Assembly (NCBI GenBank): GCA_016200005.1
Contig: JACQFP010000022.1
Coordinates: 1-64,000 of the forward strand
Origin: Verrucomicrobiota bacterium
Lineage (GTDB): Bacteria; Verrucomicrobiota; Verrucomicrobiia; Limisphaerales; PALSA-1396
Direction of reading: 5' to 3'
Length of the DNA: 64,000 bases
Below the pieces are notes generated by a model that searched no databases, was not told the DNA's origin, and worked only from the letters and a program-made list of their open reading frames with translations. Below, in pieces: positions 1 through 64,000 of the stretch. The stretch's first letter is position 1. Each line of letters opens with the position of its first letter. Both the position numbers and the translations under genes were made by a program.

Positions 1-121
1 TCTTAAGCCAGTGTTCGACGGCTTGGCGTTTGAAGCTCTCGTCGTAACGCTTCGGCTCGATGGTCGCAGTGACCGTCGCGGTCTTGGTTTCCTGACGCTC
101 GTGGTGCTTGGTCTTGTTCAT
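1..121 (-). CDS. IS3-type transposase OrfA, N-terminal part only
   Basis: Reading leftward from an ATG at 119-121, the frame stays open to the window edge and gives 40 residues. They include RYDESFKRQAVEHWLK, the first part of the helix-turn-helix domain of IS3/IS911-type OrfA proteins, which bind the ends of the element and act with OrfB in transposition. A polar Thr-rich leader (MNKTKHHERQETKT) precedes it. The rest of orfA and any orfB lie outside the window, so whether the element is intact cannot be judged. The end of the insertion sequence should lie in the next 100 bases; I could not pick its terminal repeat with certainty. Confidence 0.75.
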   Translation of the reverse strand, partial: MNKTKHHERQETKTATVTATIEPKRYDESFKRQAVEHWLK

Positions 122-501
122 GTGCGCTGTTGGTTTAGCGCACCGCCCCCAAGGTGCCTATCAAACCGGGTCAACCCCATTGTTTTTGGGTAGATGGCTT
201 ATCGAATCAGTGAGTTCAAAAAAATCCAATATCGAATAGGAGCCTTTCCATTGAACTGTAATCATGAACATTCACCTTCGCATGTGTAGCTTCTTAAGAA
301 GGTAGCGAGGCTCAATTCTACAACCATTCCCATTGCGGAAAATAGCCGTTGGAAAATTCAGAGTCAACCTCGCGCTTGCGTCAATGCAGAGTTGGAGCAA
401 TTGCGGCAGCTTGTGGCGGGGGCGTGGGGCGGCTGGCGGAGTTGCAAGTCAATTACACGAACAAAACGTCGTGGCTGCACGCTTCGGAGTCGTCTTTTTT
501 C
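122..501. other. Intergenic stretch, no supported gene
   Basis: About 380 bases between the transposase start and the stop of the DUF721 gene. Short open frames exist on both strands but none has recognisable protein character. The first 60 bases probably hold the end of the insertion sequence. No RNA gene was recognised. Confidence 0.5.
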
Positions 502-924
502 TCAGCCCACGCGGAAAGAGATGCGCGCGATGAGGTCCTTGCCGAAACTGTGCTGGAGGCGTTCGAGAACTTCGCGGCGGCGATAGCGGACGATTTCATC
601 GAGCCACACGCTGTTGTCCACCGTGACGAACAAGGTGCCTTTGTGAATCCCAGTCGGTTGCGCATGGGCGGCAATGTTCGGGTCGATGAGGTTGTTCCAG
701 ACTTTCACCACTTCGGCTTCGGCGCGGCGTTTGTCGATGCGCATGTCCGTCAGCACGCGCGGCATGACGTCGCCGGCGGTGCGGGTGCGGGTAGTCCGAG
801 CTTTTTCCAAGGGCGCAACATCCACGCCGCGCCACGCGGCCAGGACGCGTTGGCGGGCGTTCGGTCGAGGCAGGCTGGAACGGAGCGGGCGGATCGGGAA
901 CGGACGATTCATTAAATCTCGCAT
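502..924 (-). CDS. DUF721 / DciA-like protein
   Basis: A 140-residue protein. Its second half (about residues 55-140) fits the DUF721 domain: a conserved Trp in the stretch VVKVWNNLIDPNIAAHAQP, then GTLFVTVDNSVWLDEI and the closing strand ARISFRVG. DUF721 corresponds to DciA, which in most bacteria lacking DnaC-type loaders helps place the replicative helicase at the origin. The N-terminal 50 residues are basic (RPFPIRPLRSSLPRP) and suit nucleic-acid contact. It is transcribed in the same direction as the beta-galactosidase homologue upstream with about 70 bases between them, but the two have no obvious functional link. The start could also be Met5. Confidence 0.72.
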   Translation of the reverse strand: MRDLMNRPFPIRPLRSSLPRPNARQRVLAAWRGVDVAPLEKARTTRTRTAGDVMPRVLTDMRIDKRRAEAEVVKVWNNLIDPNIAAHAQPTGIHKGTLFVTVDNSVWLDEIVRYRRREVLERLQHSFGKDLIARISFRVG

Positions 925-992
925 GAGGAATGGCGAATTATGAATTCAGGAAGTTTTTCTCAGTGCTGGTCTCTGACTTCCGTCTTCCGTCC

Positions 993-3053
993 TCAGCCCT
1001 TCGCGGCGGGATGTTCATCCAGAACGAGCACGCCGTGCGGCGGGAGATCATAATTGCCGGTGAACGTGCTGCCGGTGAGGAAATCATGCATCGGTTTGTA
1101 GAATTGAATTCGCACCGGTGAGTTCTGGTGGTTGAGCAGGAAGTAGATTTTCGTGTCGGCCTTCTGCCTCATGCTGACTTCCACGGTGTCCGGCACTTTG
1201 AGCAGCGGGAAGAGGTTGCAGGTTTGACGCAGCCATACCACGAGGTCGTAGTAAAAATGCTGGTGGCTCATGGTGCCGATATACACGGCCTTCCCCAGAC
1301 CGAAATTGTTCATGGTGATGGCGGGGCGACCGGCGTAGAAATCCTTGGCATACATCGCCAGCACCTGGCAACCCTTCGGCTCGATGATGTCGCACCAGAG
1401 GCGCGCGGGATGCAGATGGCTGGTGGGAAACGCGCCTTTGAAGGTCATGTGGTTCTCCTCGCCCGGCGGCAGTGGGTCGAACTCCAATACCTCCAGTCCG
1501 AACAAATCCGTCATGTCGTGCGGGAAACCGGTATCAGACGCCACGTGATGTTCGTCCAACAATCCGGTGTTGAACGTGGCCACGAGCGTGCCGCCGTTCT
1601 GCACGTAGAGTTTGAGGCGGTCCACCTCGCCACCCGCCAAGAGGCTGAGTGACGGGGCGATGACGAGTTTGTATTTGGAAAGGTCTTCGGTGGGCCGGGC
1701 GAAATCGACCGGGATGTTGCGGTCGTGCAGCCCGCTGTGAAAAAGCTGGATGTGGTCGCGCAGCTTAAAGTATTTGTTGGGCTGCATCGGTTGTTTGAGC
1801 GACCACTCGTTTTCGTGCGTGTAGAGGATGCAGGTTTCGGCCACGACCTTGGTGCCTTTGAGGACGGGGGCCAGGAGTTTCACTTCTTCGCCGATCTGGC
1901 TGATTTCCTTGTACACGCGGTTGTCGCCGCGGCCGTCATGCGTCAGCACACCGCCGTAAAATTTTTCCGAGCCGATGCGGGGTTGCCGCCAGAAGAAGTA
2001 GAGCACGCCGCTGGCGCCCCGCGAGAGTAGTTGATAGGTGAAAAGGCGCACGACACCGGGACGAACGAGCGAATTCACATCCTGCCAGTTGACGTGCCCG
2101 GCTTTTTGTTCAATGACCCAGAAGCCCGCGTCGCCATCCGGGGTTCGAATATTTTCTTTTTTCAGCGAACGCATGATGTCGATTTCGCAGGCGTTCTCGG
2201 CGGAGCGGGACTTGATGGTCGCGTTGCTGTCCACGGAAACAAAGTCCAGCACGCCGGCCATGTCGAAGTGGTCGAAGTGCCGGGTCAAGGCGCGCAGGTT
2301 GGTGGTGACGGGGGCGTTGGGAGTCAGTTCGTGGAGCAGGTCCGTCTGCATTTTGACGTAGGCCACGATGGTGTCGCTGGAGAAGCGCATCCAATCGAGC
2401 ACCAGCGCCGGATTGTGGACGGTCGGCGCGCGCATCGGCATCGGCACCTGATCCCAGTCCGTCACGATCTGGCTCCAAAAGCGGGTGCCCCAGGCCTCGT
2501 TGAGCTTTTGGATGGTCTCGTATTTGGCCTGCAACCACGCGTGCCAGTCGAGCCGTGTCTCCGGGTTGAACGAAAATTCAGTCAGGTGTCCGCCGATGCC
2601 GTTGTCGATCTGCCAGCCGATCAACTGCGGATGCTTGCCCAGCGCCGTGGCCATGGCGGTGACGATGCGCTTGGAGTAATCCCAATACACGTCGCTGTTC
2701 AGGCAATAGGCGTGACGCGTGCCTTCATGCAGCGGCAGTCCGTTCTCGTCCAGCGGCAGGATGTCCGGATGTTTTCGCGCCAGCCAGATGGGTGGGGCGG
2801 CGGTGGGCGTGCCGAGCACCACCTTGATGTTGGCCGACTTCATGACGTCCATCGCGCGCCTGAGCCATTCGAACTCGTATTTGCCTTCCTCCGGTTCGCA
2901 GAGTCCCCAGACAAATTCGCCCATGCGGACGACATTGATGCCGGCGGACACCATGAGGTGCGCATCGCGCTGCCAGCGAGACTCCGGCTCTTCAGGCGTG
3001 CCGGCGTAGGGGTAAACCCAATGTTCGGGATGATAATCGACTCCAAAATACAT
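993..3053 (-). CDS. Glycoside hydrolase family 42 beta-galactosidase homologue
   Basis: The 686-residue protein opens with MYFGVDYHPEHW, the typical start of family-42 enzymes, which hydrolyse terminal beta-galactosides with retention on a TIM barrel (about residues 1-390). A trimerisation-like domain follows (YKLVIAPSLSLLAGGEVDRL) and then a small C-terminal beta domain. The probable nucleophile is Glu315 in VIEQKAGHVNW. The acid/base Glu expected in the WQIDNE motif is replaced by Gly152 (WQIDNGIGGH), so activity on ordinary galactosides is uncertain. There is no signal peptide, so it is probably cytoplasmic. It is divergent from the cytochrome gene across about 200 bases that should hold both promoters; I saw no clear consensus there. 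Confidence 0.9.
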   Translation of the reverse strand: MYFGVDYHPEHWVYPYAGTPEEPESRWQRDAHLMVSAGINVVRMGEFVWGLCEPEEGKYEFEWLRRAMDVMKSANIKVVLGTPTAAPPIWLARKHPDILPLDENGLPLHEGTRHAYCLNSDVYWDYSKRIVTAMATALGKHPQLIGWQIDNGIGGHLTEFSFNPETRLDWHAWLQAKYETIQKLNEAWGTRFWSQIVTDWDQVPMPMRAPTVHNPALVLDWMRFSSDTIVAYVKMQTDLLHELTPNAPVTTNLRALTRHFDHFDMAGVLDFVSVDSNATIKSRSAENACEIDIMRSLKKENIRTPDGDAGFWVIEQKAGHVNWQDVNSLVRPGVVRLFTYQLLSRGASGVLYFFWRQPRIGSEKFYGGVLTHDGRGDNRVYKEISQIGEEVKLLAPVLKGTKVVAETCILYTHENEWSLKQPMQPNKYFKLRDHIQLFHSGLHDRNIPVDFARPTEDLSKYKLVIAPSLSLLAGGEVDRLKLYVQNGGTLVATFNTGLLDEHHVASDTGFPHDMTDLFGLEVLEFDPLPPGEENHMTFKGAFPTSHLHPARLWCDIIEPKGCQVLAMYAKDFYAGRPAITMNNFGLGKAVYIGTMSHQHFYYDLVVWLRQTCNLFPLLKVPDTVEVSMRQKADTKIYFLLNHQNSPVRIQFYKPMHDFLTGSTFTGNYDLPPHGVLVLDEHPAAKG

Positions 3054-3256
3054 AAAGTTCGGTTACGTTGGGCTGCTATTGCCGTCAGTCTAATCCGCGC
3101 CATTGCCCTTGCAATCCCAAAATGACAAAAGTTCCTTTTTCGCTGGATTCAGGTTTTGTCCCTCGACTCGTTTGGACAACGTGGGTAGAAAAATCAAAAA
3201 TTGACGCATCGCTTTATGAAGTGTTCCAACCGCCCGACGTTTGAAACTGCAATCGT

Positions 3257-5257
3257 ATGCCTGAAATAACGCGACCACGCGGGAAGGCGATGCTCCTTGG
3301 GCTGTTGATGGCGTCAGCGTCGTGCTCGCTGGTGGCGCAATCGCCGCCCCAAACTGAACCGGGACTGGCGATGACTTGGGCCGGGGCGGACGGGAAAGCG
3401 CAACCGGTCGATGTGGTCGTCGTTCCGAATGTCTGGCTTTACGTCCCGTCGGGCAAGTCGCCCAGCCCATTTCTTCCCGCCGGAAAATTCACGGCGACCT
3501 GGAGCGGTCAGCTCTCCGTCGAGCTGCGGTCGGACTATGCGTTCCAGGCCGAACTGAACGGGGAACTGAAACTGGAAATCAACGGCGTGACGGTTCTGGA
3601 AGTTACCAGCGATGGGAACAAGACTGACGCCAGCAAAACGATTCGTTTGAACAAAGGCACGAATGCGCTCACCGCCACGTTTCGCAACCCGACGCAAGGC
3701 GACGCTTTTGTCCGGCTCTGCTGGTTCAACAAGGAGACTCCGCGTGGCCCAATTCCAATGACGGCGTTCAGTCATACTGGCGGGAGCGCAGCCCTGCAAC
3801 GCACGGAACAACTCCATCTTGGACGTGAACTGTTCATCGAGTTCCGTTGCGCAAAGTGCCATGCCCTTCCGGCGTCGGACCCCGCCATTCCAGAACTGGG
3901 CATGGACGCGCCGTCGTTTGAAGGCATCGGTTCGCGTCGCAATTATGAATGGATGGCGCGTTGGATTCTCGATCCCCAAATGCAGCGCCCCACCGCGCAC
4001 ATGCCAAAGATTCTGCGTGGGCCGGCGGCGAAGGCAGACGCGGAGGCTATCGCCGGCTTTCTCGCCGCTCAGAAAGGCGTTTTGTTGCCGAACGATGACA
4101 ACGCTCCGACTGCTGAACAAAAGGAAGGTGGCAAAAGACTTTTTGAAATCCTGCATTGCGCCGCGTGTCACAACGCCCCGGACATGAGTGAGTCGGACAC
4201 TGCGAAGATTTCATTGAAGCACCTCCGCTCGAAATTCGCGCCCGGCGCTTTGTCCGAGTTCCTGCTGAAGCCCGCAGCACATTATGCGTGGACCCGGATG
4301 CCGAATTTCAAACTTAAGCCCGACGAAGCGAAACAACTGGCCGCGTTCCTCAATTCCGTCGCCGATAAACCCGCGGAGATTTCGGCGCCTAACGACAGCG
4401 CAATCAGGGAACGCGGAAAACGGCTGACGCAGACCACGGGTTGTCTGAATTGCCACACGCTGAAACTCGAGAACCAGTTCAAGACAAAGTCGCTGACAGA
4501 CTTGCCCGCCGACAAGTGGCAATCCGGTTGTCTGGCGGACAAGGCTTCTGACGATTCCAAGTCGCCACTGTTCGCTTTCACCGCGACCGGCCGCGAGGCG
4601 TTGCAAGCGTTCGCCGCCACGGATCGCGCTTCGCTCGCACGACACGTTCCAGCGGAGTTTGCGGAGCGACAATCACGTCTGCTCGATTGCCGCGCCTGCC
4701 ACGGTCAGGTCGAAGAGATTCCGCCGTTCGACATCCTCGGTGAAAAACTGAAGCCGGAATGGATGGCAAGATTCCTTGCCGGAGAGATTTCCTACAAGCC
4801 CCGTCCCTGGCTCGAAGCGCGCATGCCGGCGTTCGCTGAACGAGCCGAGTGGTTGGCGCAAGGCTTGGCGACGCAACACGGTTTCCCACCGCAGACTCCA
4901 GCCGAGCCAGCCATCGACATGGACGCGGCGAAGGTGGGACAGAAACTCGTCTCGGCGGCGGGCGGCTTTTCTTGCGTCACTTGTCACAGCGTCGGCGACT
5001 TCGGTGCGGATCAGGCCTTCGAAACGCCCGGCCTCGACCTTGCCCACAGCGGCGAGCGCCTGCGGCGAAGCTACTTTGAGCGCTGGGTGCGAAACCCCAT
5101 TCAGATCGATCCCGCCTCGAAGATGCCGGTTTTTTTTGATGAGAACGGCAAGAGTCCCTTGACCGATTTCTACGACGGCGACGGTCCTAAAACCATCAAC
5201 GCCATCTGGCAATACCTCCGGCTGGGCGACAAAATGCCTCCACCTCCGATGCCGTGA
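3257..5257 (+). CDS. Secreted five-heme c-type cytochrome with PA14-like N-terminal domain
   Basis: A 666-residue protein with a signal peptide (hydrophobic MLLGLLMASASCSLVAQ after a basic start). A beta-rich region at about residues 50-170 resembles the PA14-type carbohydrate-binding fold (sequence pattern NGELKLEINGVTVLE). Five CXXCH heme-attachment motifs follow, with first Cys at residues 198, 301, 396, 478 and 573. It should act in the periplasm or outside as an electron carrier or redox sensor. Similar modular cytochromes are numerous in planctomycetes and verrucomicrobia, often beside glycan-degrading functions, which fits the DUF1080 gene just downstream. A substrate cannot be named from sequence. 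Confidence 0.88.
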   Translation: MPEITRPRGKAMLLGLLMASASCSLVAQSPPQTEPGLAMTWAGADGKAQPVDVVVVPNVWLYVPSGKSPSPFLPAGKFTATWSGQLSVELRSDYAFQAELNGELKLEINGVTVLEVTSDGNKTDASKTIRLNKGTNALTATFRNPTQGDAFVRLCWFNKETPRGPIPMTAFSHTGGSAALQRTEQLHLGRELFIEFRCAKCHALPASDPAIPELGMDAPSFEGIGSRRNYEWMARWILDPQMQRPTAHMPKILRGPAAKADAEAIAGFLAAQKGVLLPNDDNAPTAEQKEGGKRLFEILHCAACHNAPDMSESDTAKISLKHLRSKFAPGALSEFLLKPAAHYAWTRMPNFKLKPDEAKQLAAFLNSVADKPAEISAPNDSAIRERGKRLTQTTGCLNCHTLKLENQFKTKSLTDLPADKWQSGCLADKASDDSKSPLFAFTATGREALQAFAATDRASLARHVPAEFAERQSRLLDCRACHGQVEEIPPFDILGEKLKPEWMARFLAGEISYKPRPWLEARMPAFAERAEWLAQGLATQHGFPPQTPAEPAIDMDAAKVGQKLVSAAGGFSCVTCHSVGDFGADQAFETPGLDLAHSGERLRRSYFERWVRNPIQIDPASKMPVFFDENGKSPLTDFYDGDGPKTINAIWQYLRLGDKMPPPPMP

Positions 5258-5347
5258 GAGAGTGCGACTGGGTGAATGCTGCGGTTTGCCATCCGCCAAA
5301 CGCTTGACGTGCCCGACCAGCCCGCGTCTAATCACCCCATCAAACGA

Positions 5348-6193
5348 ATGAAAACCATTGCATTCCTTCGATTCGTCTCGATCTTACAGCTTGCACGAAA
5401 AAGCCTGACGGCTGTAGCCGCCGACATAAGAAGGCGGACTTTCCAGACCGAAACTCGACGCGGCTCCGCCTCCTCACGTCGGCGGCTACAGTTTCCGTCT
5501 TCGCTCCTGGTCGTTTCTTGTGCGCTTACTCTTACCGCTGCGGAAAACCTAGCGGACACCAAACCGAACCAATTGACCGCTGCTGAAAAAGCCGCCGGTT
5601 GGAAATTGCTGTTTGACGGCAAGACCACGCAGGGCTGGCGCAGTTTCAAGAGGCAAACTTTCCCCGATCACGGTTGGGTGGTGGAAGACGGCTGGCTCAA
5701 ATGCGTCGCCCACGGCAACGGCGGCGACATCATCAGTGCGGATGAGTTCAGCGATTTTGAATTGAGCTGGGATTGGCGGTTGCCGCCCAAAGCCAACAAC
5801 GGCGTGAAGTATTTCGTCACCGAATCGCGTGACCATGCGCTCGGCCACGAATATCAGATGGTGGACGGCCGGGAAGAAAGCGATCCGATTCACAGCACCG
5901 CTTCGTTCTACGCCGTGCTGGCGCCGAAACTGGACAAGCCGTTGAAGCCGACGGGCGAGATCAACCATTCCCGCATCATCGTTCGCGGCAATCACGTCGA
6001 GCACTGGCTCAACGGCGCCAAGGTGCTTGAATACGAGTTGGGTAGTGAACAAGTGATGGCGGCCGTGGCCAAAAGCAAATTCAGGAACGTGGAAGGTTTC
6101 GGCACAAAGATCAAAGGCCACATCCTGCTCACGTATCACAACGACGAATGTTCGTTCCGCAACCTCAAGATTCGCGAACTGGTGACGCAGTAG
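5348..6193 (+). CDS. DUF1080 (3-keto-disaccharide hydrolase-like) protein with repeat-disrupted leader
   Basis: Residues of about 80 onward (WKLLFDGKTTQGWRSF ... FSDFELSWDWRLPPKANNGVKYFV) form a DUF1080 domain, a concanavalin-like fold found in secreted verrucomicrobial and planctomycete proteins. Some members cleave 3-keto-glycosides. The ATG at 5348 gives MKTIAFLRF, but a palindromic repeat (5412-5491) then interrupts what should be one signal peptide. The hydrophobic stretch LLVVSCALTLTAAENLA comes only after about 50 charged residues. Either the leader is extended and poor for export, or translation starts further downstream at a non-ATG codon. It probably forms an operon with the cytochrome 90 bases upstream. 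Confidence 0.82.
   Translation: MKTIAFLRFVSILQLARKSLTAVAADIRRRTFQTETRRGSASSRRRLQFPSSLLVVSCALTLTAAENLADTKPNQLTAAEKAAGWKLLFDGKTTQGWRSFKRQTFPDHGWVVEDGWLKCVAHGNGGDIISADEFSDFELSWDWRLPPKANNGVKYFVTESRDHALGHEYQMVDGREESDPIHSTASFYAVLAPKLDKPLKPTGEINHSRIIVRGNHVEHWLNGAKVLEYELGSEQVMAAVAKSKFRNVEGFGTKIKGHILLTYHNDECSFRNLKIRELVTQ
5412..5491. repeat. Palindromic repeat, GTAGCCGCC family (copy a), inside a reading frame
   Basis: Two 27-base arms, 5412-5438 (containing TGTAGCCGCCGACATAAG) and 5465-5491 (containing CTCACGTCGGCGGCTACA), form an imperfect inverted repeat. Flanking bases (GAAAAAGCCTG to the left, TTTCCGT to the right) also match the larger copy at 34611-34730. The element lies in frame within the leader of the DUF1080 gene. 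Confidence 0.85.
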
Positions 6194-6280
6194 CGGCTCA
6201 AGGTGCGGCAGCCCTGAAAATCAAATGGGGTCGCCGCTGCAGTCCTATCTCCCAACATCGTCACAGCTTGCGAAGATTTT

Positions 6281-6387
6281 GGAGCGCGGAATTTATTCCG
6301 CTTCAACGTCCGACGGTTCGAGCGGGCGCCGAACTTTCCAGGCGGTACAGCGGAGCGAGAGTCGAAGCGGAATAAATTCCGCGCTCC
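6281..6387. repeat. Perfect 24-base inverted repeat with GCGGAATTTATTCCGC core
   Basis: Arms 6281-6304 and 6364-6387 are perfectly complementary over 24 bases and start with GGAGCGCGGA. Each arm contains its own short palindrome (GCGGAATTTATTCCGC), so the element can fold either as one long stem or as two small hairpins. The outer bases are shared with the element at 8479-8553, whose core differs. Confidence 0.9.
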
Positions 6388-6424
6388 GCTGCGGTTGCGG
6401 CTTGACCGCGCTAAGGATCTGCGT

Positions 6425-6477
6425 CGTAACCGCCGACGTGAGGGGGAAGTTTGAGGCTGGTTACCTCGTCGCCTACA
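6425..6477. repeat. Degenerate GTAGCCGCC-family repeat (copy b)
   Basis: GTAACCGCCGACGTGAGG at the left and GTTACCTCGTCGCCTAC at the right form a short, imperfect relative of the GTAGCCGCC palindrome seen at 5412, 18622, 34611 and 48290. Confidence 0.6.
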
Positions 6478-6584
6478 AGAAAGGCGGAGTCGCAATGCCT
6501 CGCGCAAGCGGCCACGTTGCGGATGATAAAACCCAGAGAAGAAGTCATCGTGCCGGAATACAAGCAGGTGTTGGAGATTTAACC

Positions 6585-6658
6585 GTTGGAGTTCAACCTT
6601 CAGGTTGCTTCGGCCAGTGGTCAAACCCCGCCCGACAAGCTAAAGCTTGAACTCCAAC
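6585..6658. repeat. Inverted repeat GTTGGAGTTCAA ... TTGAACTCCAAC abutting the yajQ stop
   Basis: Perfect 12-base outer arms (6585-6596 and 6647-6658) enclose two different mini-hairpins, AACCTTCAGGTT and AAGCTAAAGCTT. The element ends one base from the yajQ stop codon (6660-6662), so it would lie at the 3' end of that transcript and may serve as a terminator or RNA stabiliser. The same arm sequence recurs at 26526-26591 in the opposite arrangement. Confidence 0.88.
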
Positions 6659-6659
6659 A

Positions 6660-7145
6660 TTAATCCCGGAAATTCTGGAATTGCAACGACACCGGAAACT
6701 CTTTCGCCCGGATCGCGGCGATGACCGCCTGCAAATCGTCGCGGTTCTTGCCCGTGACGCGCACCTGCTGATCCTGAATTTGCGTCGTGACTTTGAGTTT
6801 GGTTTCGCGAATGAAACCGGTGACCTGTTTGGCCACGGCGGGATCGAGTCCTTGCTTGATCTTGATGGATTGCCGCGCGTGGCCGAGCGGCGAAATGTCC
6901 GGCTCGCCTCGTTCGACATTCTTGAGGCTGACCTGGCGCTTGGCGAGTTTGCCGATGACGATTTCAACCAGCGCTTTGATTTTGAACTGGTCTTCAGCGG
7001 TGAGTTTGATTTCGTTTTTGTCGAGGACGATCTCAGCCTTGCTGCCCTTGAAATCAAAGCGGTTGGCGAGTTCCTTTTTGGCCGTGTTGACGGCATTCTC
7101 GATTTCCATCGAGCTGACTTCCGAAACAATGTCGAATGAAGGCAT
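6660..7145 (-). CDS. yajQ: YajQ family nucleotide-binding protein
   Basis: The frame starting MPSFDIVSEVSSMEIENAVN encodes 161 residues, the usual length for YajQ, and ends AKEFPVSLQFQNFRD, matching the conserved end of the family. YajQ has two ferredoxin-like domains. Some members bind cyclic di-GMP and modulate transcription factors; others were reported to bind nucleotides or RNA. Conserved pieces include NRFDFKGSKAEI near residue 30 and the central IKIKQGLDPAVAKQV. A longer frame extends upstream without family similarity, so the ATG at 7143-7145 is preferred. A c-di-GMP-responsive protein near polysaccharide genes would be fitting, but the link is only positional. Confidence 0.92.
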   Translation of the reverse strand: MPSFDIVSEVSSMEIENAVNTAKKELANRFDFKGSKAEIVLDKNEIKLTAEDQFKIKALVEIVIGKLAKRQVSLKNVERGEPDISPLGHARQSIKIKQGLDPAVAKQVTGFIRETKLKVTTQIQDQQVRVTGKNRDDLQAVIAAIRAKEFPVSLQFQNFRD

Positions 7146-7243
7146 GAGCGGAGTGTAGGCGGGCAGGCAGAAAAGAAAACGCGAAAGTTGATGGGCTTTC
7201 GGCGTTGACTGGCGGCGCGTCCGGTCGTTACTTTGCCACACGA

Positions 7244-8392
7244 ATGATTGGAGCAACGAAGCGCTTCGCTCACGTTTTGGTTTTTCTGGCGCTGGTGATA
7301 CGGCCGGGCACCAGTCCTGCCGAGCACGCCACGACCAACGAATGGGCAACAGCGATTAGGTCCCCCAGTGATTCTTCGCCGGCTGTGGGCGACGATGGAA
7401 CGATTTACTTCGGCACGTTCAACGGAAAATTATGGGCGCTCGATTCCCACGGATCTCGCGAATGGGTTTTCCAGACGGGTATCGAAATCAAATCCGCGCC
7501 GGCGATCGGCAAGGACGGGACGGTTTATTTCGGTTGCCGTGACCGGAGATTTTACGCGCTGCGGGCCGACGGACAAAAGCGATGGGAATTCAAAACCGGC
7601 GGTTGGGTGGACTCCTCCCCCGCATTGGCGCAGGACGGCACCATCTGCTTTGGTTCGTGGGACGAAAAGTTTTATGCGCTGAATCCGGACGGCACGAAGC
7701 GATGGCAGTTCCAGACCGGCGGCCCAATCGTCTCTTCACCCGCGATTGATACCAACGGCATCATCTACTTCGGGTCGCATGACCGCAAGTTTTACGCTTT
7801 GTCGCCGGGCGGAGAGAAGAAATGGGAATTCGCCACGCGCGGAGCGATTATTTCCTCCCCGGCCTTGGACTGGGACGGGAATATTTTCCTCACGTCGGTG
7901 GACGGTTACTTCTACACGCTTGATCGCGACGGCCATTTGCGTTGGAAACTCCATACTGCGAGTATCTCCGAGTCGTCGCCCGTGATCGGTACGGATGGGA
8001 AGATTTATGTCGGTGCGAACAAGTATCTGTGGGCCATCACCCCCGATGGCAAGAAGAAATGGGATCGGGGCGAGGAGGACATAGATTCGGCGCCGGCGAT
8101 TGCGGCGGACGGCACCGTGTATTTCATTTACCGCGGCGGCTTGCTCAATGGCTACAATCAGGATGAGACTTTGGGGGATCGTTGGTGGAAATGGACCTAC
8201 TATTTGTATTACAACGGATATGCCTCGCCATCCATCGGGGCCAACGGATCGATATATCTGCCAGGCATAACGTCCGATTTCACAATGTGCTTTATCGCGG
8301 TGAAGGGCGATGCGCCGCTCGCGAAAGCGCCCTGGCCGAAATTCCGCGGCAATCTGCGGAACACCGGCAATTTGAGTGACTCCGTGCGGTAG
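7244..8392 (+). CDS. Secreted PQQ-type beta-propeller repeat protein
   Basis: A 382-residue protein that starts with a signal peptide (FAHVLVFLALVIRPGTSPAE). About seven to eight repeats of roughly 40 residues follow, each with the pattern SSPAxxxDGTIYFGSxDxKFYALxPDGxxKWxF. These are PQQ-like/YncE-like blades that build a beta-propeller. The repeats are close copies of each other, and no catalytic residues of quinoprotein dehydrogenases are evident, so a binding or scaffolding role in the periplasm is more likely than catalysis. It is transcribed alone, divergently from yajQ with about 100 bases between them. Confidence 0.85.
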   Translation: MIGATKRFAHVLVFLALVIRPGTSPAEHATTNEWATAIRSPSDSSPAVGDDGTIYFGTFNGKLWALDSHGSREWVFQTGIEIKSAPAIGKDGTVYFGCRDRRFYALRADGQKRWEFKTGGWVDSSPALAQDGTICFGSWDEKFYALNPDGTKRWQFQTGGPIVSSPAIDTNGIIYFGSHDRKFYALSPGGEKKWEFATRGAIISSPALDWDGNIFLTSVDGYFYTLDRDGHLRWKLHTASISESSPVIGTDGKIYVGANKYLWAITPDGKKKWDRGEEDIDSAPAIAADGTVYFIYRGGLLNGYNQDETLGDRWWKWTYYLYYNGYASPSIGANGSIYLPGITSDFTMCFIAVKGDAPLAKAPWPKFRGNLRNTGNLSDSVR

Positions 8393-8407
8393 CAGCCCGT
8401 TCAATCG

Positions 8408-8432
8408 GTAGCCGCCGAGGTCACGAGGCGGA
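8408..8432. repeat. GTAGCCGCC-family half element (copy c)
   Basis: One arm only, beginning GTAGCCGCCGAGGTCACGAG at 8408, just past the stop of the beta-propeller gene. It matches the reverse complement of the right arm of the element at 18622-18705. Confidence 0.7.
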
Positions 8433-8478
8433 AGGATGATCGCAACTTGCTTGCGGGGAATCCGCATTTCCACGTCGC

Positions 8479-8553
8479 CGGAGCGCGGACAGCCTTGTCC
8501 GCAAGTTCCCGAAAGCTTGAAGTCAGCACGCGGACAAGGCTGTCCGCGCTCCG
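8479..8553. repeat. Perfect 24-base inverted repeat with GCGGACAAGGCTGTCCGC core
   Basis: Arms 8479-8502 and 8530-8553 are perfectly complementary over 24 bases. They share the outer GGAGCGCGGA with the element at 6281-6387, but the hairpin core is GCGGACAAGGCTGTCCGC in place of the A/T-rich one there. The element lies in the untranslated region before the first epimerase gene. Confidence 0.92.
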
Positions 8554-8678
8554 CAGCGACGAGGGTACAATGCCGGGCGACGGGTTGTGGGGGTACTCCT
8601 CACGGCTTCGGTTGTCGCGTCCGATTACGCCCCACAACTCCTTTTCTCATTGATTTCAAAACCACGCCGTCACAGTCT

Positions 8679-9749
8679 ATGCCCACAATGAGCAAAGTTT
8701 GTCTGGTGACCGGCTCCTCCGGTCTCATTGGTTCCGAAGTGGCGGTGTTTTTCCACGAGCGCGATTTTGCCGTCCATGGGGCCGACAACAATCAACGCGA
8801 AGCTTTTTTCGGTCCGCAGGGCAACACCCGGTGGAATCAGGAACGCCTCATCCGGCAGTTGCCGCGCTTTACGCATCATGAACTGGACATCCGCGACCGA
8901 GCCGGTGTGCTGCAACTGGTGGAGACACTCAGGCCCGCCGTCATCATTCACACAGCGGCCCAGCCCTCGCACGACCTCGCAGCGCAGATTCCGTTCGACG
9001 ATTTCGACGTGAACGCCGTGGGCACGCTCAACCTGCTCGAAGCGGCGCGCCGGTTTTGTCCGGAATCGCCCTTCATCCACATGTCCACGAACAAGGTTTA
9101 TGGCGACCGGCCCAACACGATTCCGTTGCAGGAATTGGAAACGCGCTGGGACTACGCCGACCCGCAGTTCGCGCAGGGAATACCGGAGAGTTTCTCGATC
9201 GACCAGTCCAAGCATTCGCTGTTCGGGGCGTCGAAGGCGGCGTCGGACTTGATGGTGCAGGAGTATGGACGTTATTTCAACCTGCCCACGGGTTGTCTTC
9301 GCGGTGGTTGTCTGACCGGCCCCAACCACAGCGGCGTGGAGTTGCACGGATTTCTCAGCTACCTGGTCAAGTGCAACCTCGAAGGGAAGGAATATAAAAT
9401 TTTTGGTTACAAGGGCAAACAGGTGCGCGACAACATCCACTCGCAGGACGTGGCGCGGTTCATGTTTGAATTTTATCAATCGCCGCGCTGTGGTGAAGTT
9501 TACAACCTCGGTGGCGGGAAAAATAATTCCTGCTCGATCCTCGAAGCCTTCCAGATGGCCGAGACCTGCACGGGCCGGAAACAAATTTCCACCTACGTCG
9601 ATCAGGCCCGCGCGGGCGACCACATTTGTTACTACAGCGATCTGCGCAAGATGAAGGCGCATTATCCCAAGTGGGACATCACGCGCAACCTTTCGCAAAT
9701 CTTCCACGAAATCGCCGTGTCGTGGCGTGAACGCCTGGCCGCGACGTGA
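8679..9749 (+). CDS. NAD-dependent epimerase, CDP-paratose 2-epimerase-like (Phe for catalytic Tyr)
   Basis: A 356-residue short-chain-dehydrogenase-type enzyme with the NAD-binding motif GSSGLIGSE at the N-terminus and [10 protein letters not shown], a stretch typical of CDP-paratose/tyvelose 2-epimerase-like proteins. The YxxxK active-site motif reads FGASK (Phe182, Lys186), so the usual catalytic Tyr is missing. The next gene encodes a relative that keeps the Tyr, and the two may work together. Start: the ATG at 8679 (or 8688); the open frame upstream only reads through repeats. It begins the + strand polysaccharide cluster and is followed after 13 bases by its neighbour. Confidence 0.82.
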
Positions 9750-9762
9750 GGTCCAACTTCGA

Positions 9763-10830
9763 ATGCGCATTTTGATCACAGGCATTTGCGGGTTCGTCGG
9801 CAGCACGCTGGCCCGCGGCCTGCGCGAGGGCTGGCCGGCCTGGGAAATCGTGGGCATCGACAACTACCTGCGCGCGGGCAGCGAGCGGAACCGGCTCGCC
9901 CTGCGCGCCCTCGACGTGAAAGTTTTTCATGGCGACATCCGCAGTTCGACAGACCTGGAGAGCATCCCCCGCTGTGACTGGATCATTGACGCGGCGGCGA
10001 ACCCGAGCGTGCTCGCCGGCGTGGATGGCAAGACCAGCAGCCGGCAACTCATCGAGCACAATCTCGGCGGCACCGTCAATCTGCTCGAACTGGCGAAAGC
10101 CTGGCGCGCCGGCCTGATCATGCTCAGCACCAGTCGCGTTTATTCGGTGCGCCAGCTCGCGGCGATTCCGGTTGAGTCAAAAGGCGGCGGCTTCGACCCA
10201 ACCCCGGCGGCGAATCAGATTGCCGGCTTGAGTACGCAGGGCGTGCAGGAAACCTTCTCGACCGCGCCGCCCGTCTCGCTTTACGGGAGTTCCAAGCGCG
10301 CTTCGGAAATCCTGGCATGCGAATACGCGGAGGCTTTTGATTTACCGATGTTCATCAATCGCTGCGGCGTGCTGGCGGGCGCCGGGCAGTTCGGCAAAAT
10401 TGATCAGGGGATTTTTTCGTTCTGGATTCATTCCTGGCACGGCCGGCGTCCGTTGAAATTCATCGGGTTCGATGGAACGGGTCAACAGGTGCGCGATTGC
10501 CTGCACGCGCGCGACCTGCTGCCGCTGTTGACCAAACAGATGATAGATTCGCGCAAAGACGCGCCCCGCATCATGAACATCAGCGGCGGTATTGGCCAAA
10601 GCGCTTCGTTGCGGCAATTGAGCGCGTGGTGCGAGCAACGGTTCGGCAAACGCGAAATTGCATCGGACAAAACCACGCGACCGTTTGATGTGCCGTGGCT
10701 GGTGCTCGACTCGACGCTGGCGTCGCAAACCTGGGGCTGGCAGCCGCAAACCCCGCTTGAGATGATCTGGTCTGAAATCGCCGATCACGCAGAACAAAAT
10801 CCAGACTGGTTGGATGCAACAATGGATTAG
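9763..10830 (+). CDS. NAD-dependent epimerase, CDP-paratose 2-epimerase-like
   Basis: A 355-residue protein starting MRILITGICGFVGSTLARGL, the Rossmann NAD-binding motif. The active-site motif YGSSK (in VSLYGSSKRASEIL) is intact. The sequence around DGTGQQVRDCLHARDLLPLL is the typical substrate-side motif of this epimerase group, which inverts a sugar hydroxyl on a nucleotide sugar. The exact substrate cannot be told. The preceding gene is a distant relative lacking the catalytic Tyr, so this one may be the active partner. The ATG at 9763 follows the previous stop by 13 bases, pointing to one transcript. Confidence 0.82.
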   Translation: MRILITGICGFVGSTLARGLREGWPAWEIVGIDNYLRAGSERNRLALRALDVKVFHGDIRSSTDLESIPRCDWIIDAAANPSVLAGVDGKTSSRQLIEHNLGGTVNLLELAKAWRAGLIMLSTSRVYSVRQLAAIPVESKGGGFDPTPAANQIAGLSTQGVQETFSTAPPVSLYGSSKRASEILACEYAEAFDLPMFINRCGVLAGAGQFGKIDQGIFSFWIHSWHGRRPLKFIGFDGTGQQVRDCLHARDLLPLLTKQMIDSRKDAPRIMNISGGIGQSASLRQLSAWCEQRFGKREIASDKTTRPFDVPWLVLDSTLASQTWGWQPQTPLEMIWSEIADHAEQNPDWLDATMD

Positions 10831-10886
10831 CGCGTGGCAGTTTTGAGACTTCATTTACGTTGGTTGGCGCGAGTGCTCTTTCCGGC

Positions 10887-12407
10887 ATGACCATGCAGCG
10901 ACAGTTTTTGTGGAGCATGGCGCCGCTGGTGGTGGTCACCGTCGTGAACATTTTTTCCGTGCCGTTGTTCTTCCGTTTCCTGGGCGATGAGCGGTACGCG
11001 GTTTTGGGTTATGTGGCTACTTTCAGCGGCATGTTTGGGCTGGCGGATCTGGGTTTGGGCGTGGCGGTCGGACGCTACATCGGCGTGGCACTTGGGAGTG
11101 ATGATCACGCTTCCGTGCGGGAATACTGGGCCACCGGCAATCTGATCGCCATTCCATTGGTGGCATGCATGGCGCTGGTTTTCTCCCTCGTGGGAGTCAC
11201 GTTCGGCCACAAGTGGTTTAACGTATCGCCCGCGAATGAAGGGCTGTTGCGCGCGTGTTTTTTCGCGGGCGGGTTCGGCCTGTTCCTTGAATACTACGGG
11301 CAATTTTGGAACTTCCTGTTGCAGGCGCATCTAAAGTTCAAATTCATCGGCGCGTTAAAAACCGGGACTAGTCTGTTGCAAATTATTCCCTCCGTCATCC
11401 TCGCCTGGCTCACCAAGAACCCGCTGCTCATTGTCCTTTGGAGTGTGTTCATCGGGCTGGTGCAGTTGGGCCTGTTGGTGTGGCACGCGCGTCGCCGTCT
11501 CAATCTGGGTTTCGACCTGCGGGAGGCCCGGTGGGTTCGCGCTCGTGAGATGGCCGCGTTCACCGGGAAAACTTTTGCCACGCTGATTGCCAGCTCGCTC
11601 CTCGGAACCATTGACCAGGTGATTCTCGGCCGGCTGGCGCCGGCGGCCGACTTCGCGAATTACAAAAACTGCGCTGTGAATGTCGGGGGGCGCTTGCAGG
11701 GCTTGGGCTTCGCGATCATGGGCCCGGTTGCCTATAACACCAGCCATGCCGTGGGAGGTGGACGCGGCGCATCGCCAGCCGCCATTTACAACGAGACGTT
11801 CAATTTCGTGTTTGGCTGGTACCTGCTGGCCGCGGTTTGGACGGCGGTGTGGCATCCGATTGCGCTTCGGCTGTGGCTCGGGGAAGCACGTGCCTTGCAG
11901 GTCGCGCCGATGTTCACGCCCATCATCATTGCCTTTTGTCTTACCGGGATCGCGACCATTTCCGCCGCGCAGTTGGGGCCGTTGAACCGCATGGGGATGG
12001 CGTTCGGCTTCAAACTCGCCGCGGGCCTGCTGCTCATGGCCGGAGTCTATGTTGGATGGCATCTGGGCGGGATGGTGGGTGTGGTTTATGGATTTCTCTG
12101 CAGCCGGGTCGTCTTTCTCGCCCAAGACCTGTATGTGATCCGGCTGGTGAAGGCGGGTGGCTGGCTGGCCGTCCGCACGTGGCTAACCGTGGCCGGGCAG
12201 TGTCTCGTAGGGGCCGGGTTTGCGCTGGTGTATCTGGTACTGCCGCAGAATTCACTCTGGGTGCTGCCGTTTGCGGTCTTGCACGGCGTTCTGGTCGCTG
12301 TCTGGTTGCTGCGGCATCGCTTGGGTCAACTGGTGCCCTCCTTGGCCGGAATCTTTCCAATGCGCGACCGCCCAGCCGTGAAATCAGTCTCCAACCGTGA
12401 GCCTTGA
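10887..12407 (+). CDS. Wzx-type polysaccharide flippase (MATE/MOP family)
   Basis: About 506 residues with some 12-14 predicted membrane helices. The N-terminal part (SMAPLVVVTVVNIFSVPLFFRFLGDERYAVLGYV) has the arrangement of the oligosaccharide flippases of the MOP superfamily, which move undecaprenyl-diphosphate-linked glycan units across the inner membrane. A central soluble linker and a second helical bundle (HLGGMVGVVYGFLCSRVVFL) complete the usual length. A Wzx beside a Wzy-like protein (23432) and a phosphoglycosyltransferase (51427) implies a Wzx/Wzy-dependent pathway. The start at 10887 is chosen because the preceding nine codons lack hydrophobic character; the ORF could begin at 10860. 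Confidence 0.85.
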   Translation: MTMQRQFLWSMAPLVVVTVVNIFSVPLFFRFLGDERYAVLGYVATFSGMFGLADLGLGVAVGRYIGVALGSDDHASVREYWATGNLIAIPLVACMALVFSLVGVTFGHKWFNVSPANEGLLRACFFAGGFGLFLEYYGQFWNFLLQAHLKFKFIGALKTGTSLLQIIPSVILAWLTKNPLLIVLWSVFIGLVQLGLLVWHARRRLNLGFDLREARWVRAREMAAFTGKTFATLIASSLLGTIDQVILGRLAPAADFANYKNCAVNVGGRLQGLGFAIMGPVAYNTSHAVGGGRGASPAAIYNETFNFVFGWYLLAAVWTAVWHPIALRLWLGEARALQVAPMFTPIIIAFCLTGIATISAAQLGPLNRMGMAFGFKLAAGLLLMAGVYVGWHLGGMVGVVYGFLCSRVVFLAQDLYVIRLVKAGGWLAVRTWLTVAGQCLVGAGFALVYLVLPQNSLWVLPFAVLHGVLVAVWLLRHRLGQLVPSLAGIFPMRDRPAVKSVSNREP

Positions 12408-12674
12408 CACGCGACCGGGAGAATCTGTCCGTGAAACCCAACGGTGAATGTAACGCTGGAGTTGCAACGGACTGATGACTTCCTATTCGGATAGAACACG
12501 ACGCGGCATGACAACATTATTGCAATGCACCGCTGATCCCCGCACAGTTTCTTTGAATGATTGTCATTCCATTCCTGGGCTGGTGGAGTTGCAAATGTCT
12601 GGAGTTTACCGGCGTGCGGGACACCGTTGACGATGAGGTTGATTAAATCACTGGCCACAATTGGCAGGTCAGAT

Positions 12675-13388
12675 ATGAATGATACATATAATCGAGGGCG
12701 CGAGATAGAAGAAGGGGGGAGCGGCGTCAAAGCTTTGCTTCGGCGAAAACTTCCTCCCGAGGTGGTTGATCTGTACCGGAGCACATACAAGGCAGTCCGG
12801 GATTTTGTCGTACGGCGGCGGGCTCGCCGGGGTTTCCGGTGGCGGCTGCGACAGGGAGGCCCGCTTTGGCTCGACCTTGGAGCGGGGCGCGTTCCTGGCC
12901 GGAACGGCTGGACCACGGTTGACGGGGAAAAAGGCGCGGACATCCAATTCAACCTGCTGAACCGTTTCCCTTTGCCGGATGAAAGTGTGGAAAAGATTTA
13001 TTCCTCCCATGCCCTGGAACATTTCTTTTACGTGGAAATGATGGGCCTGCTGCGGGAGTGTCATCGAATCTTGAAACCCGGCGGCACCATTTCCATTTGT
13101 GTCCCGGACGCGACCATCTACATTGCGGGCTACCAGAATCCGGAACCCATGCGCGAGCGGGAGGCAGGATTCTTTCAGACCGCGTTCCACTATCACACGC
13201 CCATCGATTACTTGAACTACATCGCTTATATGTGGAACGACCACCGGCATCTGTTTGATGAGTCCAATCTGATCGCGATCCTCCGAGCCGCCAGTTTTCA
13301 GGATGTCATTCGCAGAGACTTTGATCCCGCTTTGGATCTGCCGGCAAAGCGACATGAATCCATCTATGCAACTGGCCGGAAACCGTAG
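12675..13388 (+). CDS. Class I SAM-dependent methyltransferase
   Basis: About 237 residues. Motif I is unusual but recognisable (LWLDLGAGRVPGRNGWTTVD), followed by FPLPDESVEKIYSSHALEHF and LLRECHRILKPGGTISICVPD, which are the post-motifs of type-11 methyltransferases. The basic N-terminal segment (VVRRRARRGFRWRL) may contact membrane or a phosphorylated glycan. Within this cluster it most likely methylates a sugar, but O- or N-methylation and the acceptor are unknown. Two ATG codons (12633 and 12675) are possible; neither has a strong ribosome-binding site. Confidence 0.8.
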   Translation: MNDTYNRGREIEEGGSGVKALLRRKLPPEVVDLYRSTYKAVRDFVVRRRARRGFRWRLRQGGPLWLDLGAGRVPGRNGWTTVDGEKGADIQFNLLNRFPLPDESVEKIYSSHALEHFFYVEMMGLLRECHRILKPGGTISICVPDATIYIAGYQNPEPMREREAGFFQTAFHYHTPIDYLNYIAYMWNDHRHLFDESNLIAILRAASFQDVIRRDFDPALDLPAKRHESIYATGRKP

Positions 13389-13908
13389 CATCTCTCCATG
13401 CGCTTTGTGAACGCCGAGCCGATGAATCTCGGCAAGTCTCTCATGATGCGGTCGGTGCCGGTACTGGATCGGGTGCAGGTCAGATTGGTGCGGCATGTTT
13501 AGCGCGGCTTCGTGGCAAGCACGCCTGCGAGAATTGCGAATGCGACACAGCGTCTGGCGAACGAGGGCGCGACACCAGATGAACGCCGCCGCCCGAGGGC
13601 ATATCCGAACTTTGGCTGACCTGGTAGTTTACACAGCGCGAATCGAACAAATTTATTGCGCGCCTCCAGAAGGCCAGGATAATGTTTTGGAGTCGGACGA
13701 TTTATCGCGCGCAAAGAGCGGCGGTTTATCTGCACGAAATTGGCACAGCGTGCGTTCTATCATCGGGTTGGTCTCCACCCAGTTCATACGAGCCATTTGC
13801 GGACGTGCGGTTTGAACATTGTTTTCTCTGCTTCCTCCTTTACATCACCTCGGGGGCCTTTAAATTACCGCACTGTATTCAATTTGGTAAATCGCCTTTT
13901 CTTACACG
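13389..13908. other. Intergenic stretch, no supported gene
   Basis: About 520 bases. A 34-codon frame (13399-13503, beginning MRFVNAEPMNLGKSLMMRSV) and antisense frames are present, but none resembles a known protein. The segment near 13555-13600 looks like degraded repeat DNA. No RNA gene was recognised. Confidence 0.5.
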
Positions 13909-15222
13909 ATGAGTGTTCTGCGTGCCCTGTCCAAGCGTCTTGGCAACTGGCTTGCCCGCACATCCAGATTCGACGGGCGTATCCTTGTGGCGTCCTTTGT
14001 GGGTCTGTATTTATTGATCATTGGCTTGGCGGCATGGGGCGGGGTAGCAACGCAAGCTTGGAAAGTTTTTGGCGTCGGTTCAATGAAACCTGCATTCGCC
14101 GACGCAAGGGTGGTTACCGTAGGCTGGGAAAATTATCGTCGCGGATTCAATCCCCTTTACCTGAATCCAGGCGATTCCGGGGCTAATGTGTTGAATTATC
14201 CGCGGATTTGGTTATTGCCGTCCTGTTTTGGCTGGGGAGAGCGACATACAGTGTGGGTGGCCTGTTCAGCCGCGGCCGCTTACTTCCTTATGGTTTTGCT
14301 AGTGGCGGGGCCACTGACGCGAGGCGAAGCATTTGTTTGGACACTGCTGTTGTGCGCACCTGCAGCAATGCTGGCGGTTGAAAGAGGTAACAACGATCTG
14401 GTGGTATTCACGGTTCTGGTTCTGGGACTCTTGCTGCTGCAGCGGCATCGCCTAACCGCGTACGGGTTGCTGTTGCTGGCCGCACTGCTGAAACTTTACC
14501 CGGTCGTCGCACTTGTCGCGGTGATCCGCGAGCAAAAGTACCGCGCTTTAGTTGTTCTGGGGAGTCTGGCGTTCATTTTTGTCTCTTACATTTTTTTGAC
14601 GCTATCGGACATCGTCCAGATATCTTCGTGCACCCCTCGCCCAACTTTCTGGGCTTACGGTTGCATGACGTTCGCCGATAAGATTTCCGAGTCGCTTCGG
14701 TTTCGGGGACATCACATTGGTGTTTGGCCTCGAGCGCTGGCAATGCTGGCGGTCGTGGCCGTGAGTGTTGTTGCCATTCGGTCGGGCCGGAGGATTCGCC
14801 AACAAAACCGTGACACTTCGTTCAGCCTCGATGGCTTCAGGGCCGGGGCAGCAGTTTATTTGGGTACTTTTTTGATTGGAAATAATTGGATTTACCGGCT
14901 AATTTTCCTGCTGTTGGCGATACCGCAATTGTTGGCCTGGATCAAGAAGGACAAGGAACGGCAATTCATTTCGGCGGTGTGTGTTGTCTGCTTGCTCGGG
15001 ACAATGTGGTCTCCCTTGTTGCTTCTCAAGGCATGGCCGTTAAGATTCATCATTATGCCGCCTGTAGAAGTGGCCAATTGGACACTCTTTGGCGGATTGA
15101 TTGTACTGTTCTACGCGAGCCTGCCAAGTTGGGTAGTCGAATTTCTCCCGTTCCGGCTGTCAACGCAGGAAAGCCGCAATGCGCAGGCGCGGACCGTGAT
15201 GAGTTCAACGATGCATCCGTGA
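13909..15222 (+). CDS. GT-C membrane glycosyltransferase, GT87/DUF2029-like
   Basis: A 437-residue polytopic membrane protein with about ten helices. The pieces NYPRIW after the first periplasmic loop, ERGNNDLVVF and LLKLYPVVALVAVIREQK are the hallmarks of DUF2029/GT87 enzymes, which transfer sugars from polyprenyl-phosphate donors on the periplasmic side. It may add a side-branch sugar to the lipid-linked glycan after flipping. Codon use and GC are slightly lower than in neighbouring genes. It is separated from the methyltransferase upstream by a 520-base gap and may have its own promoter. Confidence 0.75.
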   Translation: MSVLRALSKRLGNWLARTSRFDGRILVASFVGLYLLIIGLAAWGGVATQAWKVFGVGSMKPAFADARVVTVGWENYRRGFNPLYLNPGDSGANVLNYPRIWLLPSCFGWGERHTVWVACSAAAAYFLMVLLVAGPLTRGEAFVWTLLLCAPAAMLAVERGNNDLVVFTVLVLGLLLLQRHRLTAYGLLLLAALLKLYPVVALVAVIREQKYRALVVLGSLAFIFVSYIFLTLSDIVQISSCTPRPTFWAYGCMTFADKISESLRFRGHHIGVWPRALAMLAVVAVSVVAIRSGRRIRQQNRDTSFSLDGFRAGAAVYLGTFLIGNNWIYRLIFLLLAIPQLLAWIKKDKERQFISAVCVVCLLGTMWSPLLLLKAWPLRFIIMPPVEVANWTLFGGLIVLFYASLPSWVVEFLPFRLSTQESRNAQARTVMSSTMHP

Positions 15223-15398
15223 GCGGAAGTGCCGATACGGCGGACATTTTTGTTGAGCCGTGCCTGCTTTCTGCAGGATCGTTTAAGAAAATGAATCAAG
15301 CATTAAAACGGAAGGCCCGGCACTTCAGCCATCCTCCTCATGCGTTACCGATTACACGCGAGTTTCGACGCGATTCCTCTTCGGCGCTGGCTTGAACC

Positions 15399-16250
15399 AT
15401 GCCCTCCACATCCTTAGTTGTTTGTATCCATGGTCAGCGTGAGTTACTCCAGCGACTCCTTGATCGCTCCTTCGGCTGCTATGACGACCTTGTTGTTTCC
15501 CACGATGGGCCGGATGAGACCAACGTGCGCGAAATCGTGGAGGAGTTTGGAGGCCGATTCTTCGAGCATCCGCGCATTGGCTCGCCCGAAGGACAAGGTC
15601 CATTTGCCTGGGCGCAGGCGAAACACGACTGGATTCTCCGATTTGACGCGGATGAATTTCCGAGCGACGAAATGAAAACGTGGCTGAACAATTTTCGCCG
15701 GCAGGCGCAACCGCCCGAAGCGATTTCCGGCTATACGTGCATCTGGCCGCTGTGGGACGGCACTCACACGGTTTCCCGAAAATGGCCGGCGGGACGAATT
15801 TTTTTGCTCGATCGCAGGTGTGTGAAGTTCTTTGGGCTGGCGGAGCAGGTGCCTTTTGCGGACGGACGTTACGAGCCACTCGATCTGGTGCTGCACCATC
15901 AGCCGCCGCGAAAGTCATACGGGCTGCACAATCTGCTTGTCCGCAGGGAAGCCTATCGCTGGCGGACATTGCGGGCGGCGGGGCTGCAAGGCAAGCCCAC
16001 GGATCTGCCAACATGGCGATGGACCAGCGAAGTTTGGCCGCCGATGTGGCAGAATCTGCGCGAACGCCCGTTTCGTAGCGCCATGGTCGGGCTGATCCGC
16101 GGTACACTGGCGTGCTTGCGCGACCAATGGCGGAGCGAGCACCGGTTTTACCCTTTGGGGGCGATCGTTGGACCGATTCACTATGCGATGATTGCATTCG
16201 AGTACTGGAGGGTGCGCCGGAGAAGAATTCGCGCAGAGAAGAAAAAATAA
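15399..16250 (+). CDS. Family-2-like glycosyltransferase
   Basis: A 283-residue protein beginning MPSTSLVVCIHGQRELLQRLLD, a GT-A-type nucleotide-sugar-binding start. The metal-binding motif appears as RFDADEFPSDEM, where DAD would hold the divalent cation. It resembles the WaaE-like branch of family 2, which has a short core and a variable tail. The C-terminal third is basic and aromatic (YWRVRRRRIRAEKKK) and may sit against the inner membrane. Its stop codon (TAA) is directly followed by the ATG of the next gene, so the two are surely cotranslated. Confidence 0.78.
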   Translation: MPSTSLVVCIHGQRELLQRLLDRSFGCYDDLVVSHDGPDETNVREIVEEFGGRFFEHPRIGSPEGQGPFAWAQAKHDWILRFDADEFPSDEMKTWLNNFRRQAQPPEAISGYTCIWPLWDGTHTVSRKWPAGRIFLLDRRCVKFFGLAEQVPFADGRYEPLDLVLHHQPPRKSYGLHNLLVRREAYRWRTLRAAGLQGKPTDLPTWRWTSEVWPPMWQNLRERPFRSAMVGLIRGTLACLRDQWRSEHRFYPLGAIVGPIHYAMIAFEYWRVRRRRIRAEKKK

Positions 16251-17453
16251 ATGTCCGGCGATTTTCCAAAACTGCTCGTCGCCACCGAATTTCCCCCCAA
16301 CGCCTCCGGTGGCGGTCCAGCCGTCGTCCGCCAGATGCTCAAGGGCTGGCCGGTGGAGAAGTTGTGTTGGTGGAGTTGTCTGCCGGATCATGACCAACTC
16401 TTCGGTCAGAAAACCGCGGCCCATCGCGTTGCAACCATCCCGTCGCGGCTGTATCCCCACCGACGTTGGCCACAGGCGAAATCCTGGGTTCTGGAGCACG
16501 TCTGGACGCGTTGGGCCGCGCGTCATGTAAAAAAAACAATCACCGCACTCCAACCGGAAGCGGTGTGGGTGATTCCACATGCCTGGGCGATTCCACCCCT
16601 GGCGCGCGTTTTGCAACCCGGCAATATAGTTTTCCACACCTCCGTCCACGACTACCCTGACACGGGCAGCCGCGTCGAGCGATTTGGCCTTGCGCGCAGC
16701 CGCTGGATGGCAAGTCTGGTGGATAGGCTCTATTCGAGCGCGACGACCCGGGATGCGATTTCGCAGCCGATGATTGCCGACCTTCGTGCACGCACGGGCA
16801 GCGCGGCGGCGCAGATAGCGCGCGCCGGGCTGGAGGAAGAAGATTTTGCCTGGCTATCGCATAAGCCCGATGAGCGTATCGAGGAACTCCGGATCGCTTA
16901 TGCGGGCACGATCATTGCCGAGGAAGCGTTCGGCATTTTTGTCGAAGCACTGTCGCGAATTCGAAAGCAGTTGCTGTTGCCGGTTTCGCTGGAGCTTTTT
17001 GGGAATGATTCCTATCGCGCGCGCCAATGGTTCGATCCGTCCTGGATGCGCGAGCGCGACAATCTGGCTGAACCGGCGCTTACAGACGCAATGCGGAAAT
17101 GTGCGTGGGGCTTTTCACCCATGTCGCTGACAGATGACGACCCGCGCTACAACCGCTACAGTTTTCCGACCAAGTTCATCAGTTATCTTGCCGCGGGACT
17201 GCCGGTGATTACGCTGGGTCATCGGAACAGCAGTGTGGTGCAAATGGCCGAAGCGTACGGCGTTGGTCTTTGCACGCAGACGAGCGACGTGCAAAAACTG
17301 GCGGCGGAATTGTTGACGGCGCTTTCGCAGCGGGAGGCGGTTTCGGCGTATCGCCCGGCCATCGTGCGGTGCGCGAGGGCCGAGTTCGACGCGCGAAAAA
17401 TGCGTGCGGTGCTCCACGAGTGTTTGCGCAAGTGCGCCCAGAACAAAGCATGA
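16251..17453 (+). CDS. Family-4-like glycosyltransferase
   Basis: A 400-residue GT-B-type protein. The N-terminal domain starts PKLLVATEFPPNASGGGPAV, where the Gly-rich loop usually contacts the acceptor or donor phosphate. The C-terminal donor domain shows FPTKFISYLAAGLPVITLG, the usual place for the E-x7-E-type motif, though the first Glu is not obvious here. It starts at the base after the previous stop and overlaps the next gene by four bases (ATGA), so three transferases in a row are translationally coupled. Donor and acceptor are unknown. Confidence 0.75.
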   Translation: MSGDFPKLLVATEFPPNASGGGPAVVRQMLKGWPVEKLCWWSCLPDHDQLFGQKTAAHRVATIPSRLYPHRRWPQAKSWVLEHVWTRWAARHVKKTITALQPEAVWVIPHAWAIPPLARVLQPGNIVFHTSVHDYPDTGSRVERFGLARSRWMASLVDRLYSSATTRDAISQPMIADLRARTGSAAAQIARAGLEEEDFAWLSHKPDERIEELRIAYAGTIIAEEAFGIFVEALSRIRKQLLLPVSLELFGNDSYRARQWFDPSWMRERDNLAEPALTDAMRKCAWGFSPMSLTDDDPRYNRYSFPTKFISYLAAGLPVITLGHRNSSVVQMAEAYGVGLCTQTSDVQKLAAELLTALSQREAVSAYRPAIVRCARAEFDARKMRAVLHECLRKCAQNKA

Positions 17454-18625
17454 AGATTGCGCTTCTTACCACGGACAACCGGTGGCCGTTTAACGAATAC
17501 TACAAAGAAACTCCGTGGTTCGGCATGGCGCCGGAGGCGTTGTTGCAAGGATTTGTCGGAATACCGGACTTGGAAGTGCATGTCGTGTCGTGCATCCGCA
17601 AGCCGGTCAAATCGCCTGAGAAGCTTGCCGAGAACATCTGGTTTCATAGTCTGTACGTGCCGAAGTTTGGCTGGATGCGAACGGGTTATCAGGGTTGCAT
17701 TCGAGTGGTGCGGCGGCGGCTGAGGTTGATTAAACCGGACCTTGTTCACGGGCAGGGCACCGAGGCGGAGTCGGCCATTTGCGCGGCGTTTTCGGGTTTT
17801 CCCAATGTGATCACGCTTTTGGGAATCATGAAGGAGATGGCGCGAATCTTGAACGCGCATCCCGGCAGTTTTTACTGGATGGCCTCGCTGCTGGAGAGCC
17901 TGGCGCTCCGGCGCACGGCAGGCGTGCTGTGCAACTCAAGGTTTACGGAAGCGCAAGTGCGCGGGCGCACGCCTAAAACCTGGCTTGTGCCCAACGCGGT
18001 TCGCGAAGTTTTTTTTGAAAAACCGCTCGCGCCTGCGCGCCCCGGTCGATGCACATTGTTGAATGTCGGATCGATTAGCAGCTACAAGCGACAGAACGAA
18101 CTGCTGGATGTGGCGGAGCAATTGCACGCGGAGGGACTGGACTTCCAACTCGAATTTGTCGGGCAGGCGTCCACAAGCGATCCTTACGTCGCGCGTTTTT
18201 TGTCACGAGTTCAAAACCAGCCGCGCGTGACCTTCCACGGTTTCAAATCCATGTCCGAAGTGATGGAGTTTTATGATCGTGCTTCAGCTTTGGTGCATGT
18301 TTCGGCGGTGGAATCTTTCGGGTTGGTCGTGGCGGAGGCACTTTCGCGCAATCTCAAGTTCATCGGTTTCAACTCCGGAGGCGTGGCTGACATCGTGGCG
18401 GGCGTGGAAGGTGCGGAGTCTTTCCGCGATGGCGATTGGACGGGCGTCAAGTCGGCCCTCCGCCGCTGGATACAAACCGGCGCCGCGCGTCCGGGCACCG
18501 CCGCGGCCACGATGCGGCAGCGGTATCATCCGACGAACATCGCGCGGCAGCACGTCCAGGTTTACTGCGATGTGCTTGGTCGGATCGGCGAGCCGCCCTG
18601 TCAGAAGCGTCAATCCGCGACGTAG
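17450..18625 (+). CDS. Family-4 glycosyltransferase
   Basis: A 391-residue GT-B enzyme beginning MKIALLTTDNRWPFNEYYKE. The C-terminal half carries NVGSISSYKRQNELLDVAEQ, then HGFKSMSEVMEFYDRASALVHVSAVESFGLVVAEALSRN. The final piece contains the conserved ESFGLVVAEAL (E-x7-E) that binds the donor nucleotide sugar in family 4. The ATG at 17450 overlaps the preceding TGA (ATGA), so translation is coupled. The stop codon TAG (18623-18625) is formed by the first bases of a GTAGCCGCC palindrome (18622-18705), so the C-terminus may have been reset by insertion of that repeat. Confidence 0.85.
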   Translation: MKIALLTTDNRWPFNEYYKETPWFGMAPEALLQGFVGIPDLEVHVVSCIRKPVKSPEKLAENIWFHSLYVPKFGWMRTGYQGCIRVVRRRLRLIKPDLVHGQGTEAESAICAAFSGFPNVITLLGIMKEMARILNAHPGSFYWMASLLESLALRRTAGVLCNSRFTEAQVRGRTPKTWLVPNAVREVFFEKPLAPARPGRCTLLNVGSISSYKRQNELLDVAEQLHAEGLDFQLEFVGQASTSDPYVARFLSRVQNQPRVTFHGFKSMSEVMEFYDRASALVHVSAVESFGLVVAEALSRNLKFIGFNSGGVADIVAGVEGAESFRDGDWTGVKSALRRWIQTGAARPGTAAATMRQRYHPTNIARQHVQVYCDVLGRIGEPPCQKRQSAT

Positions 18626-18705
18626 CCGCCGACGTGAGGAGGCGGATTCTGAAATCCGAAATCCGAAATCCGAAATGCTGTCCGCCTCGTTACCTCGGCG
18701 GCTGC
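18622..18705. repeat. GTAGCCGCC-family palindrome (copy d) enclosing a heptamer run
   Basis: Left arm 18622-18646 (GTAGCCGCCGACGTGAGGAG...), right arm 18681-18705 (TCCGCCTCGTTACCTCGG...). Between them GAAATCC is repeated three times and a bit (18651-18676), the same heptamer that appears inverted before the Amuc_1100-like gene. The left arm supplies the stop codon of the upstream glycosyltransferase. Confidence 0.88.
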
Positions 18706-18824
18706 GTCTTGAACGGACTCTTGCGATCGCGGCGCACTCGGAGAGACGCGACCTCCCCTCAACGGGGATTTAACCTTTCGCACTTGCGTCGCGCGAAATT
18801 CCGCCACTAACATCTTTCACCTTA

Positions 18825-18945
18825 GAGCGTGTGCGGAAATGCTATGACGAGCGGATTCCACCGATTGGTGTCCACGCTTTAGCGTGCGTTGGTCGCGTTT
18901 GCCGGCTAAAGCCGGGACACCAAGCGGCTTGTCCGTACACGCGCT
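18825..18945. repeat. Nested palindrome with GAGCGTGT outer arms and GGTGTCC inner arms
   Basis: The outer arms GAGCGTGTGCGGAAA (18825-18839) and GTCCGTACACGCGCT (18931-18945) closely match those of the element at 34611-34730, but the contents differ. Here the inner arms are TTGGTGTCC and GGACACCAA, and they hold two small hairpins, CACGCTTTAGCGTG and CCGGCTAAAGCCGG. Confidence 0.85.
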
Positions 18946-18985
18946 TACTAACGGTGAATCTATTTTGAAGCAGAACTGCGACATT

Positions 18986-19720
18986 ATGCCAGAGCAGACA
19001 ATTGAAGGTCAGTTGAATGCGACCGAACGCCGCCTTTTGATGCAGGCCATCCGCGAAGCCGCGGTGAAGCCAAAAGTCGTGATTGAGGTTGGCACCTGGT
19101 TTGGGGGTGGAAGCACGTTGCATATCCTCCGTGCCTTGCAGCAAAATGGAGCGGGGCATTTGTGGGGCATCGAAGCTGACCGGTCGGTGTACGAGCAGAT
19201 GCTGACCAATCTACGAGCCGCGGCACCTGAAGCGTGCAGTCGCTTTACACCGCTGTTTGGATTCTCGCAGGACGTGATTCCACAATGGCTCGCCGAGCAA
19301 GGGCGGGGAGTGATGGTGGACTTCGCGTTCCTGGATGGGAGTAACAACCCAGGCGAACAGATCACGGAGTTTCATCTGCTCGATTCACACATCCCCGTGG
19401 GCGGTCAACTCATGGCGCATGACGCCAAATTGCGCAAAGGGAAATGGCTGGTGCCTTACCTGTCGCGCTTGGACAACTGGCGGACTGAACTCCATGACGT
19501 GAGCGACGAAGGATTGTTCCATGCCCGCAAGGTCGCGGCCCAACCCTCGCCGGCGAGTTTGCGTGCGGCGAAAGCCAGGTTGTTGAGTCTGCGTTGTAAT
19601 CCCGTGGAAATCACCGCTGCGATACTACCGTCGGCGATCTGCGGTTTTTTTCTGCGGCTTCTGCCGTGGCATCTGGCCAGGAGGCTTTCGGACGGACGCA
19701 AGCGTGCACTGCCCCCGTAG
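18986..19720 (+). CDS. Class I SAM-dependent methyltransferase, CmcI-like
   Basis: About 244 residues from the ATG at 18986 (MPEQTIEGQLNATERRLLMQ). Motif I reads VIEVGTWFGGGSTLHILRAL, then GIEADRSVYEQMLTNL and VDFAFLDGSNNPGEQITEFH. This arrangement is typical of the Methyltransf_24/CmcI-like group, many of which methylate sugars or other hydroxyls in surface glycans and antibiotics. The last 30 residues are hydrophobic and basic, possibly a membrane-associated tail. The stop TAG (19718-19720) lies in the first bases of a repeat array (GTAGCACCGACTTCC), so the natural C-terminus may have been lost. Confidence 0.8.
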   Translation: MPEQTIEGQLNATERRLLMQAIREAAVKPKVVIEVGTWFGGGSTLHILRALQQNGAGHLWGIEADRSVYEQMLTNLRAAAPEACSRFTPLFGFSQDVIPQWLAEQGRGVMVDFAFLDGSNNPGEQITEFHLLDSHIPVGGQLMAHDAKLRKGKWLVPYLSRLDNWRTELHDVSDEGLFHARKVAAQPSPASLRAAKARLLSLRCNPVEITAAILPSAICGFFLRLLPWHLARRLSDGRKRALPP

Positions 19721-19852
19721 CACCGACTTCCAAGTCGGCTGTGTCGCAGATTTCCAAATCCGCGAATCTTGAAAGGTTCAACGGGAGCCAAGGTTTCAAT
19801 GCGCTGCCGATTAGGAAATCGGCGATACAGCAGGTTTGGAAACCTACGCTAC
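19717..19852. repeat. Array of small hairpins between GTAGC and GCTAC ends
   Basis: Four hairpin cores lie in a row: CCGACTTCCAAGTCGG, GATTTCCAAATC, CCGATTAGGAAATCGG and AGGTTTGGAAACCT. The array starts with GTAGC and ends with GCTAC. The core sequences differ but each has a four-base central loop of the type TTCC/GGAA. It overlaps the stop of the upstream methyltransferase gene. Confidence 0.75.
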
Positions 19853-19953
19853 GGTTGCGGTGCTCCCCTTTGTCCGCAGGGTTGTTCTGCTTGAATGCAA
19901 CAATCCACTCTGGCAGACTCCGTGACGTGTCGCCGCTGCCGCCTTACTCTCAC

Positions 19954-20826
19954 ATGAACCACTTACCCAAATCCGGAATGGCGGATCGACCACTGCAAAT
20001 TGTCACCGCCTGTCGGGCGCGCGATCTGGCGGTGCTGGAAATTACTGCCCGCAAGCTGCGCGAAACCGTGCCGTTCTGGAAACTCCACGTGGTTGCGCCG
20101 GACAAGGATTGTCGCCGCATCCGGTCGCGACTTGTTGGTGACGTGCAGGTGATTGCGGAGAATGAATTCATCCCAGGCATGACGATTGAAGCATTACGGG
20201 AACTCAAGGTCCCTTATTTCCCGAAGGCGGCGGGATGGTATTTCCAGCAACTCTTGAAGTTGCAATTCGCCTTCGTCGAACCGGAGGAGGATTATTACCT
20301 GATTTGGGATGCTGACACCGTGCCTTTGAGACCGATGCGGTTTTTCGATTTGGAAGGTCGCATGCTGCTCACGAAAGCGACCGAACACCACGCTCCATAT
20401 TTCGAGACCTATCGAAGGTTGTTTGCGTCCGAACCCGACCGCGAGTTTTCATTTATCGCTCAGCACATGCTGGTTCAAAAGTCGATCGCCCGTGAAATGC
20501 TTGGCCGGATTGAACAACGAATCGGCGGGAGTGGGAACTGGGCGTGGAAAATCATGCGGTCGCTACCCGAAACAGGCGACAACCTTTTCAGCGAATACGA
20601 AACGTATGGACACTATGTAAAGAACCACTGTCCCGAACGGGTGGTTTTTGTGGAACGTCCCTGGCAACGCAGATTTCAACCAGGTTTTGGACGCCGGATT
20701 CCTTCGGAAAGAGAAATGCAAGTTTTGGCGCGAGACTTCGACTACGTGGCGTTCGAACTGGCGACTCAAGGCTGGCGGCGCTTGGTCAAGCCCCTGCTGG
20801 CTCGGCTCCGCGCGGTCCATCGTTAA
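19954..20826 (+). CDS. DUF6492-like putative glycosyltransferase
   Basis: About 290 residues from the ATG at 19954. The key segment is EPEEDYYLIWDADTVPLRPMRFFD, where WDADTV is a DxD motif in a GT-A context. Downstream are AQHMLVQKSIAREMLGRIE and SLPETGDNLFSEYETYGHYV. This combination fits DUF6492, a family found in capsule and O-antigen loci and thought to transfer sugars, although biochemistry is scarce. No membrane segment is predicted. It lies between two repeat-rich gaps and may be transcribed with rfaE2 downstream. Confidence 0.65.
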   Translation: MNHLPKSGMADRPLQIVTACRARDLAVLEITARKLRETVPFWKLHVVAPDKDCRRIRSRLVGDVQVIAENEFIPGMTIEALRELKVPYFPKAAGWYFQQLLKLQFAFVEPEEDYYLIWDADTVPLRPMRFFDLEGRMLLTKATEHHAPYFETYRRLFASEPDREFSFIAQHMLVQKSIAREMLGRIEQRIGGSGNWAWKIMRSLPETGDNLFSEYETYGHYVKNHCPERVVFVERPWQRRFQPGFGRRIPSEREMQVLARDFDYVAFELATQGWRRLVKPLLARLRAVHR

Positions 20827-20879
20827 TAAAAAACAAATCCTCCAGCTCTGCTGGACAGGGTTGGGGAATCCACAAGTCA

Positions 20880-20942
20880 TGTGTCCGAGGACACAAGCCC
20901 TGTGTCAGAGGACACAAGCCCTGTGTCAGAGGACACAAGTCA
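20880..20942. repeat. Three tandem 21-base hairpin units
   Basis: TGTGTCCGAGGACACAAGCCC, 20880-20900, followed by two near-identical units (20901-20921 and 20922-20942) with TGTGTCAGAGGACACA. Each unit is a six-base-pair stem with a four-base loop and a five-base spacer. The motif AAGTCA occurs on both sides of the array. No spacers of unique sequence are present, so it is not a CRISPR array. Confidence 0.9.
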
Positions 20943-21122
20943 TGCACTTGGATTCTCCTCAGCTTTCGGGGTGCGCGGCGACACTCCCTCTCCTTCTCGC
21001 TGAGGAGTGGGGAGTCGCTTATGCTCGAAAATCCCTCTCTCCCCGCTCGCCCTCGCGGAGAACGGAACAAACTTGGTTGACCTCACGTTCCAGTTCGATT
21101 AGGGGAATCAAGTGCGCAGCCC
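20943..21122. repeat. Inverted repeat with GCACTTGATTC-type outer arms
   Basis: TGCACTTGGATTCTCC (20943-20958) is imperfectly inverted at 21102-21122 (GGGGAATCAAGTGCGCAGCC...). The same outer frame, better conserved, encloses a different interior at 26492-26628. Here the interior contains a GCGACACTCCC / GGGGAGTCGC hairpin. Confidence 0.6.
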
Positions 21123-21143
21123 TTAAGATTTAATCAAAATTGG

Positions 21144-21632
21144 ATGATGGACTTTCGATCAAAAATACTTTCGTGGGATAGTCTCCCAACCTGGCGAAGG
21201 GCCATTCGTGCGAGCGGCAAAAAACTGGTGGTCACCAACGGGTGTTTCGACATTCTTCACCTGGGGCATGTCACCTACCTTGAAACGGCGCGGAACCAGG
21301 GTGACGCGTTGCTGGTGGGTTTGAACGGCGACGCTTCAGTGCGGGAGTTGAAAGGGGTAGGGCGACCCGTGAATGGCGAACGGGATCGCGCGGGCGTTTT
21401 GGCGGCTTTGGAGAGCGTGGATGGCGTCTGCATTTTCACCGAGAAGCGAGCCACCAGATTTCTTGCTCACGCCGGCCCGGACATTTACGTGAAAGGCGGG
21501 GATTATACCGTCGAGACGTTGGATCAAGGCGAGCGGCGCGCCGTCGAGCAGGCTGGCGGTCGAATCATTATCATCCCGTTCATTCCCGGTAAATCCACAA
21601 CGGAGTTGCTGGAAAGGATTTCCCGCTTGTGA
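21144..21632 (+). CDS. rfaE2: D-glycero-beta-D-manno-heptose 1-phosphate adenylyltransferase
   Basis: A 162-residue cytidylyltransferase-fold enzyme. TNGCFDILHLGHVTYLETAR contains the HxGH nucleotide-binding motif. The C-terminal IPGKSTTELLERI holds the second, ISSSTxI-like motif as KSTTELL. RfaE2 (the C-terminal half of HldE) makes ADP-heptose from heptose 1-phosphate and ATP for LPS inner core. The stand-alone form is common outside Enterobacteria. It implies an LPS with heptose in this organism. The start may be Met1 or Met2 (adjacent ATGs at 21144 and 21147). Confidence 0.93.
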   Translation: MMDFRSKILSWDSLPTWRRAIRASGKKLVVTNGCFDILHLGHVTYLETARNQGDALLVGLNGDASVRELKGVGRPVNGERDRAGVLAALESVDGVCIFTEKRATRFLAHAGPDIYVKGGDYTVETLDQGERRAVEQAGGRIIIIPFIPGKSTTELLERISRL

Positions 21633-21823
21633 AGTTGTCGTGTGAATCCCGCTTCGCTGCTGTAACTGAAAACTTCTATGATCGCAGTTCGATTGTTTTT
21701 AGTGTGGCGTTTCGTATGAATACTGAACAGCCTTCGACTTTGACGACGCCAAGTCCCAGGTACGATTACAGCACCGCAGAAAAGCTAAGGCTTTTTCTCC
21801 CGTGTCTGCGTCAAAGAGTCTGA

Positions 21824-22693
21824 CCCCGACGCAATCTGTTCGTCGGGCCTTATGCCGGAAAATTCGGCTATGAACTTATGCAGTGGCAAGCGTTCGTGCG
21901 GGCACGCCGACCGCACTATGAACAGGTGCACGTGTTGACGTATCCGGGCCGGGACTATTTGTACGAGGGCTGCCAGGTTCATCACCACAACATCGATCTC
22001 AAGCAAGCCGGCTATTGGTACGGCCGGATTTCGCCGGCGCAAGCGCGACGGATGGCGGACGCGAAAGCTGCTGAAATCGGGCTGAAGGATTACGACGTGT
22101 TCGACACCTCCTTGCTCTGCACGCGCTATCATAAAATTCTTTTTGGCGTCAGGACTTCCGGCTGCTGGAGGAACCACCCTTGGCGCAGAAGAGGTATGAC
22201 GTCATTTTTCATTTCCGGTCGGTTCGGAAAGACGGGCCAGACCCGCTCAAGAACTATCCGCCGGCGCTGGCGGATAAACTGGTGCAGCGGTGCCAGGAGC
22301 GAGGCGTGTCCGTCGCGTGCGTGGGTCACCCCGATTATTCCTACTGCCCGCCGGGCTGTCCGGATTATCGCAACGTGGACCTGCGACAAACGGTGGCCGC
22401 GATCTCGTCCGCCCGTGTGGGGGTGGGTGAAGCCAGCGGAGGAATGCATCTGATCAACGCCTGCGGCAAACCAAGCATCATCTGGGGGGAGGGGGCAGTG
22501 GCGTATTGATCCTGCTCTGGTTTGGAATCCATTCCGGGTGCCAATCTATGTAGTGACGATAGCCACCTGGCAGCCAGCTCCGGAAGAAGTATGCGATGCC
22601 ATCGTCAACGCGCTGGGCGATCTTAGAGCGAGGACCGCCGATTTTACCCGGCCGGCCTATACGTTGCCGGCGCAACGGATTGCGAACTATTGA
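21824..22693 (+). pseudogene. Broken GT9-like glycosyltransferase with two compensating frameshifts
   Basis: Three successive frames join into one protein-like sequence. NLFVGPYAGKFGYELMQWQAF opens it. A one-base loss in GTCAGGAC near 22150 shifts to a frame reading DFRLLEEPPLAQKRYDVIFH. An extra G in the G-run at 22491-22495 restores the first frame, reading WRIDPALVWNPFRVPIYVV up to the TGA at 22691-22693. The C-terminal half contains GEASGGMHLINACGKPSIIWG, resembling the donor-binding part of GT9-type enzymes. No start codon precedes NLFVGPY; an in-frame TGA sits at 21821. It is either a true pseudogene or an assembly with homopolymer errors. Confidence 0.72.
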
Positions 22694-23431
22694 TTTCCAT
22701 GAGCCAGGAGGAAACTTCCCTAAGCGAAGAGCGATTCAGCCCGGACTCCGAAATAGAAAAGGGAGCGCATCCGCCACGGGTGCGGTTTTCCGCGCCCTCG
22801 CGGAAAACTTCAGGCGCATGGAAATCTTCAAAACCCTTGCGAGTCTCTGCGCTCCGAATGCGGGACGCGAGGGCGCGTCCCGCTACGCCCGGGGCGGGCG
22901 TGCTCCCCGCTACTTCGGAGTTCGGGTTCAATGAAGCAGGGGAGTGTGACCGTCCCTTCAGCTTCGCGCCAAAGGCTGCGTGCGGGACGCCTGCGCTCTA
23001 GGGCAGTGCGCAGGTGCGCTTCTCCCGGCAGGTTCCGGAGAATATGATTGCAGGATGGGCAACGTCCTGCTGTAGTCTATGCACTAGATGGCCAGTACTT
23101 TTTTTGTGTCACGAAATCACTTGTTGCCTGGAATGTGGCTGCCATGGCCGCTGATGGTGGGTCATATCCTAGCCGATCCCTGGCAAGATGTGGATTGGGT
23201 TTCCGATCCAGCAACTTTCAGGACCAATGCCGGCTTATGATACTGGGGTTGTTTAGAACGATCGCCCAAATAAAGTTTCGCATAGCCGTGCGCAGACCCC
23301 TCACCCGGCCTCCGGGCACCTTCCCCCAAAACCTGCCACCTGCCAACCCCCCCCTCACCCCTCCCAAGAGGGGAACTATCCGCCGCACGCAGATCCCCTC
23401 CTTGGAGCTGTGTCCGATCAAGTCGTAACGT
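22694..23431. other. Gap of about 740 bases without a supported gene
   Basis: It contains a nested palindrome (22852-22920), a small hairpin CAGGATGGGCAACGTCCTG near 23051-23069, and a C-rich stretch (23290-23370) of the kind seen in non-coding repeats. Open frames read only low-complexity sequence. A decayed gene around 23090-23240 cannot be excluded. Confidence 0.5.
22852..22920. repeat. Nested palindrome with CTCCGAA / TTCGGAG ends
   Basis: Outer CTCCGAA (22852-22858) and TTCGGAG (22914-22920) enclose two hairpins in line: GCGGGACGCGAGGGCGCGTCCCGC read as stem GCGGGACGC/GCGTCCCGC, and a CGGGG ... CCCCG stem. It is the same architecture as the other nested elements. Confidence 0.75.
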
Positions 23432-24970
23432 ATGAGCAATCCCACAGTCGTTTTTCGTTCTCTTCTTGTTTATTTGTTGTGCCTACCACTGGCGATATTT
23501 CTGGGCTATCTGCTCGCGGATCCGACGGACCTGCGAACTCTCGGCACCGTCGGGCTTGTGCTGCTGCTCCTCCTCTCGCCCTTACTGCTGCGATACCACT
23601 ATCCATTGATGATTCTTTCCTGGAACGTCAGCATGGTGCTTTTCTTTCTACCGGGGCGTCCGCAACTGTGGATGGCAGGGGTCGCGTTCAGTCTGTTCAT
23701 GTCCATTGCTCACCGGACGCTCAGCAGGCAGTCGCAGTTTATCAAGGTACCGCAGTTGATCTGGCCGTTGGTGGCGATTGCGGTCGTAATCTTGGTTACC
23801 GCGTGGGCGAGAGGGGGGATAGGGATGCGGATTCTGGGCGGCGAGAGCTATGGGGGCAAAAAATACCTTTTGTCGCTCGTCGCCATCATGGGCTACTTTG
23901 CGCTCACCGCTTATCGAATTCCACCCCGCCGCGCAGGGCTGTATCTGGCCTTGTTTTTTCTTGGGGGTCTTACCGGCTCCTTTACAGATTTTTTTTCCGC
24001 TACGGGTGGTTCCTGGATCCGCTACATTTACCTGCTGTTTCCGCCCACCAACTTGTATTCAGCAAACTTGGAACTTGGGATAACCCGATTCATTGGGTTT
24101 AGCGCTGCGTCTTCCGCACTCTTTTACTTTTTGATGGCCAGGTATGGCATTCGCGGCATATTTTTGTCCCGCAAGCCGCTACTTTTCATCGTGTTTGTAC
24201 TCGTCTGCGTTTTGGGCCTGTTTGGAGGATTCCGATCGTTGGTCATCGTCCTCCTGTTGACGTTCTTCATCCAGTTCTTCCTGGAAGGAATGCATCGAAC
24301 GAAGTTGATCCTGGTCGTGCTGCTCACTCTGGGTCTGGCTGCGGGGCTGGCGGTTCCCTTCGCCACCAGCCTGCCCCCCACCTTCCAGCGCGCGCTGGCC
24401 TTTTTGCCGATACCCATTGACCCGGACGTGCGTTTGGATGCGGAAGGTTCAAATCAGTGGCGATTGACAATCTGGAAGCGATTGTTGCCGGAGGTGCCAA
24501 AGTACCTTTTGTTGGGTAAAGGTTTTGGGATGCAGGCGTCCGAGATGCTGTTGGCAACAGACCGCATGGTGCAGGGTGGGGAAAACACAGAATGGGCGGA
24601 GTTGGCCGGAGATTATCATAATGGGCCGCTGTCGGTGATCATCCCATACGGTCTCTGGGGCGTTGGGGCACTGCTGTGGTTCCTGGCGGCAGCGTGGAGT
24701 GTGCTCTACAAGAATTATCGTTACGGTGATCCCAGTCTTCGAGTGGTCAATGCATTTATCCTGGCGAATGTTATTGCGCGCGTCTTGATGTTTCTTTTCA
24801 TCGTTGGCGGGTTTGAAACGGACATGTTGGCTTTGGTAGGTTTGGTGGGTCTGAGCGTCAGCTTGAATGGCGGGGTTGCGAAGCCCGCGCCAAAGCCGGT
24901 GACCCAGACCGAGCCAACGGGTGGATTCGCCGGCATTCTGCCACGACCGCGTTCGGCCTTTGGGCGGTGA
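23432..24970 (+). CDS. O-antigen ligase / Wzy-like polymerase
   Basis: A 512-residue membrane protein with about 12 predicted helices. A large periplasmic loop (roughly residues 315-395, including EGSNQWRLTIWKRLLPEVPKYLLLGKGFGM) is where Wzy and WaaL enzymes carry their functional residues. WKRLLPEVPKYLLLGKGFGM is close to the pattern around the conserved Arg/His in the O-antigen ligase domain (PF04932). It should polymerise or attach the lipid-linked glycan units delivered by the Wzx-like flippase at 10887. The C-terminal tail is Pro-rich. It ends the + strand cluster and converges on the methyltransferase gene at 25201. Confidence 0.82.
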   Translation: MSNPTVVFRSLLVYLLCLPLAIFLGYLLADPTDLRTLGTVGLVLLLLLSPLLLRYHYPLMILSWNVSMVLFFLPGRPQLWMAGVAFSLFMSIAHRTLSRQSQFIKVPQLIWPLVAIAVVILVTAWARGGIGMRILGGESYGGKKYLLSLVAIMGYFALTAYRIPPRRAGLYLALFFLGGLTGSFTDFFSATGGSWIRYIYLLFPPTNLYSANLELGITRFIGFSAASSALFYFLMARYGIRGIFLSRKPLLFIVFVLVCVLGLFGGFRSLVIVLLLTFFIQFFLEGMHRTKLILVVLLTLGLAAGLAVPFATSLPPTFQRALAFLPIPIDPDVRLDAEGSNQWRLTIWKRLLPEVPKYLLLGKGFGMQASEMLLATDRMVQGGENTEWAELAGDYHNGPLSVIIPYGLWGVGALLWFLAAAWSVLYKNYRYGDPSLRVVNAFILANVIARVLMFLFIVGGFETDMLALVGLVGLSVSLNGGVAKPAPKPVTQTEPTGGFAGILPRPRSAFGR

Positions 24971-24989
24971 TCAGAGTGCCTGATAAATC

Positions 24990-25155
24990 CGAATCGCGAA
25001 ATCCGAATTCCGAAAGAAACCCGAATTCCGAAGGCCGAATACTCCTGCTCCAGCCGATTGGTTTTGGGGCAAAGTTTCCGTCCTGAGGCAGAAGCTCATT
25101 TCAACTTGCGGTTTTGCCCCCCTCGGGTTGCGGGAATTCAGATTTCGGTATTGGG
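24990..25155. repeat. Short-word repeats AATCCGAATT and inverse
   Basis: AAATCCGAATTCCGAAA and CCCGAATTCCGAAGG (24990-25040) with GGAATTCAGATTTCGG (25133-25148) on the other side form a loose inverted repeat made of the words ATTCCGAA and GATTTCGG, related to the heptamer GAAATCC elsewhere. It sits between two convergent genes. Confidence 0.6.
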
Positions 25156-25200
25156 GATATGAAGTGACACGCGAAGCACGATTTTTTCTGACGCGGCCAA

Positions 25201-26466
25201 TCACCGCGTAACAATCCGCGGTTGCGGGAGCGGGTTGATGAATTTTCCTTTGAAGCCACGGACGTTGAGTTTGGGTATCAATTCATCCGCAATGTGCCAG
25301 GATAGTAGCATCGCGTATTCGGGTTGATCCTCGAACAACCGCGATTCGTCGAGCACCGGGATGAGGGTGCCGGGAATGTATTTGCCAATCTTGTAGGAGC
25401 CTTTTATTTCCAGCACGCAGTCGAGGATGCCGTCGTCGAGACCGACGTAGTTGATGAGCGTGCTTGCGCGCGACGGAGCGCCCAGGCCGTAAACGCGCTC
25501 GCCCTTCGCCTTGATGTCCGCAAGCAGCGCGTAGAGCGCCAGCTTGCTATTCACCACGTTTTGCTTGAAGGCCTGGAGCTTGGCGTCGGTCAATTCGCGC
25601 GATTCTTCGGCGAGGGTGGCCGCCACGGAATCGCGGACGGGATACCTGCCCTGGCGCGCGGCATAGACGCGGATGGAGCCGCCGTGCGTTGGGATGCGTT
25701 TGGTGTTGATGATCTCGAGGCCGTGCGCCCCGAGCAAATTCTTCAACGCCGTGACCGAGTAATAGCGGAGATGTTCGTGGTAAATGGTGTCGTATTGGAG
25801 CGTCTCAAGCAGCGACAGCCAGTAGTGTGATTCAGAAATGAAAATGCCGTCGTCTGCGAGCAGTTCCATGATGCAATCCACGATTTCATGCACGTCCTCG
25901 ATGTGCGCAAAAACATTCGTGGCCGTGATCATGCTGGCCCGGCCCTGCTCGGTCACGGCTTTCTTTACCGCCGCGCGGTTGAAGAAGGAGATGTGGGTGT
26001 TGATGCCGCGTTCCTGTGCGAGTTTGCCAGCGTTGGTCGGCTCAATGCCATAGACGCGGGCGTGCTTTGTGAAGTTGCTTAACAGCGTGCCATCGTTCGA
26101 GCCGACGTCCACGAACAGGTCCGTCGGTTTGAGCGGATAGAGCGCCGCGACTTCCTGTGACAGCTCGGCAAAATTCTCGCGCAAGATTTTTGTGGTGCCG
26201 CTGGTGTAAGTGTAGCTCGGCGGAAACAGAATCGCCGGATCCACAACCAATCCGAGTTGCACCAGCTGGCATTTCCGGCAACGGAGCACTTGTGCGGGAT
26301 AGGCGGGCTGCTCGGCGGGGCGCGTGCCGATGAGGGGCATGGTGTTCACCGGCGGCAGGTAACCGATGAAGATCACATCTTCGAGGTCTTTCGAGCCGCA
26401 ACTCTGGCAGTTGTCCACGACAACGCTCCCGTTGGTGCCGGCAGCCAGTTTTGGAGGGTGATACAT
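25201..26466 (-). CDS. Sugar C-methyltransferase (NovU/TylC3-like)
   Basis: A 421-residue protein with the three-part build of sugar C-methyltransferases. The N-terminal zinc-binding domain shows NCQSCGSKDLEDV and CRKCQLVQLG. The SAM domain reads TDLFVDVGSNDGTLLSNF, then TNVFAHIEDVHEIVDC. The C-terminal domain carries ESHYWLSLLETLQYDTIYHEHLRYYS, which holds the His/Tyr/Glu cluster active in these enzymes, and GAPSRASTLINYVGL. Relatives add a methyl group at C3 of dTDP-4-keto-6-deoxysugars, giving branched sugars. Here it opens the - strand block of sugar-modifying genes, so a C-methylated deoxysugar is a plausible constituent of the glycan. Confidence 0.88.
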   Translation of the reverse strand: MYHPPKLAAGTNGSVVVDNCQSCGSKDLEDVIFIGYLPPVNTMPLIGTRPAEQPAYPAQVLRCRKCQLVQLGLVVDPAILFPPSYTYTSGTTKILRENFAELSQEVAALYPLKPTDLFVDVGSNDGTLLSNFTKHARVYGIEPTNAGKLAQERGINTHISFFNRAAVKKAVTEQGRASMITATNVFAHIEDVHEIVDCIMELLADDGIFISESHYWLSLLETLQYDTIYHEHLRYYSVTALKNLLGAHGLEIINTKRIPTHGGSIRVYAARQGRYPVRDSVAATLAEESRELTDAKLQAFKQNVVNSKLALYALLADIKAKGERVYGLGAPSRASTLINYVGLDDGILDCVLEIKGSYKIGKYIPGTLIPVLDESRLFEDQPEYAMLLSWHIADELIPKLNVRGFKGKFINPLPQPRIVTR

Positions 26467-26491
26467 AAGCGGGTTCCGGTTTTAGTTTTTA

Positions 26492-26628
26492 GGGCTATGC
26501 ACCTGATTCTCCTTGGGCGATCGGACACGCTAAAGCGTGAACTCCAACGCCGCGCGCGGGCCGTTTCCGTTGGAGTTCAACCTTTAGGTTGTCCCTTGCT
26601 GCATCAAGGGGAATCAAGTGCATAGCCC
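26492..26628. repeat. Nested palindrome: GGGCTATGCAC outer frame with AACTCCAAC inner arms
   Basis: Outer arms 26492-26515 (GGGCTATGCACCTGATTCTC...) and 26605-26628 (...GAATCAAGTGCATAGCCC) pair over 24 bases with two mismatches. Inside, CACGCTAAAGCGTGAACTCCAAC (26526-26548) and its partner at 26569-26591 carry the same arm word as the element at 6585-6658 but turned outward. It begins two bases past the stop of the epimerase gene (26631). Confidence 0.9.
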
Positions 26629-26630
26629 AA

Positions 26631-27614
26631 TTAGTTTTTAGGTTGGAGATGAGCGTTGGCCACATACCAAGAGACGGTCCGGGCGAGTCCTTCGGCGAGT
26701 GAAACGCGCGGCTGGAAGCCGAGCGCCCGCAGCTTGTTGATGTTCGGGCAACGCCGCAAGGTGCTGCCGGCCTGGAGCGGCCCGGGAACAACATTGATTT
26801 CGCGATCGAAGCAGCTGGCAATTTCGCGGGCGACTGTTTCGATGGCGATTTCCTCGTCGTTGCCGATGTGATAAATGCCGAGGTGCTCGCCTTTTTCCAT
26901 GATTCGCAAGAGACCCTCCACCAGATCATCGATGAAGATGAACGCGCGTGTCTCTTTGCCCGTGCCTTGCATCGGAAAAGGAATCGTTCCGGTCGGGTGT
27001 TCTTTTACGAGCGCGTCCATGCGCAGGGCGAATTGCGGAATGACGTGCTCCCAGCCCATGTTTGGGCCATAGACATTGTGGGGCCGAAAGATCAACACGC
27101 GCGGAATGTGTCGGCGACCATAGTTGATTGCCAGCAGTTCGGAAATGATCTTGCCGCCGCCGTAAGAGTAGCGCGGGTTCAGCACGTCAGGGACAGATAG
27201 CGGGGCGGACTCGTCTGTCGGAATCTTCAGCGGAGTTTGATAGACCTCCGAACTGGAAGCCAGAATCAACTCGGGAATATTATGGCGGACGCAGGCATCG
27301 ATCACATTCATCATGCCTTTGACAGCGACTTCCAAAATCAACTCCGGCTTCGTGTAGAAGAACTCCGTGCCGTTGATGTAGGCAAAGTGGCAGATGGAGT
27401 CCACGCCGTTGGCCGCAACTGCGACGGTGGCGGCATCGCGGACGTCGCCCTTGATCCACTCGACTTCCGCTGTCAAATCGTTCAACCGGTCGCGAGAACC
27501 CCGAGACTCGTTGTCCAAGGCGCGGACGCGATGACCCATGCCGACGAGCGCGCGGAGGAAAGCGCTGCCGATAAACCCGGTCGCACCGGTCAGCAAATAG
27601 GTGCGATGGCTCAT
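26631..27614 (-). CDS. NAD-dependent epimerase/dehydratase
   Basis: A 327-residue short-chain-type enzyme with the N-terminal motif LLTGATGFIGSAFLRALV, the ASSSEVYQTP catalytic strand and the active-site YGGGK (in PRYSYGGGKIISEL). PHNVYGPNMGWEHVIPQF places it among nucleotide-sugar 4-epimerases/dehydratases, but the substrate is open. The start at 27614 lies one base past the stop of the methyltransferase gene (TAA, 27616-27618), so the two are cotranscribed; the longer frame would overlap that gene. The stop is directly followed by a nested palindrome (26492-26628), which may mark the end of this transcript. Confidence 0.85.
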   Translation of the reverse strand: MSHRTYLLTGATGFIGSAFLRALVGMGHRVRALDNESRGSRDRLNDLTAEVEWIKGDVRDAATVAVAANGVDSICHFAYINGTEFFYTKPELILEVAVKGMMNVIDACVRHNIPELILASSSEVYQTPLKIPTDESAPLSVPDVLNPRYSYGGGKIISELLAINYGRRHIPRVLIFRPHNVYGPNMGWEHVIPQFALRMDALVKEHPTGTIPFPMQGTGKETRAFIFIDDLVEGLLRIMEKGEHLGIYHIGNDEEIAIETVAREIASCFDREINVVPGPLQAGSTLRRCPNINKLRALGFQPRVSLAEGLARTVSWYVANAHLQPKN

Positions 27615-27615
27615 G

Positions 27616-28365
27616 TTATTGAGACGGCCCTTGCGGCTTGCTCGCGGTCGAGACAAGGAAAGTGCCAAATCGTTTTTGGAACGGACTCACCATCATCAAA
27701 ATCTCGTAGCAGTTATACAATGGCAACAAGCACCGGGCGACTCTGCTCTCCACGAATCGAAAAGTGGTGCCGCTCAATCCTTGAACAGTTATCCCGGTGT
27801 AGCCGGCGGATTTCAGTTCGCTGGCGAGGTCCTCCGCGCCAAGCAGCACTTCGTTTTCAGTCTTCCCCTTCGCCGAATAGAGCGGTGACTGAGGGCTGCG
27901 GTAAAGCCACATGCTCGGGCTGCGGCGGTTTGGGTCGTAGGCAAACAGTCGCCCATTGGGTTTAAGGATTCGCAGACCCTCCCGCAACGCCCGGACCCGC
28001 TCCGATGTTTGATCGATGTGATGCAGGACACCCGAGTAAACAATGATGTCGGCGTAATTATCCTCAAACGTCGTGTTCATCAGGTCACCGACGACGTAAT
28101 CCTCATTGGTGGAACTCTTCTTCGCCCAACCAATGCATCCTGGGGAGATATCCACGCCGGTCAGTCGCAATCCGAATTTGTTCAAACGCCGCGTGAACGC
28201 ACCAGTTCCGCAACCCAGGTCAATACAGCGTTCACCGCGGTGTGGCGACATCGTCTCCTCGAACCTTTTCAATAGCCGGGAATACGCCAGCCCGCCAAGG
28301 ACATCATAGTCGCCATATTTTGACTCGAACTCGTCGAAGAAAGTGCTTTCGATCTTCTTGTTCAT
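27616..28365 (-). CDS. Class I SAM-dependent methyltransferase
   Basis: About 249 residues from the ATG at 28365 (MNKKIESTFFDEFESKYGDY). Motif I is ERCIDLGCGTGAFTRRLNKF, with GVDISPGCIGWAKK and DIIVYSGVLHHIDQTSERVRAL after it. This is a type-11 methyltransferase; HHIDQ is the usual post-motif. The start overlaps the TGA of the upstream glycosyltransferase (ATGA, 28362-28365), so translation is coupled. The acceptor is probably a sugar of the glycan assembled by the neighbouring transferases. Confidence 0.82.
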   Translation of the reverse strand: MNKKIESTFFDEFESKYGDYDVLGGLAYSRLLKRFEETMSPHRGERCIDLGCGTGAFTRRLNKFGLRLTGVDISPGCIGWAKKSSTNEDYVVGDLMNTTFEDNYADIIVYSGVLHHIDQTSERVRALREGLRILKPNGRLFAYDPNRRSPSMWLYRSPQSPLYSAKGKTENEVLLGAEDLASELKSAGYTGITVQGLSGTTFRFVESRVARCLLPLYNCYEILMMVSPFQKRFGTFLVSTASKPQGPSQ

Positions 28366-29123
28366 GCTCGTGGGCTTGAAATCTGGGTTCGCAGGACCAC
28401 CGTGCGTGCCGGTCGGCGGAGCCAGGTCGTTGCAAGCGCATAAAACAACCAGACTGAATACTGTGGAACCCAGCGAACCGTGCGAAACCGGCTCTTGCCA
28501 GATTTGCGCTCCTGCCAGTCGAACGGCACCTCGCCGATTTTCCAGCGCAGACGGTGACATTTCACCAATAGTTCGATACTGAAAGCGAAACCAACTTGTG
28601 ACTCAATGGGAATTTGCTGGAGCACGCGTCGCGAGAAAAGGCGAAGCCCGTTGGTGGCGTCATGGGTTGGTACCCGAGCAATGGTGTGCATCACAAATGC
28701 GGCGCTGCGCACAAGTAGAGCTTTGAGCCAGGGACAGTCCCGCATGGAACCGCCACGCATGAAGCGGCTGGCCGCGACGATTTCGCACTGGTCATGGAAT
28801 TTCGCCATCAACAGGTCAATCTTTGGAGCATTGTAGTCGTCATCGGCTGGATACACCAGCACCGCTGGAGCGGTGCTGTCGGTAAAACCAGTCAGGACGG
28901 CGCCAAGCGCGCCTCGACCGCAGTTTTTCACACAAACCAACTGGAACCCTTGGATGGGATAACCTTTGAGTGCGGTCAGCGTGTTATCATCGTCGCGGTC
29001 ATAGCAGATCAAAACACGGAAGGGTGTTTTGACGCCGCGCTTCAGAGAGTCGAGCAACGGCGCGATGTTCTCGCCCTCGTTATAAACCGGAATGACGATG
29101 TCGAGTTCGGGCGACGGTGTCAC
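28362..29123 (-). CDS. Family-2 glycosyltransferase (dolichol-phosphate-mannose-synthase-like)
   Basis: About 253 residues with the GT-A start ELDIVIPVYNEGENIAPLLDS, a metal-site region VLVYPADDDYNAPKIDL and DATNGLRLFSRRVLQQI, the latter typical of polyprenyl-phosphate-sugar synthases. Residues near the end (VPQYSVWLFYALATTWL) form a hydrophobic patch that may sit on the membrane. The best start is the GTG at 29123. It overlaps the stop of the upstream oxidoreductase gene (GTGA) and has AGGAGG seven bases before it (29131-29136 on this strand). A TTG farther upstream lacks such a site. Confidence 0.85.
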   Translation of the reverse strand: MTPSPELDIVIPVYNEGENIAPLLDSLKRGVKTPFRVLICYDRDDDNTLTALKGYPIQGFQLVCVKNCGRGALGAVLTGFTDSTAPAVLVYPADDDYNAPKIDLLMAKFHDQCEIVAASRFMRGGSMRDCPWLKALLVRSAAFVMHTIARVPTHDATNGLRLFSRRVLQQIPIESQVGFAFSIELLVKCHRLRWKIGEVPFDWQERKSGKSRFRTVRWVPQYSVWLFYALATTWLRRPARTVVLRTQISSPRA

Positions 29124-30151
29124 GGTGCCACCTCCTGCCAAGTTTTGCTCCGGTGCGATGCACGCGCCGCGTCAATCAATTGCTGAACTCTCGTTCCTTC
29201 ACGCAAACCGGGCGTGACGGACTGCCCGCTATCGATCGCATCCAGAAACCGTCTGGCAATACGGCTTACGGGAGCGATGCGTCCGTCCACGGTGGCGTCG
29301 CCCGCCAAAGTTTCCTGGACGATCAACGTGCCCGTTTGCCGGGTGCCAACGGAGAGGCTGAAGCCGCGCATATAATCGCTGCCGCGATTCTCCAACACCA
29401 GGGTGCCCTGGTCGCCATAGACCTCCAGTCTATGGCCGGGGCCGAGGAACGCATCGGCGGCGATGGAAACCGTGACGGGAAAGCCCGCGGAGAATTCGCC
29501 CCACCAGTCCACGCGGGCATCGGCCGCGGCGGAGGGTGAGAGCCGGGCGGCAAGCCGTGTCAGCGGGCCGAAGAGCCATTCGAGGTAATAAAATGTATGC
29601 GAGCTGAAATTGTTCAAGGTGCCGCCGCCGACTTCCGCGCGGATTTTCCAGGTGTCCACTTGGGCGCGATGGGCATACGTCTCAATGCGCCAGGTGAGGG
29701 CGACGTGGCGGATGCGTCCCAGCGTCCCAGCAGCGAGTGAAGCCTTTGTCTTTGGCCAGGCGTCCACTTCCGGGAATTCAAAGTCGATCGCGTGAGCCAG
29801 CTTGTTCCTGGCAGCCGCGGTCAGAATAGCGTTGGCTTGATCCAGATTCAGGGCCAGCGGCTTTTCGCAAAAGAGGTGCTTGCCTGCTTTCGCGGCCGCC
29901 CACGCCACTTCGACTTGCACGTTTGGCGGCACCGCGATCGCGACAGCGTCAATCGCCGGGTCCGCCAACAACATTCGCCAATCGCCATACGACCGGGGGA
30001 CTCCCGTTGCTTGGGCGGCAGCGCGGGCCTTTTCAATGTCGCTTGCGCAGAAGGCGGTCACTTCGCAGCGCGCGTCGGCGCGAAAGGCCGGGAGCAAGAC
30101 ATTCTTGCCGAAGCCGATTCCGATGATGCCGATGGCCAGCGGTTTGCGCAT
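29120..30151 (-). CDS. Gfo/Idh/MocA-family oxidoreductase
   Basis: A 343-residue NAD(P)-dependent enzyme. The Rossmann start is GIIGIGFGKNVLLPAFRADA, the cofactor motif is GKHLFCEKPLALNLDQAN (EKP conserved), and GGGTLNNFSSHTFYYLEWLFG contains the His typical of the substrate side. Members oxidise or reduce sugar hydroxyls and keto-sugars. Placed between a nucleotide-sugar dehydrogenase upstream and a glycosyltransferase downstream, it is likely to finish a nucleotide sugar, for example by 3-oxidation or 3-reduction. It overlaps the next gene by four bases and begins 19 bases after the dehydrogenase gene. Confidence 0.87.
   Translation of the reverse strand: MRKPLAIGIIGIGFGKNVLLPAFRADARCEVTAFCASDIEKARAAAQATGVPRSYGDWRMLLADPAIDAVAIAVPPNVQVEVAWAAAKAGKHLFCEKPLALNLDQANAILTAAARNKLAHAIDFEFPEVDAWPKTKASLAAGTLGRIRHVALTWRIETYAHRAQVDTWKIRAEVGGGTLNNFSSHTFYYLEWLFGPLTRLAARLSPSAAADARVDWWGEFSAGFPVTVSIAADAFLGPGHRLEVYGDQGTLVLENRGSDYMRGFSLSVGTRQTGTLIVQETLAGDATVDGRIAPVSRIARRFLDAIDSGQSVTPGLREGTRVQQLIDAARASHRSKTWQEVAP
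29131..29136 (-). promoter_or_regulatory. Strong ribosome-binding site deciding a GTG start
   Basis: AGGAGG on the - strand, seven bases before the GTG at 29123. It marks that GTG as the start of the family-2 glycosyltransferase. Confidence 0.8.
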
Positions 30152-30170
30152 TACAAAGTCAGGCCCGTGT

Positions 30171-31376
30171 TCACGGCTCGAGGAAATTCCACATGTCGAA
30201 CACCGGTTTGCCGCGCAAGTCCACGTCGCGATAGGCCGAGTGGGCCGTGCACAGGATCAGGAGGTCGCTGCGCTGAATGACTTGTGCCAGGGGCAGCAGT
30301 TCATTGTCACCCTGCACGAGCGGGTCGGTGATGAGCACGGCTTTGGCATGCGGCTTGAGCAGTTTCTTGAGCTTGTAGCTGAGTGAGGCGCGGGCGTCGT
30401 CACTGTTCGCCTTGAACGCCATGCCCAGCAGTCCCACGGTCATTTCTTTGAGCCGATATTGTTGGCGCAGGCGGTTGATGATCCACCGAGGCATGCCTTC
30501 GTTGACTTGAATGGCGGAGGTGCCCACCGGGAATTGGTTGTCATCAAACGCGGCCAGTTGGAGCGTGTCCTTGTAGAGACAGGGACCGGCGGCGAAACCG
30601 GCACCGGGGAGGTCGCGCATCCGGGGATAATCTTCCATCAAGCCTGCGCGGATGCGCGCATAATTCAAGCCGGCCGCGGCGGCCATCATGTAAAACTGGT
30701 TGGCGGCGGCGAATTGAACGTAGCGGTAGGCGTTGCAGAACAGTTTGGCGAACTCGGCCTCCATGGGTTTCAGCCGGATGATTTTGTGAGCCACCTTGGA
30801 GAATAATTTGACCGCGGCGGCCTCCGCTTCCGGGGTGGTGCCGCTGACAATTTGTACGAGCGACTGGATCTCCTTGACGGCCATTCCTTGCACGACGCGC
30901 TCCGGACAGAAAGCGATGAGCGTTTTCCTGCCGCGTTTCCGAATGTAATCATGGAGAAAATCCGTGGCGCCGGGGAAAACGGTCGAGCGCAAAATGATGG
31001 TTTGATCGTGGCTCAGATGCGGCAGAAGAGCGTCAACGCAATTTGTGAGAACGCTCAGGACAGAGTTGTGAAACTCATCCACCGGCGTCCCGATGGTGAG
31101 GATGATATAAGGGACGCTCTTGATTGAGGAGGCGTCGGCGCTGAAACCCAACATGTCCGACGCAAGCACCTCCTTCAGCAGAGGTTCAGCTCCTTCATCA
31201 AGGAAGGGCATCCGCCCGGAGGCCAGGGTGTCCATGGCCGTTTTATTCAAATCTTGGATCAGCGTGCGAAAGCCGCGCTTGGCAAGCACGAGGGCGAGTG
31301 GCACGCCGACGTGGCCGGCCCCGCCCACCACACACACGTCAAAAGCGCGCGTGATTTTTCTCTTTATCTTTTTCAT
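30171..31376 (-). CDS. UDP-sugar 6-dehydrogenase (WecC-like)
   Basis: A 401-residue enzyme that oxidises the C6 of a UDP-sugar to a carboxylate in two NAD-dependent steps. The N-terminal motif is VCVVGGAGHVGVPLALVLAK. Catalytic Cys266 is in the motif GPCLYKDTLQLAAFD, and the Lys/Asn helix precedes it (EAEFAKLFCNAYRYV). The C-terminal domain includes VGLLGMAFKANSDDARASLS. The closest class appears to be UDP-N-acetyl-mannosamine dehydrogenase (WecC), but UDP-glucose dehydrogenase cannot be ruled out. If it made UDP-glucuronate it could feed the UDP-glucuronate 4-epimerase (33590) and UDP-xylose synthase (52913) in this window. Confidence 0.88.
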   Translation of the reverse strand: MKKIKRKITRAFDVCVVGGAGHVGVPLALVLAKRGFRTLIQDLNKTAMDTLASGRMPFLDEGAEPLLKEVLASDMLGFSADASSIKSVPYIILTIGTPVDEFHNSVLSVLTNCVDALLPHLSHDQTIILRSTVFPGATDFLHDYIRKRGRKTLIAFCPERVVQGMAVKEIQSLVQIVSGTTPEAEAAAVKLFSKVAHKIIRLKPMEAEFAKLFCNAYRYVQFAAANQFYMMAAAAGLNYARIRAGLMEDYPRMRDLPGAGFAAGPCLYKDTLQLAAFDDNQFPVGTSAIQVNEGMPRWIINRLRQQYRLKEMTVGLLGMAFKANSDDARASLSYKLKKLLKPHAKAVLITDPLVQGDNELLPLAQVIQRSDLLILCTAHSAYRDVDLRGKPVFDMWNFLEP

Positions 31377-31397
31377 CGTTGCGCTTCTCCGATTGGG

Positions 31398-31925
31398 TCA
31401 GAACTGCAGTCGCCCCCCGCGCACCGCGGCCAGTAGCGCACCCCAGTGCAGGGCGGAACAAAATTCCTTTTCGGCCAGCAATGCCCGCACGCCGCCCTCG
31501 AAACGGATGCAGTCCACACCCGCTTCACCCCAGGGCTGCGACGCTCTGACCGGTCGCGCGTCGCCTGCAAAAAAACACCAGATCCGGTTGCCCAGCCGGC
31601 CGGTATCCGGTGACAGGTTGGCGAGAAGTTCAAACTGATCGGCGACGTGCCCGGTTTCTTCCAGCAGTTCCTTCCGCGCTGCATCCTCCGGAGTTTCTTC
31701 TGGTTCAACGTGGCCGCCGGGAATTTCCAATGTGTGACCGTCCACCGCCGGGCGCAGTTGCCGCACTAGGAGAAATCTTCCTTCCATATCCAGCGCGACC
31801 ACCACCACGTAATCTTTGGTGCGGATGGAGTAGTGAGGTTCGGCGAAGCTGGGCGGTCGTTTGGCCACAAGCTCAAACCATTTACAGGCCCAAACAATTT
31901 CCATTGGGAGCGCGTCACGGATCAT
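31398..31925 (-). CDS. NUDIX hydrolase
   Basis: About 175 residues from the ATG at 31925, or 188 from a TTG at 31964. The NUDIX box is clear: GGHVEPEETPEDAARKELLE, with the following ETGHV completing the G-x5-E-x7-RE-type motif that binds Mg and cleaves nucleoside diphosphates linked to another group. One Arg is Lys (RKELLEE). The nucleoside-sugar context suggests ADP- or NDP-sugar pyrophosphatase activity, perhaps controlling precursor pools. It lies 22 bases after the dehydrogenase stop on the same strand. Confidence 0.85.
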   Translation of the reverse strand: MIRDALPMEIVWACKWFELVAKRPPSFAEPHYSIRTKDYVVVVALDMEGRFLLVRQLRPAVDGHTLEIPGGHVEPEETPEDAARKELLEETGHVADQFELLANLSPDTGRLGNRIWCFFAGDARPVRASQPWGEAGVDCIRFEGGVRALLAEKEFCSALHWGALLAAVRGGRLQF

Positions 31926-32027
31926 CACCTCGAAAAAACTAACTGGGAATCTTAGGCTGCACAATCCATTTCTTAATTGGGCTTGATCTTTCGGCGGCGC
32001 GGGCGACCCGCGCGCCGCGTCCTCGCT

Positions 32028-33590
32028 TCAGGATTGTTTGCGATACACCGTGAAACCGTCGCCTTCGTAAAACCGGACAAAGCCGGCGTCCTGTTCCAGC
32101 CAGTCCATGTTGTCCGGGGCCAATTGTTTCCCGCCCTGACGGATTCGTATCCGCCATTTTTCAATGACCGACATTTCGGATTCCGGAGGCGGCTGCGTCA
32201 CCACCGCCCAACGCGAAGTCGCCACCGCACGTTGCCGCTGCACTTCCGAAAGCTGTTTCGTGTAAACCCAGACCCGTCGTTGCGCGTAATAGGAGAAAAC
32301 GCAGGGATGCGGGTAGTCAACCGACTCAGGCCGATGATTCCACTTGAAAAGAACCAACTCATCAGGATTGGTGTGCTCCCTTGTCCAGAGGGCACTCTCG
32401 TAAACAACTCGGTCTTGTCGAAACAAGTAAAGCGTTCCAGCCGCGAGAAGCGAAAGGGTTACGGCCAGCACCGCGACCTTTGCAAATCGAGCCGGCAGAT
32501 TCTCACCCCATCGGTCTCGTAACCAGGTCAAGAATCGCACCATGCCGATGCCGAACAACATGCAGCCTGGGCCAAGGGCCGGCAGGTTGTAATAACTTTG
32601 CCCGCTGGAGACCGGTCCGGCCCAAATCAGATAATAGAGTGCCAAGGCTCCCAACCAGTATAGTGCGAAGCGGGAAGTCCTGCTTCGCAGCACCTCCAAC
32701 AGACCAAGCGCTGCGACCATCATCCCCGTTATTGAGAATGCCAATATGGCCAGGTATTGCGCAATCATCCGGTAGTGATTGAGGCCGAAACGCGCCCACC
32801 AAGGTCCGATTGATCCAAGCAAAAGTTTGGTGGAGGCCAGCTCGGCAAACCCGCCGTGGTTAACTTGGGCCATAAACAGACTCCACTGCCTAATTACCAA
32901 CAAACTTATGATTGCTGCCATCACATAGCGGGGTCGCCAAGCGCATCTCCATCGCTCCTTCTCAAAGAGCAGCGCCAGCAAGACCAAATACCAATGCGCA
33001 ATCTCCGGCGCTTTGACTAGAAGTCCAAGCAACCCTGTCGCGGCGCAAATGATCCACCTCGGCAACGAGGGGTTTTCCATGTAGCGTAGCGCCGCCAGCA
33101 GGAACCCGAAAGCCAGCGACTGAACCAACATTTCCGGCATAAAGGCTTGGCCGAAGAAAACTTCGAGCGGCGAAAGCACAAAGAGCAGGTTCGCCCAGAA
33201 ACTTTGCCGGTCGTCCAGCACGCGTCGCCAAAGTCCTTGCAACAGCCAAAACGAAAATCCCCACAAGGCCACGGAAACCAGTTTGCCACTTGCGTCCAGA
33301 TTGCCGGTCAGGACATGGACCGCCATGACCAGATAATTATACAGCGGGAATTCCAGGCATAAGCGCGCACCGGTATCTCCCTTCCAACTGACCTTCGCGC
33401 TCAGATGCCAGCCTGGTTCCTCAATCAAACTCTTCGTGGCGTCTGCCGTCTGGGTCTGCCGAAAAAGATGCGCGTCGATCAACGGTTGATTGACCGCGAC
33501 CAGACGCAGAGCAACGCCCAACAACAACACCCACCAGAAGCTTTTCCTGGAGGCGGCTCCTTGTAATTGCGGATTGGGGGCGTTCGCCAT
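32028..33590 (-). CDS. GT-C membrane glycosyltransferase (GT39/ArnT-like)
   Basis: A 520-residue protein with about 11 membrane helices. In the first periplasmic loop HLFRQTQTADATKSLIEEPG and CLEFPLYNYLV show the acidic/aromatic pattern of the GT39-like clan, which transfers sugars from polyprenyl phosphate. The last 110 residues form a soluble tail. The ATG at 33588-33590 overlaps the stop of the epimerase gene upstream (ATGA), so translation is coupled; the nine codons before it would lie inside the previous gene. The donor probably comes from this glycan pathway. Confidence 0.75.
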   Translation of the reverse strand: MANAPNPQLQGAASRKSFWWVLLLGVALRLVAVNQPLIDAHLFRQTQTADATKSLIEEPGWHLSAKVSWKGDTGARLCLEFPLYNYLVMAVHVLTGNLDASGKLVSVALWGFSFWLLQGLWRRVLDDRQSFWANLLFVLSPLEVFFGQAFMPEMLVQSLAFGFLLAALRYMENPSLPRWIICAATGLLGLLVKAPEIAHWYLVLLALLFEKERWRCAWRPRYVMAAIISLLVIRQWSLFMAQVNHGGFAELASTKLLLGSIGPWWARFGLNHYRMIAQYLAILAFSITGMMVAALGLLEVLRSRTSRFALYWLGALALYYLIWAGPVSSGQSYYNLPALGPGCMLFGIGMVRFLTWLRDRWGENLPARFAKVAVLAVTLSLLAAGTLYLFRQDRVVYESALWTREHTNPDELVLFKWNHRPESVDYPHPCVFSYYAQRRVWVYTKQLSEVQRQRAVATSRWAVVTQPPPESEMSVIEKWRIRIRQGGKQLAPDNMDWLEQDAGFVRFYEGDGFTVYRKQS

Positions 33591-34597
33591 CAAGAACCGT
33601 AGTAATCGAGATACCACTCGGTAAATTTGCGGAGACCGACCTCAATGGGCGTATTCGGTGCAAAACCAATGTCCCGCGCAAGGTCATCAATATTCGCCCA
33701 CGTTGCGGGCACGTCTCCCGGTTGCATCGGCAACATGCGCTTGATCGCAGTTTTGCCGAGGCACCTTTCAAGCGTTTCAATGAGGTGAAGCAGCTCGACC
33801 GGTTGGTTGTTGCCCAGATTGTAAATCCTGTAAGGTGCCGGGCTGCTATCCGGACCGGAGCGCTCAGCCGACCAGTTGGGATCGCCTCTCGGAATGCGTT
33901 GAACAACACGAGTGATGGCTTCGGCGATGTCATCGACGTACGTGAAGTCGCGGGTCATCTTGCCTTCGTTGAAAACGTCAATCGGCTGCCCGCCGAGGAT
34001 GGCCTTGGTGAAGAGAAATGTGGCCATGTCGGGCCGGCCCCACGGCCCATACACAGTGAAGAGGCGAAGGCCGGTGGTCGGGAGGCGATAGAGATGACTG
34101 TACGTGTGGGCCATCAACTCGTTCGCCTTCTTCGTTGCGGCATACAAACTCACCGGATGATCCACATTTTGAGCGACAGAAAATGGCACCTGCGTGCTGT
34201 TCCCGTAAACCGAACTCGACGAAGCATAGACCAGATGCTCGACTTCATTGTGTCGGCAGCCTTCGAGGACATTGACAAATCCCGTCAGATTGCTGTCGGT
34301 GTAAGCGTGCGGATTCGTGATCGAATAACGGACGCCGGCTTGCGCCGCGAGATGAATGACGCATTGAGGTCGGACCGTCTTGAACAGATCCGCGAGAAGA
34401 TGCCGCTCGGCGATGTCCACTTTCTGAAATCGGAACGCGCGTCTTCCCTCGAGTTGCGCCAACCGCGCGCGCTTGAGACTGACATCGTAGTAATCGTTGA
34501 GATTGTCGAGGCCGATCACTTCCTCGCCACTGGCCAGCAGGCGTTTTGCAACATGGAAGCCGATAAATCCGGCGGCGCCGGTGACAAGAATTCTCAT
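33590..34597 (-). CDS. UDP-glucuronate 4-epimerase
   Basis: A 335-residue enzyme starting MRILVTGAAGFIGFHVAKRL. It contains GLDNLNDYYDVSLKRARL, the typical UDP-glucuronate-epimerase segment after the second strand, then AAQAGVRYSITNPHAYTDSN, ASSSSVYGNS, the active-site YAATK and LFTVYGPWGRPDMATFLFTK. It interconverts UDP-glucuronate and UDP-galacturonate. The enzyme suits a glycan with acidic sugars, and the dehydrogenase at 30171 may supply its substrate. The ATG at 34597 follows directly after a nested palindrome (34611-34730), so the transcript should begin near or within that repeat. Confidence 0.9.
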   Translation of the reverse strand: MRILVTGAAGFIGFHVAKRLLASGEEVIGLDNLNDYYDVSLKRARLAQLEGRRAFRFQKVDIAERHLLADLFKTVRPQCVIHLAAQAGVRYSITNPHAYTDSNLTGFVNVLEGCRHNEVEHLVYASSSSVYGNSTQVPFSVAQNVDHPVSLYAATKKANELMAHTYSHLYRLPTTGLRLFTVYGPWGRPDMATFLFTKAILGGQPIDVFNEGKMTRDFTYVDDIAEAITRVVQRIPRGDPNWSAERSGPDSSPAPYRIYNLGNNQPVELLHLIETLERCLGKTAIKRMLPMQPGDVPATWANIDDLARDIGFAPNTPIEVGLRKFTEWYLDYYGS

Positions 34598-34610
34598 TGC
34601 CTGGCTCTCT

Positions 34611-34730
34611 GAGCGTGTAGGGAAAAGCCTGGTGGCTGTAGCCGCCGACGTGCGGAGGCGGACTTTCCCGTGAGCAAAACGAGACTGTTCCACCTCCTCA
34701 CGTCGGCGGCTACAATTTCCGTACACGCTC
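34611..34730. repeat. Nested palindrome, GTAGCCGCC family in a GAGCGTGTA frame (copy e)
   Basis: Outer arms GAGCGTGTAGGGAAA (34611-34625) and TTTCCGTACACGCTC (34716-34730) pair except at one base. Inside, TGTAGCCGCCGACGTGCGGA... (34637-34662) and ...CCTCACGTCGGCGGCTACA (34689-34714) form the same inner stem as copies a and d. The identical outer frame encloses an unrelated inner stem at 18825-18945. Confidence 0.92.
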
Positions 34731-35096
34731 GCAATCCAAGGTTGGCCATTTGATGTTTATTTATGCCACTCAGCGCCTCTTTCCGAGCGCGCCGAAATCG
34801 TCCCGCTTGCTGTTGAGCGATGTTTTCCGAACTCGCTGGCGCGGTCAAGCCCGTCCTTAATCGGGCGCGTTGGTAGGGCGCGTCACTCCGTGCGCGCCGT
34901 TCAGGTCGATTGTCCAACCCACCGGCGCGCACGGAGTGACGCGCTCTACCTTGCGGTTGAGGCGAGACCCCACGAGCATTTTCCATTGTAGTACAAAAGC
35001 ACGGTTCTTTAGACTGTCGATCGTCGTGATGAATCTGAGTGGTCCTGGCCCAATGCAGAAATTGTCAAACGACCGGGCGTGTGGCCGGACGGAATT
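34731..35096. other. Gap between divergent genes, holds a palindrome
   Basis: About 365 bases between the end of one nested palindrome and the methyltransferase start at 35097. Apart from the inverted repeat at 34872-34950 I see no gene or RNA. The promoters of the two divergent transcripts should be here. Confidence 0.5.
34872..34950. repeat. 27-base inverted repeat GGTAGGGCGCGTCACTCC
   Basis: Arms 34872-34898 and 34924-34950 are complementary at 26 of 27 bases. Each arm contains the mini-palindrome GGCGCGCACGGAGTGACGCG, so small hairpins and one long stem are alternative folds. The sequence is unrelated to the neighbouring element but has the same architecture. Confidence 0.9.
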
Positions 35097-35753
35097 ATGA
35101 ATTGGCGCCATCTCCGTCATGTTCCCTGGCTTGACACCCGGGCGCGGTTTGTCGCGCGCACGCCGGGGGGAGGGGCTTTGCTGGACCTGGGTTCTTCGGA
35201 TGGCGAAACGCTGCGGCACATCGCCGAACTGCGACCCGACTTGCGTTTGTTTGCCGCCGACGTGGCCGGGCGACCAGAAGCCTATGCGCCCGGCTGTGAG
35301 TTTCATCGCGGCGATTTGGAGCGGGAAAAACTGCCATGGCCGGACCGCTCCGTGGAAGCCATCACCTGCATGCATCTGGTCGAGCACTTGGAAAATGTGA
35401 CCCTTTTGATGCAGGAAGCGGCGCGCTTGCTCAAGCCCGGCGGGCGATTCTATATTGAAACGCCGCATCCCAAGTCGCTCACTCTGCCGAGCCTGCGCGG
35501 GAAGGCCGATATCGCATTCACTTTGAATTTCTATGACGACCCGACGCACGTCAAACTCGTCTCAGTCGATGTCCTCGCGCAGGAGGTCCAACGAGTGGGA
35601 CTGGAGGTGGTGGACACGGGAACTTCGCGGAATTGGTTGTTTGCGGTGTCGCACCTGTTCTATATTTTCCTGCCGGCCAGTCGCAGGAAATTTACGGCCC
35701 GGGTTCATTGGCTTGGCTGGTCGGCTTACTTGATTGCCCAACGCCCATCGTGA
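35097..35753 (+). CDS. Class I SAM-dependent methyltransferase
   Basis: A 218-residue protein. Motif I is ALLDLGSSDGETLRHIAELR, then LFAADVAGRPEA, with the type-11 signature ITCMHLVEHLENVTLLMQEA and KPGGRFYIETPHPKSL. The C-terminal part (FAVSHLFYIFLPASRRKF) is hydrophobic. It overlaps the start of the next gene by four bases (GTGA), so it is translationally coupled to the GT9-GT4 fusion and may methylate the sugar that enzyme adds. The ATG at 35097 is preferred over a GTG six codons upstream. Confidence 0.82.
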   Translation: MNWRHLRHVPWLDTRARFVARTPGGGALLDLGSSDGETLRHIAELRPDLRLFAADVAGRPEAYAPGCEFHRGDLEREKLPWPDRSVEAITCMHLVEHLENVTLLMQEAARLLKPGGRFYIETPHPKSLTLPSLRGKADIAFTLNFYDDPTHVKLVSVDVLAQEVQRVGLEVVDTGTSRNWLFAVSHLFYIFLPASRRKFTARVHWLGWSAYLIAQRPS

Positions 35754-37963
35754 AACCGAAGCTATTAGTCGTGGAACTGTGGGGCGTCGGTGATCTGGCC
35801 ATCGCCACGCCATTTCTGCGCGCCGCGTGCGAGAAATACGACGTGACGGTGCTGGCCAAACCGTACGCGCATGATTTGCAGAAACGTTTCTGGCCGGGCG
35901 TGCGAGTCATCTCCTTCGTCGCGCCGTGGACGGCGTTCAAACATAAATACCGTCTATTCGCCTGGCCCTGGCTGGAAATTCTGCGGTTGGGTCGCACGCT
36001 GGTGCGGGAGCGGTTTGATGTCGGGCTGTCCGCCCGCTGGGACCCGCGCGACCACCTGCTGCTGGTGCTGGCCCGGGTGCGGCGACGCATCGGATTCTCG
36101 CGGGCGTGGAGCCGGATTTTTTTGAATCAGCCCGCGGAGCGACCGGCTCCCAAGGCCCACCGTTACGAATACTGGCACGCCCTGGCCAACGCGTTGGATC
36201 TCGAAGTGCCCCAACGGCAGAACATTCCCATGCCGCCCGCCCGGCAGGGTTACCTCCTGGTGCACACAGGCGCCGCTCAACCCGTGCGGGTGTGGCCGTT
36301 GGAGCGATTTCGCAATCTGACGCTTCGGTTGCGCGAGCGCGGTTTTGCCGTGCAAGTGGCGTGCGATGTGAACCAACGCGAGTGGTGGCTCGCCGTGGGC
36401 GAGACAAATATTGCCACGCCCGAGACGGTCACGGAGCTGCTCAACCTGACCGATGCCGCCGGGGCGTTCATTGGGAACGATTCCGGCCCCGGCCATCTGG
36501 CCGCCTTCAACGGCGTGCCGACCTTTACGGTTTTTGGCCCGCAATTGCCCGAATGGTTTGCGCCGCTCCACCCGGCCTCCGAGTGGTGCGAGGGGCGGCC
36601 TTGTGTTCACAAGCCCTGTTCGGACTACTGCCAGTTTCCCGTGCCCCACTGCCTCTGGGATTTGAGCGAGCAATCCGTCCGGCCTCGAATCGATGAATTT
36701 GTTGCGCGGCATCGCGGTTCGTTACAACGGGAGTCGGCCCCCATCGAGCACATACGCTGGGTCGAGCCCGAAACTCCTCAGCCGGTGCCGGCGGGTGAGC
36801 CACTTCGCGTGCTGCACGTTCACAACAGCGCGGACATTTATGGCGCGAGCCGATCGCTCGTGCGGTTGATCAAGACGATTGATCGCCGCCGGTTCAAGCC
36901 GTTGGTGGTCGTGCCGGAAGAGGGTCTGTTGAAAGCGATGATTGAGGCTCAGGGTGTCGAGGTGCTGGTGCATCCCAGGTTGAGCATCGTCACGCGGCAG
37001 GTGTTTGGTTCCTGGCGGATTGTGCCCTTCCTGCTGAACTATCCTCTGTCCGTGCTGTATTTGTGGCGGTTGATCCGACGGCGTGGCATTGATCTGGTGC
37101 ACACGAACACGGGCGTGGTTCTCTCGCCGGCGCTGGCGGCCCGGCTCGCGGGTGTGCCGCACATGTGGCATGTGCGCGACTGGTTCCAGGAATTTCGAAA
37201 CGTCTGGCCCGCCTTCTCGTGGTATGTCCGGACCCTCTCGCAGAAAGTCATTGCCGTTTCCCATGCGGTGGCGGGTCAGTTTGAACCGCGCGACAACGTG
37301 GTGGTGATCCATAATGGATTTTCGCTGGAAGAATTCCAGGTGCCGCGAGAACGGCTGCGGGGAGAATTCCGCGCCCGCTACGGATTGGATGGAGAATTTG
37401 TGGTGGGATGTGTGGGGCGCATCAAGCTGGTGCGCAAAGGGCAGGAGGTGTTGGTGCGGGCGACGGCCCTGTTGAAAAAGCGTGGGCTGGACATCAAGGC
37501 CTTGATTGTCGGCGCGCCGTTTCCGGGCAACGAATCGCACCTGACGCAACTTCAAGAACTGGTTGGCGAACTTGGAATCGCGGATCGGGTGGTGTTCACG
37601 GGCGAACTGGCGGATGCCCGCGCGGCCTATGCCGCCATGGATGTGTACGCGATGACTTCGGCGCAACCCGAACCGTTCGGTGGCGTGGTGATGGAGGCGA
37701 TGTCCATGGGACTGCCCGTCATCGCGACGAACATCGGCGGTTCGCTGGATCAGGTGGTGGGCGGCGTGACCGGGGAGTTTGTTCCGCCGGATGACGCGAC
37801 CTCGCTGGCGGATGGCATTGAGCGAATGATGCGGAAGCCGGAATTGCGCCAGCAGATGGGGAGCGCCGCGAGGGAACGGATTGCCAGCCAGTTCTCGCTC
37901 CCGGAGATGGTCCACAAGATCGAGCACTTGTTCGAGGAGTCGGCAGCGGTGCGCAAAAACTAA
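35750..37963 (+). CDS. GT9-GT4 fusion glycosyltransferase
   Basis: About 737 residues. Residues 1-330 resemble heptosyltransferase-type family 9: VVELWGVGDLAIATPFLRAA at the start and GAFIGNDSGPGHLAAFNGVPTFTVFG, the donor-site signature of that family. After a linker of about 20 residues, residue 353 begins a second GT-B enzyme (LRVLHVHNSADIYGASRSLV) with the family-4 donor motif SAQPEPFGGVVMEAMSMGLPVIATNIGG. The two catalytic units are each of usual length, so this is a fusion of two complete enzymes. A GTG start overlapping the previous stop (GTGA) is preferred. Confidence 0.87.
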   Translation: MKPKLLVVELWGVGDLAIATPFLRAACEKYDVTVLAKPYAHDLQKRFWPGVRVISFVAPWTAFKHKYRLFAWPWLEILRLGRTLVRERFDVGLSARWDPRDHLLLVLARVRRRIGFSRAWSRIFLNQPAERPAPKAHRYEYWHALANALDLEVPQRQNIPMPPARQGYLLVHTGAAQPVRVWPLERFRNLTLRLRERGFAVQVACDVNQREWWLAVGETNIATPETVTELLNLTDAAGAFIGNDSGPGHLAAFNGVPTFTVFGPQLPEWFAPLHPASEWCEGRPCVHKPCSDYCQFPVPHCLWDLSEQSVRPRIDEFVARHRGSLQRESAPIEHIRWVEPETPQPVPAGEPLRVLHVHNSADIYGASRSLVRLIKTIDRRRFKPLVVVPEEGLLKAMIEAQGVEVLVHPRLSIVTRQVFGSWRIVPFLLNYPLSVLYLWRLIRRRGIDLVHTNTGVVLSPALAARLAGVPHMWHVRDWFQEFRNVWPAFSWYVRTLSQKVIAVSHAVAGQFEPRDNVVVIHNGFSLEEFQVPRERLRGEFRARYGLDGEFVVGCVGRIKLVRKGQEVLVRATALLKKRGLDIKALIVGAPFPGNESHLTQLQELVGELGIADRVVFTGELADARAAYAAMDVYAMTSAQPEPFGGVVMEAMSMGLPVIATNIGGSLDQVVGGVTGEFVPPDDATSLADGIERMMRKPELRQQMGSAARERIASQFSLPEMVHKIEHLFEESAAVRKN

Positions 37964-37974
37964 GGCTGCAAAAC

Positions 37975-38997
37975 CTACCGAGCGTCGGTCCTTACCTTGG
38001 TCTTCTCCTTGTCGTAATCGTAAAACGGTTCTCTGAACAGATACAGCAACCAATGCGCAAACCCTGCCAGCGGCGAACGATAACCCAGCCACGCGAGGAA
38101 CGAACTGTTGAAACACACCAGGCCGGGCATGTCCGTCAATGCCCGTTGAAGATGGAATTTCTCTTTCAAGAATTTCCCCCAATCAGAACGCAGCCGGATG
38201 TCCTTGAACTCGGACCACCAGCCCCGTTCCCGGAAGTGATTGAGGTATTTGACTTCCCGTTCGTCAATCTGCATCAGCCGGCAGCACACGCGGTCGGCGG
38301 CCACGAGATCATTGGCGACAAGCAGCCAGTTCAATTCCACCGGGTCGCCCAGCATGGGGCCGCTGCGATTTAGTCCGTACTTGCCATCGACAATCGAGTG
38401 GGCGCGGGGCAGGCGGCGATTCAGTTCATACATCACCTCCGCGAAGTAAGGGTGCAGCTTGAGTCGCTCGGCGGGTTCCTGAATGCATCCCCACTGGTTC
38501 TTGATGGACATCGAGACCAGCGTGTTCATGTGGATCTTCGGCACGGGCAGCGTGATGACCGCACCGACCTCGTGGAGCAGCAATTTCGGCACGGGCACGC
38601 GCAATCGGCGGAAACCCGCCCGCACTTCCAGCCATTCCGGCTCGGTGAAACTCAGATTGACCAGCCGCGCACCGGTCTCCTGCGCCAGTTTATCAATGCC
38701 CATCCCTTTGAAAACTTCGTCAATGGAAAAGCGGTTGTAGCCGCCGCTGTCCGCTTCGCCAATGATGACGGGATAACCTTTGCCGATCAGCAGCGTGGTG
38801 ACGGTCTTAAGACATTCGAAAGACGTCATCACCCCCGGGCGATAAACCGGAAACGTCAGATTTGGTTTCAGGAAAACCGGAGCACCCGTGGGCACCTGAT
38901 CAAAGAAGCCCGTTTCTCGAAGCCCATCCTCAATCGTGCGCGGGTATCCGGCGCTGAGATCGTGGAGTGAAACTATGGGTGTGGCAGCCACGGGCAC
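37975..38997 (-). CDS. DUF362 domain protein
   Basis: A 340-residue protein starting MPVAATPIVSLHDLSAGYPR. It carries DUF362 features such as LKPNLTFPVYRPGVMTSFEC, GEADSGGYNRFSIDEVFKGM and PVPKIHMNTLVSMSIKNQWG. DUF362 proteins have an unknown biochemical role; some carry ferredoxin-type clusters, but no CxxCxxC motif is seen here. The 3' end converges on the GT9-GT4 fusion gene with 11 bases between stops. The first 131 codons and the upstream 30 bases are duplicated at 40122-40545. Confidence 0.85.
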   Translation of the reverse strand: MPVAATPIVSLHDLSAGYPRTIEDGLRETGFFDQVPTGAPVFLKPNLTFPVYRPGVMTSFECLKTVTTLLIGKGYPVIIGEADSGGYNRFSIDEVFKGMGIDKLAQETGARLVNLSFTEPEWLEVRAGFRRLRVPVPKLLLHEVGAVITLPVPKIHMNTLVSMSIKNQWGCIQEPAERLKLHPYFAEVMYELNRRLPRAHSIVDGKYGLNRSGPMLGDPVELNWLLVANDLVAADRVCCRLMQIDEREVKYLNHFRERGWWSEFKDIRLRSDWGKFLKEKFHLQRALTDMPGLVCFNSSFLAWLGYRSPLAGFAHWLLYLFREPFYDYDKEKTKVRTDAR

Positions 38998-39029
38998 GTT
39001 GTACCGAGAAATTCATGAAATGTCAACGA
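38606..39029. repeat. 424-bp direct duplication, copy A (in intact DUF362 gene)
   Basis: Copy A of a 424-bp segment repeated at 40122-40545 in the same orientation without any insertion or deletion. I counted about 29 differences by eye, giving about 93% identity. It covers the first 131 codons of the DUF362 gene and about 30 bases before the start. Confidence 0.9.
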
Positions 39030-39054
39030 TGGGCAGCGGCTGTGCTCCCCGGAA

Positions 39055-39130
39055 GTCTCACGCAAAGGCGCCAAGATGCCAAGGCGCAGGGAAAACTGGA
39101 GAGTTTCTCTGCGTCTCAGCGACGCCTATC
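39055..39130. repeat. Short-word repeat: CACGCAAAGGCGCCAAG and CTCTGCGTCTCAGCG
   Basis: Left CACGCAAAGGCGCCAAGATG (39060-39079) and right TTTCTCTGCGTCTCAGCG (39104-39121) form a loose inverted repeat. Words of this sort are frequent in non-coding DNA of several phyla. Confidence 0.5.
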
Positions 39131-39215
39131 ATGCCGAAGCCAGACGAAGGCGGATGACGACTTGCGGTTATTGCGCCAGACTTGCCAATCAATTGAAACC
39201 AAATAACCTGCCGCC

Positions 39216-39476
39216 ATGCCTGAACTGAGCAGATTCTATGGCATCATCATTCGCATGTTTTACGGCGACCATGCGCCGCCACATTTTCATGCCGTCTATC
39301 ATGGCGAGCAAGTTCAGATCAATATCGAAACCCTAATGGTCATGAATGGCTCAATGCGACGGCGGGCGCTGGTGCTAGTGCTGGAATGGGCCGCGTTGCA
39401 CCGGGACGAACTCCGTCAGGCTTGGGAGCAGGCCAGCCATAATCAAGAGCCTTCCAAAATCCAGCCTTTGGACTAG
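39216..39476 (+). CDS. DUF4160 domain protein
   Basis: An 86-residue protein, MPELSRFYGIIIRMFYGDHA followed by PPHFHAVYHGEQVQINIETL, exactly the DUF4160 pattern. It is followed after nine bases by a DUF2442 gene. This two-gene arrangement is widespread and is usually discussed as a toxin-antitoxin-like pair, but roles have not been assigned here from sequence. The pair sits between the two copies of a 424-bp duplication, so recombination between those copies would remove it. Confidence 0.88.
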   Translation: MPELSRFYGIIIRMFYGDHAPPHFHAVYHGEQVQINIETLMVMNGSMRRRALVLVLEWAALHRDELRQAWEQASHNQEPSKIQPLD

Positions 39477-39485
39477 AATAAGAGC

Positions 39486-39785
39486 ATGGTTCGGATTGAA
39501 ACAGCGCAACCGCTCACCGGCTATCGTTTGAAAGTCCGGTTCAACGATGGTCTCGAAGGGATTTATCCGGTCGAGCCGGAGCGACGCGGCGGGGTGTTCC
39601 TGAAATTGCTGGAGGCAAAAACCTTCAACGCCGTCACCATCAACCCCGACTTCGGCTGTGTGGAATGGCCCGGCGGCATTGATCTTTGCCCGGACACGAT
39701 GCATCAGGCCATGACCGGTTCAGCCGCGGAAGTGGAACGACCTTCACCGATGGCTTTGCGCGAAAACTCAAAAAGGAAACCGTAA
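39486..39785 (+). CDS. DUF2442 domain protein
   Basis: A 99-residue protein with YRLKVRFNDGLEGIYPVEPE and FGCVEWPGGIDLCPDTMHQA, the two conserved blocks of DUF2442 (a small beta-rich domain). The last 25 residues (AAEVERPSPMALRENSKRKP) look like a variable tail. It is the partner of the DUF4160 gene nine bases upstream, and the two are presumably cotranscribed. The function of the pair is unproven; a toxin-antitoxin-like role is a common suggestion for it. Confidence 0.88.
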   Translation: MVRIETAQPLTGYRLKVRFNDGLEGIYPVEPERRGGVFLKLLEAKTFNAVTINPDFGCVEWPGGIDLCPDTMHQAMTGSAAEVERPSPMALRENSKRKP

Positions 39786-40121
39786 GCAAACAAGCCGCGG
39801 CGCCGTAGGTGCGGAATCTTTGTAGCCTGCAAATCCCATTTGCTGAAAGCTCCGTTCAGGAGCGGCATATTCCCGATGTCGCTCCGACGGAGCTTGTGAT
39901 TTTTTGTAGCCGGATGATCTACAAATATGTCGCGCCGGCGGCGATGCGAAATGAAATGACGGGGCGCGTCAGTCCTCTGCCCGCCGGGCGGCCGCAGACC
40001 AAAGACGGGGCGCATCCCGCAAGCGCGCGCAAGCGCGGGACGCCCTGCCAACCTCCGGGCGGATTTTTTCAAGGCAACTTGTCGCGCCAAACTCTGATGG
40101 AAGCGGAACGCGGAGGGGCTG
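39786..40121. other. Repeat-bearing gap between DUF2442 and the duplicated segment
   Basis: No gene. It has AGCTCCGTTCAGGAGCGGCA and GTCGCTCCGACGGAGCTT (39847-39894) forming a hairpin pair and an inverted repeat around 40008-40045 (GCATCCCGCAAGCGCG / CGCAAGCGCGGGACGC). The stretch also supplies the meaningless end of the truncated DUF362 copy. Confidence 0.6.
39847..39894. repeat. Hairpin repeat with GCTCCG arms
   Basis: AGCTCCGTTCAGGAGCGGCA (39848-39867) and GTCGCTCCGACGGAGCTT (39878-39895) fold as paired hairpins. Similar elements are widely scattered in verrucomicrobial and planctomycete genomes, as far as I recall. Confidence 0.6.
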
Positions 40122-40513
40122 CGGCGGAAACCCGCCCGCACTTCCAGCCACTCCGGTTCGGTGAAACTCAGATTGACCAGTCGCGCGCCGGTCTCCTGCG
40201 CCAGTTTATCAATGCCCATCCCTTTGAAAACTTCGTCGATGGAAAAGCGGTTGTAACCGCCGCTGTCCGCTTCGCCGATGATGACGGGATAACCCTTGCC
40301 GATCAGCAGCGTGGTGACCGCCTTGAGACATTCGAACGAGGTCATCACGCCCGGGCGATAAACCGGAAACGTCAGATTCGGTTTCAGAAAAACGGGAGCG
40401 CCCGCGGGCAGCTGATCAAAGAAGCCCGTTTCTCGAAGACCATCTTCAATCGTTTGCGGGTAGCCGGCGTTGAGATCGTGGAGTGAAACTATTGGTGTGG
40501 CAGCCACGGGCAC
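40122..40513 (-). pseudogene. Truncated DUF362 gene copy (first 131 codons)
   Basis: Copy B encodes MPVAATPIVSLHDLNAGYPQ and continues in step with the intact gene (37975-38997) to EWLEVRAGFRR, then runs into unrelated repeat DNA. Only five residues differ from copy A over 131 although about 26 bases differ in this part, so most changes are silent. The copy therefore evolved as a working protein-coding sequence until it lost its 3' half. It cannot make the full protein now. Confidence 0.88.
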
Positions 40514-40545
40514 GTTGTACTGAGAGATTCATGAAATGTCAACGA
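40122..40545. repeat. 424-bp direct duplication, copy B
   Basis: Copy B of the 424-bp segment (see 38606-39029). The two copies flank about 1.1 kb with the DUF4160/DUF2442 pair. Confidence 0.9.
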
Positions 40546-40680
40546 CCGGCGTCTGGCAGTGTGCTGATCGGGCGGCAGAACCGTTTTGAAGTAACACTCA
40601 AATCAACTCCGTCTGCTTCCCCGGTTTTACGGCCTGATTGTAGTTGTCAAGGAGGGACGTTTGCGGGAGTTTCGAGCAGT

Positions 40681-41802
40681 ATGGCAAGCGAAACACCAAC
40701 GACGCCAGAACCCAAGTTTGAACCTCAGAAATTGTTGAGTGAGGTGACGAAATACACAGTGCTTGCGGCGTTCGTTTTGTATTCAATTGGCTTCTTGGTT
40801 TGGCAATCGTATCTCTCGCAGTACGGGGTAACAGCAATTGGGTTTCTAAAGGCGGAATACATTTCAGCAGCCTTCTGTTACCTGTTTGTTCTGATAACAC
40901 TGGGCGGTCCTACGGCAGTCTTCTGTGATCGGTGGAGAACTTGGCGTCAAGGGAAAGGGGATGACAAGACGATTGAAATTCTTGCAGGATTTTGGTTTTT
41001 GCTCGTTTTCAGACTGATATATGTATTTTTCCCGGATACATCACGGGTGAATCCGTCGTTCTCAGTTACGACCTGGGTCATTGTGCTTATGGTCGGTTTT
41101 TTAGTCTGCTATGTCGTGTGCGCTATTTGGTGGAGAAACTCAAAATTCACCACGATGCTGCGACCCTCTGATTTTAGCATCGCGGTATTCTGTTTAGTCA
41201 CGGTCAGTGCTTTGCTCTACGACAAAGGTTTATACAACGCATTTGTTTTTTGGACTATGTTGCTTTACTGGGTAGTCTTCTACATGCTGAGCGGGAATCT
41301 TCGGGATGCGTGGGCAAATTCAACTTTTATGGTGCGAATCCTTTTGGTGAGTCTCATTTTACTTGTTTTGATTTCTAATGTTCAACTTTTTGGAACTTCA
41401 GTCTTTGGTCTGATTCCAAGACAGGTAGGAGGCGGGAAGCCGGAAACGGCGTTTATCAGGCTCTCGCCGGAACATTCAGATATAGCTACTCCACTCAATC
41501 TCGTGAACACGAACAATGTCGCGGTCTCAAACAATCTTTTCGGCCCGGTCTCAATCTTGTTGCGGTCTGAGAAGGAAATTATTTTTGTGAATTACGCAGA
41601 ACTAAACCGGACAGAGAGCGTAACCAACGTAGTGACAAATATTCTGGTTAACGTGATTACCAATGTGACAACGAACGAGGTAGCAACTTACGAAACAAAT
41701 TCCATTCACACTTTGAAGACAAACGTTGTAAAGAATCCGACCAAGGCAACCGCAAAGCAACTCCGTGCAGACTTGGTTGACGCAATCATCTTCACGCCTT
41801 GA
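40681..41802 (+). CDS. Membrane protein of unknown function, lower GC than surroundings
   Basis: I do not recognise the family. The 373-residue protein has a short polar start (MASETPTTPEPKFEPQKLL), about eight membrane helices (first YTVLAAFVLYSIGFLVWQSY) and a soluble C-terminal domain of about 130 residues. The latter contains a Val/Thr/Asn-rich stretch, TNVVTNILVNVITNVTTNEV, and ends LRADLVDAIIFTP. The DNA is visibly richer in A and T than its neighbours, which points to recent acquisition. It directly follows the truncated DUF362 copy and converges on the CapK gene. Confidence 0.7.
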   Translation: MASETPTTPEPKFEPQKLLSEVTKYTVLAAFVLYSIGFLVWQSYLSQYGVTAIGFLKAEYISAAFCYLFVLITLGGPTAVFCDRWRTWRQGKGDDKTIEILAGFWFLLVFRLIYVFFPDTSRVNPSFSVTTWVIVLMVGFLVCYVVCAIWWRNSKFTTMLRPSDFSIAVFCLVTVSALLYDKGLYNAFVFWTMLLYWVVFYMLSGNLRDAWANSTFMVRILLVSLILLVLISNVQLFGTSVFGLIPRQVGGGKPETAFIRLSPEHSDIATPLNLVNTNNVAVSNNLFGPVSILLRSEKEIIFVNYAELNRTESVTNVVTNILVNVITNVTTNEVATYETNSIHTLKTNVVKNPTKATAKQLRADLVDAIIFTP

Positions 41803-41869
41803 CCTTTCTTCATACCCGTCCGAATCAGTGGAGAATCTTGAACTACCCGACCCGGAGTCGCCCTGTTAA

Positions 41870-43291
41870 CTACGGTTTGCGGTAGCTGTTGATGACCCAG
41901 CGCATCTTGCCCGATGCCGTGGTTGGGATTGCGTTCACTGGCTGCATCTCGAATTCGGCCGACCGGCCAAACACGAGTTGAAAGCTTTCCTTGAGTTTAT
42001 GCAGGTTCTCATCGAGTCCTTCCGACTTAACGGCGACGTAACGAAAGATGAATCGCGCGCGCCCGGTCTGTTCAAACTGCCAGTCGCGAATCAATTGGCG
42101 ATTCAAGCTGACGCCTACGAAATGCCGGACGAAGGACGAGGATTGCAGCGTGCCGTCTTCGGTCAACAGCATGTCGTCCTGGCGGCCTTGCAAACTTTCG
42201 AGTCGCGGAAAGGGCGAGCCGCAAGGGCAGGGGGTTGGTGTCGCCCACACGCCGAGGTCGCCCACTTCGTAGCGGATCATCGGGAAGCCCGGGTTGTTCA
42301 GCATCGTGACTAGAATGCGGCCCGGTTTTCCCGGCGGACATTCAACGCCGTTCTCGTCCACGATTTCAAGGAACACGTTGGGCGAGAACACGTGCAGGCC
42401 GGTGTGCTGGGAACATTCGCAAGCCATGTCGCAACATTCGCGCGAACCGAATTTGTCGAACACTTCAGCGGCGAAGGTGGTTTCCAGAATTCGCCGGAAC
42501 TCGGGCGTGACGGTGCCGGCGCAAGCCATGATGGTTTTGAAACTGGGCGGAGAAATATTTTGATCGTGAATAAATGTGGCCAGGCTGACCGCTGCATCGA
42601 CATAGGTCATCAAATGTTGAATCTGCGGGTGCGCATGGATCGTGTCGAGGTGCTGGCGCAATTCGACTTCGCGCGAGCGAAAAGCGTTCATCGGCACTTC
42701 GGCCAGCAAACCGCGCAATATGCATTGTTGAATGCTGGCCTGTTCGCCGAGCAAATCCTGCTCCGAACCCCAGAGGCGAAAGTACGGGGTGCCGAAGGGA
42801 AAACCGCAAAGCCGGGCGGCGTAGAGGCGCGTGGCCCGGCCCCAGTCGCGGGCATTGGCGTCGTGCGCTACGGTCGTCGGCACGCCGGTGGTGCCGCCGG
42901 TCTTGACAATGAGCCAGTCGTAATGGCGGCGCGAAACACTTTCCGGCGAAGTGATTTCACCGCGCAAGGTATCACTCACCAGCCGGCTAAAATGCTCCCG
43001 CAGTTTTGTTCGACTGAGAGTCGGGAATCGGCGCAGCCAACTCTGCACGCTCTCACCTGACCGCCGGAAGAGCGACAGATTGCGATAATATTCCGAATTC
43101 TTCGCTGCGGTGGTAAGAACCAGATCGAGTTTTTGTTCGACAGCTTGATTCAATTGATCGGGCGTCAAGCGCTCCCACGCCAGGAATTCCCGCCACGCGG
43201 ACCAGACGCGCGAGCCGATCGCGGATTGGAGTCCGAAATACAGCGCCCGCCTCAACGGCGCGGGCAGACGGGCGAGCCACTCAACGTTCAA
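41870..43291 (-). CDS. CapK/PaaK-type adenylate-forming enzyme
   Basis: About 473 residues of the phenylacetate-CoA-ligase-like family that includes CapK. The ATP motif is VKTGGTTGVPTTVAHD, then FDKFGSRECCDMACECSQHT and WATPTPCPCGSPFPRLESLQ with GRQDDML, typical of CapK/PaaK proteins. They activate a carboxylic acid as adenylate or CoA thioester; in capsule loci this may modify the glycan. The start is the TTG at 43291: GGAGG lies seven bases before it (43299-43303) and the frame further upstream is inside the neighbour. It overlaps the DUF362 gene by 11 bases, so the two are coupled. Confidence 0.82.
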   Translation of the reverse strand: MNVEWLARLPAPLRRALYFGLQSAIGSRVWSAWREFLAWERLTPDQLNQAVEQKLDLVLTTAAKNSEYYRNLSLFRRSGESVQSWLRRFPTLSRTKLREHFSRLVSDTLRGEITSPESVSRRHYDWLIVKTGGTTGVPTTVAHDANARDWGRATRLYAARLCGFPFGTPYFRLWGSEQDLLGEQASIQQCILRGLLAEVPMNAFRSREVELRQHLDTIHAHPQIQHLMTYVDAAVSLATFIHDQNISPPSFKTIMACAGTVTPEFRRILETTFAAEVFDKFGSRECCDMACECSQHTGLHVFSPNVFLEIVDENGVECPPGKPGRILVTMLNNPGFPMIRYEVGDLGVWATPTPCPCGSPFPRLESLQGRQDDMLLTEDGTLQSSSFVRHFVGVSLNRQLIRDWQFEQTGRARFIFRYVAVKSEGLDENLHKLKESFQLVFGRSAEFEMQPVNAIPTTASGKMRWVINSYRKP

Positions 43292-44618
43292 TGTGATTCC
43301 TCCATCCAGGTGGTGGCACGAAGTGGAAGTTGATCGGCGAATCGAGCACACGAATATTCTTGCCGTCCAATTCCGCCTCCAAATCCGACAGATCGAATTT
43401 TCCCCAGCGTGGGCCAGCAAACTCGCGCCGGTGCGCGATGACCGGCACCTGCTCCGGCGCAAACCCCATGAAGTGACACAAAGCAGCGTCGATGGCAAAA
43501 GGGTCGTCGCCAAAGAGCAGCCAGTCGGTCTCGCGTGGCAACGGTTCGAGCGGCCCGTTGCCTTCACCGCTGATCAAACCGTCCACAATGCAGAAGTAGT
43601 TACGCTGTGGCACCGGCTGGAGCTTGCCTTCGGCGTTCATGCACTGGATCACCAGATTCAAATCGTAGATCATGCGCCAGATGGTTTCATTGCCGTGCCA
43701 CGCGCCGCCGGCGATGTAGAAATTCTTCGGGACCGCTGATGGATTATCGAGACGGGTCTCGATGCCGCGCAGTTTCTTGAGCAACTCCCAACCGGGCTTG
43801 AGTAGTTTGAAGGCCAGACGGCTGCGCTTTTGCAAGGTCTCGCGCAGCGTGGTCTGGGTCCAATAAAGCCAGCGGTTCTGGTCCCCATATTCATCCCCGC
43901 CCCATTTCGGAGCGCCGCGCCGAAAGTGCGGCAGATAGGCCTTGTCGCCGTTGATGCCAACCAAATTTTTGAGCGCGCCAGTGATGCCGCTTTTGGCGTG
44001 CGCCTTCCATTTTGGCAGGTTGATGAACAGATCGGCGTTGAGCACGCTCTGGCTGACGAAGTAATTGTGCGAGCCTTGACGGTGATTACTGCTGGTGACG
44101 GCGGCACTGTAGTCGTTCACTGCGAACCGTTCCGCCTGATCGGAGATCGGCTCCAAGTGGCTGCGATTTCCCAATGCCACTACGCGATAACCCGACGGGT
44201 CGCCGTGTTCAGACTCGCTGGCAACCAGGAACGAGCCTTCGGTCTTCTGGAAAACTTCCTTCCGCAAGTCACGAAAAACCACCTTGCCATGCGATGCCTT
44301 GGCCAACCGGTTGATGACTTCGGTCAAGCCTGATTGCGCGCACATCCTTGGCCACTTGGCGTACTGGAGCGGGCAATCGCCAACCAAAATGGATTCTGCC
44401 TGGGGAAAAAGGTTCAGGCAGGCTTCGGCGGTGGCTTCGATGACTCGCGCATCGGTTACGAGCGCACGGATCGGGAAGGCGGCATCGGTTTCGTGCAAAA
44501 CCCAGTTCGGCTTGAGGACGATCCGTCGGGGCGCGAGGTGGTCACAGGCTCGACGAAGTTCATCGAACACCAGTTGCTTCAAGCGCGCGGAAGCGGCGGT
44601 ATGGATTCGCGTATTCAC
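43281..44618 (-). CDS. DUF362 domain protein, CapK partner
   Basis: A 445-residue protein with DUF362 features: RRIVLKPNWVLHETDAAFPI near the start, LPKWKAHAKSGITGALKNLVG (the lysine-rich block characteristic of the family) and GDDPFAIDAALCHFMGFAPE. It is only distantly related to the DUF362 protein at 37975 and longer. The GTG at 44618 is the likely start. Its 3' end overlaps the CapK gene start by 11 bases, suggesting that the two products act together on the same substrate. The chemistry of DUF362 proteins is unknown. Confidence 0.85.
   Translation of the reverse strand: MNTRIHTAASARLKQLVFDELRRACDHLAPRRIVLKPNWVLHETDAAFPIRALVTDARVIEATAEACLNLFPQAESILVGDCPLQYAKWPRMCAQSGLTEVINRLAKASHGKVVFRDLRKEVFQKTEGSFLVASESEHGDPSGYRVVALGNRSHLEPISDQAERFAVNDYSAAVTSSNHRQGSHNYFVSQSVLNADLFINLPKWKAHAKSGITGALKNLVGINGDKAYLPHFRRGAPKWGGDEYGDQNRWLYWTQTTLRETLQKRSRLAFKLLKPGWELLKKLRGIETRLDNPSAVPKNFYIAGGAWHGNETIWRMIYDLNLVIQCMNAEGKLQPVPQRNYFCIVDGLISGEGNGPLEPLPRETDWLLFGDDPFAIDAALCHFMGFAPEQVPVIAHRREFAGPRWGKFDLSDLEAELDGKNIRVLDSPINFHFVPPPGWRNHIER
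43299..43303 (-). promoter_or_regulatory. Ribosome-binding site deciding a TTG start
   Basis: GGAGG on the - strand, seven bases before the TTG at 43291. It identifies the start of the CapK gene inside the end of the DUF362 gene. Confidence 0.8.
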
Positions 44619-44646
44619 TCAACGGTGAAAATAGGCAAACGCAGGA

Positions 44647-44716
44647 AAAGCAGAAAGCAGAAATTAAGAAAGCTGAGATTTCCGATTTCTGTTTTTTACT
44701 TTCTGCTTTCTGCTTT
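44647..44716. repeat. Inverted repeat of the word AGAAAGC
   Basis: AAAGCAGAAAGCAGAAA (44647-44663) is perfectly inverted at 44700-44716. The repeat supplies the last six codons and the stop (TAA, 44696-44698) of the GT2 gene on the - strand. The same word recurs at 48091-48158 inside the GT-C gene. Confidence 0.88.
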
Positions 44717-45634
44717 AGCTAGCGGCCGGATCCAACGAAAGGTGGGATTCAACACCTGAAAATTTTTTCGGGCGGCGGGACTGTCCATCGTGTAGATGGC
44801 GTAATCATGAGGTTTGCAGGCGTAGTGACCCGCCCGCCAGCGGCGAAAGCGATGATAAGCCAGGATCAGTGGAGCCGAGAGTTGTGCCCAATAGGGGGCC
44901 GCGCCGATGAATTCCCTTTTTTCCCGGGCGGCGTTTGCGCCGAGATTCATGTTCTGGCCTGTCTCAGTAAACGCGGTCAGGAATTCTGGCAGAACAGCGG
45001 TGCGGAGTCCGGACTTGACCAGTCGCAGCGTCCATTCGCCATCGCCGATGTCGCGTAGGTCAGGGTTAAAAAAAAGTTTGTGGTCCTCGATGACCCGGCG
45101 CCGCAGGAAGGTGGCGGCCGTGAGGAAACTGAGGTTGCCCGAAACCCAGGTGTGCAAAAGCTGCGGTGTGAGCGCGCGGCGTTCGCACAGGTAACGGCCA
45201 TCGGCGTGCACGACAATGCAATCCCCGAACACGACATCCACGTCGCGATGCCGATTGAAAAAATCGCTGACTTTTTTCAACGCCCCCGGAAGGTATTGTT
45301 CGTCACAGTTTATGTAGGCCAACACATGGTCGGAGGCCGGAGGTCGGAGGTCAGAGGTCGGAAGTGTGAGGTCTGACTTCTGGCTGCTGACTTCTGGCTT
45401 CTGGTTCAGAGCGCGGCGAAAGCCGCGATTGACGGCGTCATACATGCCTTTGTCCTTTTCGACATGGGCTCTGACACGTGGATCAGCGACCAGCCAATCC
45501 AGCGTGCCGTCATCCGAACCGGCATCCTGGACAATGTGTTCGTGCTCGACTTCGATCTGGTCAGCGACGGAAGCCACACACAACTTCAACCAGTTCGAGT
45601 TTCGGTAGCTAGGAGTGATGATGGAAAACCTCAT
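44696..45634 (-). CDS. Family-2 glycosyltransferase with in-frame repeat insertion
   Basis: A 312-residue GT-A protein starting MRFSIITPSYRNSNWLKLCV. Catalytic regions include QDAGSDDGTLDWL and YINCDEQYLPGALKKV. Between ALNQK and HVLAYINCDE an insertion of about 25 residues (PEVSSQKSDLTLPTSDLRPP...) is encoded by a run of the words AGAAGTC and GGAGGTC (45328-45408). It falls in a surface loop, so the enzyme may still fold. The last residues and stop come from the AGAAAGC repeat at 44647-44716. Its start is separate from the STRR/palindrome block 45643-45891. Confidence 0.8.
   Translation of the reverse strand: MRFSIITPSYRNSNWLKLCVASVADQIEVEHEHIVQDAGSDDGTLDWLVADPRVRAHVEKDKGMYDAVNRGFRRALNQKPEVSSQKSDLTLPTSDLRPPASDHVLAYINCDEQYLPGALKKVSDFFNRHRDVDVVFGDCIVVHADGRYLCERRALTPQLLHTWVSGNLSFLTAATFLRRRVIEDHKLFFNPDLRDIGDGEWTLRLVKSGLRTAVLPEFLTAFTETGQNMNLGANAAREKREFIGAAPYWAQLSAPLILAYHRFRRWRAGHYACKPHDYAIYTMDSPAARKNFQVLNPTFRWIRPLAKAESRK
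45328..45408. repeat. Short-word repeat inside the GT2 gene
   Basis: The words GGTCGGAGG and GAAGTCAGAAGTC with their complements (GACTTCTGGCTTCTGG) run for about 80 bases without breaking the frame of the GT2 gene. They encode a polar 25-residue loop. Confidence 0.85.
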
Positions 45635-45642
45635 GCGAGTTG

Positions 45643-45891
45643 ATGGTTGTTAGTTGAGAGTTGATAGTTTGGACTCTCAACTATCAACTATGAACTATCA
45701 ACCAAGAACTCACCTTGAAAAACCGTTCCGTTTCACAATACAATCTCGCCCCGTGGAGTAAGCGAGCCACTTTGGGCTGGCGGTCATGCTCCAGCTACTC
45801 CACGGGGCAAGGGCGTTGCCGGCAGCTAGTTGATAGTTGAGAGTTGAGAGTTGGGACTATCAACTATCAACTAAGAACTCTCAACTAAGCC
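45643..45891. repeat. Composite repeat block: GTTGATAGTTGAG words around a 13-base palindrome
   Basis: Two runs of the word AGTTGATAGTTGAGAGTTG with inverted partners (45650-45710 and 45828-45888) enclose GCCCCGTGGAGTA (45748-45760) and TACTCCACGGGGC (45796-45808), a perfect 13-base inverted repeat. A second copy of the same GTGGAGTA element in reverse sits at 49427-49487. The block ends right before the GTG start of the WecG-type gene. Confidence 0.88.
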
Positions 45892-46662
45892 GTGAGCGAC
45901 ATCAAACGAGTAAATATTCTGGGCGTTGGGTTGAGCGCGATCAATTTGAAACTGGCGCGGGAGGCCATCGCCCCGGCGCTGGAACAAAAGACCAAGGGTT
46001 ACGTGTGCGTCACCGGTGTTCATGGCGTGACCGAGGCGCAGAAGGACGAACGGTTTCGTGGCATCCTGAACCAATCTTTTCTCAACACGCCGGACGGGAT
46101 GCCGATGGTTTGGATGGGCCGGCTGCATGGCTTTCGGGAAATGGACCGTGTTTACGGGCCGGACCTGATGTTGCTGATTTGCGAGTTGAGCGCAGAAAAG
46201 GGATACACTCATTTCTTTTACGGCGGTGGAGATGGCGTGGCGGAAAAATTGAAGCAGCGATTGGAGACAAAATTTCCACGTCTCAAGGTTGTCGGCACGT
46301 ACACGCCGCCGTTCCGACCGCTGAATCCGGCGGAGGAAGCAGAGTTGCTCCGCAGGATCAACGCAAAGAAACCGGACATCATCTGGGTTGGCCTGAGTAC
46401 GCCGAAACAGGAGAAGTTCATGGCGCAATACTGGCAGAGGCTGGACACGACGCTCATGTTTGGGGTGGGGGCGGCGTTCGATATTCACGCGGGACTGCTT
46501 CGTCAGGCGCCGCGTTGGATTCAGCGCAGCGGCTTCGAATGGTTGTTTCGACTTTGGTGCGAGCCGCGCCGGTTGTGGCGTCGCTATTTGAAGAACAATC
46601 CGCTCTTTGTCATGCGCGTGTTCTGTCAACTGGCCGGAATCAAAAAGTATGCGCTTGAATAA
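45892..46662 (+). CDS. WecG/TagA/CpsF-family glycosyltransferase (GT26)
   Basis: A 256-residue enzyme of family 26. It shows NTPDGMPMVWMGRLHGFREM, the catalytic-site signature, VGLSTPKQEKFMAQYW and LMFGVGAAFDIHAGLLRQAP, all diagnostic. Family members transfer ManNAc, ManNAcA or similar sugars to a lipid-linked acceptor at the inner membrane. This is often the second step of glycan assembly, after the polyprenyl-phosphate sugar transferase (51427 here). The last 40 residues are basic and aromatic (RLWCEPRRLWRRYLKNN) and should bind the membrane. The GTG start directly follows the short-word repeat block. Confidence 0.92.
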   Translation: MSDIKRVNILGVGLSAINLKLAREAIAPALEQKTKGYVCVTGVHGVTEAQKDERFRGILNQSFLNTPDGMPMVWMGRLHGFREMDRVYGPDLMLLICELSAEKGYTHFFYGGGDGVAEKLKQRLETKFPRLKVVGTYTPPFRPLNPAEEAELLRRINAKKPDIIWVGLSTPKQEKFMAQYWQRLDTTLMFGVGAAFDIHAGLLRQAPRWIQRSGFEWLFRLWCEPRRLWRRYLKNNPLFVMRVFCQLAGIKKYALE

Positions 46663-46749
46663 ACCGCCTCGGAACAGATAGCTTCCCACTCTCCGGAAGC
46701 GCAGGCTCCGAGCTGGAGGCGCTTCGTGTTCAGTGGTAACGGGCAAACT

Positions 46750-47727
46750 ATGAATGCTGGAAAAATTTTGATTTGCGGCGGCGGCGGCTTCATCGGCGGC
46801 CATCTGGTCGCTGATTTGTTGAAACAAGGCCACAAGGATATCCGGGCGGTGGACCTGAAACCTTTTGCCGAATGGTATCAGCGTTTTCCCGAGGTTGAAA
46901 ATCTCCAGTTGGATTTGCAGGACAAGGCGGCCTGCGAGCAAGCGACGCGCGGCGCGCAGATTGTTTACAATCTCGCGGCGGACATGGGCGGGATGGGGTT
47001 CATCGAGAACAACCGCGCGCTGTGCATGTTGTCAGTGCTGATCAACACCCATCTCCTAATGGCGGCGAAAAAGTTCGGTGTGCAACGGTACTTCTACGCT
47101 TCGTCCGCGTGCGTCTATGCGGCCGACAAACAAACCTCACCGGACGTCATTGCACTGAAAGAGAGCGATGCCTATCCGGCGATGCCGGAGGATGGTTACG
47201 GCTGGGAGAAGTTGTTCAGTGAGCGGATGTGCCGGCATTTCCGGGAAGATTTTGGCATCACCACCCGCATGGCGCGCTATCACAACGTCTATGGGCCGCA
47301 CGGAACTTACGATGGCGGACGCGAGAAAGCCCCGGCGGCAATCTGCCGGAAGGTGATTCAAGCCAAGCTGGCGGGCAAACCTGAGATTGAGATCTGGGGC
47401 GACGGCCATCAGACGCGCAGTTTCATGTACATCGATGATTGTTTGAAAGGGACGCAGGCGATCCTGGCCAGCGAGATTTTGGAGCCAATCAATCTGGGAA
47501 GCAACGAACTGGTGACCATCAACGGGCTGGTGGACATCGTGGAAGACATCGCGGGCGTGAAGCTCAAGCGGAAGTATAATTTGAAAGCGCCCAAAGGCGT
47601 GAACGGCCGCAACAGCGACAATACTCTGATCAAAAAACTTCTGGGCTGGGAGCCGGGCACCCGACTGCGCGACGGCATGGAGAAGACGTATCGCTGGATT
47701 TACAACGAGATCAAGGCTAAAGGCTAA
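46750..47727 (+). CDS. GDP-mannose 3,5-epimerase-like protein
   Basis: A 325-residue protein with MNAGKILICGGGGFIGGHLV at the start. The segment NLAADMGGMGFIENNRALCM and the YASSACVYAADKQ strand with its Cys are characteristic of GDP-mannose 3,5-epimerase. The active-site Tyr and Lys are in DGYGWEKLFSERM. VYGPHGTYDGGREKAPAAIC matches the family. It would turn GDP-mannose into GDP-L-galactose or a related sugar. The assignment is to the family, not to a tested reaction. Confidence 0.85.
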   Translation: MNAGKILICGGGGFIGGHLVADLLKQGHKDIRAVDLKPFAEWYQRFPEVENLQLDLQDKAACEQATRGAQIVYNLAADMGGMGFIENNRALCMLSVLINTHLLMAAKKFGVQRYFYASSACVYAADKQTSPDVIALKESDAYPAMPEDGYGWEKLFSERMCRHFREDFGITTRMARYHNVYGPHGTYDGGREKAPAAICRKVIQAKLAGKPEIEIWGDGHQTRSFMYIDDCLKGTQAILASEILEPINLGSNELVTINGLVDIVEDIAGVKLKRKYNLKAPKGVNGRNSDNTLIKKLLGWEPGTRLRDGMEKTYRWIYNEIKAKG

Positions 47728-47830
47728 AATCTAAATGCTAAATTCATCTTTCAACTTTCTGCCTTCAGATTTGGTTTTGTGAAGTCAGCCTTCAGCCTTC
47801 AGCCTTTGGCCTTCAGCCTTTGTCTGAGTC
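47728..47830. repeat. Short-word repeat covering a gene start
   Basis: TTCAGCCTTCAGCCTTTGGC-type words (47785-47825), preceded by AAGGCTAAAATCTAAATGC at 47722-47745, form a loose inverted repeat. The repeat supplies the first codons (FSLQPLAFSLCLSLL) of the GT-C gene. Confidence 0.7.
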
Positions 47831-49440
47831 TGTTGATCTCATTGCTGGCGATCAGCCACCAAAGCTTGTGGATTGACGAAGCTTGGACGGCAGTGAAAGC
47901 AAGAGAGCCGACGTTGGCGGGCTGGTGGCAGGCGATGGCCGGCGAGAAGGCGTCCGACCTCCAGATGCCGCTCTACATGGTTTACATGTGGGGTTATGAA
48001 AAAATCTTCGGCTCCAGCGAATGGATTCTTCGTTCCGCCAATATCCCGTGGTTCGTGTTGGGCATCATCGCGTTTGTGGCTGCGGTGGGAAGAAAGCAGA
48101 GAGTAGAAATTAGGAAAGCAGAGATCAGGACTTCCGGATTTCACCTTTCTGCTTTCTGGTTGGTCCCGGCCTTATCGCCCTTTGCGTGGTATTACCTGAA
48201 TGAAGCGCGACCGTACGCGATGCAATTCGGCGCCAGCCTGCTGATCTTTGCTGCGCTTTACCAGCTAAGCGGGAAATTCGTTATCCTTCGTAGCCGCCGA
48301 CGTGAGGAGGCGGATGAGTTGGGAGATTACCAAGGCGCGCCTGCTGGCTTGGGCGGCGACAAAATGTGGGTGATTGGGTTTTGTGTGGGCATCATGGTGC
48401 TGTGCGGCAGCAGCCTGCTCGGAATGATCTGGGCGGCCTCGGCAGTCGGGATTGCGGCGCTGACTTTTTCGCGACAGCGAATCGCGGAGCTGTGGCGTGC
48501 GTATTGTGATGGCTGGTTGATCACGGGTTGCTTCATTCTCTTCTTGAGCGCTTATTATTTGTGGACTCTCAAAGCCGGGGCGCGAGCGTCGGGCATGGTG
48601 AGCACAGACTGGAAGAGTATTTGTTTCATCGGCTACGAACTGCTGGGCTTTGGTGGACTGGGGCCGGGACGCCTGGAAATCCGGCAGGAGGGCTTGGGCT
48701 CCTTCCAATCGCATTGGATCGGGTTGGCGCTTTATGGAATTGCCGTTTTGAGTTTGGTTGTCACGGCAGTCCGGAAATTTTGGTGGTCCGATAATGCTGG
48801 AAATATTTTGAAGCTGGCGGTGATCATCGCCGCACCGGCGGTGGCGCTGGTCATCGCCGGTTTGACTCTGCATTTCCGGATCGTCGGGCGCCATTTCACA
48901 CCGTTGATGCCGGTGATTCTATTTCTTCTGAGCACCGGGCTGACGACGCTTTGGTGTCACCGCTCTCCGAGCCGTGATCTCCGAGCCGGAGGCGTCCTGC
49001 TTGGGAAGTTGGTTGTCGGCGTCTTTTGCTGTTTGAGCTTGCTCTCATGTCTCTCGCTGCGATTCGCGGCGCGGCATGAGAAGGATGATTACCGTTCCGC
49101 CGCTGCGCTGGCACGGACTGCGATTAACCACGGTCAGCAAGTCTGGTGGAACGCCGACCCGCAGGGCGCCGCGTATTATCAAGTGCCGCTCCGAGTCACG
49201 GGCCGCTCCGAGCCGGAAGCCACCTCGAACCAACCGGAGACCGGTAGTGCATGGTGGGTCATGAATCCGTCGCGGGAAACGCTGGTCGCCGCGCGATTAC
49301 CGGATGTCATTGTAGTCACCAAACCTGATCTCTATGACCGCCAAGGCGCGCTGGCGGATTATGTCAAGCGGACTGGTTATCGGAAGGCTGTGATTCTGCC
49401 GGCGTTCACAATCTGGCAACGGGCTGGCCCGGTGGAGTAG
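47779..49440 (+). CDS. GT-C membrane glycosyltransferase (GT39-like) with repeat-derived segments
   Basis: A 553-residue protein with about ten helices. SLWIDEAWTAVKAREPTLAG (acidic pair DE in the first periplasmic loop) and YLNEARPYAMQFGASLLIFA place it in the GT39-like clan. At least three pieces are written by repeats: the leader FSLQPLAFSLCLSLL, KQRVEIRKAEIRTSGFHLSA (48091-48158) and SRRREEADELGDYQGAPAGL (48290 onward). The stop TAG (49438-49440) is in the GTGGAGTAG end of a palindrome. The gene may still be functional because each insertion keeps the frame and lies in a loop. The start is a GTG at 47779. Confidence 0.78.
   Translation: MKSAFSLQPLAFSLCLSLLISLLAISHQSLWIDEAWTAVKAREPTLAGWWQAMAGEKASDLQMPLYMVYMWGYEKIFGSSEWILRSANIPWFVLGIIAFVAAVGRKQRVEIRKAEIRTSGFHLSAFWLVPALSPFAWYYLNEARPYAMQFGASLLIFAALYQLSGKFVILRSRRREEADELGDYQGAPAGLGGDKMWVIGFCVGIMVLCGSSLLGMIWAASAVGIAALTFSRQRIAELWRAYCDGWLITGCFILFLSAYYLWTLKAGARASGMVSTDWKSICFIGYELLGFGGLGPGRLEIRQEGLGSFQSHWIGLALYGIAVLSLVVTAVRKFWWSDNAGNILKLAVIIAAPAVALVIAGLTLHFRIVGRHFTPLMPVILFLLSTGLTTLWCHRSPSRDLRAGGVLLGKLVVGVFCCLSLLSCLSLRFAARHEKDDYRSAAALARTAINHGQQVWWNADPQGAAYYQVPLRVTGRSEPEATSNQPETGSAWWVMNPSRETLVAARLPDVIVVTKPDLYDRQGALADYVKRTGYRKAVILPAFTIWQRAGPVE
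48091..48158. repeat. AGAAAGC-word repeat inside the GT-C gene
   Basis: GAAAGCAGAGAGTAGAAATT (left) and TTTCACCTTTCTGCTTTCTGG (right, 48138-48158) carry the same word as 44647-44716 and are read in frame. Confidence 0.75.
48290..48314. repeat. GTAGCCGCC-family arm inside the GT-C gene (copy f)
   Basis: GTAGCCGCCGACGTGAGGAG, continuing for five bases, is identical to the left arm of copy d. It is read in frame as SRRREEAD. Confidence 0.88.
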
Positions 49441-49487
49441 ATGGCTGATGTGCGCCCGGCCAAAGTGGCAGGCTTACTCCACGGGGC
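49427..49487. repeat. GTGGAGTA palindrome, second copy, at the GT-C gene end
   Basis: GCCCGGTGGAGTA (49427-49439) and TACTCCACGGGGC (49475-49487) pair with one gap. The interior is the reverse complement of the copy at 45748-45808 with several changes. Its TAG is the stop of the GT-C gene. Confidence 0.85.
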
Positions 49488-49597
49488 TGGCGAGTGAGAC
49501 AACAAACCGCTTGAAACCTTCAAGGAGCGGAGCGGAATTGATTTGATTGAGCAGGGCGGGCTTGGCTACTGTCCAACCTGTCTTAACGTCACAAATA

Positions 49598-50566
49598 ATG
49601 GATAACGAGAATCAGACCCGCGGCGCGGTGGAAAATTTCCGGTTGGATTTTCTGGATTGTTGGGCGCGACTTCCCAACAAAGGTTTGTTCTTCGGCCTGC
49701 TCGCGGCGTGGCTGGTCTTGTTTCACTTTCTTGGCAATTCGACCTTCGGCTACGTTGATACCCCCTCATTGATGGGCTGGATGTATAACGCCTACAACAC
49801 GGGCGATGGGCAGGACGGACATGGCAACCTGATTCCCTTCGTGGTGGTGGGTTTGTTCTGGTGGAAGCGCAAGGAGTTGCTGTCGCCCTCGCTCAACGCC
49901 TGGTGGCCGGGACTTGTGCTCATGGCCTTGGCGCTGGGCGCGCACATCATTGGATATGCGGTGCAACAGCCGCGTGTTTCAATCGTCGCATTCTTTATCG
50001 GCGTTTACGGTTTGATGGGGCTGGCGTGGGGGCCGGGGTGGTTGCGGGCGAGTTTTTTTCCGTTTGTGCTGTTTGCGTTTTGCGTTCCATTCGGATCGCT
50101 TGGTGAAAGCATCACCTTTCCGCTGCGACTCTTGGTGACCAAGATTTCCGTGGGCTTCAGTCATGGCGTTTTGGGAATCGATGTGGTCCGGGACGGCTCG
50201 CAGATTTTCGATTCGCAACGTTCGTTTCAATATGACGTGGCGCCGGCGTGCAGCGGCATCCGCAGTTTGATCTCGCTGCTGGCTTTGACGACGGTTTATG
50301 GGTTCGTTTCATTCAAGGCCGGTTGGAAACGGTTGTTGATGATGATCGTGGCCGTCCCGTTGGCGGTGATCGGCAACGTGGTGCGCATCACCGGTGTTAT
50401 TGTGGTGGCGGAGGCGTTCGGACAGGAGGCAGGGTCCTGGTTTGAACAAAAATTCGGCTTTGTAACTTTTGCCGTGGCCATCGCGTGTGTGCTGCTGCTG
50501 GGGCACTGGCTGCGGGAACGGGAATCGGAACCGCCGCTGGCGCTGGAGGAGGCCAGAACAGTATGA
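49598..50566 (+). CDS. Exosortase
   Basis: About 322 residues with eight predicted helices. Exosortases cleave proteins at a C-terminal sorting signal in the inner membrane. The catalytic Cys218 lies in DVAPACSGIRSLISLLALTT and Arg263 in PLAVIGNVVRITGVIVVAEA. The third usual residue, a His about 20 residues after the Arg, is occupied by Glu283 (SWFEQKFG) unless the alignment is shifted. The stop overlaps the start of an EpsI-type gene (ATGA). The target proteins with sorting signals are not in this window. The start at 49598 is preferred because the upstream codons are outside the family. Confidence 0.85.
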   Translation: MDNENQTRGAVENFRLDFLDCWARLPNKGLFFGLLAAWLVLFHFLGNSTFGYVDTPSLMGWMYNAYNTGDGQDGHGNLIPFVVVGLFWWKRKELLSPSLNAWWPGLVLMALALGAHIIGYAVQQPRVSIVAFFIGVYGLMGLAWGPGWLRASFFPFVLFAFCVPFGSLGESITFPLRLLVTKISVGFSHGVLGIDVVRDGSQIFDSQRSFQYDVAPACSGIRSLISLLALTTVYGFVSFKAGWKRLLMMIVAVPLAVIGNVVRITGVIVVAEAFGQEAGSWFEQKFGFVTFAVAIACVLLLGHWLRERESEPPLALEEARTV

Positions 50567-51315
50567 ACCGACAAAAATTGATAGTGTTTGGTACGGGGCT
50601 GCTGTTGATCATCGGCACGGCCGTGGTGTTGGCGCAATTCAAGGTCCATCAAAAACTGGGCCGGCCCGGAGTCAAAACTAGTCCCCTCGCGGGAAGCCGG
50701 AATCTGCGGATTGATTTGCCGGAAAAAGTTCCGGGCTATAAATCCGAACCGGTCGAAACCCCGGAGATCGTAATCAGTATCCTCCCCAAAGACACCAGCT
50801 ATGGTCAGCGCCGCTATCTGGCGGAAGATGGCTTTCAAGCCGTGGTCAACGTGGTGTTGATGGGTAGCGACCGGACCAGCCTGCACAAGCCGCAGTATTG
50901 CGTCGTCGGCGCCGGTTGGACGATCGATCAAACTGAAATGACGACCGTGCCGGTTTCACGCCCGCATCCTTATGATTTGCCGGTCATCAAATTGACGACC
51001 ACCAAACAAGCGATGATCAATGGCCAACGGGTCACGGCGCGGGGAATTTACGTGTATTGGTTTGTCGCGGACCAGGCGATCAGCGGGGATGCGTCGGGCG
51101 CAAAGCGCATGTGGTCTTTGGCCACACATCTTTTGCGCACGGGCGAATTGCAGCGTTGGGCGTACGTCACTTATTTTGCCGTGTGCGCGCCGGGCCAGGA
51201 GGACGCGACGTATCATCGCCTGCAACAACTGATGGCGGTTTCGGTGCCGGAGTTTCAGTTGGTGCCGCGACCGACGGCGATGGCGGAAGCGTCTTCAAGG
51301 CCGGCGGGGAGGTAA
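50563..51315 (+). CDS. Exosortase-associated EpsI-family protein
   Basis: A 250-residue protein with one N-terminal helix (LIVFGTGLLLIIGTAVVLAQ). The EpsI/DUF3485 domain has LPEKVPGYKSEPVETPEIVI, TSLHKPQYCVVGAGWTIDQT and VYWFVADQAISGD. EpsI-type proteins accompany exosortases in glycan loci and are thought to help in exporting or processing the sorted products. The ATG at 50563 overlaps the exosortase stop by four bases, so the two are made together. A purine-rich region just before the ATG (CTGGAGGAGGCC) can serve as a ribosome-binding site. Confidence 0.87.
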   Translation: MNRQKLIVFGTGLLLIIGTAVVLAQFKVHQKLGRPGVKTSPLAGSRNLRIDLPEKVPGYKSEPVETPEIVISILPKDTSYGQRRYLAEDGFQAVVNVVLMGSDRTSLHKPQYCVVGAGWTIDQTEMTTVPVSRPHPYDLPVIKLTTTKQAMINGQRVTARGIYVYWFVADQAISGDASGAKRMWSLATHLLRTGELQRWAYVTYFAVCAPGQEDATYHRLQQLMAVSVPEFQLVPRPTAMAEASSRPAGR

Positions 51316-51426
51316 CGAAATGTGAGCGCGGGAAACCCCAAAGCGGCGGGCGAGGACGGCGCGAATACCGTTGCGCGGCGCGGGAAAATTTGTTACAGAC
51401 TCCCCATTCCATTTGAGGACTGAACC

Positions 51427-52818
51427 ATGTTACGCCGGGATCAACAAGTGCGGATGCACATCCACCAGTTGCTGGATGCGTGCTTGTACGCGATCAGTTT
51501 CTGGCTGGCGTATCTGCTGCGCTCCAACGAGCAGATCATTGCCCTGCTGGGGCTGGAGCCCGTCCGCGCGTTTGACCGATACGTCTGGCTCTACCTCGTG
51601 CTGATTCCAGTGGCACCGTTGATTCTGGAATCGCAGGGATTTTATGATCGACCGCTGATTTGCTCCCGTCGCGCGACGGCGTGGCCCTTGCTCAAAGCGT
51701 CGGTCATCTCTTCAGTGGGATTGATCATCGTGTTGTTTTTTACACGCGTGGATCTGGCGCGCTCGGTGGCGGTGTTGTTCGGCGCGATCAGTTTTGTGCT
51801 GGTCTTTCTCAAGGAGGAGTTGATGCAGATGGGATTGCGCAGCAAGTTCGCGCAGGCCCAATTCAAACGGCGGTTCATCCTGGTGGGCACGAGCGAAGAC
51901 ACGGCCCAGATGCGGGCGGAACTGAAAAGGCGGCCGGAGGACGGCATCGTGGCGCTGGCGGAACTGAACCTGAGCGAAACTTCGGCGGAGCAACTGGTCG
52001 ATTTGCTGCACGAACATTCCGTCAATGGAGTCATCATCAACGCCAAACAGGCTTACTTTGACCAGGTTGAAACGGCGATCAAGGCCTGTGAGCGGGAGGG
52101 AGTGGAGACGTGGCTGGTGGCCGATTTCTTCAAGACCCAACTTTCGCGCACGAGTTTCGATGATTTTCACGGCCGGCCGGTGATGGTGTTCCGCACGGCG
52201 CCGGAAGCTTCATGGCAAAGCCTGTGCAAGCAGGTGTTTGATTTTCTGTTCGCGCTGGTGTGCGTGATCGTATTGTCGCCGCTGTTTGTCCTGGTGGCAC
52301 TCTCCATCAAGTTGACATCGCCCGGCCCGATCTTGTTCCGGCAACAGCGTTGCGGTCTCAACGGGCATCCCTTCACCATCTTCAAATTTCGCACCATGGT
52401 CACCAACGCCGAACAGCGCAAACAGGAACTGGCCGCCATGAATGAAATGTCCGGCCCCGTGTTCAAAGTGAGCAATGACCCGCGGGTGATTCCCATTGGA
52501 AAGTTTTTGCGGAAGTTCAGCATTGACGAGTGGCCGCAATTTTTCAATGTGTTGCGCGGCGAAATGAGCGTCGTGGGGCCGCGTTCACTGCCGGTGGATG
52601 AAGTGAAGCGATTTGATGACATGGCGCATCGGCGGCGGTTGAGTGTGCGGCCTGGGATGACCTGCTTGTGGCAGGTGAGCGGGCGCAACGAGGTGAAGGA
52701 TTTCAAGGATTGGGTGCGGCTGGATCTGGAGTACATCGACAACTGGTCCCTATGGCTCGACCTGAAAATTCTGTGGCGCACGGTGCCGATTGTCCTGGCG
52801 GGGACCGGGGCGAAATGA
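51427..52818 (+). CDS. Polyprenyl-phosphate sugar phosphotransferase (WbaP/WcaJ-like)
   Basis: A 463-residue enzyme with four N-terminal helices, a CoA-binding-like Rossmann domain (FILVGTSEDTAQMRAELKRR) and the C-terminal transferase. The latter has the membrane anchor QVFDFLFALVCVIVLSPLFVL, then SPGPILFRQQRCGLNGHPFT, FKFRTMV, KFSIDEWPQFFNVLRGEMSV and VGPRSLPVDEV. It moves a sugar phosphate from a UDP-sugar onto undecaprenyl phosphate and so starts the glycan. The combination with exosortase and EpsI just upstream is the classical exosortase/exopolysaccharide arrangement. Confidence 0.93.
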   Translation: MLRRDQQVRMHIHQLLDACLYAISFWLAYLLRSNEQIIALLGLEPVRAFDRYVWLYLVLIPVAPLILESQGFYDRPLICSRRATAWPLLKASVISSVGLIIVLFFTRVDLARSVAVLFGAISFVLVFLKEELMQMGLRSKFAQAQFKRRFILVGTSEDTAQMRAELKRRPEDGIVALAELNLSETSAEQLVDLLHEHSVNGVIINAKQAYFDQVETAIKACEREGVETWLVADFFKTQLSRTSFDDFHGRPVMVFRTAPEASWQSLCKQVFDFLFALVCVIVLSPLFVLVALSIKLTSPGPILFRQQRCGLNGHPFTIFKFRTMVTNAEQRKQELAAMNEMSGPVFKVSNDPRVIPIGKFLRKFSIDEWPQFFNVLRGEMSVVGPRSLPVDEVKRFDDMAHRRRLSVRPGMTCLWQVSGRNEVKDFKDWVRLDLEYIDNWSLWLDLKILWRTVPIVLAGTGAK

Positions 52819-52912
52819 GAATTCAAAATTAGAAATTAAAAATGCAAAATTCAAAATGTCAGACGACGACCCGCCGGAGTTTTTTCATTTTTCATTTTGA
52901 ATTTTTCATTTG
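52819..52912. repeat. AATTCAAAA-word inverted repeat before the UDP-xylose synthase gene
   Basis: AATTCAAAATTAGAAATTAA and AATTCAAAATG (52820-52858) are mirrored by TTTTTCATTTTTCATTTTGA (52881-52900) and ATTTTTCATTTG. The repeat fills the space between two genes and ends two bases before the ATG at 52913, so the gene has no ordinary Shine-Dalgarno site. Confidence 0.85.
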
Positions 52913-53857
52913 ATGAAATCAAACCAGCCCACCTCGGTCGTCACCGGCGGCGCCGGTTTTCTCGGTTCGCACCTGGTGGACCTGCTGCTGAAGCACGGCC
53001 ACAAAGTCATCGCCATGGATAATTTTGTGACCGGGACGGTGGACAACATTGTGCATCTGGGCGGCAATCCCAACTTCAAATTCATCCAGCAGGACGTGAC
53101 GGAATTCATTTTCCTGGATGTGCCGGTGGATTATGTCTGGCATTTTGCCTCGCCGGCCAGCCCAATCGATTACCTGGAGTTGCCGATTCAGACGATGAAA
53201 GTTGGCTCGTTGGGCACCCACAAGGCGCTCGGGCTGGCCAGAAACAAAGGCGCGAGGTTTCTGCTGGCCTCCACCTCGGAGATTTACGGCGATCCTTTGG
53301 TGCATCCGCAGACGGAGGATTACTGGGGGAACGTGAATACCATCGGACCGCGCAGTTGTTACGATGAGGCGAAGCGTTTTGCGGAAGCGATGACGATGGC
53401 CTATCATCGCGCGCATGGCGTGGACATTCGCATTGTGCGGATCTTCAATACTTATGGGCCGCGGATGCGATTGAATGATGGGCGGGTGGTGCCGGCGTTC
53501 ATCGGGCAGGCGTTGAAGAACAAGCCGCTCACGGTTTTTGGCCAGGGGCAGCAAACCCGGAGCTTTTGTTATTGTTCGGATTTGATCGAGGGTATTTACC
53601 GGCTCATGATGAGTTCGACGCGGTTGCCGGTCAACATTGGCAATCCCGATGAGATGACCGTGCTGGAGTTTGCGCGGGAGATCATCCGGATCACCGGCGC
53701 CCGCAGCCGGATTGTTTTCAAACCGCTGCCGCAGGATGATCCGAAGCAGCGTCGGCCCGACATCACCCGCGCGAGCAGGTTGTTGGGTTGGTCGCCCAAA
53801 GTCAGTCTGGCGAAGGGATTGAAGACCACTGTCGATTTTTTTCGCGACAAAGTTTGA
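52913..53857 (+). CDS. UDP-glucuronate decarboxylase (UDP-xylose synthase)
   Basis: A 314-residue enzyme. [20 protein letters not shown] binds [23 protein letters not shown] and [10 protein letters not shown] are the substrate-side signature of UDP-xylose synthase; [20 protein letters not shown] and the catalytic YDEAK ([16 protein letters not shown]) follow, then [20 protein letters not shown]. It decarboxylates UDP-glucuronate to UDP-xylose. The ATG at 52913 directly follows a short-word repeat. The glycan of this cluster therefore probably contains xylose or a sugar derived from it. Confidence 0.94.
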
Positions 53858-54025
53858 GACTGGGAGCCGTCGGAGCGCCTGCCGTTTTCAAAAATACTTC
53901 ACGGAATTTCTTTTTATATTTGACCCCATTGCGTAATTTAAGTAACCAGCATGGACTGCTCGAAGTCAGACCGGTTCAGCCGGTTAAGGTTGGGCGGTTT
54001 TTTTGCCGAAACAGCGCATTTTTAA

Positions 54026-55960
54026 ATGTTAAATACGAAGTCATTTTTGGCAGTGGATTTTGGGGCCGGCAGTCTCAAGGTGGCGGAGTTTGAAATCAAT
54101 GAAGCTGGCGGACTGCTCCTGAAGCAATACGGCTTGAAATCGCTCGGAGCAGAGGGGGCGCAGGAATCCAAGCGCGAAAGCGTGATGCTGAAGGCCCTGC
54201 AGGAATTGCTGGCGGAGCGCGGATTCCGGGCGAAGAACATCAACGTGTGTGCGCCCGGCTTCCATGTCTTCTCCAAATTCGTGAAATTACCGCCGGTGGA
54301 CGCCTCCAAAGTCACGCAGATCATCCAGTACGAAGCCCAACAAAACGTGCCCTTCCCGCTCGCCGAAGTCGTCTGGGATTACCAGATTTTAGGCGCGACG
54401 CCCACGGGTGAATTGGAGGTGTTGTTGGTCGCGATCAAGGCGGACATTGTGGAAGGGCTGTTTCGCGTGGCGGACTCAGCCGGGCTGCGTTTGCAGTTGG
54501 CGGATGTGTCCACGGCGGCGATGTGCAACGCCTTCCGTTTCAATTATGGCGACCTGGAAGATTGCACGATGCTTTTGGACATCGGGGCCAAGACCAGCAA
54601 CCTGCTGTTTTTCGAGAAGGGAAAAGTTTATTCGCGCAGCATCAACATCGGCGCCAATTCCATCACGCAGGATTTTTCCAACGAATCGAAACTGGGTTTT
54701 ACCGAAGCGGAACGGCTGAAGATCAACGAAGGGTTTGTCAGTCTGGGCGGCGCGTACGAAGAACCGGAGAATCCGCACCAGGCGGCGATCTCCAAAATCG
54801 CCCGTCAATTCATGACGCGCCTGCACATCCAGGTGAACCAGACGATGCAGTTCTACCGCGGTCAACAGGGCGGCTCGGCGCCGGCGCGATTGTTTCTGTC
54901 GGGCGGCGCCTCGATCATGCCTTACACGGCGCAATTCTTCGCGGAAAAACTCAATGTGCCGGTCGAATATTTCAATCCCTTCCGCAATGTGCAGATCGAT
55001 CCCTCCATCAATCTGGAGGAACTGGCGCGCGTGGCTCATTCCCTGGGCGAGACCGTGGGTTTGGGCCTGCGCAACTTGGCGCGCTGTCCGATCGAACTGA
55101 ATTTGATGCCGGAAAGCACGCTGCGCTGGCAGCAGATCAACCAGAAGAAGCCGTACTTCATCGCCACCGTTTTCAGTCTGGTGCTGGTGATTGTAGCGAC
55201 CGGCTGGCTGTTCGATCAGTTGGCGGATGTGAAAACCGCCGAATTGGAAAAGCTGACCAAGGAAGTCGAGCCGTTGAAGGAGCGGGAAGCAAAGTTCACT
55301 GCGGCGTACGGAGATTTGAAGAAGCAGATCCAGGACGCCGACCGCGTGACCGATTGGCTTGAAGGCCGCTATCATTGGGCCACAGTTTTGACCGAAGTGC
55401 GGCAGGTGTTGATGAAAGTTGAGGCGACCACCAAACAGCGGTTGCGCACCGATACGGGAGTTTGGATTGAGCGAATCGCCGTTGGAAAACCGGAGGAGCA
55501 GGGCCTGATGACAGAGTCACCAGCAGAGGCCGGCATGGCTGGCCCCATGGGCATGCCGGGAATGAATCCAGAACAAAGACGATTGTTTGAACAACGTTAC
55601 GGATTAAGGCCAAAACTTCCGCCCTCGGACGTGCCCGCTCCGGATCAGCCGGCGGCTGAAGCACCCCCTGCGGACGGAGGGCAACCGGCCGCGCCCATCG
55701 GCGCAAAGCCAAAGAAAGGAAAAGGCGAGACCAATGAACTGGCGGTGGCCACGCTGACCTTCCGGGCCGTCAACCTTAACAGCGTGGACCCTGCCGCCAA
55801 CACGGAGATCGCGGGTGAGGTGTTGAAGGAACTCCGGGCCAGCGACCTGTTCGATCCGGACGGAACCAAAATCGATAAGAATCTGGTTTTGGACGAAACC
55901 ACGGGGTTGACCTTTTCCTTCGGCATCTCCCTGAAAATCAAGCGGCCCCTGGAACTGTAA
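54026..55960 (+). CDS. PilM-like pilus complex protein (Amuc_1101 family)
   Basis: A 644-residue protein. Residues 1-360 have the actin-like fold of PilM (FLAVDFGAGSLKVAEFEINE, MLLDIGAKTSNLLFFEKGKV, ARLFLSGGASIMPYTAQFFA). A membrane helix at about 377-396 (FIATVFSLVLVIVATGWLFD) and a coiled coil follow, as in PilN/GspL, so two pilus functions are fused. A Pro/Met-rich linker holds FEQRYGLRPKLPP (521-533) before a ferredoxin-like C-terminus. It leads the operon with the Amuc_1100-, 1099- and 1098-like genes and should sit on the inner face of the inner membrane. Confidence 0.9.
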   Translation: MLNTKSFLAVDFGAGSLKVAEFEINEAGGLLLKQYGLKSLGAEGAQESKRESVMLKALQELLAERGFRAKNINVCAPGFHVFSKFVKLPPVDASKVTQIIQYEAQQNVPFPLAEVVWDYQILGATPTGELEVLLVAIKADIVEGLFRVADSAGLRLQLADVSTAAMCNAFRFNYGDLEDCTMLLDIGAKTSNLLFFEKGKVYSRSINIGANSITQDFSNESKLGFTEAERLKINEGFVSLGGAYEEPENPHQAAISKIARQFMTRLHIQVNQTMQFYRGQQGGSAPARLFLSGGASIMPYTAQFFAEKLNVPVEYFNPFRNVQIDPSINLEELARVAHSLGETVGLGLRNLARCPIELNLMPESTLRWQQINQKKPYFIATVFSLVLVIVATGWLFDQLADVKTAELEKLTKEVEPLKEREAKFTAAYGDLKKQIQDADRVTDWLEGRYHWATVLTEVRQVLMKVEATTKQRLRTDTGVWIERIAVGKPEEQGLMTESPAEAGMAGPMGMPGMNPEQRRLFEQRYGLRPKLPPSDVPAPDQPAAEAPPADGGQPAAPIGAKPKKGKGETNELAVATLTFRAVNLNSVDPAANTEIAGEVLKELRASDLFDPDGTKIDKNLVLDETTGLTFSFGISLKIKRPLEL

Positions 55961-56012
55961 TGAACAGCAGACAACAGAAATTTCCGGGGCAAGCTGAAAC
56001 TCGAATTTGGTA

Positions 56013-56048
56013 TTCCGATTTCGGATTTCGGATTTCGGATTTCAGATA
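56013..56048. repeat. Heptamer run GATTTCG before the Amuc_1100-like gene
   Basis: Four units of GATTTCG/GATTTCA in a row, the reverse complement of the GAAATCC run at 18651-18676. The run lies in the 98-base space between two pilus genes. Confidence 0.85.
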
Positions 56049-56058
56049 TTGAAATGGT

Positions 56059-57117
56059 ATGGGCTGGATTAAGCGCAATTTATACTTTGTGGTCGGGTGC
56101 CTGGTGGCCTTGGGACTCATGGGCTGGGCGGGATGGTATCTTTACTCCAAGATGACCTTGAACAATTCGGTGAGGGAGGAATTGACGGCGAAGTACGCGG
56201 ATTTGGAGCACTGGAACAAATTGAACCCGCATCCCGGTGACGGCAAGAAAGTGGACAACATCAAGCTGGCCCAGGAACAGCAGAACGAACTGCGCAACTA
56301 CATCAAAAAAGCTCGGAAGTACTTTGAAAAAATCCCCGCGATCCCGGATGCGACGAAGGTAAGCAGCTACGATTTCGCCCGGCAACTGCCTTCCACGATC
56401 GACCAGATGTCGCGCGATGCGACCAACGCGAGTGTGAGCCTGCCGCCCGGCTACTATTTTTCTTTCCAGGCGCAGAAAGGTTCGATGACCCTGGCGCCCG
56501 GCAGTCTCGAACCGCTGGCGGTGAAACTGGGCGAGGTCAAGGCCATTTGCGAACTCCTGTTTCGTGCACGGGTCAACGCTTTGGATGGGTTGCGGCGCGA
56601 GCGCGTCTCCAATGACGACTCTTCGACCACCGCCGGCCTCTCGGATTATCTGGAAAAAAAGTCAGTGACGAATGACTTGGCGGTGCTGACGCCTTACGAG
56701 CTGACATTTCGTTGCTTCAGCGCTGAACTGGCGGCGGTGATGGCCGGGTTCGCCAACTCGCCGCATGGATTTATCATCAAAACGGTCAACGTCGAACCCG
56801 CATCGGCCACCGTTTCAGTGAACGAAATGACGGCGACTCCCGGTCCGGCCTATTCACCGCAGCCGATCATCTCTCCGTATCCCGGGGGGGGCAAGGACAT
56901 GACCGACCGCCAGCGTTTTTTACAACGCTACGGGATCAGGCCGACGGCGCCGCCCGCTGCGATCGTGGCGCCGCCGGTGTCGCCCACCAGTCGTGGAGGC
57001 CTTCCGACGGTCATCAACGAAGGGTTGATCAAGGTCACTCTGCTGGTCGAAGTCGTTAAACTGAAGGAAGAGTCAAAGGAATCAAGACCGAAGCCGCGGC
57101 GACCGGTCGCCAACTGA
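56059..57117 (+). CDS. Amuc_1100-family pilus-like protein
   Basis: A 352-residue protein with an N-terminal anchor (LYFVVGCLVALGLMGWAGWY), a coiled-coil stretch (AQEQQNELRNYIKKARKYFE) and the mixed alpha/beta region LTPYELTFRCFSAELAAVMA, matching Amuc_1100, the PilO-like outer-surface protein of Akkermansia. A linker near the end carries FLQRYGIRPTAPP (287-299), echoing the PilM-like protein. The protein ends in a basic tail. No Shine-Dalgarno site precedes the ATG; the spacer is filled by a heptamer run. It should be in the periplasm, anchored in the inner membrane. Confidence 0.9.
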   Translation: MGWIKRNLYFVVGCLVALGLMGWAGWYLYSKMTLNNSVREELTAKYADLEHWNKLNPHPGDGKKVDNIKLAQEQQNELRNYIKKARKYFEKIPAIPDATKVSSYDFARQLPSTIDQMSRDATNASVSLPPGYYFSFQAQKGSMTLAPGSLEPLAVKLGEVKAICELLFRARVNALDGLRRERVSNDDSSTTAGLSDYLEKKSVTNDLAVLTPYELTFRCFSAELAAVMAGFANSPHGFIIKTVNVEPASATVSVNEMTATPGPAYSPQPIISPYPGGGKDMTDRQRFLQRYGIRPTAPPAAIVAPPVSPTSRGGLPTVINEGLIKVTLLVEVVKLKEESKESRPKPRRPVAN

Positions 57118-57124
57118 AACCCGC

Positions 57125-57910
57125 ATGGACTTGATCAAAAAACACTACGAGAAAGTGCTGCTTGGCCTGGTGCTGCTGGGGCTGGCGGTGGCGGCCGCGC
57201 TGCTCCCGTTGAAGATCTCCTCGGAGAAACAGGATCTGGAAAATCAGCGTCAGGTCAGAACCACCACCAATGTCAAACCCCTGACGAATTTGAACCTGAC
57301 TCGCTATGAGGGGACGCTCCAGCGTTTACAGACTGCCCTCAACTTGAACTTTTCCAGCGGTCACAACCTGGTCAATCCGGTGCCCTGGCAAAAAGCGGCG
57401 GATGGTCACTTGATCCCCATTCGCACGGGCACGGAAGTCGGACCCGGCGCCGTCGTGGTCACTCAGATCACACCGCTGTATCTGATCATCAGTTTTGACA
57501 ACGTCACCGTGGCGGGAAATCTGATCGGCGTCGAGAACGAGGCGGCCGCCACGCCGGACAAGCGACGGAAAAGACCCAGCACGGCTCCCAAGACCGACAT
57601 CTATACCGTCCAGGAAGTGAAAGGGCCGACAAACAATCCCACCGAACTGGTCCTGGTATTGAACGACACCGGCCAACGGGTTTCCATCGCCCCCGAACGT
57701 CCCTTCCGGCGGGTCGAAGGTTATTCCGCTGATTTGAGATACGATCCGGAAAAAAAGAATTTCCCCAAACAGCGGCTCGGCTCCGTGCTGACCTTCGCCG
57801 GAGAGGAATACAATGTCGTTGCCATAACTGCGAGCGATGTCGTATTGTCCGCCAAATCGACTGGAAAAAAAACGACCATCAAATTTAATCCATCAGCTCC
57901 GCCGCGTTGA
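57125..57910 (+). CDS. Amuc_1099-family pilus-like system protein
   Basis: A 261-residue protein with one N-terminal helix (KVLLGLVLLGLAVAAALLPL) and a beta-rich periplasmic part. The part includes GPGAVVVTQITPLYLIISFD and a C-terminal strand set (GSVLTFAGEEYNVVAITASD). Position between Amuc_1100- and Amuc_1098-like genes, with seven bases to the former, supports the family call. It may link the inner-membrane pilus platform to the secretin, as PilP does, although similarity to PilP is not obvious. A basic linker (DKRRKRPSTAP) sits in the middle. Confidence 0.85.
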   Translation: MDLIKKHYEKVLLGLVLLGLAVAAALLPLKISSEKQDLENQRQVRTTTNVKPLTNLNLTRYEGTLQRLQTALNLNFSSGHNLVNPVPWQKAADGHLIPIRTGTEVGPGAVVVTQITPLYLIISFDNVTVAGNLIGVENEAAATPDKRRKRPSTAPKTDIYTVQEVKGPTNNPTELVLVLNDTGQRVSIAPERPFRRVEGYSADLRYDPEKKNFPKQRLGSVLTFAGEEYNVVAITASDVVLSAKSTGKKTTIKFNPSAPPR

Positions 57911-57936
57911 AATTGCAGTCAAACTCAATTCAGACC

Positions 57937-60732
57937 ATGATAAAAGCCGCCAACACCTTACTCTGTTTATTCTTCATTCTGGGCACCGCCGTCGTGTCGC
58001 CAGCCCAGCCGGCTGCCACCGAGGATGCCATCAAGGAAGCCGTGCGACGCGAGGCCAACAAGATCGTCCTGCATCAAAAACTGGCCGAAGCGCAAAACGC
58101 CCAGGGAAGAAACGAACTGGCCAACGCCACCAAACTCTACGAAGCCTCCTGGACCTTGATCCAAAGCATCGGCCCGGCCGAGGTCCAGGCCGAAAGCGAC
58201 CAGGTCATCTCCGGGTTGGTGACGGTGCGGATGGAGCTGGCCCAACAAGCCCGACGACGAGGCGACTACCTGGAAGCCAAACGCCAGATTGACGGCGTGC
58301 TCCGCGTGGACCCGCAGAACGAGGAAACGCTGCTGCTCCAAAAGGAGAACAACAAGGCGTTGGCTGCCCAGGCCGGCAAAGTGCCCAGCCAGGAAGTGCT
58401 CGACCAGTTGCCGGGCATTCACACCAACAAGGTTTACGCCGCCACTCTCGTGCAGGACGGGCGGGTGCTCTTCGAGGCGGGCAAGCTGACGGAAGCGGAG
58501 GCCAAATTGAACCAGGCGTTGAAAGTGGACCCGGGCAATGTGGGCGCCGATTATTACCTGAATTTGATCCGGGAACTTCGCTACGGCAAACTCGCCCGTG
58601 AACGGGAGAAAACCTCCAAGGACAAGTTGGTGGACGTGGAACAGGCCTGGGACAAGCCGGTCCAGCGGGAAACGTTGCAGGTGCCCAACCCCTATGCGCG
58701 CTCCGAGTTGATTCACACCGGCAAGGGCCGTCAGGCCATCCTCTCCAAACTGGACCGCATCCGGCTGGACGAAGTTTCCTACGATGGATTGCCCTTGAGC
58801 GAAGTCGTCAAGACCTTGAACATCGAAGCCAGGAAGCGTGACCCGGACAAGCGCGGGGTCAATTTCATTATCAACCCGCATGTGGATGCGTCCCTCGTAA
58901 CGCCCAGCACGATTCCCGGCGCAGCGCCGACGATTGATCCGACCACTGGCCTGCCGGTCACCACGGCGACCGTCACCGGGGGTGAACAAGTGGACATGGG
59001 TGCCATCGCCATCAAAATCAACCCTCCCATCACCGACGTTCGTCTGGCCGATGTGCTGGATGCGATCATTAAAGTTGCCGAGCGACCAATCAAATATTCC
59101 ATCGAAGATTATGCGGTGGTCTTTTCCGCGAAATCCGCCGAAGCCGCGCCGCTCTACACGCGCTTTTTCAAAGTGGACCCGAACACGTTTTATCAGGGAC
59201 TCGAAAGTGTGGGCGCAATTTCCTTCGGCGACATTCAAACCAGTAGTGGCGGTGGCTCGAGTGGCGGCGGCGGCGGCACGAGTGGTGGTGGCGGCACCTC
59301 GGGTGGCCAGGGCGGACAGGGATCCAGCGGTACGATTATTCCTCGCGTATTCGTCGCGGGGGGTATCAGTGGTCAAGGCGGTCAGGGCGGGGCCGGCGGT
59401 GGTGCTGGCGGCGGGGGCGGAATCAGTGCCAGCGCCTTGACGGGAGCCGGAGGAGCGGGCGGCGCGGCGGGTACGGGGGGTGGCGCCGGTGGACAGGCTG
59501 GCGGGGGCGGCTTGAATTTTGTCACCCGCCAGAGTCTGGTTGACACGGTTCAGGCCACGGTCCGCAATTTCTTTTTTGCCTGCGGCGTGGATTTGAATCC
59601 TCCCAAAAACCTTTTCTTCAATGATCGCACTGGAATGTTGATGGTGCGGGCGACGCTGCAGGACCTCGACATTGTGGAGTCCGCCGTGCAGACGCTGAAC
59701 ATCGCGCCGCCGCAAGTGACGATTGAAGCGAAGTTTGTTGAAATCACTCAGGATGATTCGCGCGCTTTGGGATTCGATTGGTTTCTCGGCAATTTTTTGA
59801 TGGGCAATGGCAAAGTCGTTGGCTCCGGTGGTTCGCAACCGTCTCTCAATGGGTTGCCTGGGGCGGTTCCCGGCAATCAGCAAGGGAGCTTTCCCGGCAC
59901 CTCCCCGTTTACGACGCTCCCTTCCTCATCGACCGATCAGATGATCACCAGCGGGCTGCGCAACAGCGCGCCAACCTTGGCAACGTTTACGGGCATTTTA
60001 ACGGACCCGCAGTTTCGCGTCGCGATTCGCGCGTTGGAACAGCGGCAAGGGGTGGATCTCTTGAACGCGCCGAAAGTGACGACTTTGAGTGGCCGGCAAA
60101 CGCAAATCCAGGTCGTGGATATTCGGACCATTGTGACGGGCGTCAATGCCAACCAGACCAGCAGCGGGGGTGGCACCGGCGCCGGCGGCGTCACCGTTGG
60201 CGGCACGGGCGGGGGTGTCGGTTCCACCATTCAACCCACCACGCAAGCTTTACCGTTCGGCCCTGTGCTGGACGTCGTGCCGTACGTTTCTGCCGACGGG
60301 TATTCCATTCAGATGACCATCATCCCCACCTTGACGGAGTTTCTCGGCTATGATGATCCCGGAGCTTTCGTTATCCAGGCGCAAGGTGTGGGGGCGGGCA
60401 ACCAGCCGCTGATCGGGCAATTGCCGCTGCCGCGTTTCCGCAACCGTCAAGTCGTGACCAGCGCCAATGTCTGGGATGGTCAAACCATCGTGTTGGGCGG
60501 ATTGATTTCGGAAGATGTCACCAAGACCAAGGACAAGGTGCCCGTGCTCGGCGACCTGCCGTTATTCGGACGCTTTTTCCGTAGCGAATCATCCTCCACT
60601 AAAAAGAGAAACCTGATCATTTTTGTGACGCCCACCATCATCGACCCGGCGGGCAACCGCATGCACTCGGAGGAGGAGATGCCCTTTGCGCAGACGACAA
60701 TACCGACTCAGCCGCCGGCGGAGAAACCGTAG
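57937..60732 (+). CDS. Type IV pilus/type II secretin (Amuc_1098 family) with Gly-rich insert
   Basis: About 931 residues: signal peptide (LLCLFFILGTAVVSPAQPA), TPR-like repeats (about 30-215; NELANATKLYEASWTLIQSI, KLTEAEAKLNQALKVDPGNV), N-domains, a Gly-rich stretch of about 90 residues (435-526), then the secretin core from VRNFFFACGVDLNPPKNLFF, QVTIEAKFVEITQDDSRALG to VPVLGDLPLFGRFFRSESSS. It forms the outer-membrane ring through which the pilus or its substrates pass. A second Gly-rich loop lies at about 742-765. The ATG at 57937 gives the clear signal peptide; a TTG overlapping the previous stop (57907) does not. Confidence 0.92.
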   Translation: MIKAANTLLCLFFILGTAVVSPAQPAATEDAIKEAVRREANKIVLHQKLAEAQNAQGRNELANATKLYEASWTLIQSIGPAEVQAESDQVISGLVTVRMELAQQARRRGDYLEAKRQIDGVLRVDPQNEETLLLQKENNKALAAQAGKVPSQEVLDQLPGIHTNKVYAATLVQDGRVLFEAGKLTEAEAKLNQALKVDPGNVGADYYLNLIRELRYGKLAREREKTSKDKLVDVEQAWDKPVQRETLQVPNPYARSELIHTGKGRQAILSKLDRIRLDEVSYDGLPLSEVVKTLNIEARKRDPDKRGVNFIINPHVDASLVTPSTIPGAAPTIDPTTGLPVTTATVTGGEQVDMGAIAIKINPPITDVRLADVLDAIIKVAERPIKYSIEDYAVVFSAKSAEAAPLYTRFFKVDPNTFYQGLESVGAISFGDIQTSSGGGSSGGGGGTSGGGGTSGGQGGQGSSGTIIPRVFVAGGISGQGGQGGAGGGAGGGGGISASALTGAGGAGGAAGTGGGAGGQAGGGGLNFVTRQSLVDTVQATVRNFFFACGVDLNPPKNLFFNDRTGMLMVRATLQDLDIVESAVQTLNIAPPQVTIEAKFVEITQDDSRALGFDWFLGNFLMGNGKVVGSGGSQPSLNGLPGAVPGNQQGSFPGTSPFTTLPSSSTDQMITSGLRNSAPTLATFTGILTDPQFRVAIRALEQRQGVDLLNAPKVTTLSGRQTQIQVVDIRTIVTGVNANQTSSGGGTGAGGVTVGGTGGGVGSTIQPTTQALPFGPVLDVVPYVSADGYSIQMTIIPTLTEFLGYDDPGAFVIQAQGVGAGNQPLIGQLPLPRFRNRQVVTSANVWDGQTIVLGGLISEDVTKTKDKVPVLGDLPLFGRFFRSESSSTKKRNLIIFVTPTIIDPAGNRMHSEEEMPFAQTTIPTQPPAEKP

Positions 60733-60733
60733 G

Positions 60734-60893
60734 ATTGGAGTAATGGAGAACTGGAGTAATGGAGCAATGAACAAATGGAGCAATGTGACCCCAACCCTGC
60801 GTCATTCCACCACTCCCGCATCCCCATGTCCGGCTGGAGTAATGGAGAACTGGAGTAACGGAGCAATGGAAAAGCCACACTCCACCACTCCAG
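60734..60893. repeat. GGAGTAATGGAGAACT-word repeat covering the exonuclease start
   Basis: GGAGTAATGGAGAACTGGAG (60738-60757) and its second copy (60836-60855) with the inverse words CATTCCACCACTCCC (60803-60817) and CACTCCACCACTCCA (60876-60890). In frame it reads ENWSNGAM twice. Confidence 0.88.
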
Positions 60894-61849
60894 CGCGCCA
60901 AGGCTGCCTGCTCATTGTTGATGGCCACGCGTACGCCTATCGGGCATTTCATGCGATCCGCCAGTTGACCTCGCCCGCCGGCGCGCCGACGAATGCGATC
61001 TATGGATTCATCAAGATGCTGGGCAAGATGCGCGACGGGCTGCACCCCACACATCTGGTCGTGGTGTGGGACGGCGGTCTGGCCGAAGAACGCATGGCCG
61101 CCTTGCCCGAGTACAAGGCGCACCGCCCCCCCATGCCGGAAAAACTGGAATCGCAACTCGACGACATCGTCAGTTATTTGCAGGCAGCCAACATCGCGTC
61201 CTTTTGCCGGGACGGCGTGGAGGCCGACGACTGGATTGCCACACTGGCCAGGCGTTGGACAAAAGGAAAACTGGAGAACTGGAGTAATGGAGTGATGGGT
61301 TCCGGAACCCAAGACTCCAATACTCCAACACGCCAAGTCCCCCAAGTGGTCATCGCCAGCTCGGACAAGGATTTCATGCAGTTGGTTTCGCCCGCCGTCG
61401 GCTTGTTGAATCCCAACGACAAATCGGAAGCGATTTGGACCGCGGAACAAGTTCGCGCCAAAGCGGGAGTTGAGCCATCGCAAATTGTCGATTGGTTGAG
61501 CCTGGTGGGTGACAGTGTGGACAATATTCCGGGCGTGCCGGGTGTCGGGCTTAAGACTGCCGCTGAGTTGTTGCAGCAATTCGGTTCCGTGGACGGCATC
61601 TATCAGCGTCTTGCTGAGATCAAATCGGAGAGACTGCGGACGAGTTTGCAGGCGGCGGCCGAAGCGGTGCGACGCAATCAGAAATTGATCCGGCTGCGGG
61701 ATGATTTGCCGGGCGAATTTTCTGCGGAAGAACTGGCGCTCAGGCCGGCGGATGCCGCGCGGCTGCGAGTGCTCTTTGCTGACTGGGGATTCAAATCCTT
61801 GCCGGTCGAATCCGGTGCGGTGGCGGAAGCACAGAAGGTTTTGTTTTGA
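60743..61849 (+). CDS. Stand-alone 5'-3' exonuclease (DNA polymerase I N-terminal domain type)
   Basis: The conserved protein begins at about residue 50 with GCLLIVDGHAYAYRAFHAIR, then PTNAIYGFIKMLGKMRDGLH. The metal-site acids are in GVEADDWIATLARR and IASSDKDFMQLVSPA, and the H3TH motif is LVGDSVDNIPGVPGVGLKTA. This is a flap/5' nuclease without polymerase. The first 50 residues and an internal piece (KLENWSNGVMGSGTQDSNTP, 61268-61325) are translated repeats. Any of four in-frame ATGs (60743, 60767, 60842, 60866) could be the start; each lies after GGAG only 2-4 bases away. Confidence 0.85.
   Translation: MENWSNGAMNKWSNVTPTLRHSTTPASPCPAGVMENWSNGAMEKPHSTTPARQGCLLIVDGHAYAYRAFHAIRQLTSPAGAPTNAIYGFIKMLGKMRDGLHPTHLVVVWDGGLAEERMAALPEYKAHRPPMPEKLESQLDDIVSYLQAANIASFCRDGVEADDWIATLARRWTKGKLENWSNGVMGSGTQDSNTPTRQVPQVVIASSDKDFMQLVSPAVGLLNPNDKSEAIWTAEQVRAKAGVEPSQIVDWLSLVGDSVDNIPGVPGVGLKTAAELLQQFGSVDGIYQRLAEIKSERLRTSLQAAAEAVRRNQKLIRLRDDLPGEFSAEELALRPADAARLRVLFADWGFKSLPVESGAVAEAQKVLF
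61268..61330. repeat. In-frame GGAGAACTGGAGTAATGG repeat inside the exonuclease gene
   Basis: GGAGAACTGGAGTAATGGAG (61273-61292) is followed by the inverse words ACTCCAATACTCCA (61315-61328). It is read in frame as ENWSNG ... DSNTPT between the EADD and DKD motifs. Confidence 0.88.
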
Positions 61850-61995
61850 TCCGGACGATTATGTTTGATTTTTCAACGAGCAAAAAATTGGTTGGGCAAC
61901 TCATTGCAATAAAAGTTGCCGCGCAAAAGATGGATTTTATCGGAAGTAATCGTGGACAGCGACTGGGTGCGTTGTTAGTTTGGCGCGCGAATCTT

Positions 61996-63861
61996 ATGTC
62001 ATTTTTGCTGTACCGCCGCACAACACTTTTCTACTGGGCGCTGACGTTGACAATTCCGGTCGTGGCATTGGGACAGAACTTCGCTCCGCAAGCAGGACAG
62101 TATTCCACGGTCGGTGCTTTGGCGGGTGACCAGACCAATCCGCAACTGAGCCTCAAACCTTCCGGTGGCTACATCGTCTGGCAGGATAACATCACTGATG
62201 GCGACGGTCTGGGTATCAGCGCGCGGCGGTTGGACAGCAGCTTGTCCGGCACGCTGGGAAATTTCCGCGTCAATGTGCAGGGCACGAACGACCAGGAAAA
62301 GCCGCAAGTGGCTTTGTTGAACAACGGCGGGGCAGCCTTTGTCTGGCAGGGCGGGAAGCAGGGCTTTCAGAATATTTATGCCCGCTTTCTTTCTTCGAGC
62401 AATACATGGGTGACGGGCGACGTGCTGGCGAATACCTTTACAAACAGTCATCACATTGATCCGGTCATCGCGAGTTTGACCGACGGGAATGTAATCGTGG
62501 CGTGGTCGAGTTTCGATCAGGACGGCAGCCTGCAGGGAATCTATGCCCAGCGTTTTTCGCCCGCGGGACAAAAATTGGGAGGTGAGTTCCCGGTCACGCA
62601 AGCCACTGCTTACAACCAGCGGACCCCCGCGGTGGCCGGTTTGAGTGACGGCCGGTTCGTCGTGGTCTGGGTTTCCGAACAGCAGCGGTTTGAAAACAGC
62701 GTCGATATCTATGCGCGCTTTTTTGACGCGAGCGGTTCGGCCACCGGGAATGAGCTTCTGATCAACACCGACACGAATGTTTGCGCCAATCCATCGGTGG
62801 CCGCCGCACCGGACGGAGGTTTTGCGGTGGCGTGGGGACAGAAAGATCTCGAGGTGGCGACAAACAGTTGGGACAGTTTTGTCCGGACAATTTCGAGCGC
62901 GGGAGTGGGCGGAACCGTGCATCGCGCGAACAGTCAAACCTACGGCGACCAGTTTGCGCCCAAAATCAGCGCGGTGGGAACAGACTACTTGGTGGTCTGG
63001 ACCAGCGTGGGACAGGATGGTTCGAGAGAAGGAGTCTATGGTCGTTTTACAAGCGCGGATGGCGCCATGGTAGGAAACGAGTTTCGGGTGAACACCATCA
63101 CGGTTAGCCAGCAGATTCATCCCACGGTGGCATCCGATGGCGTGAGTCGATTTCTCGTGACATGGACGAGTTTTGGAGGCGGCATCAACAGCTTCGATTT
63201 GTTTGCCCAGCGGTATGCCAGCACCGCCCAGCCCTTGTTCCCTCCGGATCCGCCGTTTGTCTCGGCGTTGAGTTCATCGAAATTGAGTGTGGCCTGGCCG
63301 GACCTGGCGGGCTTTGGCGTGGTCAATTACGAGCTATACTTCGATGGTTCGGCCACGCCGGTGGTCGTCACCAGCAATATGTGGGTGAAGACCGGCTTGT
63401 CGTCCGGCAGCACGCACACGTTCGAGTTGGTGTACGTTTTGACGGATGGACGTCACTCCCCGCATTCCGCTCCGGCCTCGGGCACGACGTGGGGCGCGGA
63501 TGACAACTTTGATGGTCTGCCGGACGACTGGCAGGCGATGTATTGGGGCAGCAATTCCGAAAGCTGGCCTTCACCCTATGCGGACAGTGACGGCGATGGC
63601 GCCTCCAACCGCGACGAGTTTCTGGCCGGCACCAATCCTTTGGATGCGAACAGCGTGTTGCGGACGGCGCTGACCTCCACCGGCCAGGGCTTGTTCCTAT
63701 CTTGGAACACGCAGCCGGGCCTGATGTATCAGGTGCAGTCTTCAACCAATATGACGGCATGGGTGAATGTCGGTTCGCCGCGCTTTGCCGCCGGCTCGAC
63801 AGATTCCATTTATGTCGGCGGAAGCAACTCGACTTATTACCGTGTCAGCCGGCTGCGTTAA
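61996..63861 (+). CDS. Secreted beta-propeller-like repeat protein with FN3 and Ca-binding parts
   Basis: A 621-residue secreted protein. After a signal peptide (LFYWALTLTIPVVALGQ) come repeats of roughly 50 residues with the pattern PxVAxLxDGxFVVVWxS...IYARF (e.g. TPAVAGLSDGRFVVVWVSEQ). The second part has an FN3-like fold (FVSALSSSKLSVAWPDLAGF), then YADSDGDGASNRDEFLAGTN, a Ca-binding dockerin/thrombospondin-3-like motif that in verrucomicrobia often comes before the C-terminal part. It should be a cell-surface or exported protein. I see no C-terminal sorting signal. The start at 61996 is chosen for the signal peptide. Confidence 0.8.
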   Translation: MSFLLYRRTTLFYWALTLTIPVVALGQNFAPQAGQYSTVGALAGDQTNPQLSLKPSGGYIVWQDNITDGDGLGISARRLDSSLSGTLGNFRVNVQGTNDQEKPQVALLNNGGAAFVWQGGKQGFQNIYARFLSSSNTWVTGDVLANTFTNSHHIDPVIASLTDGNVIVAWSSFDQDGSLQGIYAQRFSPAGQKLGGEFPVTQATAYNQRTPAVAGLSDGRFVVVWVSEQQRFENSVDIYARFFDASGSATGNELLINTDTNVCANPSVAAAPDGGFAVAWGQKDLEVATNSWDSFVRTISSAGVGGTVHRANSQTYGDQFAPKISAVGTDYLVVWTSVGQDGSREGVYGRFTSADGAMVGNEFRVNTITVSQQIHPTVASDGVSRFLVTWTSFGGGINSFDLFAQRYASTAQPLFPPDPPFVSALSSSKLSVAWPDLAGFGVVNYELYFDGSATPVVVTSNMWVKTGLSSGSTHTFELVYVLTDGRHSPHSAPASGTTWGADDNFDGLPDDWQAMYWGSNSESWPSPYADSDGDGASNRDEFLAGTNPLDANSVLRTALTSTGQGLFLSWNTQPGLMYQVQSSTNMTAWVNVGSPRFAAGSTDSIYVGGSNSTYYRVSRLR

Positions 63862-63872
63862 TTGAATTTTCT

Positions 63873-64000
63873 ATGTGGCAATTATTAAAGAGAAGCTTGT
63901 TGGTGTTGCTGTTGGCGGCCGGTGCACAGTCGGCGTGGGCTTTTTCCTTGTTGGGAAACTTTGACGATTGGCAGGTAAACCAACTCGCCTATCAAACCGG
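63873..64000 (+). CDS. Secreted protein, N-terminal part only (cut by window edge)
   Basis: From the ATG at 63873 the frame reads a signal peptide (LLKRSLLVLLLAAGAQSAWA) and the first mature residues FSLLGNFDDWQVNQLAYQTG, continuing past the window. It follows the secreted propeller-like gene by 11 bases and may be in the same transcript. The mature start (LLGxxxDW) reminds me of large secreted verrucomicrobial proteins of unknown role, but this is a memory and not a search result. Confidence 0.7.
   Translation, partial: MWQLLKRSLLVLLLAAGAQSAWAFSLLGNFDDWQVNQLAYQT

Follow-up and report, generated by a model that had tools for sequence, protein, structure and literature searches.

An RYG peptide shared by two pilus proteins and other envelope proteins of Limisphaerales is a candidate periplasmic docking motif

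Why would two proteins encoded in one pilus operon display the same short peptide on disordered linkers? The question is raised by the window, a 64,000-nucleotide stretch of DNA from a Verrucomicrobiota bacterium, in which a first-pass annotation had noted the peptide in a PilM-like and an Amuc_1100-like protein. We have established a motif, the proteins that carry it, its joint presence and absence in the two pilus proteins, and genome-specific spellings of it (dialects); a helix is predicted where it lies within disorder. We infer that the peptide is probably an order-specific periplasmic docking motif, read by a single, co-evolving putative partner that would tether its carriers. To our knowledge, little is known about bacterial envelope proteins that share a non-enzymatic docking peptide.

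The pilus operon and its two linkers

The features of the operon are as follows.

54026..55960, + strand: PilM-PilN fusion gene (Pfam PilM_2, 5.1e-37; Foldseek matches to PilM 5EOU and PilM-PilN 2YCH)
55484..55735, + strand: disordered linker in the PilN part, joining strand 479-486 to strand 571-582 (residues 487-570; AlphaFold2 pLDDT ~33-40 in most blocks)
55562..55624, + strand: motif copy 1, MNPEQRRLFEQRYGLRPKLPP, residues 513-533, from sequence; the sole helix predicted in the linker is residues 515-524
56059..57117, + strand: Amuc_1100-like (PilO-type) gene (Foldseek matches to Amuc_1100 6LAD/6KNY, then to PilO 2RJZ/5UVR)
56800..57027, + strand: disordered linker in the Amuc_1100-like protein, joining strand 238-247 to strand 324-335 (residues 248-323; AlphaFold2 pLDDT 46-64 per block)
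56899..56955, + strand: motif copy 2, MTDRQRFLQRYGIRPTAPP, residues 281-299, from sequence; the sole helix predicted in the linker is residues 283-290
57125..57910, + strand: Amuc_1099/PilP-like gene (open reading frame), without the motif; RYG in 1 of 47 orthologues from motif-bearing genomes
57907..60732, + strand: PilQ-like secretin gene (Pfam Secretin, 3.2e-32), without the motif; RYG in 2 of 45 orthologues from motif-bearing genomes

The PilM assignment of the first carrier exceeds curated cut-offs (128 bits against 27 for PilM_2; 141.3 against 133 for TIGR01175), and the protein scores 471.6 bits with the Amuc_1101 family (NCBIfam NF045709), over residues 1-462 only and below the curated cut-off of 650. 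Its PilM domain (residues ~10-350) is followed by a PilN-type segment, IELNLMP (356-362), in which E357, N359, L360 and P362 are invariant among 46 aligned sequences, then by a transmembrane/coiled-coil helix (375-473) and a PilN-type periplasmic domain, modelled by AlphaFold2 as strands alternating with helix. No PilN family model matched the fusion protein; its second part has the short PilM-binding segment, one transmembrane helix, coiled coil and ferredoxin-like domain by which PilN is recognized. The second carrier matches the Amuc_1100 family (NCBIfam NF038287) with 64.7 bits (E 9.5e-18), under the curated whole-protein cut-off of 180, and is therefore called Amuc_1100-like only; its model has the fold of ten Amuc_1100 chains (Foldseek E < 1e-6, TMt 0.67-0.79). 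In both AlphaFold2 models a long, low-confidence linker breaks the domain after a strand, and the motif forms the isolated helix within it. Both linkers are hypervariable among orthologues.

The peptide lies exactly where it had first been reported, as FEQRYGLRPKLPP at residues 521-533 (F521-P533; 55586-55624, + strand) of the PilM-like protein and as FLQRYGIRPTAPP at residues 287-299 (F287-P299; 56917-56955, + strand) of the Amuc_1100-like protein. The shared element extends past these 13 residues, to MNPEQRRLFEQRYGLRPKLPP in the PilN part against MTDRQRFLQRYGIRPTAPP in the Amuc_1100-like protein. When the two linkers were compared, the top 13-residue window held 9 identities; when one linker was shuffled 20000 times, this value was reached once. 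Because the PilM-like protein is a PilM-PilN fusion, the linkers sit in a PilN-type and a PilO-type domain; these folds are related, as Foldseek searches with the AlphaFold2 models showed, so the first-pass description of two different folds fails. Its flexible linkers are disordered as proposed, but they interrupt ferredoxin-like domains, and no separate last domain comes after them. Loss of the motif from the nearest relatives, which had been named as the finding that would speak against it, was looked for: the closest relative, of the same genus, keeps both copies (ERLFRERYGGRP in PilN, ERQLFQERYAFRRP in the Amuc_1100-like protein).

Other features of this region were also recorded. A short tandem of the 'ttcggatttcgga' type lies at 56010-56050, just 5' of the Amuc_1100-like start. 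The pilus operon comes directly after polysaccharide genes (51427-53857), beside which lies an apparent exosortase/EpsI-type gene pair (49547-51315). An exonuclease-like (5'-3') open reading frame at 60686-61849 (+ strand) contains apparent in-frame repeats (ENWSNGAM...HSTTP, ~3 variants), which look like an intergenic DNA repeat taken up into the coding sequence.

Form of the motif and its joint conservation across the order

The order is named here as Limisphaerales (Verrucomicrobiota subdivision 3) from the records returned by the PilM-PilN search, which were assigned to Pedosphaera, Limisphaera, Limisphaerales and Verrucomicrobia subdivision 3. Across the order the motif follows the pattern M-[DSN]-P-x-[LM]-x-x-R-Y-G-[LI]-x-P, with [FY]-x-x-RYG in the relatives of the window; the consensus in the PilN linker is M-[DNS]-P-x-[ML]-[MRLA]-x-R-Y-G-[LI]-x-P-x-G. 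Helices in proteins are commonly capped by a hydrophobic staple, by an N-cap residue with proline at N1, and by glycine plus a hydrophobic residue as the C-cap. The motif reads as a self-capped mini-helix of this kind, with D/S/N-P as the N-cap, about eight residues, and R-Y-G-[L/I] as the C-cap, often with proline next.

The Amuc_1100-like gene is present in 126 of 146 same-order genomes, and 105 same-order operons were usable for joint counts. RYG occurs in 52/105 PilN linkers (shuffle expectation 0.9) and in 55/105 Amuc_1100-like linkers (shuffle expectation 3.2). Both linkers carry it in 48 operons and neither does in 46, leaving 11 mixed cases (PilN only in 4, Amuc_1100-like only in 7). 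In an unbiased count of tripeptides, RYG was by far the top shared one, in 48 genomes against 0.03 expected when each linker was shuffled; Pro/Ala/Gly runs aside, the other enriched tripeptides (YGL, ARY, RRY, MDP and QRY) are mostly pieces of the same motif. The association was replicated in 49 further genomes, of which 15 have RYG in both linkers, 4 + 3 in one and 27 in neither (p 1.4e-6). No RYG was found in the linkers of 12 orthologous pairs from outside the order. The PilP-like and PilQ orthologues do not carry the motif as a rule, and contain no segment confined to motif-bearing genomes.

Related genomes cluster and independent changes are few, so Fisher values exaggerate the independent support for joint conservation. 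On the tree, 14 label changes are needed for RYG in PilN and 11 for RYG in the Amuc_1100-like protein. Along independent, well-supported branches the two change alike ~4.4 times and oppositely 0.1 times; the corresponding test gives a median p of 0.125, or 0.06 with a looser motif, with too few pairs for significance.

Carriers outside the operon and genome dialects

The pattern M[DNSG]xx[LMIVF]xxRYG[LIMVF] gave ~100 matches in the 146 same-order genomes, many of them away from the operon, compared with ~6 for the reversed pattern; a phylum-wide search of 278 genomes yielded matches at control level only. Carriers outside the operon, which were gathered by searching with the motif itself, include ABC-2 permease-like proteins (motif in the tail), CvpA-like, TPR and vWA/YfbK-type proteins, secretin-like fragments, coiled-coil proteins with a pilin-like or DUF1559-like end, and others. 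Most have a signal peptide or a transmembrane stretch, and the motif often lies 0-40 residues before the C-terminus. The periplasmic side of the ABC-2 permease tails is a prediction read from the charges beside the last hydrophobic stretch. Some matches were set aside: F[EK]xRYGLxP in a folded region of a conserved enzyme (L191, L194, L197, L207, L245), which we read as 2,3-bisphosphoglycerate-independent phosphoglycerate mutase, is a coincidence, and chance matches were found at G000:C20:135025 (no gene-like frame), at G000:C45:77123 (a 14-residue frame) and, outside the order, in L273 (a short frame).

The genome under study has two extra carriers, a zinc-ribbon membrane protein ending in AQRAEFQKRYGLRPKP and a coiled-coil membrane protein with MTAEQRRLFEQRYGIRP. 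Where the Amuc_1100-like protein contains RYG, the best match to the zinc-ribbon protein has an RYG tail (7/7 genomes), and where it does not, no such tail is present (0/13); the seven genomes are mutually related, and the lower matches may be paralogues. The CvpA-like family occurs in 138/146 same-order genomes, and its tail carries RYG in 29 of the 47 genomes where both linkers have RYG, against 1 of 25 where neither does. This association comes largely from a single clade and does not count as independent evidence: only 6 changes on the tree account for the CvpA-like motif, and the independent-branch test gives no signal. Two non-operon proteins, L222 1627-3234 (- strand) and L230 1798-4407 (- strand), have several motif copies between repeated domains; the L222 protein resembles part of a pilus secretin (Amuc_1098 family, below cut-off).

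Within a genome, unrelated carriers tend to spell the motif alike. MDIRMLMRYGL occurs twice in G016 and MDPRMMARYGL twice in G029, while three G115 proteins have xELAKRYG[LI] and three G045 proteins have RYG[KR]xx[RQ]P. The best-pair identity outside RYG is 0.549 within genomes versus 0.361 (sd 0.018) after permutation, and none of 2000 permutations reached the observed value. The fraction of identical residues encoded by the same codon is 0.348 within genomes and 0.334 between them; codons are thus no more alike within genomes, and the copies have not recently spread as DNA. As judged from this codon comparison, selection acts on the motif residues and not on the DNA. If the carriers co-evolved with one reader, their spelling but not their codons would be expected to agree, as is seen here. 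In genome G017 (L103, L374), three carriers have what looks like a variant without the arginine (MKAYGLT, FESVYGRG and KFNDIYNHK), possibly a diverged dialect.

A putative common partner, its rivals and known systems

It is proposed that the mini-helix, which many unrelated inner-membrane and exported proteins display at a C-terminal tail or in a disordered linker, would be bound by one common periplasmic partner, conserved but drifting by lineage. Through such binding the pilus platform would be tethered, by its PilN and PilO arms, to a scaffold common with ABC-2 permeases, CvpA-like, TPR and other envelope proteins. The docking partner suggested in the first-pass annotation gains from the joint presence and absence of the motif, from the other envelope carriers and from the genome dialects without codon similarity; among the operon's own products, the PilP-like and PilQ proteins gave no candidate for it. 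We give about even chances to the broader proposal of a whole-envelope peptide code, in which a periplasmic hub would recognize the RYG mini-helix on dozens of unrelated Limisphaerales proteins, the pilus included, and hub-peptide co-evolution would give rise to lineage dialects.

Other uses of one peptide, such as self-association or modification, would leave the same traces. The mini-helix might bind its own copies, gathering its carriers in the periplasm as stickers on disordered spacers would. Amuc_1100-like proteins with up to four tandem motif copies and Gly-rich spacers (three or four in L116 2501-3754 and L113 2501-3724) fit this account, as do the low complexity of the linkers and the shared dialects, yet many carriers have a single copy near the very C-terminus, and a fixed, capped helix seems to suit a pocket ligand better than a generic sticker; we regard self-association as unlikely. 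Somewhat less likely still is a recognition site that marks exported proteins for a modifying or processing enzyme, acting for example at the invariant tyrosine or cutting beside RYG. It would account for the many unrelated exported carriers, the one conserved tyrosine and the genome-specific dialects, but a cut at RYG would fall between strands and sever both the PilN and the PilO domain, and modification presumably seldom needs a capped helix with spaced hydrophobic residues.

PilN- and PilO-type domains pair in known pilus platforms, and the two linkers could be hairpin extensions that touch each other or PilP and therefore co-vary. Their similar positions in the two domains and the joint presence and absence of the motif agree with such a purely local role, which is nevertheless improbable given the same motif and dialect in ABC-2 permeases, CvpA-like, TPR, vWA and other proteins outside the operon. 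DNA-level spread or chance, which the variable, low-complexity linkers might invite, is barely credible, chance in biased linkers being ruled out by the composition shuffles and the reversed-pattern control, and a DNA repeat or gene conversion by the codon comparison, with no nucleotide similarity beyond the peptide in 36-base motif windows.

If one hub reads the peptide, pilus machines, transporters and sensors would be organized together in widespread, little-studied bacteria, and the dialects would offer a ready-made system for tracing the co-evolution of a hub with many ligands. The motif makes the putative partner findable, through the gene content of motif-bearing versus motif-free genomes or by a pull-down with a 20-residue peptide. 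Comparison of the carriers with Pfam and NCBIfam turned up no named signal of this kind, and full-text searches of open-licence papers returned no description of the motif.

Among known systems, the closest is Amuc_1100 of Akkermansia muciniphila (6LAD, 6LAF, 6KNY; NF038287), which has the same fold as the second carrier and the same kind of pilus operon; the Limisphaerales protein is distinguished by a score below the family cut-off and by the RYG linker motif, which was absent from 12 relatives outside the order. The PilM domain, PilN segment and PilO-type fold are common to type IVa PilM-PilN and PilO (5EOU, 2YCH, 2RJZ, 5UVR), whereas here PilM and PilN are fused and the linkers are long and motif-bearing. 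In Pseudomonas PilO, functionally important residues are also reported in unstructured regions (PMC5805733), a parallel to the present linkers that does not involve the RYG motif. PEP-CTERM/exosortase (PMC1569441) and GlyGly-CTERM/rhombosortase (PMC3237569), both found by genome comparison, are systems in which one partner serves a single short signal borne by many unrelated exported proteins. In contrast to these, the RYG motif, with its putative partner, is not tied to the C-terminus and lacks a transmembrane helix and a basic tail: many copies are internal, in linkers, and tail copies have no hydrophobic helix after the motif. Eukaryotic short linear motif networks, in which a hub recognizes short peptides in disordered regions (ELM, PMC8728146), offer the more general likeness, from which the RYG motif differs in its bacterial periplasmic setting, its restriction to one order and its whole-genome dialect.
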